DNA of 64,000 nt from Protonemura montana. Lineage: Eukaryota; Arthropoda; Insecta; Plecoptera; Nemouridae. The notes below the pieces were generated by a model. The model worked only from the letters and a program-made list of their open reading frames with translations. It did not search any database and was not told the origin of the DNA. The DNA is taken from assembly GCA_947568835.1 (NCBI GenBank), contig OX387608.1, forward strand, positions 10,268,001 through 10,332,000. Reading direction: 5' to 3'. Both the position numbers and the translations under genes were made by a program. This document shows positions 1 through 64,000 of the stretch, piece after piece; positions within the stretch are counted from its first letter, which is position 1; each line of letters begins with the position of its first letter.

Positions 1-4
1 TTTG

Positions 5-28
5 CCCCCCCCCCCCCCCCCCCCCCCC
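5..28. repeat. poly-C homopolymer, 24 bases
   Basis: An uninterrupted C24 run at the window edge. It could be a real homopolymer or a sequencing or assembly-gap artefact. Confidence 0.9.
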
Positions 29-1800
29 TCCCTAAGATATCTTTCCCCCCTGCACAATAAGTTAGCATCTCCTTAATTTATAGTATAATTATCTTGAAGA
101 TATGAAATCTACTAGGAACCTTGTCAGTTGCATATGAATGCATCTTCACACCATTTTTTTATAACATGTTGAACAAAGAAAAATCAATAATTTTCAATAT
201 AATAGTATTTTATAACCACAAACGTTCACACTTCTACGAGTACCTTTTTTTTCCCAGCGGGCGAGGTTGTATTTTTGTACGATATATTTACTCATATCAA
301 TTATAAGCATTGCTAGTGCCAGTTCTTCTGAACGGGGTCTGCATATTGTACCCCTAACTCTGACCAGATGACTCAGTTTTTGTTCTGGACTGTCCCAGAG
401 AAATCCAAAAAAAACATCGAAATTTCAAAATACGAATGAAGAAGTGCTATTGTGCTAGGTAAAATAACGATATTTTCTCAAATCGTGTATGTGTGTGTTT
501 TTTAAGTTCAAAGAAAAGTGTAAAATTCAGCGTGATAAACCAGAATTTGCGATTTTTGTGATCAAAAAAAAATTGTGGGAAAGAAAATGGCACCAACACA
601 ATTGTATCAACGGTTCAAAAATGAGTTATTTTTCTATTCAAAAACCCTCCATGCATGTTCCTTTCTTTCGATTCTTAGCTGCGATCTTAACTATGAGTAG
701 TATTCATTTTTATTTAAAAATGTTTCATATTTCTCAACAAAAAAAAAAACAGAAAAAAAAATCAGAAAAGGGGCACATGGCATCGAGGAACAGCTCTGTT
801 TTTAGTGATAGTCTGTGAGTTTTTATTTTATTCTGGTGAGTTAGCCCTTTTTGAGATCGAGAATCAGGTAGCCAAATATCAGCGCGGTGTATGAGCGTTT
901 GAATCTGTTTTTATTTCTTACGCTGCCAAAATTTTGGCAGCGAAATTATCCAAATATATTTGTCTCTCAATCACCTAAGCCTTTTTGACTCTGTCATCCC
1001 AATCTCCACACAACCCGTCATTGTTAAAGATGTAATTACACCAACAAATAATCCACACTCAGCTATTTAATAGTACAATTATTATTATTTGTTATAATAT
1101 CTTATTCCTATTTTTTAATAGTTATTATAGAAAAAGCATCATTCATAAAGAGGAACCTTATATAGTTATGGTAGCTAAAGATAGGAACCTTGGGTGCTGG
1201 GGTCTCGTACTGAAGTATGTCAGTTTTCTTTGCAACTCGTTCGCCGTTAATTAAGCAATTTAGTTTTGCCGGTCAGCTCAGCGATCTCTCAAAGAAAGAG
1301 AATGTTCTTACGTCTCACCCGAAAGACGTAAAATCGTTTTCAGTTTTGAGCTTTGCCATCGAATGTCATTTCTGTGAGATCGATACTCAAGTATTTCCTC
1401 AGAAACGCGAGGAAATTGACTAACGATTTTTCGCCCTCTTAATTTCCTATTTTCTCTGTTTTTCTGTCTCACTGGGGTGTGAGAAAAAAAAAACGAATGA
1501 GAAAAAGCACTTGGTTATAGATATAGATAACGATTGATAACCGTGATTAATGACATTCATTTAGCATTTTCTTTCGATTTTCTTTTCGCTCACTCAGCTT
1601 CCACGGTTTTGTTATTGCTGGCAAATAATCACCTCCAAACGTTCAGTACGAAATGTTTTTTTTTCTTTTGCAAGTTTCTCGCAAATTCTCGACACCCGTC
1701 CCCAGCTACGGTTCGAGGGCGAGGCAGAAACGATTCTCAAAATTCTTTCGAGCAAATTGACTTAAAGAAATTCGAGTCAAAGAAAAAAGCGAATCGTGCC

Positions 1801-1822
1801 TGTGTGTATGTGTGTGTGTGTG
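1801..1822. repeat. TG microsatellite
   Basis: About eleven TG dinucleotides with one interruption, followed by poly-T. Confidence 0.9.
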
Positions 1823-3545
1823 TTTTTTTTGTTTTTAATTTTTTTTAATGGAGGTGGTCGCCATAGCTTGGGAGACTTTGCTTGTCATATTCGTTTGAAA
1901 AGGTAAGGGGAAATAGTTACCCGGGATTGGGGTAAAGGTTGAAAACGAATAATGATAAGATCATTTCAATATCGTGAGGTCTTACAATCAACTTTTTTGT
2001 TGATTTCTGTTTATATTTGTGCAAGTCTCCGCATAGGCAATAAAAAAAAGGAACCACCCCCACGAAAAAAAATGAAAACGAGCTGTTGCAATTGTTTTAC
2101 TAGAAACAATTGAGTTTCACATGTTTGGACCCTTAGCAGCAGCGCTAAATAGAACCCAAATTATTACCAAAAAAAAAAAAAAATGAAATAAGTATTTTGA
2201 TGTATAAAAACACCTGTTTCATTTTTTTTCTCTTTTACAACACTCAGTACCTCGGATAACATGGCAATATTACAACCAGCGACAACTTGGACATTTACAC
2301 AAAAACAAACAATTACTCTAATCACTTAAATGTATATAATATTGATTTTTTCTTATATCTTTACTTTGATGTCAAAGTAACATATATATTATAGCGAGGT
2401 TTGGTTTTTTCACATTATTTTTCACATACCACTTAACTAGGGCCTTTATCATACGCAATTATTATTATGAAATAATTATGATAAAATTAGTATTTACATT
2501 AAGTCATGTCCACACAAGGGACCATCTTCCCACGCACTAGTTTTTAGTAAGAGTTAGTACCTAGCACAATCTGTGCTGCGACGGTACAGGATTCGTCAAC
2601 CAATCAATTTGTTCAATTAATATTATATAAATCATCGTCATTACTTCATTATATGCAGGAACCACAGTGTGTTGATATTAAGATCTGCATCCATGATCCA
2701 AGGAACTCGTTTTAATGTGCACAGGAATAGTTATTTCCGTCAAAATAAACCACATATGTGATTTGACCATGACCCATAGGGAGCATGCGACCGATCGCAC
2801 CCTTTTAGTTAACGCATTTTTTTAATTACAAGACACTCCTTGAGGAAACATCGAGGTTAGCTAAAACACCGATGAAAATACGTTTAATGATTTTTAATGT
2901 TTTTTTTTTATAATATTTTAGTTAAATACTTTAGGAAGTAGAATGAGTTCCGTTTTTTTTTTTTAACTATAGAATTGTGTTGAGACCGTTAGACTAGTAC
3001 ATTATGCGCTAACGGCAACGTATATATGGTACAGCAAATCTAGTTTTTCAACACTCTAAAAAACTTTTATCGCAGTATACGCAATTTAGATTTGTCTCCT
3101 CTTGACAAACAATTTTCAATTAATAGAATATAAACTTATTCGAAAATCAACCATATCGTTCGCCTTCAAATAGTAACTTTTCAGTTTTCATCATAGGAAA
3201 ATGATTTCATCATTGTGATTTTTTTTAGGAATATTCGTCAATTTCTGTAAATAAAGGAATTTTCAATCCTAATTGACGTTCTTTACCATGCAATTGCTAT
3301 GCCAAACAATTTCCATCATACTAAAAAAAACAAAAAAAACATTTGGAATTGAGTCTCATACCGTTAGTAGTGCAAGCTACGAAACTACGGAATCGCATCG
3401 AAACCACGTAATAGTATTAACTGGTTGCAATTACTCTACACAGATCCACATTACGTAATTTTTGTATTAATATAATATTTGCTTTTAAAAAATAATTATA
3501 CACGTGTTATTAAATCGTTTACAATTACGATGAAAGGTGTCAATT

Positions 3546-3565
3546 TTTAATTTTCCATTTTTAAT
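3546..3565 (-). terminator. ZFHX: candidate poly(A) hexamers for ZFHX (two ATTAAA)
   Basis: Two ATTAAA hexamers on the minus strand (3551-3546 and 3565-3560), 186-205 nt after the stop. The nearest AATAAA I found is a double copy at 822-832, which would give a 3'UTR of about 2.9 kb. The sequence alone does not choose between them. Confidence 0.3.
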
Positions 3566-3750
3566 ATCAAGTGCGAGATTTTTTTTAGTCAATACTATAG
3601 AAAAAATTGCTTACTAACTCATTTCCTTTTCGATACAGTTTAGAGTCATGATTAGTCAAAATACACAAACATGAAGATTTCGTCCGCAATGATTTCTCGT
3701 CGCATTTCGAGTTCCCTCCCAGCCACATTCTGACTTACAGTTCGTTGTCT

Positions 3751-4475
3751 TCACTGCCCCGTGCTGACCGCCATGGGCCCAACAGCTTCCGAAGGGTGCA
3801 AGAACATCTTGACCCTCTTCGGCTCACCAGCAATGTTGGCATTGGAGTCTGTGACCCCAGGTGCGCTCTCCTCTGCCGCCCTCGCCGCCAACAAAGTTAT
3901 CTGATTCACTACATCCTCCATCTCGTGCGTCAACCCCGACGACGGCGACACCGACGTCGGCGGCGTCGCGGCGCTCAAATGCCGTCCACGGATCGCCAAC
4001 GGCGGCGGCGGAGGCGGTGGATGCAGCAGATACGCGTTCCTCTTCTTTCCATGCACCTCCGTGTCACAGTGTTGACGAAATTCGAGTATCGTCTTAGCTT
4101 TCTTAGCCCCGGGACAGATCTTACATTCGTAGACAGTTTGCGTGAGTCTTATTGCCCCTCGATTATCGGCGTGTTTCCCTGGGAAGCATGCGGTGCGTTG
4201 GTGTCCAAGCAGACCTGTTTCGGAAGGGTACGCCAGGCGGCACTTCTTGCAGACAAACCCCACCTCCACTAGGGTTTCACGGGCAAACGCTGGGAGTGGA
4301 GCGCCCACTGGCTCTTCTAGAGTAGCGACTCGCAGGGTGGTAACTCCAGGCTTGCTGGCCGACGCGTCTTCGTTGATTTTCTGCAACGTCTCTTGGGGGA
4401 GCTGGAGCATAGAGAGGGGTGTCCCGGATGTCCCTGGGAGACTGTTTGGTGGGTCGAAGAGCCCTCCTCCTCCTG
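3751..4475 (-). CDS. ZFHX: ZFHX coding exon 4: C-terminal two zinc fingers and stop
   Basis: Encodes residues 3410-3650. The strong acceptor TTCTTGTTCTGTTCACAG ends at 4476, and phase 1 matches exon 3 (split codon G|CA). Two terminal fingers, CKKC...HQRTAC (about 3485-3506, C2HC) and CKIC...HCDTEVH (about 3527-3551), match the last exon of vertebrate ZFHX3 (VCRKCQ...SHLKSLC and CLACESA...HLESALH). A proline run (HPPPPPPPPL) follows, then a Ser/Ala-rich tail and TGA at 3753-3751. The acceptor is a tandem NAGNAG (CAGCAG), so a one-residue variant starting at 4472 is possible. Assignment to the gene 44 kb upstream rests on homology, strand and phase; no competing exon 3 or exon 4 is visible. Confidence 0.9.
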
Positions 4476-7400
4476 CTGTGAACAGAACAAGAAGAACGGG
4501 TGCGTTATGGTCACGTGACGATTCATGGTGGTTGGATTGTGATGGCGAATGACACACGTGGTTTTGCATCCACACCTAGAAAGCATTCGTCTTCTTTGCA
4601 GCAAACAAAAGACGGCGATTTTTATTACATTCTTAAATCCTGATTTGTTTTTTTAAATACGACTCTGAAACTCATGCTGCGGACATAAATCTTAAGGAAA
4701 GAAATCTTCTATTTTGATTGCATTACAAAAGAGCAATCATGCATAAGAGCTTAATGAAACCCCCAAATAAGTATCTAATAAAATCTTTAATTTTTTTCCA
4801 AGGTCCTCGAAGATTAAAGATGCTCGAAGATCATAAACCTCCGGCAGGAATTATACAACAAAGAGATCCACGGGAAGGTAAGAACTAAAATCGTCTTTTG
4901 GACTCTTGAGTTGCTTGGTCCACAAAGACGCACGCGTGACATTTGTCTCATTCCGAAAATTTTTTTACTGCCTAACTGCGTGGTCATGTGTTATTTTCAA
5001 CATTAAACAGGGCGGTGATTCCTCGTACAATTCATGGTATCTTAAACCAGACAGAAAAACCATTCCAAATTGGCTATTTTTATTCAATTTTTGGTCAAAT
5101 TTCGAAAAATTTCAGACACAAAAGCATTCTCGCGAGACGGACCCATTTTAATCACGACAGACAATCTCGCAGAGAATTATATAATCACATGTAGAATGTT
5201 AATCAGTGTTTTTATAGGCGTAGAAAAAAAAGTCATTAGTGATGCAAGCCAGATCGTTGGGATTTACATAAAATCGGTTCGATGTCGGCGCACCCTAACA
5301 AGGAAGGAAACGTTGGGTGGCGGAGAGGAGCGACAGAGAATACCGACTACGGGAAATTTGTCCCAAAAGTAATACAACACGAGGTGTGTTGTGTGTTGTA
5401 TGTCGCTGTATGTTTTCAGTCCGGATAAAGGTTGAAATACAAATTACAGTCGATACTTGCTCGTGGACAAATGTGGGTGTGCGCCAGCCTGTTTTGAATT
5501 TAACTCTCTCGGATGTAATACTAATTCAACGGCGGGAAGAAAGGAATTAAGAAGGAAAAAAAACAGCTGGTAAATGAATGTATATAAATCTTAATGATAG
5601 TTCGATTCTAATTTTAATCCACGGATTGATTGCTAAAACGATTTCTGAATACAAATTACGACTTCGTAAATCCTTCCTTGCCGAACTTTAAAATCGTTGG
5701 GGGAGTGAAGTTGTGTAGCCCACTTTTGAAATACAACAGATTTCATCTACAACAAATCCATGTTTTGTTGTAATTATTCAAGTCAGTGATCGGTTAACTG
5801 TATAATTAACACTTCAGTTCAATTAACATGGGATCACGGAGCAAACACTACAGGCTAATTATTGCGTCATAACTGTCCACGTCACTCGCAGGATGTCAGA
5901 TCTTTGTATCCTGCTGCATTTAATTACAGTAATGAGGATGATAATGATATGTCTTCTGAGATGACATGGTAATGAGTATGGAGAGCGGAGGAAACGGTCG
6001 TCATATGTACTTCTTGTCAATCGTTGTCATTGCTAGTTTTCATGGATCTCTTACCCTATAGGGGGAGAAAATTGTAAAATAAAACTAGCCAATAGTTAAA
6101 AATAGTAAAAACATTGTCTTAACACGACATGCGTTTTATTTCATAGCTTGTTTGTCAGTTTCATGATTTTTTTCTTATGGGTACCATGTAAAATAAATAA
6201 TAAGACAACTTATTTGCTTTTTTGACTAATTGCTTTACATTTCTAATGCTGTGGAAACGTACATTTAACCAATTTTGACAATTTAGATTAATGAGAAAAA
6301 TGTCATCTTAAAATAAAACATTCATAGTAAATTCATGAACGAATTATTTCTAGGCTTGATGTACAAAAAAGGAATATTTGTACTGAAAATTGGCAAATTG
6401 GGCTCGGCGAGTACACTAATTGGAGGTGACTAGTGACTTGGCCCATACTGATTTTACGACACAAAATAGCAGGCAGCATGCAACCACCAAAAAGCAATTA
6501 GTCACGAGTAAATAGTACCATTTGTGAACGACAAGAAGAGCGATTTCAAAAAAAAAAATTCTTCTGAAATAATTCGCATTTTTGGGCACACGCCATGGCG
6601 TAGTTCAAACGGGTAGGTAGCGTTTTTGAGAAACACAAGCGCTTATTACAAATTGTCGACGCAGATTTCGACTCTAATTAGAGGCAATAATTTCATCAGA
6701 AATTATTTATTACACTAATTTATGTGCTACCATAATTTGTGTTCCCATTAAGCTAGTATGCAGGAAACTGCCAATTAAAATAGTGACAATTCCAATGTTT
6801 AAAAACAGTTAATTAATTTGAACTTGGAATCGACGGTATAATTAGAAGTAATTTCTAGTGAGATGACACTTCCCTTGCAACTAGTGGACTCGGGAGGGAA
6901 ATCCTAATTAATCATGAGGGTTTATTAATCCTCATGACTGATAGTGTGTACATAGGGGAAGGTGGGGTGGTAGGAAGGGGGGAAAGGCGTCGACGTCGTG
7001 AGGGGAAACGGGGGCTTAACACACTAAGTAGGATGCAGGATCATTATTTAATTAATTACCACGTGTTTTTAAGCTAATTATTGAACTTGTAATGTTTCCC
7101 AACTAATTTTTACACGAACCTCGCGTTGAAACGAGAACGTTCAGCATTCATAAAAGTGCTGTCGCCATCTAATCAGTTGTGATTAAAGTTATTTTACTAT
7201 TTGTTTTTTGGGTTTTGGAGATTGGAGCGCTAAGAACTGAAGAACGAGTTGGTGATTATCATTGGTTCCACCCTTGTTTGGTAAATCAGGCAAATCATGG
7301 TCCGTAATGATCAGATCATTGCTACGAGCTAAAGGAGTCGTTATGGTTTTCCTGGCGAAGGAAAAGCCAAGTGCTGGAGGCGACTTTTCAACGACTAGTT

Positions 7401-10400
7401 TTCCAGAGATTTTCGCGGAACTAGAAAAGAAAAGTCTTAATATAGAAGGTTTTTTTTTAAGAGTTTTGGAGACTTTTCTTGTATAGAGAGGTATAATTTA
7501 AGATATAAATCAACAATAGATGTAGTAGAAAACGTCTCTTAATGATATCCATTAAAAAAAGGTATAGAATATCTTGACTTTTTTTTCTTCTTGAAGAAGG
7601 AGAAAGAAATTCACAAAAGATTGGATTTCTTTTTTGTTCGATCTTGAGCTAGCCTCGTTATCAAATCGGTGAAGTTTTTCAAATATTTTCCTCTCCACGT
7701 AGATCAGAATAAAATACCAAATACTTAAATTTGTCTTACTTTTATTGACAAGTTAGCAGATCCAATACCGTGGCCCGTTTTTCCAGCCAAACTCGTTCAT
7801 CCCGAATTTCAGACAGCTATTTCTCAACCGTACCATCCCCAAAATCGCGACGGGTTTTAATTTCCCTTGAATAAATGACAAACCTAATGAACTTGGGCGT
7901 GCTAGGTCGAAATTGAATTGATACCATTATTGATAAATACCAAATATAGCCGAAAACGAAGCACCTTATTGAATCTTCCATGTAGTGTCTTTCCTGTTCA
8001 TAAATTCCAGACATCTGTCTCTAAATAATATGAAAAAGAACTATAATTAAATTCGTTCTTCCCTTTATTCCTCTCTATCCCTCACCGTTTTCCACGGAGA
8101 TAACTTAGAACTGAGCATATTGATTGACTATTGGGGTGAATTAAAAAGAATGAGGGTGTTTCGATGGGGAAGGGGCAGAAGGGGAAAGGGGTTCATTAGC
8201 AAACTCGTTAGTCCCTTGTCTGAGAGCTTTTCGTCCCCTAATGTCTATCTCCAAAAACCAGAAAGATTTCGACCACGCTATTCCCAATTGACCGTCGCCT
8301 TGAGACGGGGTAAGCAACTCAATGGTTTATAACGTGGCGTGCCGACAGCCGACATTTCGTGCTTATTAAGTACGAATCAGTGAAGGATTAAGAAGTCCTA
8401 TTAGTGACCGGCGTCGAGACGTTTTTGCTAGCTAGAGCGACGTCACGAGCGTCGGGTTCGTCGTTCTTCCTAAGCGTGGCTTGTACGCAAGGTTGTTCAA
8501 AATTTTGTCGCTTTTCTTGAGTTTTTTCGAATGAGAGGCACGTGAAAAGTTTTCGGTTGGTGGGAAATTAATTGCTCACAGGTACTTGTAAATGATTTGG
8601 AAAATCTTCGTGTACAGAAATTCAAGTGGTGCGAGCGTTCTAAAATGTTAAGAATTTGTTTTCAATGGGAAGGCGCATTCAATTCTCTTTTGAGGATTGG
8701 CAACATTTTTAAGTAAAGAAACCAAACTGAAGTATAATTGAAAAAACCCGCCCCTCACATGTATTAATAATGCTTGTGAAACCTTCTAATTAAAAAATCT
8801 CCTTAGATTTTCTAGCTTTTTGCACGCAACTTCTATATATTTTTCCACCCCTCGCGTCTTAACGTTTTCATAAAATTTAAATTGCCCCCGTTAATGCACG
8901 CTCGTCTTAGCAGTTCTTCTGCAGCTCGAAGGCTTTTAATGGAGGTGGACGGGGGAGGGTTGGGGGGCTGAAAGAAAATGAGAGAAAGTCGAGAACTTTA
9001 GGGGATGTAAAAATATAAAGGGTGGTTTGTGTGTTCGGAGGGTGGCCGATCGCCAGGGTAAGTCGAGGGGAAGTATATTTTTAAAAATCCTAAAGCACGT
9101 TGCTCCAGCTAGTTTTCGATCTTACGTCAAGGCTAGAAACTTAGTACGGTGGAGGGTGGTTTTATGAGTGGTTATTTTAGGTCGTAATTTTCATTAAAAC
9201 CCCGTCCATACGTAGAACTAGCGAGAAAAATATATCTTTTCTTATCCCAGAGTTTTAATTAAAGTGAAATTAGTGGGCCACACCTACGGCTACCCGAACA
9301 TTAGAAACACCATTACTTTTATGTCTTCATGAAAATCGATCACAATTTGCAATCACGCACAAGGGGTTGAAGAAGAAAAATCAAGACTGCATTTTCTATA
9401 TACGCGTTGTTGATACACTAAAAAAAACACCTCAATCAGCTAATGCCTTTGAAAGTTTGAAGATGATGAGGATCGACCACGAAACGAAATAAACGAGCGA
9501 ATTCTAGTAAATCACTGTCTAATTTGATCACGATAAAACACTCGGGCAATTTACTCGTCTTCATTTGCAATTTTAATTCCTCAGTGACCAAGCAAGAACG
9601 ATTAAAATCTCGAGTAAAGGGGTTGAGAAAAAGTAATGAAGTGGAAGATTATTACATTAATTAACCACCGCTGCAAAAGCTCTTTAGATGCGTAGTATCA
9701 TCGTTGCCTAATCGTTTCCTCACTTCACTTACCCTCTAGCGCTCGCAGCTCCCTCTCTTTGAATAATTAAGTAATTAGCATTCACGCCTTTGCTCTTTCA
9801 TTTAACCCTTCCTCAGCGCGCTTCCTAACCTGTTGCTCGACACCCCGCTTTTCCGAGGGTGGGAAAGTCGGAAAACCTTCTTGCAGTACACTCACTGCTA
9901 ATTGCTCCGGCTCATTAAAACGAATTGGCTGAACACAGCATGTGAATTGGTACTTGCATTTGGAAAATTACCGTTGTAGCTCAGAGTAAAAAAATTGTTG
10001 AACAAGGCAATATGTGTTGCCATATCTGTGTAATTTTCTTAGTTAATTTCTTATTAATGAGTGAAATAAAACGTGGGATTTACTAACGAGATTTCTCTAA
10101 TTTCCCCTCTCAATGTCAAAGTGTCACTGGTTTTCGGCCAGCGATTATTTGGCGCTAAAGTGGCTACGACATCTTAATCGAGCAGACAGAGATGATAGAT
10201 TGAGGAAGAGAGAGAGGGGCTGGGGGGGACGAAGACAGGACTTACAAAAAGGGTAAACTGAGATTATCTGCACCCTGAGAGTGGATCGCCCACGACTTTA
10301 TAAAAAGGGGTTGCTCGAAGCATTTGTAAACCCATGGGGGGTGAGAAAGGGGTTAAAACAATTTGCACTTTACTGGCTTGAGTTGGTAATTAAACATACC

Positions 10401-13400
10401 ACAAATTAACAAATAAACTCGACGACGACGCCGAGAGGAAAAGTGTAAAATCAGACCCTAAATTAACAGAGTCGAGCTTCTTTAAAGGGGTGATACGCAA
10501 ATTAGGGAAAGATTGTTAATTCAGACTTGAAGCTGCGGCTTTAATTTCAAGCGTCAAGATTTTGTAATACGACGAAATCATAAATAGAATATTATGTCAT
10601 TTTGGTTTTAATCTGTTAGCAAGTTGAAGAACTGCGTTTGATAAATAAACGTGATCATAATTGTTTGTTTCGTTTTTGTTATCTTAAGTGTCAATTATGT
10701 CCACAAAATTAATTATGCAGTCTCATTAATGAATTAAATACATAAAAGTAGGTTCTTAAAATACTTTTAGCCAATAAATAAATGCATTGGTATTGAGATC
10801 TAAAAAAATTAAATCGCCCCACACTTGAAGTTTCATCAATTTCTTGACCACCGAACCATGTTCGACCATCAGTTTTCAATCGGAAGCTCCTCCAAGCCCA
10901 TCTTGCACATCCAAATCTTGTGCCAGGTATGAAACTTGGCCAGGTCTATGCGGGTGATGATGCCGATCACTCTGTTCGTGTCGTCGACCACCACGAGATG
11001 CCTCAGACCAAGACCTCGAAAAAGACGGAAACACTTTGCCAGCGAAGCAGACGCCTGCACGGTAAACGTCGACTGACTCATGAAAGGCTCAAAGTTGATC
11101 CTCATTTCTCTTGTCTCGTCGTCGGCATTCATTAACATTTCCCGATGCCGTCGTGAAAAGTGTGTATGAAAAATGTCAGGGTTTAAAGTTTCGATGTCGA
11201 TTCCTCGTTCCAGAAGGTAAGAAAATTCTACGATAACATATATTTGGGAGCGTAGTATGAGACCGCAGAACGTTCCTTTTTTCGACTTTATTGGAAATCC
11301 GTTGTGATAGGTTTCTCGCAACACGTCCAGTATGTCGCCGACACGATGAACTAGGTTGAAGCAGATGACGGGCTGCGACATGAAGTCACTGGCAACGATT
11401 GCAGACGTCAACGGTGGAGGATCCCAATCCAGAACGGGTATCTTCTGCATCTGGAGGATCACGTCGTAGATACTGTAGGGGACGAGGAGGTTTCCAACCG
11501 CAGTGGCTACGATCACTACAACGATTAACGGCAGCCCGAATGACAGATCTCCGGTAGTCTCCATGGTGATGACGGTAAGCGACAACGTCATTCTCATGAT
11601 GCCGGACATTTGCGCACAAGCGCCAAGAATGGCGTATTTTCCTGGGTCGGCCGCCCACGCCACTGAAGGAAATGACTTGTAGATTACTAACCCCAAGAGT
11701 CGACCCCAGCTAGCTCCAATTAACAGGCTCGGAATAAAAAGACCTAGCGAGATTTTCAGCCCACTCGATAGGACTGAAAGCACGAAAAACATCGCCAAGA
11801 AAATTCCGATTGTCTCTTCTGAATATTCTGTCGGTCCTGAATGGAACATTGCTCTGATATCCGCTTGGAAAGTTTGAAGCCAGAGGCTGCTTCCAGTGTT
11901 GTAGCTTCCTGCGCTGCATTTCATTTGAGCTCCTGCCAGTTGCCACTCTCGAGCAGTCTTGAATATCGGGCTGCACTCCTCTGTGGCATAGACGACGGTC
12001 AGCCCCATAAGAGCGCTCACGAAGGCCACAACGCTGGCTTCGAGCACGTACCTTATTTTATGTTCGGACATATTTTGTCTCAGCATTGACAGATGGTAGG
12101 ACAAGAAGTTAAATAGGGCACCAACGACCCCACCGATTATACCGATTAACAAGAAAATGGGCATCTCCGCCAAATGCCACGGGATGCTTCCAGTAAATTT
12201 TCCGAGATTCAACAATTCGTCGGCACTTAGTTGGCCGAATTTCGTAATGTACAAACTCAAGAAAAGATTTAAGAAGAACGTTCCGTTTAGGGTAGCGAAA
12301 AGAGTTCGCACGACGTGAGATTGCTTCCAGAAGCTCGATGTCTCTTCAAGGGTAAAAAGGACTCCTCCGATCGGAGCAGCAAATGCAGCGGAGACTCCAG
12401 TTCCAGCCCCAGCTGCTGCAAAATCTCGTTTCTCACTGTCTTCCCGGAAATAAGACATCCACTTCAATTCCATCTTCAACAACGAACTTCGTCCTTGAGA
12501 CAATCCCCCTCCAATGATCGTTCCGGCGTGGACCATTGGTCCTTCTTTGCCAACCCCAAGACCTCCGGCGATGGCACAAATCACGCTCACCAGTTTCACT
12601 GCCAACGTCCTCATGTTGACGAAATGACGCACGTTGATGCCGTTCAGGAAGGCTTTCACTCCTGCGACACCGCTGCCAGCCGCGATTGGTTCGACGTACA
12701 CGACCAACGCAGTGCCAACTGCCACGAGGATCAAGTTCGAGCATGTCCAGATAAGCATAGGGATTGCAATGCAATTCAGCGTGGAGCATTTGCTAATATA
12801 GTGCCTGATGTTATCGTGTTTCAGGTTTGAAAAAATGTCGAGACCAATTTCAATGCATGCCCCCGCAATGGCCGTCGAGAAACCAATAAGGAAAAATATA
12901 AACCATCTGAGTAGTTCTGTTTTGACGGTGTATGCGTATCCTCGTTGCTCTTCAGCGCGTCGTGTCAATGTGTTCTCACATTTGTCATAATCGAGGCACT
13001 CGTATTTTTGCGAAATCGTGTGTGACATCATCTTATATTGAGCTCCATGATCAAACACTGACATACTAATGGCATTGCATTGTCAGGTTAATATATGTCA
13101 TCAATAGCATTGCACGTAATCCGTTAAATTATAAAATCTAGTGTCCTTAGAATGGAAAACACTTACGCTTAAAATTCTCGTTCGATAGGTGTCAAAAATA
13201 CTAAGACGTCAAGTTTTGAATTCTTGGATGGCACAAGAGAATAATTATTTCATGCAACGGCCACTTTGATCTACTATATTTTCATTCGCATCATCATTAT
13301 GACACATGTGATCGACTCTGACCTTTGCTCTGACCAAGCCGTGGTCGCTTAAAACTATTATATTTTTGGTGGGGACCTTCAACGTTAAAAAAAACTATCG

Positions 13401-16400
13401 TAAAATACTGAAAAGTCTGATAAAGTTTTTTTTTTTATTATTATTACAACCAAGATTAAAATGATCTGCCTACAGCATTGTCCACTGACCTCCACACATC
13501 CCTCAATGAACACAAATATAATGGTTGCTATGTGAAATGTAATCCAAATCGCGTCTCTAATAGATATTTTCCCCGGCAGAAATCCAACGTCACAAAAGCT
13601 GATTAAAGTCGATTTCCACCATTAGAAATGTTCGAGAATTATACGTATAAAGCCAGACATTTAGGCCCTATGGGGTGGCTGCTCTCCGGGTCACAGAGAA
13701 ACGGAATGCATGGGGGTAGCCCCATGGACCACTCGCATTGTTCGGTCTTAGGGGTGATACACTGTTTAAAAAAAACCCTATCAAGAAAACTACCATTAAA
13801 ATCTGGATACGACCATAAATAAACTGTCCCTTTTATTTTTTGGCAAGCATTATTATAACGCCATGTTATAGTGTCCTTGTATATAAAAGGGGGGGATGCC
13901 TGGTGCCTCACTCCAAAAAAAAAACTATCCTTTCAGTTTGAAATGTACTGACAATAAGCAACCAACGAGCCTAAAGAAACTTAAGGCGCTCTTGCAATTA
14001 TGTCGAGGTGTGAATGCGATTGTTGTAAACTATGGTTGAATTAATTACCACCTACCGATTTTTACATCTTCAGATGCATTGTTGTTTCACTTCATTAGGG
14101 AACGCATTTGATGTGGTTTAGGAACACTATACAATGATATCCCCGCAGATTATTCTAATATGCAAATGACAGATACATAAACGCACGGCATATGACACAG
14201 CCCCTATATAATAGCACGCGGAAAATGCCTGTTGGACTTGTTCAAAAAGGAATAGAGATGTTTATAGATTTGCATGGCACGCGTACGGGGTGCACACTGA
14301 GAGCAAGTTTATAAGACGGTATGCAAATTGTGACAAATGTAAAGGGCATGAAAGGGGTGTGAAAGTGAAATATCAACAAGCAGGGTGTCTTGACGACAAT
14401 ACTGATATTGTGTGAGTGCATGCCCTATTTCGTGCACATAGTGTTAGATAACATAAAGTTGCTACAAAATACATGATGCATTATTCAAAGGTAGGTACTA
14501 CTGTCGAATTCCGACCCCGGTGATTTTTTTTTGTGTGTGTGTGTGTGAGAGCTACTATGATTATATTATTTAAAATACAATCTTTTTTTTTGTTGTTGTT
14601 GTTGTAAAGAATTATAGTATTTTGTAAAATGTACCAACCTTAGCTGAGGAAAGAATGCCAAGCTCGAATGGAGAGTCAAACACTGCAATGAACGAGACAG
14701 GAAAACGTATCACTTGACAGAACTTTTATCTAAATTTTCAAATAGATTATAAAGAATTACTTGTATATACATGTTATAATTAAATCTGAAGGGTCGGACA
14801 TTTTGAAGAGAGATTTTTGCTGCTTTTTTTTTTTAAAGTAAATTTCGTTTTTCAACCGAGATCGGAACGAACAGTTGGAATTCGATATGAATGCTTGCAT
14901 TATTGGTTGATGGTTGGAAAAGTTTTGCAATTTTAAAACACTGTGTCCTACCTGTTCCAGGCCACCACGTTAAACGGTTAAACATCGACATAATAATATG
15001 TTTGAATATATTGTTTTGCTCAATGCACATTCGTTAAATGCAGTAGAAATCAAGTAACATCGCAACATTCACTCAACATACAGATCAAATACACATTGAA
15101 AAAAATAATAATACAAAGTCCATGCTAAAATAATCAATGGTTTCAAGATTTGAAATGACACAAAACATAAATTGAAATAAACTATACATTCAAGGATTGC
15201 ATTTGCATTGGACGTTTCCGTCAGAGAACCCATAAAACAAGCAAACGTCTGGCAATTGATTCTGAACAAGGGAGACAAAAATATATATATATATGGCCAT
15301 TAGAAAACTATCAAGAGTGCACCGTAGAAATAATTCAGAGAAGCAATTCTAGCGTTTTCTAGTATAATTGTCTCAGTGGTCTAGACGATTTAGAAGAATG
15401 TAAATCTATAGCAAGTTTATCTCCAGTCTTTAGCTTTAGGGGATGGTAAGTTGGATATTTTTACGATAACGTCGCTGGCACATGCAACTTTGGGCCCTCG
15501 GTTCGAGCCCGTACCACGTACAAGAGGGCCACCGTGTAGAGCAATCCGTGAACTAGAGAATAAAATATCTCTTGGACAAGAGAGAGAACATTTAAATAGA
15601 TAATCTATAGACGACGATACGGAAATAATATAATGATATAATACTGGCGATTTTATGTGAGACTATAATATTATTGTCAGCATATCACATGGGGAATTTA
15701 ATATATATATATGGTATGGCTGTAAAGACGTTTTAGTAAATGATTATGGGTATTTTTTTTTTTTTCGCAAAACGTTGTTATGATGGTGATGAAATAATGG
15801 GGACATCTTTTCAATTGTAACAGAAACTTTTTGGGGAAAAACCGAAGAAAATCTTTCAATTTCAATTGTGAGCTGGTAAATAATAGAAGTGATTGGAGGA
15901 AACGATTGATAATAGTTTTTGAAATCGAAGCGTTGGCTAGCTGGAGTGTATCATCAAAGTATTTCCTATTCACCATTAAAAAAAGGAAACTTCTCCGTTA
16001 CACGCTTGATTCGCTTTTCAAATATTCAACAATAGAAAAGAGTCGAAATCTTTTTGAATATTTCAAACCGTTTACTTTAAATATATTTTACATGATTTCT
16101 CGGTATAGTTATGATAAATGACTCATCGAAACAGAGAACCCTCAACGTCCCTGTTTTTTTATTAGCAAAAGTCGTCCCAAGTAAGCGATTGTGTGATATC
16201 AAAAAGTTTGCCATTAAAAATATAGTTTTTTTCATTTCGTTTCATACATAGCGAAAGGGGGAGGAAATGTTATTTATTATAACTTGTTTCTTCTAGTAAA
16301 TGTGTAACTGAAATAATTCAATTCAATATTTGGGAAAAAGTCCCTTTGTGTACGGACATTTCTGAACAATGCGCTGGTCCCGAACACGCGTGCTCCACCC

Positions 16401-19400
16401 TTACACTCCGTTAGTTTCTCGATATAATACATTGTCAAAAAAAAAAGAGTACAAAATGATAGGAAATGCTTTCAATAATTTACTGCTCAAAGCCACCATA
16501 TACTGCAAACTTTAAACATTAATAACGAATCGTCAAAAAAAAAAACTCTATTCAGTTAAAATTACCCGAAAATCGGCTCCTCCACACTACGATAACCAAT
16601 CGGTGGTGACATATTCAAGCGATCTTAGTTTAAAAAAAACGTCTTCGATAGATGTATCGGAAATCCAAAGACCGGGAATAAGGGAGTTTCTCGCGGGGGT
16701 GCGCTATTCGGCCGAATTCAATTTCCCCGACATCTCCGTCAATGCCTCCTTATGATACACTTGGGGACACGACGCCGACGACGCCTGAATGCGATGCCAG
16801 GCGGTCGGGCCAAAAGGGACGCCGACACCACCACGCAATGGGTTGTTCAAGAATGTAGCAAATCACGCACAATATGTCAACCACTGTTCCAAGCTACCAT
16901 GTCCAATTTCCTGTTCACATTTTTATATATTGCTAATAAAGCAGGAGAATCTAATTATATAAAAAAAAAATATATTTATATAAGCCCAAACACACAAGCG
17001 AAACCAATCGTGAAACTTTTACAAACTATTTCAATCAATAAACGTCTTGTTACAGTAAATTTTGCATTCAATTTTCACTCAATAATTCTTCAACTTTAAA
17101 GCACTATAGGCGAAAACCAATAAAATATTGACGACGCATTAAAAATAACGAAGCATTCATCGACAAACTTGCATCACTCATCGACGAACAAATACGTCAG
17201 CTCGGATGCGCTGCACCGGTGCTCATTTGACCGTCCCCTTTTGTGAGCGCGCCCTCCCCAAAAACTGGCTCCTCTCGCCGACTGAATGTTTGCATTATTT
17301 TTCCAGTCGAAAAATAGAAAAGACTTTTTCATGAAATGAAAGTTTGGCCAGCGTATCATCTCTCTCTCTGGCCCCCCTTCGTTCTTACCTGTCACTGAAT
17401 TTTCGGGTTTCATTGACAATCGCAAGGTAATTGATTGCCCGTAGCCGATTACCGAACCCACCATCAGCTAATAGTTCTCTGCTGATGCTTAATTGTTTAG
17501 GACTGACACTGATTTTTGCTACATGCTTAATGCAACGCCCTAGGTACAGTCTGTTGATGTCAGTAAGGGCCATTTTTTTCAATGACAAGTTAAAATGTTT
17601 ACTGGAGGTTGAGATGCAAATAGAAAAATCTGGTCGGCTGTTACCATAAGTCTTTAGCAGTTATTTTTTAATTGGGCATTGAAAAACTAGCACTTAGGTC
17701 CAGTATTACAAATTTCTTAAGTCCTTGATGCAGTTCTCAGTTAAATTAATTGCCATGTCAACAACCAATCACGAGCAGTGAAAGTCAGCTGTTTCTAAGA
17801 GTTAGGAGCGTAACTCGGAGTTGAAAAATATTGTAATGCCGGACCTAAGTTTAAAAAAAAATATATGCTCCAAGCGGGAAAATTATGTTTTTACAATCAG
17901 AAACTCTGACTTTACACAATTGGAATACAGTTCAAAACGAAATCCCCGTCTTAACTAACCATTTTTTGTATTATTATTATTTAGTAGATGAAAGTAGTTA
18001 GCAGTTATTAAGTCAAAGGAGAGCAAAATTTAAAAGTGGCATAATTGACTCTGTCAACGAGTAATGCGACCATTTGTGATTACTTATTTTAATACTTTGA
18101 TGGTTAATTATTTTATGTTTAATAATTATCTTAAGTTTATTTAAAAAATAAACGCACTATTATTGTAAGTACTAAAGGAGTGCTTAAGTAGTGTAGGTGT
18201 CACGTTCAGTGCACGCGAGTGTCCCACCAATTCGTTGCATACGAGAAGATTTCTTTGGGATGAATTCCACCAACGATTTTAGCACCTGGTCCTCCTCGCT
18301 CTTGATGAATTCAACAAACAAATTTCAAATAAACCCACAAAGCAACGTTTTCCTTCAGAATTTCGCCCATCTACGTCTTAGATAGATTATGTAATGAACA
18401 GCTGAAACTGTCGCATTGTGTGCTAGCCGATCGAAAGAAGAAGATCTGGTTTTTTTGTGTGTGTGTTCAGATTTATGTCTGATCAATCTTACTGATTTAG
18501 TGAGCAGACATTTTTAGTGTTTGCGTTCACTATGCGAAACGGTTTGAGATGGAAGCGGACAATAATGCTGTTACGTTTTTTTTGCTATTAAGCAAATTTG
18601 AATGATTTCAAAAAGAATCTTACAGGTACTATTTATCATAGATTCATTAATCTGTAGATTTAAAAATTGGCCGCCAAATTACTATTTTACAGACAAAAGT
18701 GAAGGGTTATTCTATGTGTATTCACCGTCGTTTGGAGTATTAAGAAATTTTATTTCGTTATTTTTCGCAGTCCACTCGCATTTGAGACTGGTTTACGCTC
18801 AATTAAACCTCAAAGATTGATAAACACGTACCTATAGATATTTTAAATCATAATTATTTTAGAGAAATATTAAAAAGAACTGCCACAAGCGCCATCGGGT
18901 GGCACTTACCGTTATCACATGTCACTGGCTCGTTTGCTCAACAGAAAAGTTTAACATGGCTTGGCCTCTGACCATACCTATAAACTCAATGCTAGTATTT
19001 TCAGTACCATATAAGGTGAATAAAAAAAACGAACACTTTTTACTTACATAAAAGCACCGGAAATATTTTAGATAGGGCGTGGATTTTGAAAGCGAGCCTA
19101 TTCTGATGTCCATTTTATTTGTAATTTCGTACAATTTTGAGGTGCCCCTTCTCCGTTTAGGTTTTCTTTGAAGGTTACACATCGAGGCTATTATAATTCG
19201 TCTTATGTGCACACAGGAAGCTTATGATATGTTTGCAGCAAACGACAAGATGTGAAATCAGCCATCATCCCTTGTGATATTTAATGGCCACGAAACTTAA
19301 CTCAACTCAAAGGTCCACTTCTTTTGTGAAATGGCACTTGTGACCGACAAAAAAAAATATCTAAAGCTCGGGAGAATTCGAAAGACGTCGTTTGCTTTAG

Positions 19401-22400
19401 TTATTTGGTCTTTTTTTTTTTGTGAATGGTTGGAGCGTATATGAATGAGAAAATCTGGCCGGTGGACACGCTGCCTAGTTTGTTTCATTTCGTTTGATTG
19501 ATCTGAATTTTTAACATTTGTGCTAAATCACAGCCTTTATAGACCAGGTACGAGAGGACAACGGACTATTCTTAAAATCGGTCGACAAAAAATAGTTATT
19601 GCACATTAGTTTGTGATTGTCTGACAGTTGATCTCGAATATTTGATCTTCTTATCTCATCTTTTGGTATTAGATTCTTATATTATATTCGCCCACCCAAG
19701 GAGAAAGGGAACAACCCCCTAAAGCTCACGAAAGCGAAACGGAAGGTTTTTCGTTGGTCAGCATTGTCACTATCCTCCCGTAGGTACAAAATACATCCAC
19801 CTTCGAATCTTTCTAGTCATCAGTCTTATTTCTACTTTCCGTGACAATTAACACTGTCGCTAGCCATCAATTTTCTGTTTTTCTAAAACGCATGTGGAAA
19901 CTGGTTCCGCCGCGGGTGCGTAAACCAGCAGCATACGCACGGACTTTGGGGTGTGTGAATCGAGCCACATTGAGTCCAGCGGGGATTCAAAGACAAAATC
20001 TCACAGGGACCCTTTCAAAATGTTACCACCTTTGTTTCGCTCCGAAGGGGCACCTAAGCCCAAAAGATCCTATCGTATGACGTTTTCAGAACAGAAATTA
20101 AGCCAACGTTACAAAGGCTCGAGAAACGGATCAACACGGAAACCTTTAGAAATCTCAGATTATTTTGATTGAGATTTTCGAGACGGTCTGATTTCACGAA
20201 TTCTCAACGAGCAGTGAATTCGGTAGACGTCGGTTACGATTAATTAGACAAGAAGAAAAATGTCTCAAGTGCAGAGAAGAGAGTTTTTGGGTAAAGTAAA
20301 AAAATATATAATTGTGATTCGCTTTGTCGTTTCTTTGTCACACTGTTATTATTTTGGAATCCGTCGTTATGCACGTCTCTTTAAGTGCGGTCTTGAAGCC
20401 TCGACGGCAGCATCGCAGCAAAAAGAAATAGCGTGGATTTCACTGTGTTTAGCCATGGGTATACTAATACTCGAGTCGAAATTTTATTTGACAAATTACC
20501 TTTGAGTACACTGGATTGCATCGAAACCATCGCGCACTCTCTTCCGATAACTTGATGGATCGCAGAAGAAAGAAAAAATTTGGTTCGTTAACGCAATTCC
20601 TCACCCATAAATAATTAGTGAAACGAATGTCTCGAATTTTGTTTTTCTACGTTTTTCTTTTGGTAATGCTTCCACATGAATGGTTCCCTAAAAACCTTTA
20701 CGCCGACAATGGGTTTATTCATCCTAATTCCATCATTGTGTATGTGTAACCATGTTTCGTTGTTATTATTCTTTCCAAGCGAAGCCCCTAGCTAGCTGAG
20801 ACAAGGTAAATAGGTATCTACCTCCATCCCCTAATGTTACCAGATTCTTTACAACAGCTTAAATTTCCTTCATTAATGGCTTCAAATGTCGTCTTTGTGT
20901 TGCAAAAACTGAAATATGTTGTCTGCTACGCCGACGAACAGGAATATCAGGTTTTTAAGACATTTAGGGGATGAAAATTCACCATTACCGTAGAAAAATA
21001 TATAAAGATTCATAAAAATTAAAATATTTTAGACGGTCTACGCCAAAGATTGTGCTCCTTAAACTTTGTCCCAGGAGAGAACGAGTCCTTGACCCAGTTA
21101 TTTGGTGTAAAACACCCAAGGGTTGATCTTCAAAGGAAGCAAAGGCCAAGCGAAAAATTAGCAAAACCTCAAAACATATACCTGTAACCCTTCTTCTACC
21201 TCTTGGTTGGCAATTACATGGTCGCATTTATATAGAACGTTACAACGCTAGGAGACCGCGTTTTCGAAAACAACCCCTCGATTCCAAAATCCACCAGCTA
21301 TACCGAAAAGAGAACTTTTCATGAAAAGAACAAATGCTATTGTCAATGTGGTCTACTGATTTTTGTAAAAGGTGACGTTGTCTAGTTTATTGCTGTGTCT
21401 GTACCGTTAGTTCTGTTTGGAGAACAATGCTATTTTGGAATATATATATATTCGTATAGAACTTCATTTACAATATATCTTTGTAAGGATAGGCAAAAGT
21501 AAAACTGTAATGAGCAATGATTTATCAAGGTAAATCAAACTTTTATTTAGACATTAAATTCCGCACACGTTCGCAGTGTCTGCTAGCAAAGCGAATATGC
21601 ATTTTCTTCTGAGAAATTGCAGCAAAACGTCATTTAAGTCTGCACGAATTCACACAAGGTAACATGCTAACAAAACGAACCACAACAGTGTTTAATCTTG
21701 ACGTTAAAAAGAAAAACTTTAGTTAAAACAATTTTAATGCAAGGACGTGGTAAAACAAATTTAATAAGTTTTGCTGCAAGAAAGGTTTATAGCAATTTTG
21801 ACGGCTATATTTCGATAGCTACCTTTATTTGTTTTCCAATTAATTCTCTTTAACACCTTGGAATTCACAAAGTTTCCACAATGCAGTGACCTACAGTGAG
21901 ACACGCGGCAAATTTCAAATTTTATGGAATGTTTTTTTTTTAATTATCCAATTAACGAGGACATTACCTAGTACTATTTAAATTTTCTTCGTAGCTGGCA
22001 ACAATGTCAAGATGCCTAAAAACATCTTACACATTTCGCCTGTCGTTTTAATTTGACTAGTTCTACCCGTTCCAATCGATACACAACACAGCATATAAAT
22101 TCCTACAAAATCACAATCTCACCCACCACTCATGATATCACAAATTCGAATCGGCAATTTAAATTTATCGATTTGGTTCCTATTTTCTTCTAGCTCAGTC
22201 ATTACCCGCAATTATCTGTTCTGTTACCATGCCTCGTCCAATGATCATGAAAACCCGTAGCATTCATGACTGGTCACAGCCTATAACCATCATACCTCGA
22301 GTACCGCGAATCGCTCATTCCCAATGGCCACCTTCTTTTTTATCGAATTATGTTTCTATCACGACCGACAGCTCAATTCTTGAGGCCATCATGCTGCCAC

Positions 22401-25400
22401 CAAACATGTCTGTTTATGCGAGAAGAACCAGACACATACCCTGAAAAGGTGATGAAAGGTAATAACACAACTCGCATAAATGCAAATACGCCACAGTTAA
22501 ACCAGCAATCCAATCATTATTCCAATTATCTCATCAGTAAAAAAAAAAAAAACTTTCGGTTCCTTGTCAATAGGTAATGTTTTTAGCTGCAACGATTATA
22601 TTAAATTTGAAATCATGTTCTCTCTTCTCGCATATATACCTTTCCACGACGGTGAACGTCTTCACGAACAGAAAAGTAACACCGACAACGAATTCGCCTC
22701 ATTGGCAACGCAGACTCCAGACTGTAGCATAACTTTCAGGGGTGCGGTTGTCGACGTGGTAAAGTAACAGCATTAACGACTGAGTACTGGGTAATTACAG
22801 TGTGATTGCCGGCTAGAGGCATGCGCACAAGTCACGAGCCGAGCGTTAAGCAGATGAGAATCCTCGAGAGATCCGAATGTTAGAACTGCCACTTGAGATC
22901 CTGTCAAAGGTCACTCCGTGAACTCGCCTTAAGATAACATTGCAATATTATAACACTGAATTATCATAATCTAACGTCGAAAAACGCGCATCGCGAAATT
23001 GTTTGTTGGTTGTCGAGATTTGGGTCGATTGAAAATGTGAATTTTATTGATTTCCTATACTTACCTTAGAGGCAACGAGTTTACAGGTTGAGTGAATAGA
23101 CAGCTAACGAAGGTGATTGAGTGAAACGTGAAATATGTAGAAATATTCCGTTTCCAGCAACGATGTGTGTATTTTGGGGCTGATAGTTAAGCGCGTGTGA
23201 GTTGCGATGGGGTTGGGGGGGTAGGGGGTTTAGGGGTGGGGTTAAGGGTGGGGGCGTCGTGGCATATATGAGAATTGGAATGATTCCGATGCGACGCGTC
23301 AGGGCTTAGAGCAAGAAACCCAAAACGTGCTGCTCGACGAGATTGAAAAGGGATGGCGAAGAGCTAGGAAAGAAATTGCAAATGTCATTCACTAAAGATA
23401 TTTATTTTTAGTTTCTTTTAAAGTGGATTCGAGATTCATTTCATGGTTCGTCACCCCGAGACGCCGAGCGTCGCTTGGCCCCGGAGTTCCGCGCGGGAAA
23501 GTTTCGGGAAAATGTAAGAACAATCTGCGAATGGATTTCCACGATAATGGACGAAATAAACTATGGATTCCCACCCTCTACCACCCTTGGAAAAGAGTCT
23601 TCGTCCCCGAACTCATTCCCTATCTCCAGTTACCTATTTAAGATACTTAGGTTCTGGATGAGTAAAGCTTAAAATTCATATGTGAATACATTTCAATAAC
23701 TATGTTCCAATTTTCAGTGGTTCGTTAAGAGCCTAACTGTTCGTTAATTCGTTATTTGCTTATATACAGCCAATCAGATTATTTTTAACGACCTGTTTAT
23801 TACTTAAAATGCAAATAAATTACCCGCACTAAAACGATCATAGCAGAACCTAATTTAACATTTTGGCGGCTCCAAATGAACAAAATCATGATGTAATTTA
23901 ATACCTGTCCTTAGCTTAAAACACATTAAAATTCAAAAAGTTTGCTTGGGAACAGTTAAAAAAAAAGATTTGAAGTGTCCTGTGTGCAGGCTTCAGATTT
24001 AAACTTCCTAAAACAACTTTCTTCGAACATTTTTTGACATCTGGGCTGTGGTTTAAAACGCAAATTTACTTCAAAGCAACATTGACGAGACAAAATTTCC
24101 TATACGTTTCCCCAGCAACAGTGAATATTTCAGCTGTGAAACAAATTTCCATTACTCAGTTTGTTGAGTGTGTGTTTAAAAGGGACGGAAAGTGCCTTCG
24201 CGTGTCACACATATCTCGAATTCGTATATCTACGAGTACACGGATATAGAGCGAGCTAGCGTCTCTTTGGCGAATCAGCCCGTAAAGAAGACTTTGCATA
24301 AATGAAATGGTGGAATTGGAATCTCCACATAAAAGGAGCTAGCTGGCAGAGACGCGAAATAGAGACACAACTAGCTACCATGTATCGGGAGGGAGGGCGA
24401 TGGGAAATGCGACTGATAGAGAGAGAAAGAAACAAATGCGGGACATAAAAAGAAACTACTTCATTAGGGAAAACTCGAGGCGGTACGAGGGAAAATCGAG
24501 GGGGTAGAAAGACGAAGAAGGGAAAAAAAAACCCTGCTGAAACGTTGCATTTTTGTGAAAAGCAAAGAAAGCAAGGAAATGTATTTTAATGAAGCAATCG
24601 GTTGGTCCTATTTCTACATTCGCGATGCATGCATTGTCGATGTAGGGAGTGAGCGGGCCGAAGATAGAGAAAGCAACATCGTGTTCGACTCCCTGCTTGC
24701 GTTATATACACATAAGGGTTGCCCTCTGTAAAGGAGTCATTCGATTTTCCATCCCTTTCCTTCGCTACGACTGTCAATTACTGTATGGCAAGATGGTCTG
24801 ACAGTACCCTCTCGTTCATGCAGGAATATATATACAGTGAAAACATTCGACTTCATCAAAAGCTCGTGGCCAGATCATTCGCTTTTTGCAAGACGATTCC
24901 TCTCGAGTCTTCGAGTCTTCGAGTCTTCTTGCCTTCGATGGCTGAAAAACTCGATAAATTATTGCGCGATTAATTTCTTGGTCGTCAAAAACGTCTAATG
25001 AATAATTTACGTTTTTGTAGTGTTCCCAAAATGATTGCATCTCATAGATACAGGGTCGACCACTGGCTGCCGATTAAACCAGAGTCAGTGATGGGAAGGA
25101 AAAAATCGTTGACATGTTTGGGTGGTGGATCGTTGTGAAAAGAATAACGTTAATATATTCAGTATAAGCCACAATATATAATATAATAGTAGGTATATGT
25201 AGAAAAAAAATTGAAAAAACGACGCTTGATCGAATGCACCAGCTAGCGACTGCAGTGGTAGAAAAACTTTTTAAAACCGTCACATTCTTCTTGCCTATTT
25301 TTTGACTTATGTTTGGCACTCGATAGACTAATGGCCTTACCTCGTTATTCTTTCTATTGTTTTCACCAAATGGTATATTAAATAAGATTTGTATTGACCA

Positions 25401-28400
25401 TGATTTTCGAGGACTGCCGCGCGGTTTCTTGCGCTTCTTAAGCGTCTAGAACGTTCGACCGCCTAACCTTGTCCACCCTGGCTAATAAAACACGACGCGG
25501 CGGTCCGCGATGAATTAAACAGTCACAGATTCAATTCAAATTGTATCTCTTTTTAACGACAATCGGGAAGAATGAACGCATGAAAAGGCGGGCGGCAACC
25601 AGTTTGTTAGCGTCACCTTTCACAGGCATGATCCGAAACTACTTCAATAGAGAAGGGAATTAAAGTTCGAAATTGTCACGGTAATTAAAAAAAAAAACTC
25701 GTTAATTGATTTGTCGATTAGTTTAATGAACAGTCAAGGTGATAGAGCTGCGCTTTACGAATATCAATATTGTGGAATGTATTTTAGTTGATAATAAAAA
25801 CACATGTGTTCGAATTGACAGGGAAAATGAGAGTGTAAAAAGTTTTGACTCAACGTGAATAGCGAACGTGGAATGTCAGTCATAACTTCATTCGAGGCTG
25901 GTGTCATTCCAAAAATGCGGGGAAAAAAGCACGAAGAGCAAACTATGAAAAGCAAAGCGTGCTAAATTAAAATGTGTCGTGCCATCATATTAAAGAGAAT
26001 AAATCAGTTATTAGAAAAATGTGACATAAGACAGGTCATGGTCAAGAAAGCAATTTCAAAGGCATTTCACCTGTTTATGAAAAATATAGTTCGCTTTCAT
26101 TTCATTTCTTTTATCATTTATCGTTAATTTTCCACCCTTTTAAGTGTAACTAACTACCAGTTACCTCTCTGTACCATCTGTTTATTAACCCCTACACATA
26201 ATAGTTTAGTATCCCAGTAAATCTAATTTAATGTCGTCCGTAGTGTCCAAAAAGCACGACAACGGTGCTGTCCGTTCATAACAAGTCCTGGGGAGGAATC
26301 CAATAAACAAGATTTGGAAGACTTCGAAGATATCTACCACAAGTCTTTATGTCCCCTCTTCTCCATGAAATACTATAAATGAAGCCACCCACGATAAGCA
26401 CCCTGCGACAATGCAATGCTCCGGCCGAGAGACTGTAAGGTGAATTATGGGTAGCTGCTTCAGGAATGCAAACCATAAGATGCAAGCTGAAAGTACTACC
26501 ATGTCGTTTCGACAAACAGAACTGTATGTTTCCCGTGTTCGAGTGCAATGCTTCTTATTCTTCTTCTTTATCCTATTGGAGAGGAGACATCCACGATTTT
26601 TGAACAACTTCTTAATTCCTAGTATTTTATGTTATTAATGATTGGTATTGTGGTTTCTTGATAGTGGATTTTGCATAAGAGCAAGACTGTGAACCGGATT
26701 AAAAAAATGTCAAAGATCGTAAAGCTAGGATGCTTTTCCACCCGCTTGTTAATCGTTTTACAGCTCAATTTGGAAATTAAATTTTAAGTAGTTCGTGATT
26801 TTGAATATATTATCGGTGTGACCAGTTTACAGCTTGGCTATTTTTACTATCCTAAATGTTTACTGTGGGGAGGGGGGGAGTGGGGTGGCTATTAAAAATT
26901 TCAAAAAACCGAAATGTGTGGATGGGACAATGAAATATGCTAAAAATCGCCCATAAAATCTTAGGGCAAAGCGGTGAAGGTGCTAAGCGAATGGTAGGTA
27001 ATCAAGAGAAGGTATTGTGAGAGCGAATATCAAATGCCTTTGACAATGCACCGTGAACAGCATGCTATTTAAAAATAGTGCAAGCATATATTTTCTAAGC
27101 ACCTGGTGGCATCCGTAGACATTCCTAAGCTGAGACCTACTAGAGAGAACAATAAACTGGATCTTTGAGGGGTGCTATAATATAGGTCTTACTTTTACCT
27201 TAAAAGAGGAGAAAAATGTGTGACAATGTATGGGAATATGGTTGACAAAAGTTGGACAAAAGATATTTTTTTTTGTAATGAATTTGATCTGTATAAAAGA
27301 ATCTGATAAGATCTTTGAAAAGTTCTGGTGCCTGAAGTCTGGCAAAAACCAAAGCCCAATACCGATGAACGCAATTTTAGTTTCGTTGTAGCGTCATAAT
27401 TTTGTTCACCTGCGGGAAAATGGTAAAACTATCTCCGATATCAAAGTTCTAACCGAAGATCTGTGCACTAACGGCGACAAAGCACTATTTTTCTGATTTC
27501 CATCGGCAAAAGCTGTTCGACAAAGTTTTCATGCGCAAATAATTCACAAACAGTGAGCTATTGATTGGGGATCGGCATTACTACAAAGTTTCACCCCCTC
27601 GTATACCCACCCTCTTTCCCATCCACATGAGAGTTAACTAACCGAATGATTTCATCATCGCCAGACTGGGATGCTCCTCCATGGACCAATCCTTTTTTTC
27701 TTATTGACTAGCTAACCAAAAACCCCTTCGGCAGACTTCTCCTAAATACTGATGCATTCAGAACAAAGCTCATTGGTTTCTTTCTGTGTTTCTGTGCGTA
27801 CCCGAACGATATTGCTTGGGATAAAGTACCATAGAGAAAAATCCATTTCTTTCCAATAACATAGCGCTAAGTTTACACTTTTGGCGCCAATGGACTATTT
27901 TAGCGACAAAAATTGAGAATGCTACTAGGTGGAGTTACCGTCGTTTGGAGTGCTAAAAGGTATTTCTCGCAGATTACACCCATTTGAAACTGGTTTAAAT
28001 TCTATTCATCTTTGTTTATGCTCAAGGATGTCGATAATTTGAGTAGAAATTCTTTAAATGTATAGCTTCTTTTTAAAAGACGGCCACAAATGCCATCGCG
28101 TAGTACTAACTGTTACCATGAGTAGCCGGCTGGTTTGCTCAACAGAAAGATTAACATTAACGCAGACCCTCTGACTACACCTATAAACTCAATGATAGTA
28201 CCAATGGTCTTGAAAGTACATGCGATAAATCGTAATTAGTACCTACTTCTGAACTACAAAGAAATCGGTCTTCGGGCATACATCATACGAGACCTACAAG
28301 AAGGAAATTTATTTTAATTCGCTTTTATGTCTCCGATTTCGTAATAAACCGATGGGTATTATATATTTTCACTAAATAAATAGTGTAGTATATATTATTA

Positions 28401-31400
28401 TTATATGAAACATAAATGGCTTTATATAGTTAGCTAGCACGCAACGCCGACCAGATGCGTACGTAAGATTTGTACCTATTTTCAAAGACTATATAGACTG
28501 GATCCATTCAAATGTTGTATATTCTTTGCCCCTTGTAATAAATTACTCTATTAAATCAAGATGTCGGCTTTTCTCTAGTTTCTGTGTGCACGTTAATCCT
28601 AGTATTAACTGTTATAAAATCTTTCCCGTAAACCCAGACGGACATTAATTTCTTAGCAGGTACATACAGTAACACAATGATTATTCATTATTATCGGAAT
28701 ATCGCGTCATTAGCTGAATATAATTGATTAAATAGAATGCAGTGTGTCTTTTTGATTTATTCCTATATGGTCAGCCATCTTTGTGCTAGCAATAATATCG
28801 GTATCTGCAATCAGGATAATATTCTATTCGGCTGAGAGAGTTCAGTTGTCAATTAAAGAGAAACCGCTATGCCTTTACGAACTGGAGGTTTGTTGGAAAA
28901 CTATACACTGTTATGGTCGAATAAAATAAGTTACAATGATTTATATTAAGCGTGCGAGAGCCATTCTTTAAGATGTACACACATTGTAGAAGCTCCAATA
29001 AACATCCGAAGATAAAAGCAGTCATATTAGACATTTTATAGAAAACAACGAGGCTTGGCTTTTGAAAAAGCCGCGAAAGCCCATGGCCATTAATATTGAA
29101 AAATTCCCTCAAGTTTTTCCTTATTTCTCCATGTTTTGTTCCTCCTCGTTTTCTTCTGAGGTTTTTGAATACGTTATTATATTTTCTTCGCTGTTTTTTT
29201 TTTTTCTTTTTCTTTTTGCCTGTGCCTTGCAAAGGCGAGCGATTTCCACGCCTTATTTATTTCTAACGCATCTCTCATCACCGGAAACTGAGCAAGACAA
29301 AGAAACATTCGAAGAGTCCCAGAGAAATTTAGCATGGGGCGGGGTGAGAGACCGAAGAGACGGAGAGAGAAAGAGCGGGGGCTGGAAACTTCCCTTATAT
29401 TATGCGAGGATGTGTGTGTGTAGAGTATGTATGTGTTCGCAATTGAAACAAGAGATTCTGAAAACGAGAATTCTGATTGGTACAGTTAAAACCCCCACCA
29501 CGTCTTACATCAAGCAATATAACATCCCCTTTTTCCCTTTAAACTTTGCACTTAGCATAGATACCCCTATTTTCATATCCCACCCATACATACTCACTTT
29601 TTTTTCTGGTAAAATAAAATCCTTTAGGGAATAATCTTGCAAGTCCAGAAGAAGATTTGTTTGCACCCTCCTTTGGGCGAAGCCCACCCCTGACACCCCC
29701 CTGACTAGTTTTAGTTATTTGACTGGAGGGGTTGAGCAGTCGCATTTCTCTTTTGCAAATTTACTGTAACTACCCTCTATGACAAACGTGTATTTAAAGT
29801 CCTAACAGTGCGAAGGGAAAAATCTACGCTAGATCTAAAGTTTCAAACTGTCTCCGCTGAGAAACTGTCTGCGCTGAGTCGCCGGCGAGAGAAACAAAAT
29901 ACCATCTTTCTCTTTTGTAATCTCAACAGCACACATTTGACCACACGGCATGTAAAATGTCGCCGAAGTGGCCGTGTAACAAAAAATAAATGGCGAGGTG
30001 AAAATGAAAATGAGGATACTGTTCTACGTAATGCGTCCCAAAAGAAAAAGGACGTGAGGTTTTCATTTTCCCTCAGCGAACATTTAAAAAAACCTTTGAG
30101 ATCACATGTGACATAAATACCAATTCTCAAGCAGATAAGAAAACGATATGGAAGCCAAAAAAAATAAGACATCACAAGGAGTTTGCTAAAGATTCATTAT
30201 ATTTATGTATAGTACCTATATACCTTGATTCACCCCCTGCAGCTAAACTAAAAAGCTTTCATAAAATGTAATCATTTTCCTCATTTTCATCTTACACATG
30301 AGCTTACATCACATTAGAGGCAAGACCAGGGCAGAATGAAGCATTCTTGTTGGCTTAAAACCGTCGGTGGGTGGGGGGGACTTGGGAAATGACGCAGACT
30401 CCGAAGCGAACCCGTCGACCACCCATCCACCCCCTAAGAACAGCTAGCTACCCCCTTCCATTCCTATTTTAGCCATTAATACAAACTGGTCTATGTAATT
30501 TACAGCATCATATTATATGGGAGAGGAACTTTTTGAAATAGCACGAGCGCTCGATTTTCTTTCTTTTTATATCGCGCACGATGATCACTTTGAATAAGGA
30601 AAATGGACGACGGCGACGACGAACGCGCAATAATGGGACACGGGGAACTGTTTCGAGATCTTGATGTATTTTTATCTGGCGTTTCTCTCTGTTGGCTGCG
30701 CGTCTCTTAAATGAGATACGAGACGAAGCCAGTATCGCCCTGAAAGTATTCCGGGATTGTGTCCCTTATCACTAGTAATTTACGCTGATTCATGGAAATG
30801 CTTTCTGTATCTTAGAAAGATGCAAAACTGAATTTACTCTGGTTTAGTGCAGCTTTACATGTACACACACAAGAAACTACAACCTATTTCGTTACGAATT
30901 TCCAAAAGAAAAGAAAAAAACACTTTAGTATTTTCACGGTGCAAAAAAATTCAGTAAATGGCCGTAAGAAAATTATAATATCTAATATGTATCTCACGTA
31001 TTATGTCCATTTTTATCCGAAAAAAGCCATCGGCTGGTCTTCGGGGGGTTGTAAATACGAGCGGGAAGCAACGCATACGTAGTACACGTATGGTCTTGGG
31101 TGGGGGGGGGGGGGGGGAATATACGTGGCGACCGAGGCGCATAAGCCCATTCTAGTGCAATTCTTTTTACGACAATATGAATTCAAATCAGGTTGATTTC
31201 TTCCCACTTTTCCTCGGCCTCGACAAGAACGCGTGCTAGGCGAGGGCCAATGGGGAAATGCATGCGCCAAGTCTTCGAGATGAAGAAATTACTTATGCCG
31301 TTTACCCTCCGTGGGATTGAAAGCTAGGGGGGTGCATGCCTTCGTCGGGTTGGCATGGTAACAGGGTAGAGTGCGAGGAAAAAAATGAACGAAAATTTAC

Positions 31401-34400
31401 ACCGCGTATATGGCGAGCCGTACTCCTATAAAGCTGTGTGCCATCTTTGATTAGATTCTTTCCGTCATCAGCGAGCTTTTAATATATTATTAGGCAATTT
31501 GACGATGAGGTATAGAGCAATTGTGATGAGAAACGGGATTGGCAGATGGATCCACAAGATGAAATAAACGTTTTTTTTCCTATCTGAATCGATGCGTTCC
31601 ATCAGATTATGTCTGCAAAACGTCGAAACGTTCATGTTCCAAGCAGGAATTGAAGGAAATAAATGGAAATTCATGTCAGCAGCCCAAAAACTACACGCAT
31701 TATTAACGTGAAGCGAGAGTCCGAACTACGGTTACGACTTTTACGTCAATTCGCTTAAATAGATAAGACCCTCTTCTTTTTTTTCCTTCAAGACTAAGCG
31801 TAAAGATAAAAAATTGTATCATCAGCACTTTTGCATGCTCCTGCTATGTCCATCCAATTTGTCCCACTCGTAACCTCGTTCATTTCCTCATGTGTGAGTG
31901 TCCCCATGTATGTGTGTGTGTGTGTGTGCATGCCTCTTTCTCATCTTTCCCGTCACAAATTTTTACGTCTTCCCTACGGGACCCCCATATAGGAACAGCA
32001 ACCCCCCTGTTTCACCCCCGCGCATCGGAACTATAGCGTCAATGACATGAATTCTTAAAATATACTCGGCCCAAGGAAAACACTCTAGACTCGTGTCCTC
32101 CGTCTTAGATTACTCCGTCCGGTACCATTCAGTCATTTCCACGGGTACTGCAAAAATATATACCTCGGCGTGAGCCCCCGGAAAAAAAAAGTCAGACATT
32201 TATAATACATCGCCTTAGCGGTTCGTGGTCGGAATATGCGAGAAGATGTGACACTTGTGACCAAAACTCTTATGACTATAATATATTGTTGTCGTCGTGG
32301 ATACGTGACTGACGGTCTTAATTTTTGGAATAGTTTCGTGGTGGCCCCCATGGAAGCTCATTTTCTGACATGGCAAAGTGTATTAGTTTCTGTACAATAG
32401 AGTGCTTTGCTACTGGAAAATATCGAAGTAGCATGTCAATGGGGAAACAGTAGGTACTCATTTTCATATTTGGTTATGGTACACTGTCCTAAGGAAAAAT
32501 GGACGCCAAATAACTACTTTACCGACAAAAATGGATAATGCTATTAGGCGGAGTAACCGCCGTTCAGAGTATTTATCAATTTAATTTTTATATTTTCAAT
32601 AGATTCTAGCCTCAACGAATGGTTAATGTGAATTGATACTCTGATTCGTATTTATTTGATGTACATGTTTGTAAAAGATGGACGGCCGCAAGCGCCATCG
32701 GGTAGCACCTACCGTTACCACGTGTTGCCGGCTCGTTTGCTCAGCTGAAAGTTTAAAATTAACGCTGGACTGATACTACCTGTAAACTCAACGGTTGAAT
32801 GGTTAATTTTCGAAACGTTGTTTCTTGGAATGTCATTCTTTATCAGAGAGATAAATTAAATTACCTAGCGAGATTAAGCTTGTAATTTTTGGGATTGGAA
32901 ATAGTGGTAATTGTTTTATTGTTATACAAGGACAATTGAAAAACGTAGTGATATAAAAGCATAATTCTCAATGCCTTAGTTAATTATGTAGAACAGAATT
33001 ATTTAAGACTTTCACCAACGGTTTTTAGTAAACACTGTCGTGCCGTTTTTTCAGACAATCGTGTAATTATAAAATTACGTGCAATAACGTCTAAGTACGC
33101 TGGACCACAGAATAGAGTTGAAGCTGTCTTGACCATGCGGATTGACGTGAAACACAGTATAGATCCGTTTTACTGCGTTTTACAGGAACGATAAAACGTA
33201 GGCATGAGCTAAAAGATGCGTCGTATACGCTTCGAAAGGTGTAAAACCATGACATGAGAAAAGGTGTCATGACGTGAAGGGTAGTCATCAATACGAATTT
33301 ATCCTTTTACGGTAGCAAGTGTTTTTATGTCAAGTACTTTCATCATTTATACCGGGCGTCTTTGAGATTTGGGAATCTCTATTCGTGGAACCGTCAGAGA
33401 TTTCCACATTGGCAAGAAGCAATGATGATACGGATTTCAAATGATATGAAAGGATTTTCGGGTGGACATTAAATATTTCTTCTGTCGAAGGGTACTATTA
33501 AAAAAAATGTAATGTCACTGGCGATACTCATGTGCTACCCAATCACTATATATCAAAATATTCTCCATTTTTCCCAACGCGCCATAAACTCGATATAATA
33601 TGAAAGAGATTTTGAATATCAGCTATACCCACGTATTATATTTTTATAAAACGAACTTCTTTGAGTTTAAGATTTTTTCCTATCGGTTTTCAAGCTCTCC
33701 CATACGCGGATACTTTTTTTTTTTCCTTTAGTGTACTTATCGTTACAGCAAAACGCTCGCTCCATGCTTGCCAATGTAAAAATCAGTCCTCGCTGCCGAT
33801 AAATACATAAATGGAAATTACTTTGAGGGTTGGTAGTTGGTACTGAAGCGTTCGGAATCGACGAGATCCAATATTGAGAGGCTTGGGGCTCATAGCTGGC
33901 TTGGACTATGAGATTAGAGGTTTCAGTTCGGTGCTAGCCCGGAGGCGCGCTCTAATCTGTAGACCCGACTGCTTTTCCAGGGAAATTCAGATTTTCTTTC
34001 AAAATGGCGATGGAATTTAGATTGAACGTATATACGAAGATCGAGAGATATATTTACATGTGCGGAGAAGTACATTTATTTTTCGATAGGGTTATATGGG
34101 ATAAATAAATGTCAAGCTTCTTTTTTATATTTTTAAATGTAAGATTCCTGGAATGGTGCGACTGGACAGTAATTTTGACAATTGGTGATTACCAAGTTGA
34201 TCGAAGCGGGAAGTTTCTTTTTTTTTTGGTGCTGGTCATCGACAGTTTCTCGGGAGAGTAATTGCGCATAAATGTATAGTACACATTTGGTACGAGCGAC
34301 AAGACAAATGAGAATTCGCCACGGACTAGAAATATATTGAACTATCGAGCAAGACAAGAAACCACATTGAAACGTATTTTTTTAACAGATTCCCAGACGA

Positions 34401-37400
34401 AAGTACAATAAACTGAGACGAATTCCGATTCTCCGGTGTAAAGAACATTGATGATGAGGACTAAAGTCATTTTTGTAATTATAAAAGAAACTGGTCGAAC
34501 AAAAACGAGGCACGAATCAATCGATATTTCTCTTGAAACATTGTCTAACACTTTTGTAATCAATTTTTATTAAGAAAAATACAAGAAAGCACATTACTAT
34601 ATCTTGAAGTTTGGATAATTGGAAAATGTGGTACAAAAGTGAAATAAAAAGCAATTAAACTGATGTAGCCGGTGTTTGTAGATACAATGTAAAATATCGA
34701 GACTCATTGCTCGGCCAGGTGATGGAGGAATGAGTTCGGCACATTGCAGTAGGAACTAGTTTTAGCACAAGGAAGGTAAGGTACAGTCTAGCCCGTGAGA
34801 GAAGACACCAGCCCAAGAATTGTCCCCCAGCATTGCTACAGTCTAGCTCGTGAGAGAAGACACCAGCACAAGAATTGTCCCCCAGCATTGCTACAGTCTA
34901 GCCCGTAAGAGAAGATACCAGCCCAAGGGTTGCCCCCAGCATTGCTACAGTCTAGCCCGTGAGAGGGAACACCAGGCCAAGAATTGCTCACCAGCATTGC
35001 TACAGTCTAGCCCTTTGAGAGAAGACACCAGCCCAAGAATTGTCCCCCAGCATTGCTACAGTCTAGCCCGTGAGAGAAGATACCAGCCCAAGGGTTGTCC
35101 CCAGCATTGCTACAGTCTAGCCCGTGAGAGAAGACACCAGGCCAAGAATTGCTCACCAGCATTGCTACAGTCTAGCCCGTGAGAGAAGATACCAGCCCAA
35201 GGGTTGCCCCCAGCATTGCTACAGTCTAGCCCGTGAGAGAAGACACCAAGCCAAGAATTGCTCACCAGCATTGCTACAGTCTAGCCCGTGAGAGAAGACA
35301 CCAGCCCAAGGACTGTCCCCCAGCATTGCTACCAACTCATACATTAAACTTCCGCTATGATTGCAGTGGCGGGATTTTAAAATACTTATTTTAGGTCGAA
35401 AAACAAAACATCTCGGCACGACAAAAACTTGAGAGCAAAACAAAAATGACCAGTCGAGATGATTTGTAGTGCTTTTATTAATGACAGTCGGCACACATGT
35501 CACAGCAAAACGACTGGTGGTGCCTCTGCTGGTAAAGTACGTTCTCTCGCTGAACGGAATATAACAACCAGACCCATAGTACTGCGTGAGTCATACATAG
35601 TACGTGTACGCATGTGTGTACTAACCCCGATGCTGGCGTCGAGTACCCGGTTCGCTGGCACTTCATCAAGACTTGTGCTCAGGTCAATCAACGGTCACAT
35701 AACTAGAACTGTTTTTTTTCCTTTCAGATCGAATCGATTTCCTATCTGCCAGCTAATGATGTAAGAAGTTAAGCAAACAATCCGCTAAGCCAGCTACTTA
35801 TTTCTTATGAAAGGAACGTGCCAATAGAAAATGCCAATCATTATTTCTTTTTATATCTTCACGAATATATTTCGCGGTTGTGTTAATTGCTTGTAAAATA
35901 ACTAAGACTTTTCGTATGTCTCATTGTAAATAAGTAATAGACAAACGTATTTTAGTCAAATATTTCTTTAACGCACGTGTTTCATCGATCAACGAGTCCC
36001 AAAGAATAATTAATTTGTATGTAACATGTAAGCACAATGCTAAATTGTCATTACTTGATTTGCAGTCCAGCAATTGAAATTTACTCAAATAATTATTAAA
36101 GTCATAACACATTTATCACACATTATAGAACATGACGAAACGGCAACCAAACTTAGGCAAACAACTAAAAGTGGCAACCTTTTTTTGTTTGTTTATTATG
36201 TTCAGCACACTTCTTGATACAATCGGAAAAATAGTTTAAAAATTAAACGAAATATCTAGCATGTGTGTGATTTCTGACGTGTATCCGCAATTCGGTGAAT
36301 CGTCGAAAATGGGAAGCGGTCCGGTAATCTCGACTCAAAGCAGCTGATCGCTGAAAATGCAGACATGGTACCAGCTTTGAGGTATACTCGTCGGAGGTAC
36401 AGAGAGGGGAACGTTGCTCGCCTTTGTCCCTTCCATGGCTTCAGTGCGGTGCGGCCCATTGTTGCTACGTTCAGCGCCGACTGACGGTTTAATGAGGCTC
36501 ATCAGATGGATATTCGAAGTGCGACGCGTCCACGTAGGTTAATTATTTACCTCGGATACCAAACAGCAATGGTAAAGCGACTCAAAATAGTGGAAAAAAC
36601 ACATTGTTGCATGCTCTGTATGTTTGAAAATCTAGTCGATTTGCGTGAAAATTCGGTTTCTGTGAGCTATGGACGTGATAAATGAGTCATTTTATTTAGA
36701 AAATAACAACTGATTTCGGCTTGCGCAATCATCTTCAATGGCAAAGAAAAGGAATCGCTCTTATTTTTCAAAAGTCTTGGTTTATCGATGAAAACCTTTG
36801 ATACGTTACGAGATAAAAAGCAGACTAGGAAATTCTAATTACTTTGGACAAGCAGGATATTAGTTGCCGGTCGATGACAGATGAATCAATGTGTGTAGTT
36901 AACTCTTTCAACCATATCAGATTGAAGAGAGATCAATGCGTGTAAACAGTGACCAATATGGAAGTGAACTCGGTGCCGTAAAGCTCGCACTCTCATTTAC
37001 AAAGCACTGCCAACAAAACCGATTTATTTTTAATCTAATTATTAAAACCTGATTCCTTATGATACAAGAATTTAACGTGACTTAAAAACAGTTTTGTAAA
37101 ATAGCAGTACAAACTGGTGTAAAGCATATGGCATTTGATTTTAAACAAAAAGTATTAATTAACCAGGAGATAGATTGATGTAAGAGAGCGCGGTTCTTTC
37201 AAATGGATCATTTTTATCCATGCGTTGAACTCTCCGTGTAGTTTGCCACGAACATATAAAATATAGTTTGACGTCGCTTTTATGGGCATTGCCTCTACGC
37301 GCAATTCACAAGAAAATAAAGAAAAAAAATAACACACACACACATACACACTGTAAAATCTTGTTTGAAATTCAGCCAATTTACAGGTAAATCTCCATTC

Positions 37401-40400
37401 AATCATTGCCTTGTTCTGATGCAGAACCACTTGCTTTTGATTGTAATGTTTTTAAAATTGTAAGCCGCGCTCTGGAGTCAGCTCGGTTGAAAATTGATGC
37501 TGTTGATCCAGCTCTAGGGTCGCGCAGAATCTTACTTTGAATGTCAATTGTGGACGCCATGAGCGGATTTAGGCGAGTAACGACTTTTGCGCGACTGGAT
37601 GGACATGCGTCAATCACGAGTCCATCAATTACGACATGATAAGAATCGGGATCCAACGACATAACCTAACATAGAAAAAGAGAGAAAAAAACAACAACAA
37701 TGAATGCACGCGCAAACGGTTGACGCAAAACTAAGCATCAACTTCTTGGGTATAAAGCGATTTTACCCACTGAATAACAAACAGATTCAAATTTACAATT
37801 CCGAAAATTCTTCTTTAGTCGATTCCCTTTTTTTGTTAACATATAGAGAAAAAGTTCTAAAGCGTGTTAAAATTAAAGATACATATACAGACATTACTGC
37901 ATCCCTCTGTAATTGGCTATTATCTTCCAAGATTTATTTCTTGTTATGAACGGTTTTATCATCTTGTCGTTGACAACTCTACGATGGCTGCTCTGCGGTT
38001 TCACACCTGGCACATGGAGCTCACGTGAGATGAAGAACCAGGCACTATTTCGGTCCTGCTGGTTCGGTGTCGCTGAGCTAATTTTTTTTCATCTGCAATC
38101 TTTTCCACACCGTGGACCACCGAGTCCTAACCTCCAATTTCCAAATGAATAGAGAACCAACTTTGCTAATTCATTCCTATGTACCTTGATTTATTTTTTT
38201 ATGTGATACTTAAATGTATTCACATGTTGGCCCAAGAAATTATTGCATCTTCGGTCGTAAATTATAGTAAGTGCATTGAAAAGCTAGCTGTAATTTAAAC
38301 GAAAGCGATTTTGTTGGTCTGCAATTTGCTTCGTGGTCATGATTTCCCCTCGGATGCGTTGTGAATTTTTGACAGTTTATTTAACAACGTTATCGCGGCG
38401 AAGAATACCTGCTCTCAGGTGTTATCTACCTAAACGTGTTCTCTACCCATATGAAATGATTTATCTGTCTGGCAATTACAAATATTGACACGAAATTAAT
38501 TTTATGTGTGGACACAAAAATCGATAGAAAGTTCACTGTTATCTTGGAATAATAGTCACATAGGTATTTATATTGATAGAGAGATAATGAATACCTTTAT
38601 TCGTAACTAAATAAAGCCATGTGTTGAACTGTGTGTTACTTTCAAGATTGAAGTTTAAGTTTAAGACCGCGCTAAGAGTCTAATAAAGGAGATCACGAAA
38701 GATATGTAAAAAAAAGATCTATGATATCAGCTGTACGCATAACTATTCTTGTACATGATCTTAGATACAAGACAGAGTCTCTTCAGCTTGCCTCCTGTTT
38801 TCTCCAAGCGACCAATGAATGAAGCTTCTTATGAGACTACTCCACCTACTTTTCACACATTCTTGTTCGTATTACAGCAAGTTCCTCCTACTTGATTTTG
38901 ATTAAATCCACTTTTTTTTGTACTCTTTCCACTACTTACATCTCCGATTCGAGCTCGCATGCTAAAGAATTCCTTCGCGTTGTGCACTTTTCTTTCCCAC
39001 ACCGTGATGAAAACAAAAGATGTTGGTCGAAAAGAGATGGGAAGCAAAAACATTATTAGATAAGACAACCGATTAAAACAGAATCTCTTATTAAAGTGAC
39101 AGTCATAACTAATCTAAAAGTAATTGTAATTATAATTTTTCCTCGACATAATAATGACCGCGAGCGGCCATTCCAATTTTTGTCAAATTACCAAGTCGCT
39201 ATTCAATGCATGAAGATAATTGTTGGTATGAGCCGACTCATGATCCATGGCCGAATGTATAGAATGTACCTCTTACGTCAGAGACGTAGGTAAATAGCAT
39301 AAAAAATGAACGGAACTTTACATGCATGGAAACATCAGTTGCAGTTATTTTCGCGAGTTATTTTTTGGGGTCATCGTCTGGCAAAATCCCTCGGGGTGGA
39401 CGCGAGTTGGAGAGGTGAGTGGGCGTAAGATATCACGAGTTAGAGCCGGCGCGGTCTCCCCGGTGGGGGACGGTGTTAATTGTCCGTAACGACCTTGTTT
39501 AAGAGCAGGTGGGGTCAGGTCTCAGGTTCCTTGTACGTCGGGGTCAATTTCTTCTGACAACTCCTTACGTTTCCGCTATTTCTCATCGTGGAATTTGTAA
39601 TCTGATAATGGTTTTCATGCAACTTTGCTTACTGCGTTTCGGAATCGTCATTGATTTTCCAGACGATTTTCATGGCACATTTTGAGACGCCCAACAAATA
39701 CTCAATTTCTTGAGGATTTTTTTTACGTAAAATGCTAAACCTTTGAGCTTTAGTCAGAGAGCAAAACTTTCTGCTGAACAAGCCGGCACCACGTGGTAAC
39801 GGTAGGTGCCACCCAACAGCGCTTGAGGCCGTTATTTTAAACAAACCTCTAAATTAGATAACCAGTTTCAAATGCGAGTAATCTGCGAGAAAAATCGAAA
39901 TGAAATTCTGTAACACTCGAAATGATAGCGTCTCCACCTAGTAGCATCCTCAATTTTTGGCTGTAAAATAATCATTTAGCTGCCATTTCTCACGAAAGAC
40001 AGTTTAAAATTAGCACTGGCTCTCTGACTGTTCCCATAAACTCACTGGCGAAACGGTTTCGTATAGTTTTGATTGCTGGATTAAAACGCGCAATGATCGT
40101 ATAGCAGAAAGCTCGAGTAAATAAGTCAAAACATTAATCGTCCAGTGAAGTGAGGTCGTGATTTTCCTTTGCACAAAGTTCATGATAGTTTCAGGGCATA
40201 AAGTGACTTCACCGGTCAAGTTTTGTACGCCAGAGAGAAAATAATACTAATTACAATTAAACACTATTTAAATAATTTACAATATAACGCTGCTTTTTAC
40301 GATAGAGTAACGATCTTTGATAGTAACGTTGCTCGGGGCTAACACGAAATAGTAGAAAATAAAAACTGACCAACGAGAAAAGATTCCAAAGGCATACCTT

Positions 40401-43400
40401 CACATGATTTCACGAATATAAATTTGCATAAATCTTAAATTAAAAAAGTTGAACAACCTGGACTTAACTATTGCCTGGTGAACCTTGACGAATCGAAAAC
40501 CATCTTTTATTACAATGCTGTTATACTATAATTTTATAAGTCCTTCGATAGTTCGTTAATTCATTTTAACAATATTCATAATCATATATCGAAACCGAAC
40601 CTAATTGACACCTTGAGGAAAAAGTAAAATGTTTTGTCTTCCGGCCACCTACACGAATACCGTGATTCTGGTCTCTGGCCTTCCTTAAATCAGGAAATCA
40701 TAGATGATAACCAATCGGAAATTAGCTTTTTTCTGTTATTGATATTTTTGAGCAAGTGCTACTAGAAACCTAGTTATATCCCCGCCTGCTTTCGATCCAT
40801 GAATTCCCCCATTTTGTCTCATTGAATTGTTTATGCTACGTGTAATTGACTTATGAATTGGTAATGATGATCCAGGAAACTGAATCGAAGGACCATCCTT
40901 GGGGATACCTGCAAGTGTGAATTCTCTCCAACTCTTCAAGAATACAGGAAACATTTTTATGATCAAATCAAACATCGTTTTTAATGAAAATCCCCGCTCG
41001 GTGAGTATACTTGTAGACAATTCAAAGGTACTCTTGCAAAAAGTAGTGCAAAATCAGCTTTTTTTCGAAATCATCAGACAAATTCAACGAACCAGACGTT
41101 AAAAAAAAAAAAGTTTCTATATATATATATATTTATCTGAAAATCGAAACTTCTCATATAGCAAGAGATCTAAGCAATCTTTTATGTTCCGATAATGAAG
41201 TGCTCTTGTCCCGCACAGAATGAGCTCAGGTGATAGTCTTTTCTCGCTACTATACGATGATTCTTTTTAAATTTCCAATCTCGTATCCATCCATCCCCCA
41301 TACCTCTCCCCACTCTCTCATCCCCTAAAAATCGTTCGTCTAGAATCTGGATCATATTCTTCCGATAATATTTGAGCCTAAGTCAGAACAATACTCATCT
41401 CGTTTTACCCAATTGTGATCAGGGATGCTAGTCTGAAATTTTGTCGTTACCCTACGTTGGAAAACGGTCCCCGTTGTCTCGCGATATCTTCATGTCACAC
41501 AAGGGATGGAGTTATAATGCACGGCGACACAACCTTGGGATCGCAACTGTACCAGAGAGAGAGAAAGAGAGGCAGAATAACCTGCGCAGCCCCCGAAATC
41601 CAGTGCAATTGAGAAGCGAAATGAGAGCAGTCAAAAGGAGCTGGTTTTTTAGATCGAGATCGCACCCCAAATCCAAAAGCAAAAAAAAAAAAATCGATAA
41701 CAGGTAGAGATTTTTTTTTGTTACTAAATTTAGGGTTCATGAAATAATGAGAACTAGTGAAAGTTAAGCCAAATGGTTTAAGCCCACCCTAGTAAATAAT
41801 TTCCCATGTCCTTTATGCTCTTCTTTTTCCTGGGTTAGGCTTCATTCACAAGCGTCTTACATTGACAATCTGGTTCGGCAGAGAAATTGTCGCAGAAACC
41901 GACAGCTCTTATTAAAGACTTAATTTTTTCATGCTCGATTTGGCTCTAATAGTATTCTTTAATTCAAACACAATGGCCGAGGAATATTTTAAATTGCTTA
42001 ACACTTTGCAGTATTCTTAGATAACGGCATTGCCGATGGAGACACTGGGCTTTATGATCGGGGTTCGAGTCCCCGGCTGAGCATCAATTTTTAAGCGGTT
42101 TTTTGAGTTCCTTTTAAAATACTCTTCCTATGGCAAGCGTTTGTAATTTCAATGATATTTCACAACACTGAGGACTTCTTGGAGGACTCTGGTAATGGGT
42201 GGTTGGCTAGGCGATGACAGTGAACCTTTATCGCAAGTTTTCGATGGCACGTTACGAGCCCAATTCACGAAATTACGTCGAAAATAAGTCGAAAACAAGC
42301 GCACTAATTTGAAAACCATGCAAAGAAAACCCATCGATGTTCTTTATTTCGGCAAGACGTGACTTTGTAGTCGTTTTCGTTAATAAAATCGACACCGAAA
42401 ATGCAAATCACGGATAAAATCAGTCCAAAAACAGTGCCGATGGACTAACTCAATTAGGCCGTCGGAGACAAAAGGACAGAGATAAAATGAGCAGAGAAAA
42501 AAAAAAAACAGTAAAATGAAAACACGTTCTCGCGATCACATTTGCGTCATTTACTTTTGAACCTTAAAGACTATATGGAGAGAAAGAAAATTCTATTGCC
42601 AATGACTGTGCACATATCCAATCATGACAAAACAAAAATTTACTGAAAATGTTGACTAGAAATTTTGTAGGCAGCACGTAATCTGGTAATTGCCTCTACG
42701 AAACAATCGAATTATGAGTCGCTCGATCCAAGTTTGTACTGTTTCTTGTTCCTTCGATCAGCGTCCAAGATCTGTTGATGAAAAGAACCTCTCCTCTTCC
42801 TCAAGCTAATTCTCCTCGTGTTTTACTATTTCCAACTGCTACTACACAGGATTGATTTCGCAAATCCCCGGAGACTCCCGATTGAAGAAAAAGCATCTTC
42901 CCGATCCGTCTACCATATTGATTACCTCCTCCCAAGGCAAGACTCGTCGCAAAGACACGACAATTAGCACTGAAGAACACTCAACTCTCAAGTATTTTGT
43001 TTTCGTTCCTCGGCAAAGGGGTTTTCTAAAACTTCTTTAATAACTTTTTTATTGGGGTTGGATTCTTAAGCAATTTGATCGGATTGGATTGATTGAACGA
43101 GATTCTCGATGCTTTCTTGCCGTGATAAGACAAACCAAACACTTTATGGCTTTTCACAACGTCTTGCCACAGAGCACATAGTTGGTCAATTAAGCGATCC
43201 AAGCTTGCGATATTACCAGCACAGCTTAATTACAGCTCAGACGGTTGACATTTGCAGCAATCTACCAAAAACTGTATACCACTGTAAAGCCAAAAAGATT
43301 TTTTATATGAGTTATCATATTTCATCTTCGATTCCCGAACACAACACTGCTGTTGGCCTATAGAAAATTGGAAAATTAAATTTGAGTATTTTCCATTCCC

Positions 43401-46400
43401 GAGAAAACGGCAGCGACTCTGTGTCGAATGTGTGTGTGTGTGTTTTCAATATAAATGCGTTATACGGCTCGCGGGAACAAAATATGAACAGCATCTGACG
43501 AGTCTTTTATGGTTGCAACCTGGATCATAAATTGGCACCCCGTGTCCACGCATTAGCCCAAGTCTGGAGCCAGGGTTATTTTTTATGGACAGTAAAAATG
43601 TACCCATAAAGTCTTATAGCGACTCGCTGGATTACATGGCAAGATATTTCCATAAATTTCCCATCTTTTCGGGACGCCTGAAGGGGCTGAAGGGGGTTGG
43701 TAGAAGATAGTGGGTGAACTATAGGATGGTTCCGACGTCGCCTTCCATGCAAATAATCGCTTATCGAATTACAAGAATCGGACACAAAAATTGCAACAAG
43801 AAATAATACGTATAACACAGTAGAAAATCGAATCGGTTTCACTTAGGAAATGACTATTAAACCGCTTTGAAAGGTAATGACTACATTTTTATGTTCAAAT
43901 AACAGAAAGATTATTATATTTCGACATTGAATTACTTTATAGATAAGCTATCTAACAGGAATATAATTGTCTAGATCTCATTTAGATAGCCAGGATTAAT
44001 TATTTTTAGAAGTTTGACTCCAAATGAATGTGAATTTCGCGTTATTCTTTATCGGAACACGGGAAAAGTTTAGGACAGAATCACAATCAGAAATAGCTTA
44101 TCATGTACTGTCATCGATGCTTAATTTCTTCTAGAGTTTCATTTTTTTCCGTACGGCCAAGAAAATACGTCCAGTGTTAGGTCCACATAATATCGCGTAT
44201 GTCTTGCAGTTAAGGAAGGGTAGTTTTTTCGTTATTGTACGATGATCCGGGAGGGTGTCGCCAGCATCACTCGGGGCTTAGGGGTGGGGGTGGCTGGGGG
44301 GTGGTTGGGAGCATACTACCCCCATGTGTGTAACTATGCCCTCCTTCTCTATATTATACACCATGTTTTTTGGGGGATCAGATAGACCATCGTACCATAC
44401 GCGACATGGGGTGGTAGGGGGTTGGGGGTGGTTGGTCGTCGAGAAAACGAAATAAATTAAATGCGGAATCGCAGGACGGCGAATCGAACCCCCTTAGTTA
44501 TTGGACGTTGCAGTGGGGGGTCCAAAGAGAAAAAAAATGAGTAATACAAAACTAAGGCATCGGAAAAGATAATGTGACTATATTTTTAGGGAATTGCCAG
44601 CAAAAAAAATGTGTTTTTTCCTCTCTTTGTATTACCAATAAATCAAATTTTTGTATTGAAATGATAGCGCGACAGATCTAACGAGAAATCGCTATACAGA
44701 AGTGAAGATACAATCGCAAAATGGCAATATTTCATGAAGAAACCGATCAAAAGAGAAAACGTATAGGTCCATTAATGCAACCTAATGCGCTAATGCCTCT
44801 CAGATAAGGGATTGGATGCCACCCGGTGACGTCATTAAAAAATGCTACCCCCTTTTCGCGGAGGGTGGAACGAGGAAATAAATTAATACTATGCAATAAA
44901 ATATATTTTCAATATCGATACATTTATATTGCTTCAGCATACAAATTGGATTCACGCTTAAAAGCAATCAAATCTTGTCCACGACTGTAATTTATTTGAA
45001 AAATGTTCAACAAAAAAAATGCGGTGGGTATCCTAATTTTAAAAGCCACGTTCTCTGGATATAGCTGCGCACGCTATGTTACCAAAGTATTTAAATACTA
45101 TCAGGTATATGGTGTGGATCTGATATGTAAATAGCCGGCCGTTTACAAATTACTAGCGCACGGGTTTACCCTTAAGATCACGTGCCCAGCAAAAAGGTGT
45201 ATGACAGGTACGTTTTCGTATTTGCATGCCACCTCCAAACACTAAAATCGGTATCCCAAATTTGAATATTATCCTTGGTCCTACGTAACCGTACACATTT
45301 ACACGACATTGGAGCACGCGTCTAATCATAAAGGAAGTCCACGCGCATCTTGGCGCAACCAGATGTAATAAACCCTTCTCCACATCGAAAAGAACTAAGA
45401 TTACCGCAATAGAAAGTGTGGCCTAAGTGCCATCCGCCATAATATAGATATTTGCATGCCCTCTTCAAACTAGAATTCTATATCATTTTCATAAACGATG
45501 AGTTTAGATATTCAGAGTTGCACTGAAAAGATGCCTAGGGCCGTTTTATATGCTATGTTAGAAGATGGATGACTTTTTAAATACATTGTGGTGGTATATA
45601 GTAGAAGTTTCAGACATAGTTATTATGTCGTTTGGCCTATGGGAGAGTAACGTTGCTGTACGCGAGTTTTATAACCTGCTTTAGTAGGGGATGTATCGCA
45701 TGGTGGCGATGAAATTGAGACGTTCTATACACCAACTGGAAAAACAATATCAAAAATCTTGCTAGCGTCAATATTATTATGAAAGTTTTGAATATATTTT
45801 GTGATCCGTTTACCTGGCGTTGCGTTCTCTTCTCCCGCGAGCGATGACAGAAGTTTTGCTTGATTTGACGCATGCAAAATAATATTATGTATATTTGGAA
45901 TTTTTTAAAAAATATTTGACGGTTTTGTACCTATATGAAGCGCATGATTTACCTCTTATTTAAGTTGTAAAATTGGATGCAAAATAAGTCTTTTCAGATC
46001 TTTTCTAGCCGACGAAAAGGATTTTTTTTTTGTTTTTCACTTCTTAGATAGACAAAAATTATCCTGGGAAGAAATTCCGTGCGAACAGATCAGAATAATT
46101 CGGTCGTTGACTATAATGAGAGGTCCTGCTCAAGATTCAATCGTCGCTAGCATGAGTGACAGCTATAGAAAATCCAGGGACAGCGGCGATCACGTACCTA
46201 CGACCAAAGCGCGGTAGCTGACTTATAGAGTACAGAAATCCAACAAAAAAAATAATACAAAATCGGGGTGAAGTTAATAGAGTTGCTTTGTAGAACGGTT
46301 TTTGAAAAAAAAAGGGTTGTATTATTCTTATGTGTGAAAAGGCGTTTGTGATACGGCACCAGAGAAAAAGATAATTGTGTTTCTAGATCATGAATATAAT

Positions 46401-49400
46401 GTTTGTGAAGATTCTTCTGTTGTGTACCGGTGCAAAAGGTGTGTGAAAGATTTGAAAAGAGGTTCGGTGTTGTACTCGATTACAAAGTGTTTAGATTAAA
46501 CAATGAGATGAATGAGGAGCGTGTAGGCAACTAAATCTTTGATAGGACCGCGCGGCATCGGTACATGTTTTAATCGTTATTTCGACCACGAATTCCTCGG
46601 CTTTTTCCAGAAGATTTTTCCTGTTTCACAGCCAACTTTTTACTGTCGTTTCTATCTGAAATAGCTCATTTTCTAAAAGGCTTTTGTGCTTGTTTAAAAG
46701 GTAGTACACAAGGATATTTGTGTTAAAGCCGTGACGAATCGGCGTGATAAGTTGAGTGAAAAGCAGAAAAAAATATCTAAATGAAAACAAATTGAGATTT
46801 TTAGATTTTTAACTGGCTACACTAGTTTTGGTGAAGTTGATTTGAGTCCTTAGGATTCTAGAAAATTGTCTTTATACTTAGGTGTAAAGGTTGCCAATAA
46901 GGAAATGATAAGTTAGTAGTGATAAATTGGTAATAGTTAGTGTATCGAGGGATTTAGTCATAAACTATATTACTTTCAATTATATCTCAGGGATAATAGA
47001 TTTATTCACATTATTCTAATCAGTACGTTATCTTTATACACGAGCACATGGCGAAATAATAAAGGTAAAAAAAGATGTTTCCTATATCTCAGAAAAACAA
47101 TACAAAAACAATTATTCGTATAATATAAAAAAAGAATAATAAAATATCTTTGACTTTCTAACAATGTGATAAATAATAATTAGCTATACATTCACAAAAT
47201 GTCTGTCATTGTAATCAAAATTAGGGTTTTAAATTATTTATAAATAATTTTCGTTCGCCGTTTTATAGTCGCTGCGATTCTGAACCTGATTGGCGTTTAC
47301 GACGACCAATAAATGCAAAGCAACAATACACAATTAAATAATTACCTCTAAAATCAACAACACATCGCCGAGCTATCTTGACAAACACTGTTCAGGCATT
47401 CCATTATAATCAGCCAGCCTCATTCACAAAACTTATTTACACTTGTGGCAAATTATAATAATTGTTTCGTCTCGTATAGGTTGATTAAAAATATGATTAC
47501 GACCCATAAATCATAAATGTAATTTTTGTGTCCATTTTTCACGAAGCACCTTAGGTGATGTTTCGTTGTAATCACCTTGACCCCTCTCTAACATCTCCTC
47601 CCTGTTCGTCTCGCACGACTTCGGTCTTTTAGCTCCGAGAGGCGAAAGCCAAACAGTCCCGAAACTGTGGCGTCCGCCCATCAGAGCTGACCCCTCATTT
47701 TATCAATAAATTAATCTCATCAACTCATAAGTAATCCCATCTTGACAAGCATGCTCGCCCGATCTCGGCACTGGGGTGACAATTCACAGGACATGCTAGC
47801 AGCCTACATTCACACACGTCGCTTAAAGAATTCAAATTTGACTTTGTTTTATAAACCAAAAATTAACAAGTTCACTACAGGTCGAAGATAATATTTTGTA
47901 CTAACAGATTTATGAGGTATAAATTAAAAGAAAAAAATAAACAAACAGTTTGGTTGAAATCAGTGAACAGAAATAATTGAGAGTTGTCAAATAATAAAGT
48001 GCAGTTGTCTTCAAAATCATAGTTGTCATCGCACTTTCATGGATAATCGCGTAATTTTGACACCGTCAGGTAAAGTTGGATTGTTTTCTCTGGCACTCCA
48101 AAAGAAAAGTCAAAAACGAAACCAAAAAAATCTCGTCAAAGACTTTTAATTCGACTCTAATTCTGAAACAAACAGATGTATGTTTTTTTTTAAAAACTGT
48201 GTACCGACAAAAAAAAAAAAAAAATACATGCAACTTGGAAAAATTAAGAAAATTGTTAGTTCTGTTTAAAATAAATAAATAAACAGGAAAAATATTAAGT
48301 TACACACATGTAATGAACTTATTAACGCTGGTCCAACATATTTAAAAGAACTGTTGACTGAACTCACCATTAGCGCCAAACATAGCCGGATGCAGGAACA
48401 GGTTCCCCTGTGGGAAACCCGGGATGCCCATCCCGTAGAGTTGCTGCAACAGCGCCATATCCTCCGGTCCAGGCGCCGGCGACTTGGATCCTCCGTGTTG
48501 CTGATCCTTAGCCGCTGCAGCCATCGCCATCGTCAACGAGTTGGGCAGCGTCATGCCCGAAGCGGCAGCCATCTGCAGCATCTGCAGCTGCGCTAGCTGT
48601 TGTTGTTGCTGCTGTTGCTGCTGCTGCGCATTTCCGCCCACGTTGTTAAACTGCTGCGGCGGCGTCGCTGCCGTCGTCGAGTCGGCGTTGATAGAGGAAC
48701 CCGGCACGGGAGGGGGAGCGATAAACTCGCCGTCGCTGTTGTTGCCCGACGCGTCGGCGCTTGCGTTCTTGCCGTTCTCGAGGTGCAGCTTCACGTTGTC
48801 GATATGTTTCTTGGTGAAGATGTGGTCTTGTATCGAGTACTTGTGCGAGTATTTGAACTGGCAGAGTTTGCACTCTTCCGGTTGGCGCGCGGCGTCGATG
48901 GCAGACTCCGGTCCGCCGAGAGCTTTTTGAAGAGCGAGCTTGTATTTCTTTTCCTTGGCACGCGCATTTTGGAACCAAACCTGTACCACGCGTTTCTGCA
49001 GACCGATCTCTCTGCCCAGCATCTCGCACTCGGCCATTGTGGGCGTCTTGTAGTCGCCGAACAACGACTTCATCGCCTTCACTTGAATGCTGCTCATCTG
49101 CGTGCGGTATCGCTTGTTGCCGCCTCCACCGCCACCTGAAGACAGATTGCGCTGGTGCCCACTCTGCGTCGACGACGCCGGCGACGCTGGATTGCTTTCG
49201 TCACCGTCCATCATGTCCATGTTCATGTCCATGGTCATCTCCATGCTGTCGTCGTCGTAGAAGATGCTACGTTCGCTCAGGTCGGTGAACGGTCCCTGTT
49301 CGGTCATCATGCCGTGCTCCATGCCTACTTCGTGCTTCATCGGCCGACTCAGATCGACGGGTTTGCTCAGGTCTAGGGGAGCGTCACCGCCGACCCTCTC

Positions 49401-52400
49401 GCCGCCTTCCCCACTCGGCTCCTGCTTGATTTTCATCGACAGATCGGCGCCTTCTTTGACGCCGTTCTGCGCCGCGTGGTGAGCTTGAAGCTCGGTGATG
49501 TATCGCTTCATTGACTCCTCATAGTACTTCTTTAGCGAGTTCTCCATGTCTTGATGAAATGGCGGGAACAGCGGCGGCATCATGTTCGGCGTCGGTGTCG
49601 TCGAGCCGCCAAAGTTGTTAGGCGTCTTGGCGCCGTCACCCATGTGCGACGAGGTGTACGACGTCGACTCCATGCTGAGCTCCTCGTCGGGTAAGGCGTC
49701 GATGTTGATCTCGCCGCGAGTGCACTGGTCCGCGTGCTTGGTCACCAAGTGCGATTCCAGTGCAGACTTTACTTTGAAGAGCGCTGGACAGAACGGACAA
49801 CGCTTGTTAATCACTTGAGCATGTGCACGGAATTGCCCTTTTCGTTCCCGTGCACGAGTGTTCTGAAACCACACCTGGACAACGCGCTTCTTGAGGCCCA
49901 CTTCCCTAGCGATGTTCTCTAGCATCTTCCTCGACGGATTGCTCTCGAGCTGGTACTTTTGGTACAGGTAGTCAAGCTGCTCGGGCAAGATCGTCGTGCG
50001 CAAACGCTTATCTTTCGGCTGGTCGCAGTCGCGGTCCATGGCGTCGTCATACTCGTCGAACTTGCGCTTGTTTGCCGACAGCATCGACGCCAGAGGGTGC
50101 GGCGAACCGGCCGAGGATCCCATCGACAGGTCGGCGACGCCCATACCGGCCATCTGCTGCTGTTGCTGTTGCTGCTGCAGCTGGGCGTGTTGTTGCAGGA
50201 TACCGAACGGGCTGTCGGGTGGATATGACGGGAACAGGTTGGGGTTCATGATGTGCACGAGCTGGTGCTCCCGCCAGAGATCGAAGCGCGGGAACACGAG
50301 GTTGCACTTGTCGCATTGAAACGTCCCTTCCTTGGCCTCGACGGCGCTGTTCGACGCGTTGCTGGGCACAGGCGACGGAGGGTAGGGCGTCACCGAAGGC
50401 GTCGGCGTCACGGCTGGTGCTGGCGTCGTAGGATTGCTGGTCGACAGCGGCTGTTGCAGCTGTTGTTGACACTGTTCAGAGATGCTCGAGTTGGAATCTT
50501 CGGACGAGAGGACGGCTGCTATCTGCGCAGCCGCCGCTTGCGCCTGAGCTGACCGCTTGGCGTCTTCCTCCTTGAAGCAGTGCGTCTTCTGATGTCGGAT
50601 CAGCTCGTAGTAGCGCTGGAAGACCAGCAGACACTTCTTGCATTGGTAGTTCAGGCCGGGCGTTCGTTGAAATCGGTTCGCCTCGGTTTCGCCGACTCCC
50701 GGAGGCGTTTCGACGGGTGGTTGATTTTCATACACCTTCCTCGCCTTCTGCCTCGCGTTTTGAAACCAAACGACGATCACGCGCGGACTCAGTCCGAGCA
50801 GCTTTGACAGGTATTCGAGATCGTCGTCTTTGGGGTAGGCGTTGTTCTCGAAGAACTCTTGCAACACTTTGATCTGATAGTCGGTGAAGCGAGTTCTGTT
50901 GGCGCGTTTGCCCGACGAGCCTCCCGAAGAGTTGCTGCCGTTGCTGTTGCCGCCGCCGCAGCCTCCGGTTAGCGAGGCGTGGCTAAAGCCGTCGGAAGAG
51001 TTATTGTTGTACGATCGGCCTGGACTCAGACTTCTTCCTGAAGACATGGGCAGACCGGGAGAGGTCGGCACTTGCCCGCTGGGACAGTAGTTGGTCGGCG
51101 TCATCTTCGGCGGCAGCATGGTCGAGGTTACTGTCATGTTGGACATGTTGGCATTCGCCATTGTCATCGCGTCCGTGCCGAGCTGGGAGGCGATGATCGA
51201 TGTCAGTGTCAAACGATCGGGTGATGACATTCGAGGTGATACCTGTTCATTGAATGAACCAGATACAGTGCTCACAGGACTTTGTGGGGGTTGGTGTAAA
51301 TTTTGCATTTTCTCATCGGGTAAGTCTCTAATGATTCTTTCAGCCTCTTTCCTATGCTCATTCATGAATAAATTGTTGAACTTGAGATCCTGATTGTCGT
51401 CCTGTGATACGTTCGGATCTCTCGGCTCAACTTTGATCATTTTTGGCGTTTCGGGAAAGGGCTGAGGTTGCGGAAAGGGCTGCGGAGTAGACTGTTTTCG
51501 TTTGTTAGTAGAAGGTGGTAACTTCGGGGTGAACTCTTTAACCGGTGGAGGTGGCGGTTCGTCCGAGCTGCCGCTACTGTTCAACGGCACCGTCTTCGTC
51601 TCGCCCGTCTTCTCGTACTCTTCGAGATTCAGCGTCGTCGACGGCGGATTGTTGAAGTTGTACGGCGAATCTTTATTGCGTTGTCGCTCCTTGAACAGCG
51701 TGTTTCGGAACCAGTGTTTGATGACTTTCGGTGGTAAACCACTTTGACTGGCCATCTCGTGGATCTGCTCTTCGGACGGCGAATTGTTTATGTCGAAATG
51801 GGCGCGTAAAATCTTGAGCTGATCGTCGGTGATCCGCGTGCGGGCTCGCTTCTGCTGTGCGGCAGAAACCTGCGTGGTAAACACACAAGGCACATGTTCT
51901 AGACAATGTCGGGAAGACGAATCCGGCGCGTAAAACGTGGTGACGACGAGTTACGGCCGGGACTAGCTTTGTGGGAAAGCCGGGAAATAATGTGACTGCT
52001 TGGAAAAGCTGTATGAAAGCAGTATCAAACTGTATGCATAATTTCCATACATGCAAATCCTTGCATTTTCATAGGACATTAATTATGTCTTGACTTATGT
52101 TATGACCATTTTCCGGAATATTAATATAAGTGCATTCACCTAGAACAACACGGGTCAGCAGCGATAACTCTGCCGCTTTTTTCTATTTGTATAATAAAAT
52201 AATTAAGAACTAAGTGAAATCCTCCAGAACTGTTTAATTGCATTTGCAATCTAAAAAAAACAGCTTCTTATCGCAAGTTAAATAAATAAACAGTGAGATT
52301 TACTGTTCTCTCTAATCAAGATAAGAATAAATATATTGCTGACACTTGGTGGAGGTGCCGTGATTCCAATCAAATATCGCCTAAACCTGTCAAACGAAAT

Positions 52401-55400
52401 GTCATCTAGCGAAGAAAAATAAAAGACGATCGTCAACTCACCGCTTGCTGTTGCTGCTGCAGAAGATGGTGCTGCTGTTTCGCCATCATCGCCCCGTGGT
52501 CCATTCCACCGCCACCTTGCGGTGAAAACTGCGCCTGCGACATCTGCGACATCTGCTCGTATGAAGGCGGCGGCATCATCATCGGTACCAGCGGCGGCTG
52601 CAGGTTCATCGCGGCCAACGCGTTCATGTTGAGGCCCATCGGTAGACCCATCATGCTCATCATCATCGGGTTAAACTGTTGCAGCTGCTGTTGAAGCTGC
52701 GACGCTGCCATCACGTTCAACGCCGCCTGCATCTCGTTCATCTGCTGCGCCAGCGACATTGACATTTGACTGTTACCTCCCTGCATCATGCCGGCGGCAA
52801 CGGCTGCGGCCATTGACGACGACATCGTCACAGGAATCGAATCGGTCGACGATGCGGGCGTTGACGACGCCGTCGGAGTGCTCGGCGCCGTGTTCATGTC
52901 CGGAGGGGTACCTCGATGGGCGGCGATCTTTGCCTGAAGGGCCTCTTTGTTGTCTTCAGCGTCGTCCGCCCCCAGAGGATTGCTGGCAGCTTTCTTCTCG
53001 TATTCGCTCTTGAACTGTTGCGCGTATTTCTCAAGAAACTCGAACGGCACGAGGTCGCGATGCACTTCTTCGCAATGCGCTTTCAACACCCAGACACTGG
53101 AAAAGTCCTTGCGGCAATGCTGGCACGAAGACTTTGACAGCTCGGGAAGATCTTCGAGCAAGCCCTCCTCCTCGATCTTGACGGCGACGGGTCCAGACTC
53201 CTCGGCAGCATCCACCCCACCGCTTGGCGGTTCTGCCAACACAATTTCATCTGTTTCACGATCTTTCTTTTGTCTCTTTTGATGGTTTTCGTTGAATTGC
53301 ATCACAAGATCAAAGCCGAAACTTTCAAGCAGGTGTTTATAGACTTGTGAATGTTTCTTGTTTGAAATTGAGAGTCGAGAGTAACTCTCGTCTTGGACCG
53401 TTAGTGGAGGTGGTGTTTTGTTGGGTTGCGGGGAGTTTAGTGCATTAGCAGCCGTTTGCATTGGCGGGAACATGGACATCGGACTACCGAACAAGCAATA
53501 CAACTGCTGATGGGTGGACAACTGCTCTTGGCTGACAAATAATGCCGAACATCTTGGGCATGCTAACATACCGTGTGATGTTGCTGCTTGCACTTGGTGT
53601 ATGGATGAGGTGGTACTCGAACAAGACGTAGGAACTGTTGACGACGCTACCGACGTCGTGGGCGTCGAGCAGCCGCCGGACGCAGAAGTGTTATTAGGAA
53701 CTATATTGCTGCACATTGTCGGCGACGAGCCCAGACCTAGCGAGGCCGCTTGCGAAGAGACACTACCGCCGCCGCCACTCGACGACGACGCCGGCGACGT
53801 CAACTGTTGTTTCGGTGAGGTGCCCAGAATGTCCTGCAGCATCTTCTTGTGTTGCTCTTGCGCCTTTTGCGGCTCTGGCTGTTCGATCAACGGTTTGCTA
53901 AGGTCGATCTGTCCGCTGATGGCCAGGTCTTGCAGCTTCGACGCGCGCGTTTGATGCAACACCGAACGCATGTGGATGTCGAGCGTGGAGCCCTGGCTGT
54001 ACGCCACTTTGCAGATGTTACATTTGTACGGTTTCTTGTCGTCGTCCTCCGACGCCATCGACTTGGGCGTCGGCGGCGGCGTCACGCCGAGACTAGCGAC
54101 TAGCGCCGCGGCCGCCGCGTGGGGCGACACCACAGTCATGCCGTTGTTGTTGTTGTTATTGTTGTGCTGTTGTTGTTGCTCTTGCATGGCGCGTTTCAGC
54201 TTGTGCAGATGACTGACAGAGTTGTAATGGACCAGCAAGATGTTTTTCTGAGTAAACGACTCTTTGCACACGTCGCATTTGTACGGTCGGTTCGGATCGA
54301 GGTATTTCTCCATCGGGTAGCTGAGTTTCTCGCCTTTGCGATGCAGCAGCGTCTTGTTGTGACTCGTCAAGTAGCTCTGTCGCGTGAACGCCACTTTGCA
54401 CCGATGACATTTGTACTTCCGGTTCGGGTCGTTGTAGCTGTCCTCTGCGATCGCCTGGCTGTTGAGATAGTCCTCCAGAAATTGTTGCTCTTTGTAGACG
54501 ACCGAATCGTCGCTGTTTTCGCCGTCGCCACTCTGGTTGTTGCCCATCCCTTCGTCCTGGTTCTCTTTGCAGTGACTGTCGTCCATGTCCATGTCGTCGG
54601 CCTCCATTTTGAGGCTCTCTTTCTTGAGCATCTCATTGGTGGAGGCGTCGAGGACTTGTCCGCTGAGACCGGCCAGCAGCAGAGGGTTGCTCATCAAACT
54701 GTGCTTGTACGCGTTCAGCTCGTCTTCGGAGAGCTCAGAGTGCGACGTTTCGACGTGCTTGTGTAACGCGAGCACCGATCTAAAGCTCCTACCGCACAGC
54801 ACGCACTTGGTAGCGTCCCGAATCATGTGGTATTGCGAATGTAGCTGAAGTTTCTCTACCGTCTTGAATGCCAAGCTGCATTGGTTGCATCTGTATTTGT
54901 AAACATGCTTTTCGGAGACGGAAATACCTTGATTAGGACCGCCGCCACCGCCACCGCCTCCGCCGCCCCTGACGTGGATCTCCCGGAAGTGCATCTGGAG
55001 GCTGTGTGCCGAGGTGAAGTACTGGTTGCACCCCTTCTTCCAGCATAGGTACCCGGTGCCCGTCGGCGTTTGTTTCATCTCGAAGTGACCCGTGTCGTTC
55101 TGGTGGCCGCAGAGCTCGTCGATGTTGCGGAAACTCTTGAAACACGTCTGACATCGGAATTCGTCTTCGATCATATCGTCTGGCGACGGTGACAGCAGAT
55201 CTGGTCGAACGTCATCGCGATCTTCTAACGAGTTGGCGTCCGAATTATTCTGTTTTCCACTAGAGTCTAGGTCTTTACCGCCGATCGAAGACCCTCCGGA
55301 GCTGGCCGACGACGGACTGATCATCTGGTTGTGGGAATTCGATAGAGGAGGTGTTTGTTGGTTGTGATTGTTCTGCGGCGTGGTCGGCGTCGATCTGTTC

Positions 55401-58400
55401 ACTTGATTGAGCCAGTGCGACTGATCGACGAGCAGCAACAGCCGTTGAAGTCCCTCCGAGTTTACTGAGTGTATCTGCATGACGTGCCTTTCCAGTGCCG
55501 ATCGGTCACGGAAGCCATCCTGGCACAGCGGACACAGGAAGTCGCGACTCGGCGACGTCAGCTCCTGGGGCGACGGCTCCGACTGGGAATGCTGCGCAAG
55601 GACGTGCGCCTGAATTCGCATTTCCGAAGAGCTCGTGTAGTTGCAGTAAGGACACATGTGCGTGTGCTCGGCGGTGTTCGCGTCGTCGCCGTCGTCGTTG
55701 GACATGACGAAGCGCTGAAGGATGCTCTCTTTGGATTCGCTCTTCACAGACTCGGACCTCTCTCGACTGTTGTCCCGACTTCGTTGGCTCTCTTTCCGAT
55801 CTGGCGACAAGACGGAGAAAGAACATCACATTATTTTAATCGCCTTTTAATTAATCTAATTCGTGGCGATGACAATGAAAAGCAAATCTCATTGTGCGCA
55901 TGCCGGGGCCTGTGTGGAGAAGAAACGCATTAGCACGATTGTGACTGCAAGTTTTTTTTAACGAGCGCGTTAAGTAATTAGAATACGGTAACACCTGGCA
56001 ACGGAGGTATTTAAATAAAATCACACTGTCACTATGCGACAGCTGTCATCGAGTTGTGAGACAGTGAAGAGGACAGTTCTAGTTTATCTTGAGCGTTCAT
56101 CAAATGTGATTAACATTAGGGGATCGCTAGAAACAAACAGACTGTGCCAACGTTTCGGTTAAGGTGGAAGAGGTGTACCTTGTTTTATTCATTAGCTGGA
56201 CAATTACATGCTACGATTGATAATTTCAAGTCTCCTTCTTAATAAAGCCTGTGGTCTACACGACAGCGAGTTGGAACGCTCGAGTATTTCCGCGTTCATT
56301 AGGTTTGCATGGTTTAGAGTAATGAACTGGCTGGTCTCGAGGTATGGGAACGATTGACCAGCAGGTGTGATAATTATTATAATAATGTCCAACATGCTAG
56401 CATCAAACAGTTCATGTATGTAAAGAAAACAATCTGAAATAATCTCGTCATTTAAATGATGTTTTGCTAATGTTTGTCATTACAAAGTTCGAAATAACCT
56501 AACAATGTCGGCTGGCTAGAAGCAATTTCGCCTCTAATAAGGACTTTATTTTCTTTTGCAAGCATTTAGTAAGATTTGTCTGTGTACTTTGTGAAATTAC
56601 GGTATATTGTAGGAAGGAAGTTTCTTTATTCGCTCTTCAGATGTAATCGTTGAGACTGCTTCATTGTTGCAAGACAACGTTGCTGGATGATAAAAGTGAT
56701 GATTAATCATCAGCATGGTCATTAAAAGTATGGATGATTTGGCCCACGCATTTGGCAGAAAATTCAAATCAAGATTAAGTTATAATAAAATGAAATAAAA
56801 ACTCAAGAGATCAAAAACGAGATTGAAGAAGCAACAGCTTTACTTTGTACACAATTCATTGTCATTCGAAAAACTCCTCCTCGGATACGCGTTAATTTCT
56901 TGCCCGTCATCCTATTAAAACGTTAATAAAAATTATGTCATTGTGAATTGTTTAAAAGAAGCTGCACGGTATAAAAGATGAAGCCGAACGAACAACTTTT
57001 ATGATTTTCGTTAATCTGTTGTTTCGATTATGATTTCTAAAGACGTTATGTATCATTAAACTCTGTGAAGAAGTTTTCTGATTAGAGCTAGTTAGTCCTC
57101 CCATCTTCTCTGAAACGTCCATGCGGTTGAAGAACTTGTCTCGCTTTATTGCATAGCACGCCTTGTTCCAGGGGTAAACAAAACTGGTACCGAGCACTCG
57201 GTAAGCTGCATTACCACAAACCACTATTTTGTTCTACCTTTACTTTGACTAGAAATAGTTAACGACTTAACAAATTTAATACTCAATTTATGAGCATCCG
57301 GTTAAAATTAAAAATCTCTTTTATATTAATTATGACACGACCAATCTCGACTTTAACCTATAACAAAAATACAATAACGACATCCAAGCGAAGAGGTTCA
57401 GGTGGAGGTGCCACGCTGAGAGACAAAAAACTTTGATTTGTGAAACCCTGATAACTAGATCATGATCAATAACAATGTTTTATTTTGTAGTATTTGTTGG
57501 TTGCTAAGGTATACGCCCATTTGACACGCAAGACAGCCAATGCCCGAGCACCGATTTGCAGCATCCGTAAGACGCGAAACCGCCGAAGAGTAAAACTACT
57601 TCCATACATGGCATTGTTCATGTTTTTTTTTTGCTGCTCTCAGTCCAACTGCATACAGCTAATGTTTGACTCCGGTGCATTCTGCATTTACAGAAATGGC
57701 CGAGAAGTTTGCAATGGCCTTTGCTTTTCTATGGCTATCATTCGGTTTCTGCGAAAGCTTTTTAGGTTCGCTAAATTGATTCTAGACGTCGTGTTAATAG
57801 ACTAAGCTATTGCTAATGGATGTGCGACCAAAGCACACGAAATAGGAATTATAAATGTCTTGTATAGAAAGTTATGTCGACTCGGTTTTGCATATAAATA
57901 TATCTAAACACTATTGGTTAATTAATTACGTGGTAGCCAGCAAATGTAATGGCCGCAGATTGAAATATCAACACGAGCACACGATTATGTAAGGACATGA
58001 TTATGTATTTAAATGACTTTTTATACTAATTAAAATCGCTGTTTGCAGCACGAACACGAGCGGTATTTTCGTTTGAATGCATTGAAAAAATAATCTAGAC
58101 TAATTACGAATCCGACTTTGTGTACCCCTGCAGTGATAGGCGTTATGAAAGTTAATTACAAAGTAATATAATAAAGGAAAATACAGATTTTTTTGTATTC
58201 CTCTCATTTTTTTCTTTAAAATACTTGTAACTGTTATAAAAATGTCCCGTGGTCAGCACGAGAAGTAATAAGAGTGAGAAATAAGACAACGATTTTTTTT
58301 AAGAGACTTAATTCTTTTTGAGAGCATCACGACGGATCTTTTCTGGTAAAACCAACTTATAAGCCGGTAATTACAATACCGTCAAACGAGGCTAATTATC

Positions 58401-61400
58401 ATTGGCAAAGATCGTGCGGTATCATAAAGCAATTTGTTTGGCGAAACACATTCCTTGCATGTGTACTATGTGTGATTTGTAAATGTTATTGGTGAGTGTC
58501 CAAGAATTCTGCAAGTCTTGCCTGTTTTATGGTTGCCACCCACCTGAGGTTTTGCGGTGCCCGCAAACCGATTTTGATTACTGTGAGATGCTTGTTGCAC
58601 TTGAGACCGCCTTGGCGTAACTAGCCGTCAATGTCCCATAAACCAATTCGTATTGAGAGAGCCAAAAAGTTGTAATCTATAAGCACTGTAGTTTGAGATA
58701 TGGGTCTGTGACAATCGCCCTATTCATTCAACTGTAACCACAATGGGTGTTATCAATGAAATTATGCTCTCCAGCGATCAGAAAAAAATATGGCGGTAAA
58801 GAAACGGTTTCGGTTATATAAATTCGAGGACTTTTGATACAAAAGGTGTGCTTTGTGACGCGGTGGTAAAGGTGAGAGATATTCGCTTGTCTGAGACGAA
58901 TGATTGTTAAAAAAAGTCACATAAAACGAAAGGGAAAAAAACTAGGATGAGACAAAATTGATTTTAAAATATCAGTGTGCAAAGAAAATGAACTGAGAGT
59001 AGTGACTGTACTCAAATTGCCGAGCAGGATGTGCCATGGGAGCGGTCGCACACCTGATTTTTTTCCCGTCAATACACAAGACCGATAATTTCGAGGCAAA
59101 CAAAACAAACGCGCAATTTGTGAACTCACCAGAATCGTTCTCGGTGAAACTGTGGTCGAGCTGACTGTGAACTTGGAACACCTCGCCGATGTCCGTGTGA
59201 ACGTCCTTGCCCTCGCCGCGTCGCTGAAGTTGATGTAGCTGCTCCATCTGAAGATGCTTCATCGCCCTGACGTGCTGCAACAGCGGCAGTTTCGCGCGAC
59301 TCGAGAATCCGCAAAGGGCGCAATGATATACCCGGGCGTCGGGGCTGACGGTCGCCTCTGCTTCCCGAATGTGGACGAAAAGCAGACAACTAGCCTCGTG
59401 GCGCTGTCCAGCGGCGTGAAGCTGCAACTTGTGCGCGCTGTTCGTGTAGTAATCGCACGCGTGACAGCGAACCTGGATGCCTCCCGGTGACGAAACGTAC
59501 TTCAGTTTCCACTCGTTCCTTGGGCCGCCCTCTTTCACGTGGTTCACGTGCTGAAGTCGCTGAAGATGCTTGTCCGTCTTGCAGTGGAGCTGGAAGTTTG
59601 CCTTCAAGTTCGTCTTGTAGGTGCAGAGTTTGCAGACGTAATGTCCGGCGACCACGGCCAAGATCTCCTGCTCTCTGATCTTCGTCCGGTCGGCGGACAA
59701 ATGGTGTGACAACGCCTCCAGTGAGTCTGTCGAGAATACGTTGCACACGCAACAATGAAACATTTGGCTAGGGTTCGCGTCGGCAGGTTCTGGGGGTGGC
59801 TCCATGGTCTCGGGGTTCAGCCCCATGTCCATGTGCGGCGCCAACTCTGGGGGAATGTGAGGAGGTAGCTGGCCACCGGTCATCATCTGTATGAGCAACG
59901 CTTGATTGTACGCCATGTCAGCTAACGCTGCCTCGGTGTGAGGGGGCGGTTTCTCGCCCGGTAACGTCAACCCCGGATGGAAGTGGAGGAGCGACTCAAA
60001 GCTGAGCGCGGCAGCGTGGTGCTGCGACTGTTGTTGCTGCTGTTGCTGTTGATGATGTTGCAGCGCACTCAACGTCTGCATGTGCTTGACGTTCTGTTGC
60101 AGCACCATCATGTTATGCGTGTGCTTCTCGCTGGTCATGTGGATGCGCAGGTTGCGCGCCACGTTCGTCTCGTAGTTGCAGACGTCACACCGGAAGGTAG
60201 GCTTCGGCTTCTGGCTTTGCCCACCTGAGCTCAGCGGCGTATGGTGATGTTGATGGTGCATGTGGGGCGACTGCGGCGGTGCCGAGCTGGGACTCACGAG
60301 CCCCGATTTGTGCTGCGACGACGGCGGCGTCGAATGCGTCTGATGGGGGTTGTTCTCAGTGTTGGGTACGCCACCGTTCTGCAGCTCCTGCATGTTGTTC
60401 AGGTGCTTGTCGGATTGCATGTGGATGCTGAGGTTACCTTTGGTGGTCGTCGAGTAGTTGCAAACCTCGCATCGGTACGGCTTGTAGCCGCACGTGTACG
60501 TCTCGCCTCGCGCCAACCGTGGGTGCGGCTGGCCGGCGATGCAGTAAATGCACGACGTCTCCGTCTCGGGGTGCTTCTCCTTCATGTGGATCTCCAGCGT
60601 CTCCTGGTACTTGTAGTGCCAGTTACACTTCGGACACTTGAGCGTCTTGCAAGAATTGCGAGAGTGCATGCCGGCGAGGGGCCCACCGACGCCCCCAAGC
60701 CGCGAGGAACTGAGTATGAGCTCGCACTTAGCGCACTCGACGCCGCTCGGCCGGCCGCCCATGTGGTCTGGACAGACGCCAATCGTGGTGCCCGTGAGGA
60801 AGTTTGGTGGCGCTTGGGGGTACGCCGATATCGACATGTTGCCGCCCGCCATCAGCGGGCTCAGCGGCGAGGGGCTCGCCCTCGGCGACACGCTGCCCCG
60901 TTCGTTATTGCCAGAAGAGACCGGACTTTTGCGCGTGAGGTCCATCACACTATTCATGCCGCCACCAGGCGTCATCATTCTATTATTGTGAACATTTATA
61001 TTATTACTACTATTACTACCGTTTTGCGGTAGGGAGACCGAGGTCTCAGGAACATGGTGTATCTGGACGTTAGAGCGGCTCAGAGGTGACGCGCTCTCTT
61101 GGCCTCCACGGCGATGATGCATCACGAGACTCTCGGCACAGTCCGCACTCGCTAGCTTACAGTCCGTCTTGCCGTCACTCGACGGCGACACTCGGTGGAG
61201 CGGGTCGACGGCGTCGTCGACCGCCGCCGCCGCGCACCCACCCGACGAAGAGCTCGTCTCGCGCAAGAGTTTCTCGCTAGGAACTAGTTGGGCGGTGGAG
61301 TTGACTCCTACCGACGAGAGGCTGGTGTTAGCCAGAGTTACGGCCGCTGCCGCTGCCGCCATCATCTGTGCGCTGTACGCCGACGCAGGGGGCAGCGTCG

Positions 61401-62496
61401 CGGGACGCGCGACGTCGCGTTCGTTCGACGCCAGCGGCTCGAGGAAAGAGACGAGAGGTTCTTTGTCTTTGCCCACGCACTGAATGATGGCCGAGGCGTT
61501 CTTGTGGCCCAAAATGTCCTTCTCGTCCTCGAGCAGCGACACGTTGTGGTCGCCCATCGCGTGCGCAACGAACGATTTTGCGTAACCGAACGAGAGTTTA
61601 CAAATAAAACACATGAGGATCGGTTTGACAGGAACTGACGAACAATCCTTGCCGAACTTGTCGTTCTTCTTCTTTTTCTCTTCGGCCGTGTCGACTTCTT
61701 CCTCGAGTTTATCGTCACTATCACCAGCTTTATTATCACGAACAGTATAGACCCTGTAACTATGCATAATCGGGACTTCAGGAACTATTTTCTTGTCTTG
61801 CAGGATCGTGGAGGCGTACGCGGCCGTGCTGCCGTAGAGCGCGTTGTACAGCGACGGATTGCGCGACACGTAGAACGCGTTGGCGATCTGCGGGAACACT
61901 TGGTACTGCGATAGACTGACCCCTCGGCCGTCGACGATGCACCCGTCGCCGCCGATCATTGGCAGATCCGCCAGACTCGTGTCCTCTTCGCTCAACTCGC
62001 TGTCCTCGATGATGTACGCCGAGCCGTCCGGATTGTAGACAATTTTACCGGCAAACTTTTCAACGTCCGAGGTACCACAAGAGTCATCGTTTTCGGGTGC
62101 GAAGCCTCTCGTCGTGCTGTCTTTCGTTTTACATTTGCCCAGTTTGTTGGCGGTGGTGGTGGTGGTGTACTCATCGTCTTCGGACCCTTCCGACTCGACG
62201 TCTGGCCTCATTTTGGCGACGTTGGCGTCAGCGACGTCGCTGATCCGCGTCATGTGAACGTCGTCGTGTAGGAACTTGCTGCCGGACGGTGGCGACGACA
62301 TCCTTCTCTCGTCTTCCTCGCGGCCGGCGATGACCGCGGCCGGCGGGGACGCTGATGCTTCTTCTCCTGGACTCATCTCTTCGGAAGGAAATTCGTCCCT
62401 CTTGCGTTTCCGCTTGCGACTCGTCGCCGAGTGGTTGCTGAGCTCCGAACCGTGATCCTGTTCGTCTAGAGACGGGCCGATTGTAGGCGTGGGCAT
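3751..62496 (-). CDS. ZFHX: ZFHX3/ZFHX4-type zinc-finger homeobox transcription factor (spliced, four coding exons)
   Basis: Nuclear DNA-binding transcription factor of the ATBF1/ZFHX3-ZFHX4/zfh2 family, known for neuronal differentiation and patterning roles. The coding sequence joins 62496-59130, 55800-52442, 51869-48368 and 4475-3751. Junction phases (1, 0, 1) agree and give 3,650 residues. I count about 26 C2H2 or C2HC finger-like units: 9 in exon 1, 11 in exon 2, 4 in exon 3 and 2 in exon 4, some degenerate. Four homeodomains lie at about residues 2248-2308, 2562-2621, 2861-2920 and 3160-3219. Fingers and homeodomains follow the same order as in vertebrate ZFHX3, including signature stretches such as CPKCNWHYKY, KPYRCEVCNYSTTTKGNL and WFQNARQKARK. 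Vertebrate ZFHX2 and Drosophila zfh2 have three homeodomains, so four points to the ZFHX3/4 type. The first finger of human ZFHX3, before the IVYxPDGSAYI block, is not present. Family identity is certain; orthology to ZFHX3 versus ZFHX4 cannot be assigned. Confidence 0.96.
6640..7110. promoter_or_regulatory. cluster of homeodomain core sites (TAAT/ATTA)
   Basis: Within about 470 bp there are at least ten TAAT/ATTA cores, including paired sites TTAATTAATT (around 6808), CTAATTAATC (around 6904) and TTTAATTAATTACC (7047-7060). Some excess is expected in AT-rich DNA, but the repeated TAATTAAT pairs are denser than in neighbouring intron. Candidate enhancer, possibly autoregulatory since the host gene encodes homeodomains. 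Confidence 0.3.
6912..6937. repeat. perfect inverted repeat, 8-bp arms, 10-bp loop
   Basis: TCATGAGG at 6912-6919 and CCTCATGA at 6930-6937 flank a TTTATTAAT-containing loop inside the homeodomain-site cluster. Could be a dimer binding site; short enough to be chance. Confidence 0.6.
10607..10612 (-). terminator. candidate poly(A) hexamer (ATTAAA) for the ClC-7-type gene
   Basis: ATTAAA on the minus strand about 257 nt after the stop codon; a second lies at 10540-10545. I saw no AATAAA on the minus strand between 10,500 and the stop. Such hexamers are common by chance in this AT-rich DNA. Confidence 0.25.
10869..13064 (-). CDS. CLCN7: ClC-7-type chloride/proton exchanger, single exon (retrogene candidate)
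   Basis: Predicted voltage-gated Cl-/H+ antiporter of the ClC-6/ClC-7 branch, which in animals works in late endosomes and lysosomes (ClC-7 with Ostm1). 731 residues, uninterrupted. The cytosolic N-terminus is short (about 52 residues, versus about 120 in human ClC-7) but keeps YECLDYDKCEN. The membrane domain carries the three anion-pathway motifs: GSGVA (130-134; usually GSGIP), GKEGP (172-176, gating Glu 174) and GLFIP (441-445), plus the LEE segment with the proton glutamate (240-241) and the central Tyr (SIYD, 533). Two CBS domains follow at about 557-612 and 660-712, with GLRHLVVVD and a final GLEELP, which favour ClC-7 over ClC-6. The ATG is the first after an in-frame TGA 21 nt upstream and has A at -3. 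It is transcribed in the same direction as the host gene. Intact motifs in a divergent, intronless copy suggest a retrogene under selection; a short upstream exon remains possible. Confidence 0.92.
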   Translation of the reverse strand: MSVFDHGAQYKMMSHTISQKYECLDYDKCENTLTRRAEEQRGYAYTVKTELLRWFIFFLIGFSTAIAGACIEIGLDIFSNLKHDNIRHYISKCSTLNCIAIPMLIWTCSNLILVAVGTALVVYVEPIAAGSGVAGVKAFLNGINVRHFVNMRTLAVKLVSVICAIAGGLGVGKEGPMVHAGTIIGGGLSQGRSSLLKMELKWMSYFREDSEKRDFAAAGAGTGVSAAFAAPIGGVLFTLEETSSFWKQSHVVRTLFATLNGTFFLNLFLSLYITKFGQLSADELLNLGKFTGSIPWHLAEMPIFLLIGIIGGVVGALFNFLSYHLSMLRQNMSEHKIRYVLEASVVAFVSALMGLTVVYATEECSPIFKTAREWQLAGAQMKCSAGSYNTGSSLWLQTFQADIRAMFHSGPTEYSEETIGIFLAMFFVLSVLSSGLKISLGLFIPSLLIGASWGRLLGLVIYKSFPSVAWAADPGKYAILGACAQMSGIMRMTLSLTVITMETTGDLSFGLPLIVVVIVATAVGNLLVPYSIYDVILQMQKIPVLDWDPPPLTSAIVASDFMSQPVICFNLVHRVGDILDVLRETYHNGFPIKSKKGTFCGLILRSQIYVIVEFSYLLERGIDIETLNPDIFHTHFSRRHREMLMNADDETREMRINFEPFMSQSTFTVQASASLAKCFRLFRGLGLRHLVVVDDTNRVIGIITRIDLAKFHTWHKIWMCKMGLEELPIEN
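13709..13725. repeat. short inverted repeat ATGGGG/CCCCAT
   Basis: ATGGGG and CCCCAT separated by about four bases form a compact stem within a GC-richer block (13,628-13,911) that is open in one frame on each strand. Function unknown; it may mark a fragment of an unrecognised mobile element. Confidence 0.5.
14160..14328. promoter_or_regulatory. three POU octamers plus TATA-like box
   Basis: Octamers at 14160-14167 (ATGCAAAT), 14268-14275 (ATTTGCAT) and 14321-14328 (ATGCAAAT), with CTATATAATAG at about 14204-14214 between them. The cluster lies 1.1-1.3 kb upstream of the start codon of the minus-strand ClC gene. It may be a promoter or enhancer for that gene or an intronic enhancer of ZFHX; nothing in the sequence decides which. 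Confidence 0.35.
14532..14547. repeat. TG microsatellite
   Basis: Eight TG units after a T run; a TTG pentamer repeat follows at 14590-14604. Confidence 0.9.
14590..14604. repeat. TTG microsatellite
   Basis: Five TTG units following a poly-T run. Confidence 0.85.
15463..15525 (+). repeat. tRNA-like fragment (possible SINE head)
   Basis: A B-box-like GGTTCGAGCCC near 15,500 is preceded by GATAACGTCGCTGG, where an A box could lie. It resembles the fragment at about 42,016-42,086 in both blocks. No cloverleaf can be drawn and the acceptor arms do not pair, so it is not an intact tRNA. Confidence 0.3.
18669..18996 (+). repeat. interspersed repeat family, copy A
   Basis: Shares blocks with three other copies in this intron: GGCCGCCAAATTACTATTTTA at the start (21 matched positions, allowing changes), CGTCGTTTGGAGT in the middle, then the CGCCATCGGGTGGCAC / CGTTATCAC core, GCTCGTTTGCTCAACAGAAA, and an end containing CTCTGACCATACCTATAAAC. 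About 328 bp. No long coding frame. Looks like a non-autonomous DNA element. Confidence 0.7.
23209..23254 (+). other. G-run cluster with G-quadruplex potential
   Basis: Six or more runs of three to seven G within about 46 bases on the plus strand, separated by short T/A spacers. For the minus-strand host gene this strand is the template, so the pre-mRNA here is C-rich. Confidence 0.6.
24903..24926. repeat. tandem repeat (TCGAGTCT)x3
   Basis: Three perfect 8-bp units. Confidence 0.9.
27882..28200 (+). repeat. interspersed repeat family, copy B
   Basis: Same order of blocks as copy A: TTGGCGCCAATGGACTATTTT, GTTACCGTCGTTTGGAGT, the GCCATCGCGTAGTAC / CTGTTACCA core, GGTTTGCTCAACAGAAAG and a CTCTGACTACACCTATAAAC end. 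About 319 bp, more diverged in the core than copy C. Confidence 0.7.
29089..29634 (+). CDS. unidentified open frame, about 181 codons from the first ATG
   Basis: The longest uninterrupted frame in the window outside the two genes and their shadows. It begins MAINIEKFPQVFPYF, has a hydrophobic stretch (roughly residues 28-47, rich in Phe) over a poly-T/C tract, then a polar middle. I recognise no domain. T-rich tracts lower the stop frequency and the composition is not convincingly coding, so this is probably chance; it also lies antisense to the host gene's transcript. Confidence 0.12.
   Translation: MNIEKFPQVFPYFSMFCSSSFSSEVFEYVIIFSSLFFFFLFLFACALQRRAISTPYLFLTHLSSPETEQDKETFEESQRNLAWGGVRDRRDGERKSGGWKLPLYYARMCVCRVCMCSQLKQEILKTRILIGTVKTPTTSYIKQYNIPFFPLNFALSIDTPIFISHPYILTFFSGKIKSFRE
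31102..31117. repeat. poly-G homopolymer, 16 bases
   Basis: G16 run preceded by GGGT. Confidence 0.9.
31911..31928. repeat. TG microsatellite
   Basis: Nine TG units. Confidence 0.9.
32481..32796 (+). repeat. interspersed repeat family, copy C
   Basis: Starts ACACTGTCC...ATGGACGCCAAATAACTA, has GCTATTAGGCGGAGTAACCG and the best-preserved core (CGCCATCGGGTAGCACCTAC, CGTTACCACGTG, GCCGGCTCGTTTGCTCA), and ends near GTAAACTCAACGG. About 316 bp. The first block aligns with the start of copy D after its terminal sequence. Confidence 0.7.
32797..34782. other. intron segment, nothing recognised
   Basis: AT-rich DNA with short frames only. No repeats, splice-framed coding blocks or RNA structures stood out on reading. 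Confidence 0.5.
34783..35330. repeat. minisatellite, ten units of 54-56 bp
   Basis: Ten tandem units, each beginning ACAGTCTAG; starts at 34783, 34838, 34893, 34947, 35002, 35058, 35112, 35167, 35221 and 35276. Unit lengths are 55, 55, 54, 55, 56, 54, 55, 54, 55 and 55. Three subtypes are visible: X (AAGAATTGTCCCCCAGC type; 55, or 56 in unit 5), Y (GATACCAGCCCAAGGGTTG type; 54) and Z (AAGAATTGCTCACCAGC type; 55). The order is X X Y Z X Y Z Y Z X, so a YZ pair and an XYZ trimer have been duplicated as blocks. Units are contiguous, so this is not a CRISPR array, and mixed unit lengths argue against translation. Confidence 0.97.
37331..37350. repeat. CA microsatellite
   Basis: About nine CA units with one TA interruption. 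Confidence 0.9.
37399..37665 (-). CDS. candidate terminal exon of an unidentified nested gene
   Basis: On the minus strand a long pyrimidine tract ending CTATGTTAG at 37666 precedes an open frame that starts GTT ATG TCG and runs 88 codons to TGA (37401-37399). The product (VMSLDPDSYHVVIDGLVIDA onward, ending SGSASEQGND) has 27 of 88 codons starting with G and few starting with T, a pattern typical of coding DNA and unlike the AT-rich surroundings. I know no family for it. It could be the last exon of a small gene, the fossil of one, or chance. AATAAA and ATTAAA occur on the same strand about 370 nt downstream (around 37,025). Confidence 0.35.
   Translation of the reverse strand, partial: VMSLDPDSYHVVIDGLVIDACPSSRAKVVTRLNPLMASTIDIQSKILRDPRAGSTASIFNRADSRARLTILKTLQSKASGSASEQGND
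38940..38991 (-). CDS. candidate internal exon (52 nt), unidentified
   Basis: On the minus strand a T-rich tract free of AG for about 90 nt ends GGTGTGGGAAAG at 38992, followed by 52 nt reading KVHNAKEFFSMRARIGD and then the donor GAT|GTAAGT at 38940. Its frame ends in phase 0, as needed by the candidate exon at 37,665 downstream. Very short, so weak on its own. Confidence 0.22.
39632..39778 (-). pseudogene. possible transposase helix-turn-helix remnant (pogo/CENP-B-like)
   Basis: A frame on the minus strand reads KFCSLTKAQRFSILRKKN then IEYLLGVSKCAMKIVWKIN. The spacing LT..QR..IL ... LGVS......IWK resembles the N-terminal helix-turn-helix of pogo/Tigger/CENP-B proteins. It overlaps the end of repeat copy D, so it may be the remains of an autonomous relative of that repeat. 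The rest of a transposase is not visible. Only about 49 codons; chance similarity is a real alternative. Confidence 0.2.
39739..40048 (-). repeat. interspersed repeat family, copy D (inverted), with terminal inverted sequence
   Basis: In minus orientation it shows the same blocks as copies A-C: GGCAGCTAAATGATTATTTTA, GGATGCTACTAGGTGGAG, TTTCTCGCAGATTACTCGCATTTGAAACTGG, GGTGGCACCTACCGTTACC and GCCGGCTTGTTCAGCAGAAAG. At 40,005-40,048 its start is about 40 bp that match, in inverted sense, the ends of copies A-C (GAGTTTATGGGAACAGTCAG against the complement of CTCTGACTATACCTATAAAC). That gives the family imperfect terminal inverted repeats. The long matched block above is quoted only in part. Confidence 0.7.
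40739..41032 (-). CDS. candidate exon of unknown identity
   Basis: On the minus strand CACTACTTTTTGCAAG precedes an open frame of about 98 codons reading STFELSTSILTERGFSLKT and continuing through FDLIIKMFPVFLKSWREF to a stop after LVALAQKYQ. It has plausible protein character but no family I can name, and no good splice donor within it. Could be a transposon-derived fragment, a terminal exon or chance. Confidence 0.2.
41118..41132. repeat. TA microsatellite
   Basis: About seven TA units after a short C/T spacer from poly-A. Confidence 0.85.
42016..42086 (+). repeat. tRNA-like fragment (possible SINE head or decayed tRNA)
   Basis: A perfect T-arm, CGGGG TTCGAGT CCCCG, followed by a seven-base acceptor-like GCTGAGC and A. 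Upstream TAGATAACGGC could be an A box. The 5' acceptor strand and anticodon arm do not pair, so no functional tRNA is proposed. It shares blocks with the fragment near 15,463-15,525. Confidence 0.4.
44281..44309 (+). other. G-run cluster with G-quadruplex potential
   Basis: Runs of four to six G with TGG spacers; a second cluster of the same kind lies at 44,408-44,435. Confidence 0.55.
44470..44520 (-). repeat. tRNA-like fragment, minus strand
   Basis: The minus strand reads ACTGCAACGTCCAATAACTA followed by GGGGGTTCGATTCGCC. GGTTCGATTC is a canonical B box/T-loop. No partner acceptor arm is seen. Similar in part (TGCAAC...GGTTCGA) to the fragment at 15,463-15,525. Confidence 0.3.
48368..51869 (-). 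CDS. ZFHX: ZFHX coding exon 3: four homeodomains and four zinc fingers
   Basis: Encodes residues 2243-3409 plus one base. Homeodomain 1 (2248-2308) keeps the ZFHX-specific helix 3 [21 protein letters not shown]; homeodomain 2 (2562-2621) ends in VWFQNARQKARK; homeodomain 3 (2861-2920) ends in VWFQNTRARERKGQFR; homeodomain 4 (3160-3219) ends in VWFQNARAKEKK. All four retain the W-F-x-N helix-3 core, so all should bind DNA. Fingers lie at about 2652-2673, 2761-2781, 2933-2954 and 3242-3264. PLDLSKP (about 3073) is a good match to the CtBP corepressor motif PxDLS, followed by further DLS repeats. IKVEP (about 2387) and IKQEP (about 3056) fit SUMO acceptor sites. CAG-type glutamine runs lie at about 2807-2814 and 3324-3333. 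Keeping all four homeodomains in one exon matches the large penultimate exon of vertebrate ZFHX3/4. Confidence 0.96.
51870..52441 (-). other. ZFHX: ZFHX intron 2 (572 bp)
   Basis: Starts GTGAGTTG at 52441 and ends TTTACCACGCAG at 51870 on the minus strand, phase 0 on both sides. It contains one POU octamer (ATGCAAAT, 52051-52058). Nothing else stands out. Confidence 0.92.
52442..55800 (-). CDS. ZFHX: ZFHX coding exon 2: eleven zinc fingers
   Basis: Encodes residues 1123-2242. Fingers lie at about 1172-1193, 1212-1233, 1339-1361, 1375-1398 (an atypical CWKKGC knuckle that is conserved in ZFHX3), 1427-1447, 1455-1476, 1587-1609, 1631-1653, 1716-1738, 1870-1891 (ending in Cys rather than His) and 2015-2036. 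The block HVYKYRCNQCSLAFKT and the block [20 protein letters not shown] match vertebrate ZFHX3 almost residue for residue. IDLSKP at about 1754 resembles a CtBP-binding motif. A run of ten glycines (about 1401-1410) and Gln/Asn runs are coded by simple triplets, so their length may vary between individuals. The C-terminal 200 residues are Met- and Gln-rich. The exon ends GCG|GTGAGT in phase 0. Confidence 0.95.
55801..59129 (-). other. ZFHX: ZFHX intron 1 (3.3 kb)
   Basis: Bounded by GTGAGT at 59129-59124 and TTGTCGCCAG ending at 55801 on the minus strand. The phase (1) fits both flanking exons: the split codon becomes GAT, Asp 1123. The interior is AT-rich with many TAAT/ATTA cores (for example around 57,900-58,180). 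No exon or RNA gene that I can support lies inside it. Confidence 0.9.
59130..62496 (-). CDS. ZFHX: ZFHX coding exon 1: N-terminus and nine zinc fingers
   Basis: Encodes residues 1-1122 plus the first base of codon 1123. A basic patch (RKRKRKRDE, about residue 27) may be a nuclear localisation signal. The family-specific block IVYNPDGSAYIIE is at about 152-164 and KPILMCFICKLSFGY begins the first finger (296-317). Further fingers are at about 588-611 (degenerate), 621-642, 676-697, 770-792, 915-932, 955-977, 1011-1033 and 1059-1081. VMDLTRK at about 517 resembles a CtBP-type motif, and a glutamine run lies at 815-823. The exon ends TCTG|GTGAGT at 59130. Without splicing the frame would run about 50 codons further. 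Conservation with vertebrate ZFHX3 is densest from residue 615 to 1082; the linkers are divergent and rich in Ser, Gly and Pro. Confidence 0.95.
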
Positions 62497-62578
62497 CGCG
62501 AACGACCACTTCTGTTCAGCTGACAGTGCGCCTCCCCTGTTTCAACCATCACATAGTGACACTGTCGCGCGGCCCAGT
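62497..62578 (-). other. ZFHX: 5'UTR part of the first coding exon, with its splice acceptor
   Basis: On the minus strand a pyrimidine-rich tract ending in TTTTTTGCAG lies just above 62578, so the exon should start at 62578 with 82 nt of 5'UTR before the ATG at 62496. An in-frame TGA lies within these 82 nt, and the ATG at 62496 is the first in frame after it, which fixes the start codon. The acceptor implies at least one non-coding exon further upstream, as in vertebrate ZFHX3. I could not place that exon within the window. Confidence 0.7.
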
Positions 62579-64000
62579 CTGCAAAAAAGAAAACACGGAG
62601 AGCGTTAGCGTTGTCTTCTAGAGCGAGTACACTGGTTTGGCAGTTGGGCATGTATTTCAATTCACGTGTGAACCCAAAATTAAATTTGCTGATTTAAAAC
62701 CTTGAAAAATAAGACAAACACATCATTGCTTGATGCAGCATACTTCCATCATGCACAAGGTGGTGACAAACAGTGATCGTAATTTTTTTGAAACAATTTA
62801 TTCGATTATTAACGATTTTTTTTTTTGTGCCTATAGTGAAAGATTCACGATTCGTCAAGTAGATTGATGGGAAACTTATACAAATGAGATGCGAGCCGAA
62901 AGAATTTTTGTAAACACGTAGAATCTGCATAATTACTAAGTACCCTGCGTACAAGGCATCGAGTTTTGAACTCAACCCACCAATTAATAAATTCCTATTG
63001 CACGCCAGAAGCTCTCTATTAGAATGGAGCGGGGAGGCAGGATACTTGGCAGCCAACTTGGGGCAAAACATTGAAGGAACACATAAATATCAAAGGACAC
63101 TTGATAGAGATTCCCAATTTCTTTTGAACAATTGCTCTGTCAATGCGATAACGCTTTACAAATGAACACATTTCAACCAAAAATAGAAATACGGCATTCT
63201 ATGCGTCGGAAATTTGGACTTTGAAAAGTGTGGTCTTTCGGGGGCGAGGCGTTTTTGGGTGGTTTGTTTGGACGCTTGCCACTTCCTTGACGGGAGCTTT
63301 TACATACGCCACGGTTTACCGGCCAGAGGTTGGAAAAAGTCAAATGGCCAACGTCAACAAAGGTCATTTTCAGCACACGTGCGATTACTGCGCTGATCCT
63401 TGATCACCTTATTTGGAGTCTTATTAACTGGCGGTCGGACAAGATTCCGTGTATTTAATTAGGCTTTGATTATTTCTCTTTGATCAATTACGTCCAATCA
63501 TTAGCCGTTAATCAATGTTCGATATCAACAAAGATCATGCTCGATTATTCCCAGTAAGTCCAAGCAAAGTATAGACAATTAATCTTATTGTCAGCTGGAT
63601 AAACGAATTGCCAATAAACTTTGCTATTTAATTTAAAATGTTTAACATATATATTTTTTTGTAAAGCGTTACATTTTTGCAACATGCCCTCACTACCCCC
63701 CATGCAATTAAATATATAGGATATAGCATTAGACAGAGGTATTGATAATATCATTTTGACAATTGTTATAAAATATTAACAATCTATAGTCTAGCACAAA
63801 ACACCCAAGTTATAAATATTAATTTTACTGTGATGAAAGTAAGTTTATTTTTCCTAGAGAAGTTTTAATGGCAAGACAGTAAAATGATATGTTACGACAC
63901 TTTAATAGCTTTCTTATTGTTATTCTGTACCAGAAACTCTACTTTTTAAAGATAAATAATAAAGAAATATATAAAAGCTCAGATGTGTAGAGGACACAAA
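62579..64000. other. 5' intron of ZFHX upstream of the first coding exon
   Basis: Intronic by inference from the acceptor at 62579. Mostly AT-rich; a distinctly GC-richer block at about 63,205-63,405 is the only place that could hold a non-coding exon, but I found no convincing GT donor on the minus strand. No coding region is supported. Confidence 0.5.

Follow-up and report, generated by a model that had tools for sequence, protein, structure and literature searches.

An intronless ClC-7-type frame lies within the last intron of a ZFHX gene

The window that we analysed is a stretch of 64,000 nucleotides from contig C11 of the 258.5-Mb Protonemura montana genome. It contains exons of a ZFHX gene and, in one of its introns, a long open frame of the ClC family.

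48368–51755, minus strand: ZFHX penultimate coding exon with three homeodomain stretches (extent as given by the ATG-initiated open reading frame).
4476–48367, minus strand: ZFHX last intron, 43,892 bp, phase 1, GT-AG (from exon frames and splice sites).
10869–13064, minus strand: single-exon ClC-7-type exchanger frame, ATG to stop, 731 codons plus stop (from Pfam and solved relatives).
3751–4475, minus strand: ZFHX last coding exon, with two C2H2-like patterns seen by eye.

In the host Pfam found three homeodomain stretches in one exon frame, C2H2 fingers, and a ZFHX3-type finger (PF24056) in another exon frame; no Pfam family was found in the last coding exon. The intron begins at the donor ATG/GTGAGT (intron start 48367) and ends at the acceptor TTCACAG/CAGG (end 4476), and the exons that flank it join in frame as MFGAN-AGGGGLF. 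The ClC frame lies wholly within this intron and on the same strand as the host. A preliminary description of the window had given the coordinates, strand, intron length and an intact, intronless frame of 731 codons, all of which were borne out by our ORF and splice-site check.

We found 64 stop-to-stop ORFs of at least 85 aa overlapping the intron, a count that takes in the ClC frame itself, those lying within it or on its opposite strand, and those over the flanking exons. Ten long ORFs outside the ClC frame and the exons were searched with Pfam for further genes and none reached a curated cut-off (SRTM1 had 20.1 bits against 27, and Spt4 15.8 against 25). No Rfam family reached its gathering score in the 64-kb window.

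Beyond its donor the penultimate ZFHX exon reads on for 8 codons before a stop (window 48150–48367, minus strand), and the same strand carries an ATTAAA 217 nt downstream of the donor. A short ZFHX form made by intronic polyadenylation is therefore possible. Since the sense strand of the intron holds 44 AATAAA and 35 ATTAAA motifs, one match carries little meaning.

The nested protein has no internal stop in its 731 residues, and Pfam recognises Voltage_CLC (E=1.5e-67) and CBS (E=3.4e-14) in it. Its top solved relatives are the ClC-7 chains 7jm6 (3e-177) and 7bxu (1.7e-175), followed by ClC-6 (1.9e-116), ClC-3 (4.5e-58) and ClC-2 (3.5e-48) structures. By these PDB ranks, and by the tree described below, the protein is nearer to ClC-7 than to ClC-6, ClC-3/5 or ClC-1/2. 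Similarity to human ClC-7 (7bxu) spans nested residues 16–727. Both CBS domains had been described as present; CBS2 is clear (residues 661–710), while the first is weak, since Pfam counted a second CBS stretch only at E≤1. Chicken ClC-7 gave two CBS stretches in that search, and the C13 protein (see below) one. An AlphaFold2 run on the nested protein together with six exon pieces of the C13 gene returned a mean pLDDT of 44.7 and a pTM of 0.29, a model too poor for a fold search. An alignment with all 12 C13 exon pieces misplaced several short exons and was left out.

An intron-bearing ClC-7 gene is present on another contig

Animal ClC-7 genes are usually intron-rich, human CLCN7 included. A search of the same genome for the ClC family returned 21 exon-level matches: the nested frame, five on contig C13, three on C4 and 12 on C16. 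With the nested protein as query 13 matches were obtained (itself, eight on C13, two on C4 and two on C16), and no second intronless ClC copy was among them. Chicken ClC-7 could be spliced onto C13:5353804-5360844 as 12 exons separated by 11 GT-AG introns in the aligned part, with 409 of 697 positions identical in this splice-aware alignment and an acceptor-like site directly before the first aligned exon. The C13 ClC-7 is 58.8% identical to chicken ClC-7. All 11 of its intron positions map within the nested open frame, which has no intron. The intron-containing CLCN7 that the preliminary description had suggested looking for elsewhere in the genome is thus present, with no fewer than 11 introns across the portion aligned, an outcome that favours the retrogene reading; this presumed parent (C13) and the nested copy (C11) lie at different loci.

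By our view of the exon alignments, the C4 ClC gene reads as ClC-3-like and the C16 matches as ClC-2-like. The 12 ClC exon matches on C16 (6503417–6532286; loci L011, L012 and L013) fall at three adjacent places on one strand, and resemble a tandem array of some three ClC-2-like channel genes. The OSTM1 family gave three exon matches above cut-off in the genome.

Other features of the genome were seen along the way. An uninterrupted, divergent guanido-kinase-like frame of 426 aa lies on the minus strand of locus L021 (1432–2712; match C14:1346286-1346726), and arginine kinase genes on C12 and C16 are apparently intron-bearing; the C14 frame is perhaps another old retrocopy. Exact 30-base TTAGG repeats have 6912 forward and 6102 reverse placements genome-wide, overlaps counted. 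The placements listed, all on C1, lie at about 0.9–1.1, 11.6, 14.2, 16.5 and 21.6 Mb, so at least some are interstitial. These repeats, TTAGG being the one telomere type searched for, point to an arthropod, as does an arginine kinase whose best match among single-domain chains is 5zhq (482 bits), with 8yx0 'Pro c 2.0101', a crayfish allergen name, just behind (476.5 bits); the two rows ranked above these were two-domain kinases, each matched in two stretches.

Likelihood tests pair the nested copy with the genome's own ClC-7

We aligned five sequences: the nested protein, C13 ClC-7, chicken ClC-7, human ClC-7 and human ClC-6. Identity of the nested protein is highest to C13 (43.7%), followed by chicken ClC-7 (42.1%), human ClC-7 (41.7%) and human ClC-6 (34.4%). 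In the maximum-likelihood tree nested and C13 proteins were paired with bootstrap 99, and the AU test gave this pairing p-AU 0.988 and rejected the alternative placements (0.020 and 0.019). The ranking was unchanged on gap-free columns (674 sites; 0.988 versus 0.020 and 0.016). The gap-free sites among the first 600 columns (545 sites, the membrane part and the start of CBS1) gave 0.991 versus 0.017 and 0.009. The CBS part alone (169 sites) gave 0.81, 0.17 and 0.27 and does not resolve the placement. Starting trees made without tree search placed the nested protein outside C13 plus vertebrate ClC-7 in all three of these data sets, an arrangement that the AU test rejected on both the 674-site and the 545-site sets.

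These results bear on the possibility that an intron-poor ClC was acquired horizontally from another eukaryote or a virus. Such an acquisition would account for the single exon, and the identity of the nested protein to C13 and to vertebrate ClC-7 is indeed similar (43.7% and 42.1%). However, in the likelihood tests, the CBS part alone excepted, its partner is the ClC-7 of this genome, and 40 sites are shared exclusively with C13 against 29 with vertebrate ClC-7 (C13 and vertebrate ClC-7 exclusively share 73). Viral contigs, scanned with this one protein in a search that detects close relatives only, gave two pattern matches, none related. We consider a horizontal origin highly improbable.

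The nested branch is 1.06 long compared with 0.303 for C13, about 3.5 times as long, with a shared stem of 0.205; given this long branch, the placement rests on five sequences and a single parent from this genome. Taking the shared stem and the C13 branch as a crude clock with one parent sequence, a rough inference is that the copy arose about 40% of the way from the vertebrate–arthropod split to today. This would make it an old gene and predicts its presence in related orders.

The nested frame has probably been kept open by selection

A comparison of dN/dS had been proposed for the nested and parental genes. We carried it out and obtained no ratio, since synonymous change is saturated: NG86 gave a dN of 0.57 and an unusable dS (−1), and maximum likelihood a dN of 0.46 and a dS of 16.8. 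Differences between nested and C13 frames amount to 0.47, 0.32 and 0.70 at codon positions 1, 2 and 3, and 104 of 149 fourfold sites differ. We therefore claim no dN/dS ratio.

When the nested frame was substituted at random down to 53% identity, the simulated copies carried a mean of 22.2 stops and a minimum of 11 across 200 runs; at 40% identity all 200 simulated copies carried at least 17. The simulations used substitutions only, with no indels. Where the four other proteins are invariant, the nested one keeps 172 of 257 residues, compared with 124 of 417 matches to C13 at variable sites (Fisher p=2.7e-21). The GC3 of the nested frame is 0.555; the GC of the rest of the intron is 0.382, and GC3 is 0.624 in C13 and 0.69–0.72 in three ZFHX exon frames.

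One might suppose that the frame is a processed pseudogene that has stayed open by accident. The nested branch is faster than that of C13 (1.06 versus 0.30), and 85 of the 257 invariant residues have been lost. Yet a copy drifting without constraint would be expected to carry the stops seen in the simulations, and the conserved sites have been retained preferentially. We give very little credence to an accidental open frame. The long selection that had been suggested for the copy is supported by a frame that is open at saturated synonymous divergence and by the preferential retention of invariant residues. Most likely the nested gene has encoded a protein through most of its existence while being less constrained than its parent, and it is very probably a working coding gene. 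Since the changed invariant sites include P207 and Y505, its activity may be altered or reduced.

Origin of the nested copy

We examined the flanks for the scars of retroposition. A poly(A) remnant and a target-site duplication are hallmarks of young retrocopies, although they do not define one. No A-run of seven or more was found within 1.5 kb downstream of the frame, and direct repeats between the 600 nt upstream and the 1200 nt downstream stood at chance level only (four shared 9-mers against 4.6 expected, one 10-mer against 1.4, and no 11- or 12-mers). The A-tract remnant or target-site duplication that the preliminary description had looked to as a trace of the insertion is thus not found beyond chance. 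As the copy is very old, lost scars are expected, and their absence neither proves nor refutes retroposition.

The absence of scars would also suit a duplication of ClC-7 at the DNA level with later loss of all introns, for example by recombination with cDNA, and sequence alone cannot discriminate between the two once the flanks have decayed. Such a duplicate would have had to lose at least 11 introns while the C13 gene retained them, and the intron that houses the copy is an unrelated one on a different contig. We regard this course of events as very unlikely. The reading of the frame as a retrocopy is instead supported by the intron-bearing ClC-7 on C13 and by the likelihood tests that pair it with the nested copy. 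We are highly confident that the frame originated as a retrogene, and it is likely that it is both a retrogene and a working coding gene.

The end of a nested transcript may be marked by either of two motifs.

10607–10612, minus strand: candidate poly(A) signal ATTAAA, 256 nt past the nested stop (consensus match only).
10540–10545, minus strand: second candidate poly(A) signal ATTAAA, 323 nt past the nested stop (consensus match only).

Alternatively the frame could be an exon of a larger transcript, either one with a spliced 5′ untranslated exon or an alternative ZFHX 3′ end. An AG stands one base ahead of the nested ATG, and splice acceptors near start codons do occur in genes with introns in their 5′ UTR. 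There is, however, an in-frame stop 7 codons upstream of the ATG, so that the nested frame has no contiguous upstream extension. Moreover, the ZFHX donor is in phase 1, and by eye joining it to the AG before the ATG would put the nested frame out of register. We consider membership in a larger transcript unlikely; its form with a spliced 5′ untranslated exon is compatible with a retrogene.

In the retrogene scenario, a spliced mRNA of the intron-bearing ClC-7 gene now on C13 would have been reverse transcribed, and the cDNA would have inserted in sense into the last ZFHX intron on C11, where selection would have maintained it as a coding gene ever since. We infer that a promoter of its own would drive an unspliced or nearly unspliced mRNA whose 3′ end would lie inside the host intron.

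The nested protein retains the exchange residues and has changed at a regulatory site

We compared the nested protein with human ClC-7 residue by residue (human numbering below). Two of the substituted codons lie as follows.

12663–12665, minus strand: codon 134, GCA (Ala), at human ClC-7 Pro207, turning GSGIP into GSGVA (alignment).
11157–11159, minus strand: codon 636, TTT (Phe), at human ClC-7 Tyr715 (alignment).

The preliminary description had credited the frame with all ClC pore motifs. The gating glutamate E247 (nested E174), the proton glutamate E314 (nested E241), Ser204 and GxFxP are indeed kept, whereas GSGIP is not full: Ser204 remains with Ile206Val and Pro207Ala. The GSGIP form is typical of ClC-7 and Ser204 is its functional core, but the motif is not what defines descent. 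Among the human positions that we examined the nested protein keeps S204, L213, G215, G240, E247, P249, D282, K285, R286, E313, E314, F318, Q321, G512, F514, P516, R526, Y602, D603, R717, R762 and R767. It has changed, with C13 having the human residue, at I206V, P207A, G315T, M332L, P470F, Y505S, D595N, F597L, E599P, G600S, Y715F, P716S and Y746F. R120, T283, G347, V513, V596, I598 and L601 differ from human in C13 as well.

With the gating glutamate, the proton glutamate, the selectivity serine and GxFxP all kept, the activity of the nested protein is most likely still an exchange of Cl− for H+. Transport could also be affected by the changes in GSGIP and at Y505; Y505 is listed among pathway residues in the relevant part of a preprint (PMC12621692).

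The same preprint describes, in the section cited, a PI(3,5)P2 network of D282, K285, Y715 and R717 (PMC12621692), and the passage cited from PMC11261146 is concordant on the roles of Y715 and K285. Three of these four residues are kept in the nested protein, and the fourth, Y715, is Phe. In human ClC-7, Y715F raises the current and speeds activation, nearly like Y715C, and Y715C abolishes PI(3,5)P2 inhibition, the lipid test in the part cited being of Y715C (PMC9242644). In helix alpha1 (707–715) F711 alone is kept. Given Y715F and the eroded alpha1 helix, we put the loss or weakening of the PI(3,5)P2/CBS brake at about an even chance; one position counts for little as evidence in a protein with 56% of its residues changed. 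A further substitution, Y746F, tells us little because ClC-6 also has Phe there, although Y746Q accelerates ClC-7 gating in the experiments described in the passage cited (PMC3882054).

The nested N-terminus has about 15 residues ahead of the first aligned residue (human Leu89). According to the section cited, the human N-terminus bears dileucine lysosomal signals (PMC8833911); the short nested N-terminus is without that region and localization may differ. Altered localization of the nested protein is a tentative prediction, and we lean somewhat against it.

Provided that the gene is expressed, the conserved ClC-7 with introns would be accompanied in this animal by a second exchanger, a fast-evolving retrogene with Y715F, the change that removes slow gating in human ClC-7, and the pair would offer a natural experiment on the need of ClC-7 for the PI(3,5)P2 brake. 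The altered regulatory site, absent from the preliminary description, is to us the most interesting part of the locus. A bolder proposal has two parts: that a second ClC-7 escaping PI(3,5)P2 control, the natural equivalent of gain-of-function variants at human Y715, has been kept by selection in particular cells, and that nested sense transcription decides between an early ZFHX end, without the last-exon fingers, and the distal one. As a whole we hold this to be rather improbable. The ZFHX exon lost upon early termination by the nested gene would be the last one.

Comparison with known ClC-7 proteins and nested genes

Compared with human ClC-7 (7bxu), the nested gene shares Glu247, Glu314, Ser204, GxFxP, Tyr602, CBS2, Lys285, Asp282 and Arg717, and differs in its lack of introns, GSGVA, Y505S, Y715F, Y746F, the eroded alpha1 helix and the short N-terminus. 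The C13 gene, its closest paralogue by likelihood, differs from it in having at least 11 introns, a shorter branch and conserved P207, Y505, Y715 and Y746.

Retrogenes nested in host introns are already known, Mcts2 in H13 being an example, and the ClC-7/ZFHX instance adds to that kind a long-lived, sense-nested retrogene in a developmental regulator, where transcript interference is testable. Among the matches listed in the open-licence PMC literature, no title reports a ClC-7 retrogene in ZFHX. Mcts2 is transcribed in the same direction as H13. It is a retrogene of Mcts1 in intron 4 of mouse H13, and its transcription causes early polyadenylation of the host in the account given in the part cited (PMC13309782). 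The nested ClC-7 resembles it in lying wholly inside a host intron with the ancestral gene elsewhere, and the theme of that system, as far as the cited part goes, is a conflict of nested transcription with host 3′ ends. The preliminary description had held that a sense-nested gene must avoid ending the host transcript. This is too strong, since Mcts2 does cause early H13 polyadenylation in the passage cited (PMC13309782); a nested gene need not spare its host and may regulate it, and the choice of ZFHX end that we propose is modelled on this case. The cited part presents Mcts2 as mammalian and imprinted, with a CpG-island promoter and measured expression, unlike the nested ClC-7, which is very old, encodes an ion transporter and is known here from its sequence.

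Nested genes are common: figures that the cited section of PMC4394429 takes from others put them at about 10% of genes in Drosophila and about 1% in humans, with two thirds lying antisense to their host. In insects the TipE cluster lies in the last intron of CG18675 and includes Teh3, a retrogene of a Teh4-like gene; by the passages cited, the nesting is retained in most species examined and lost in two, a beetle and a moth (PMC3240667). As with the TipE cluster in those passages, an ion-channel-related gene has long been kept within an unrelated arthropod gene, in its last intron. The cluster described there comprises several genes whose orthologues occur in many insects, whereas the present case is one gene in one genome.
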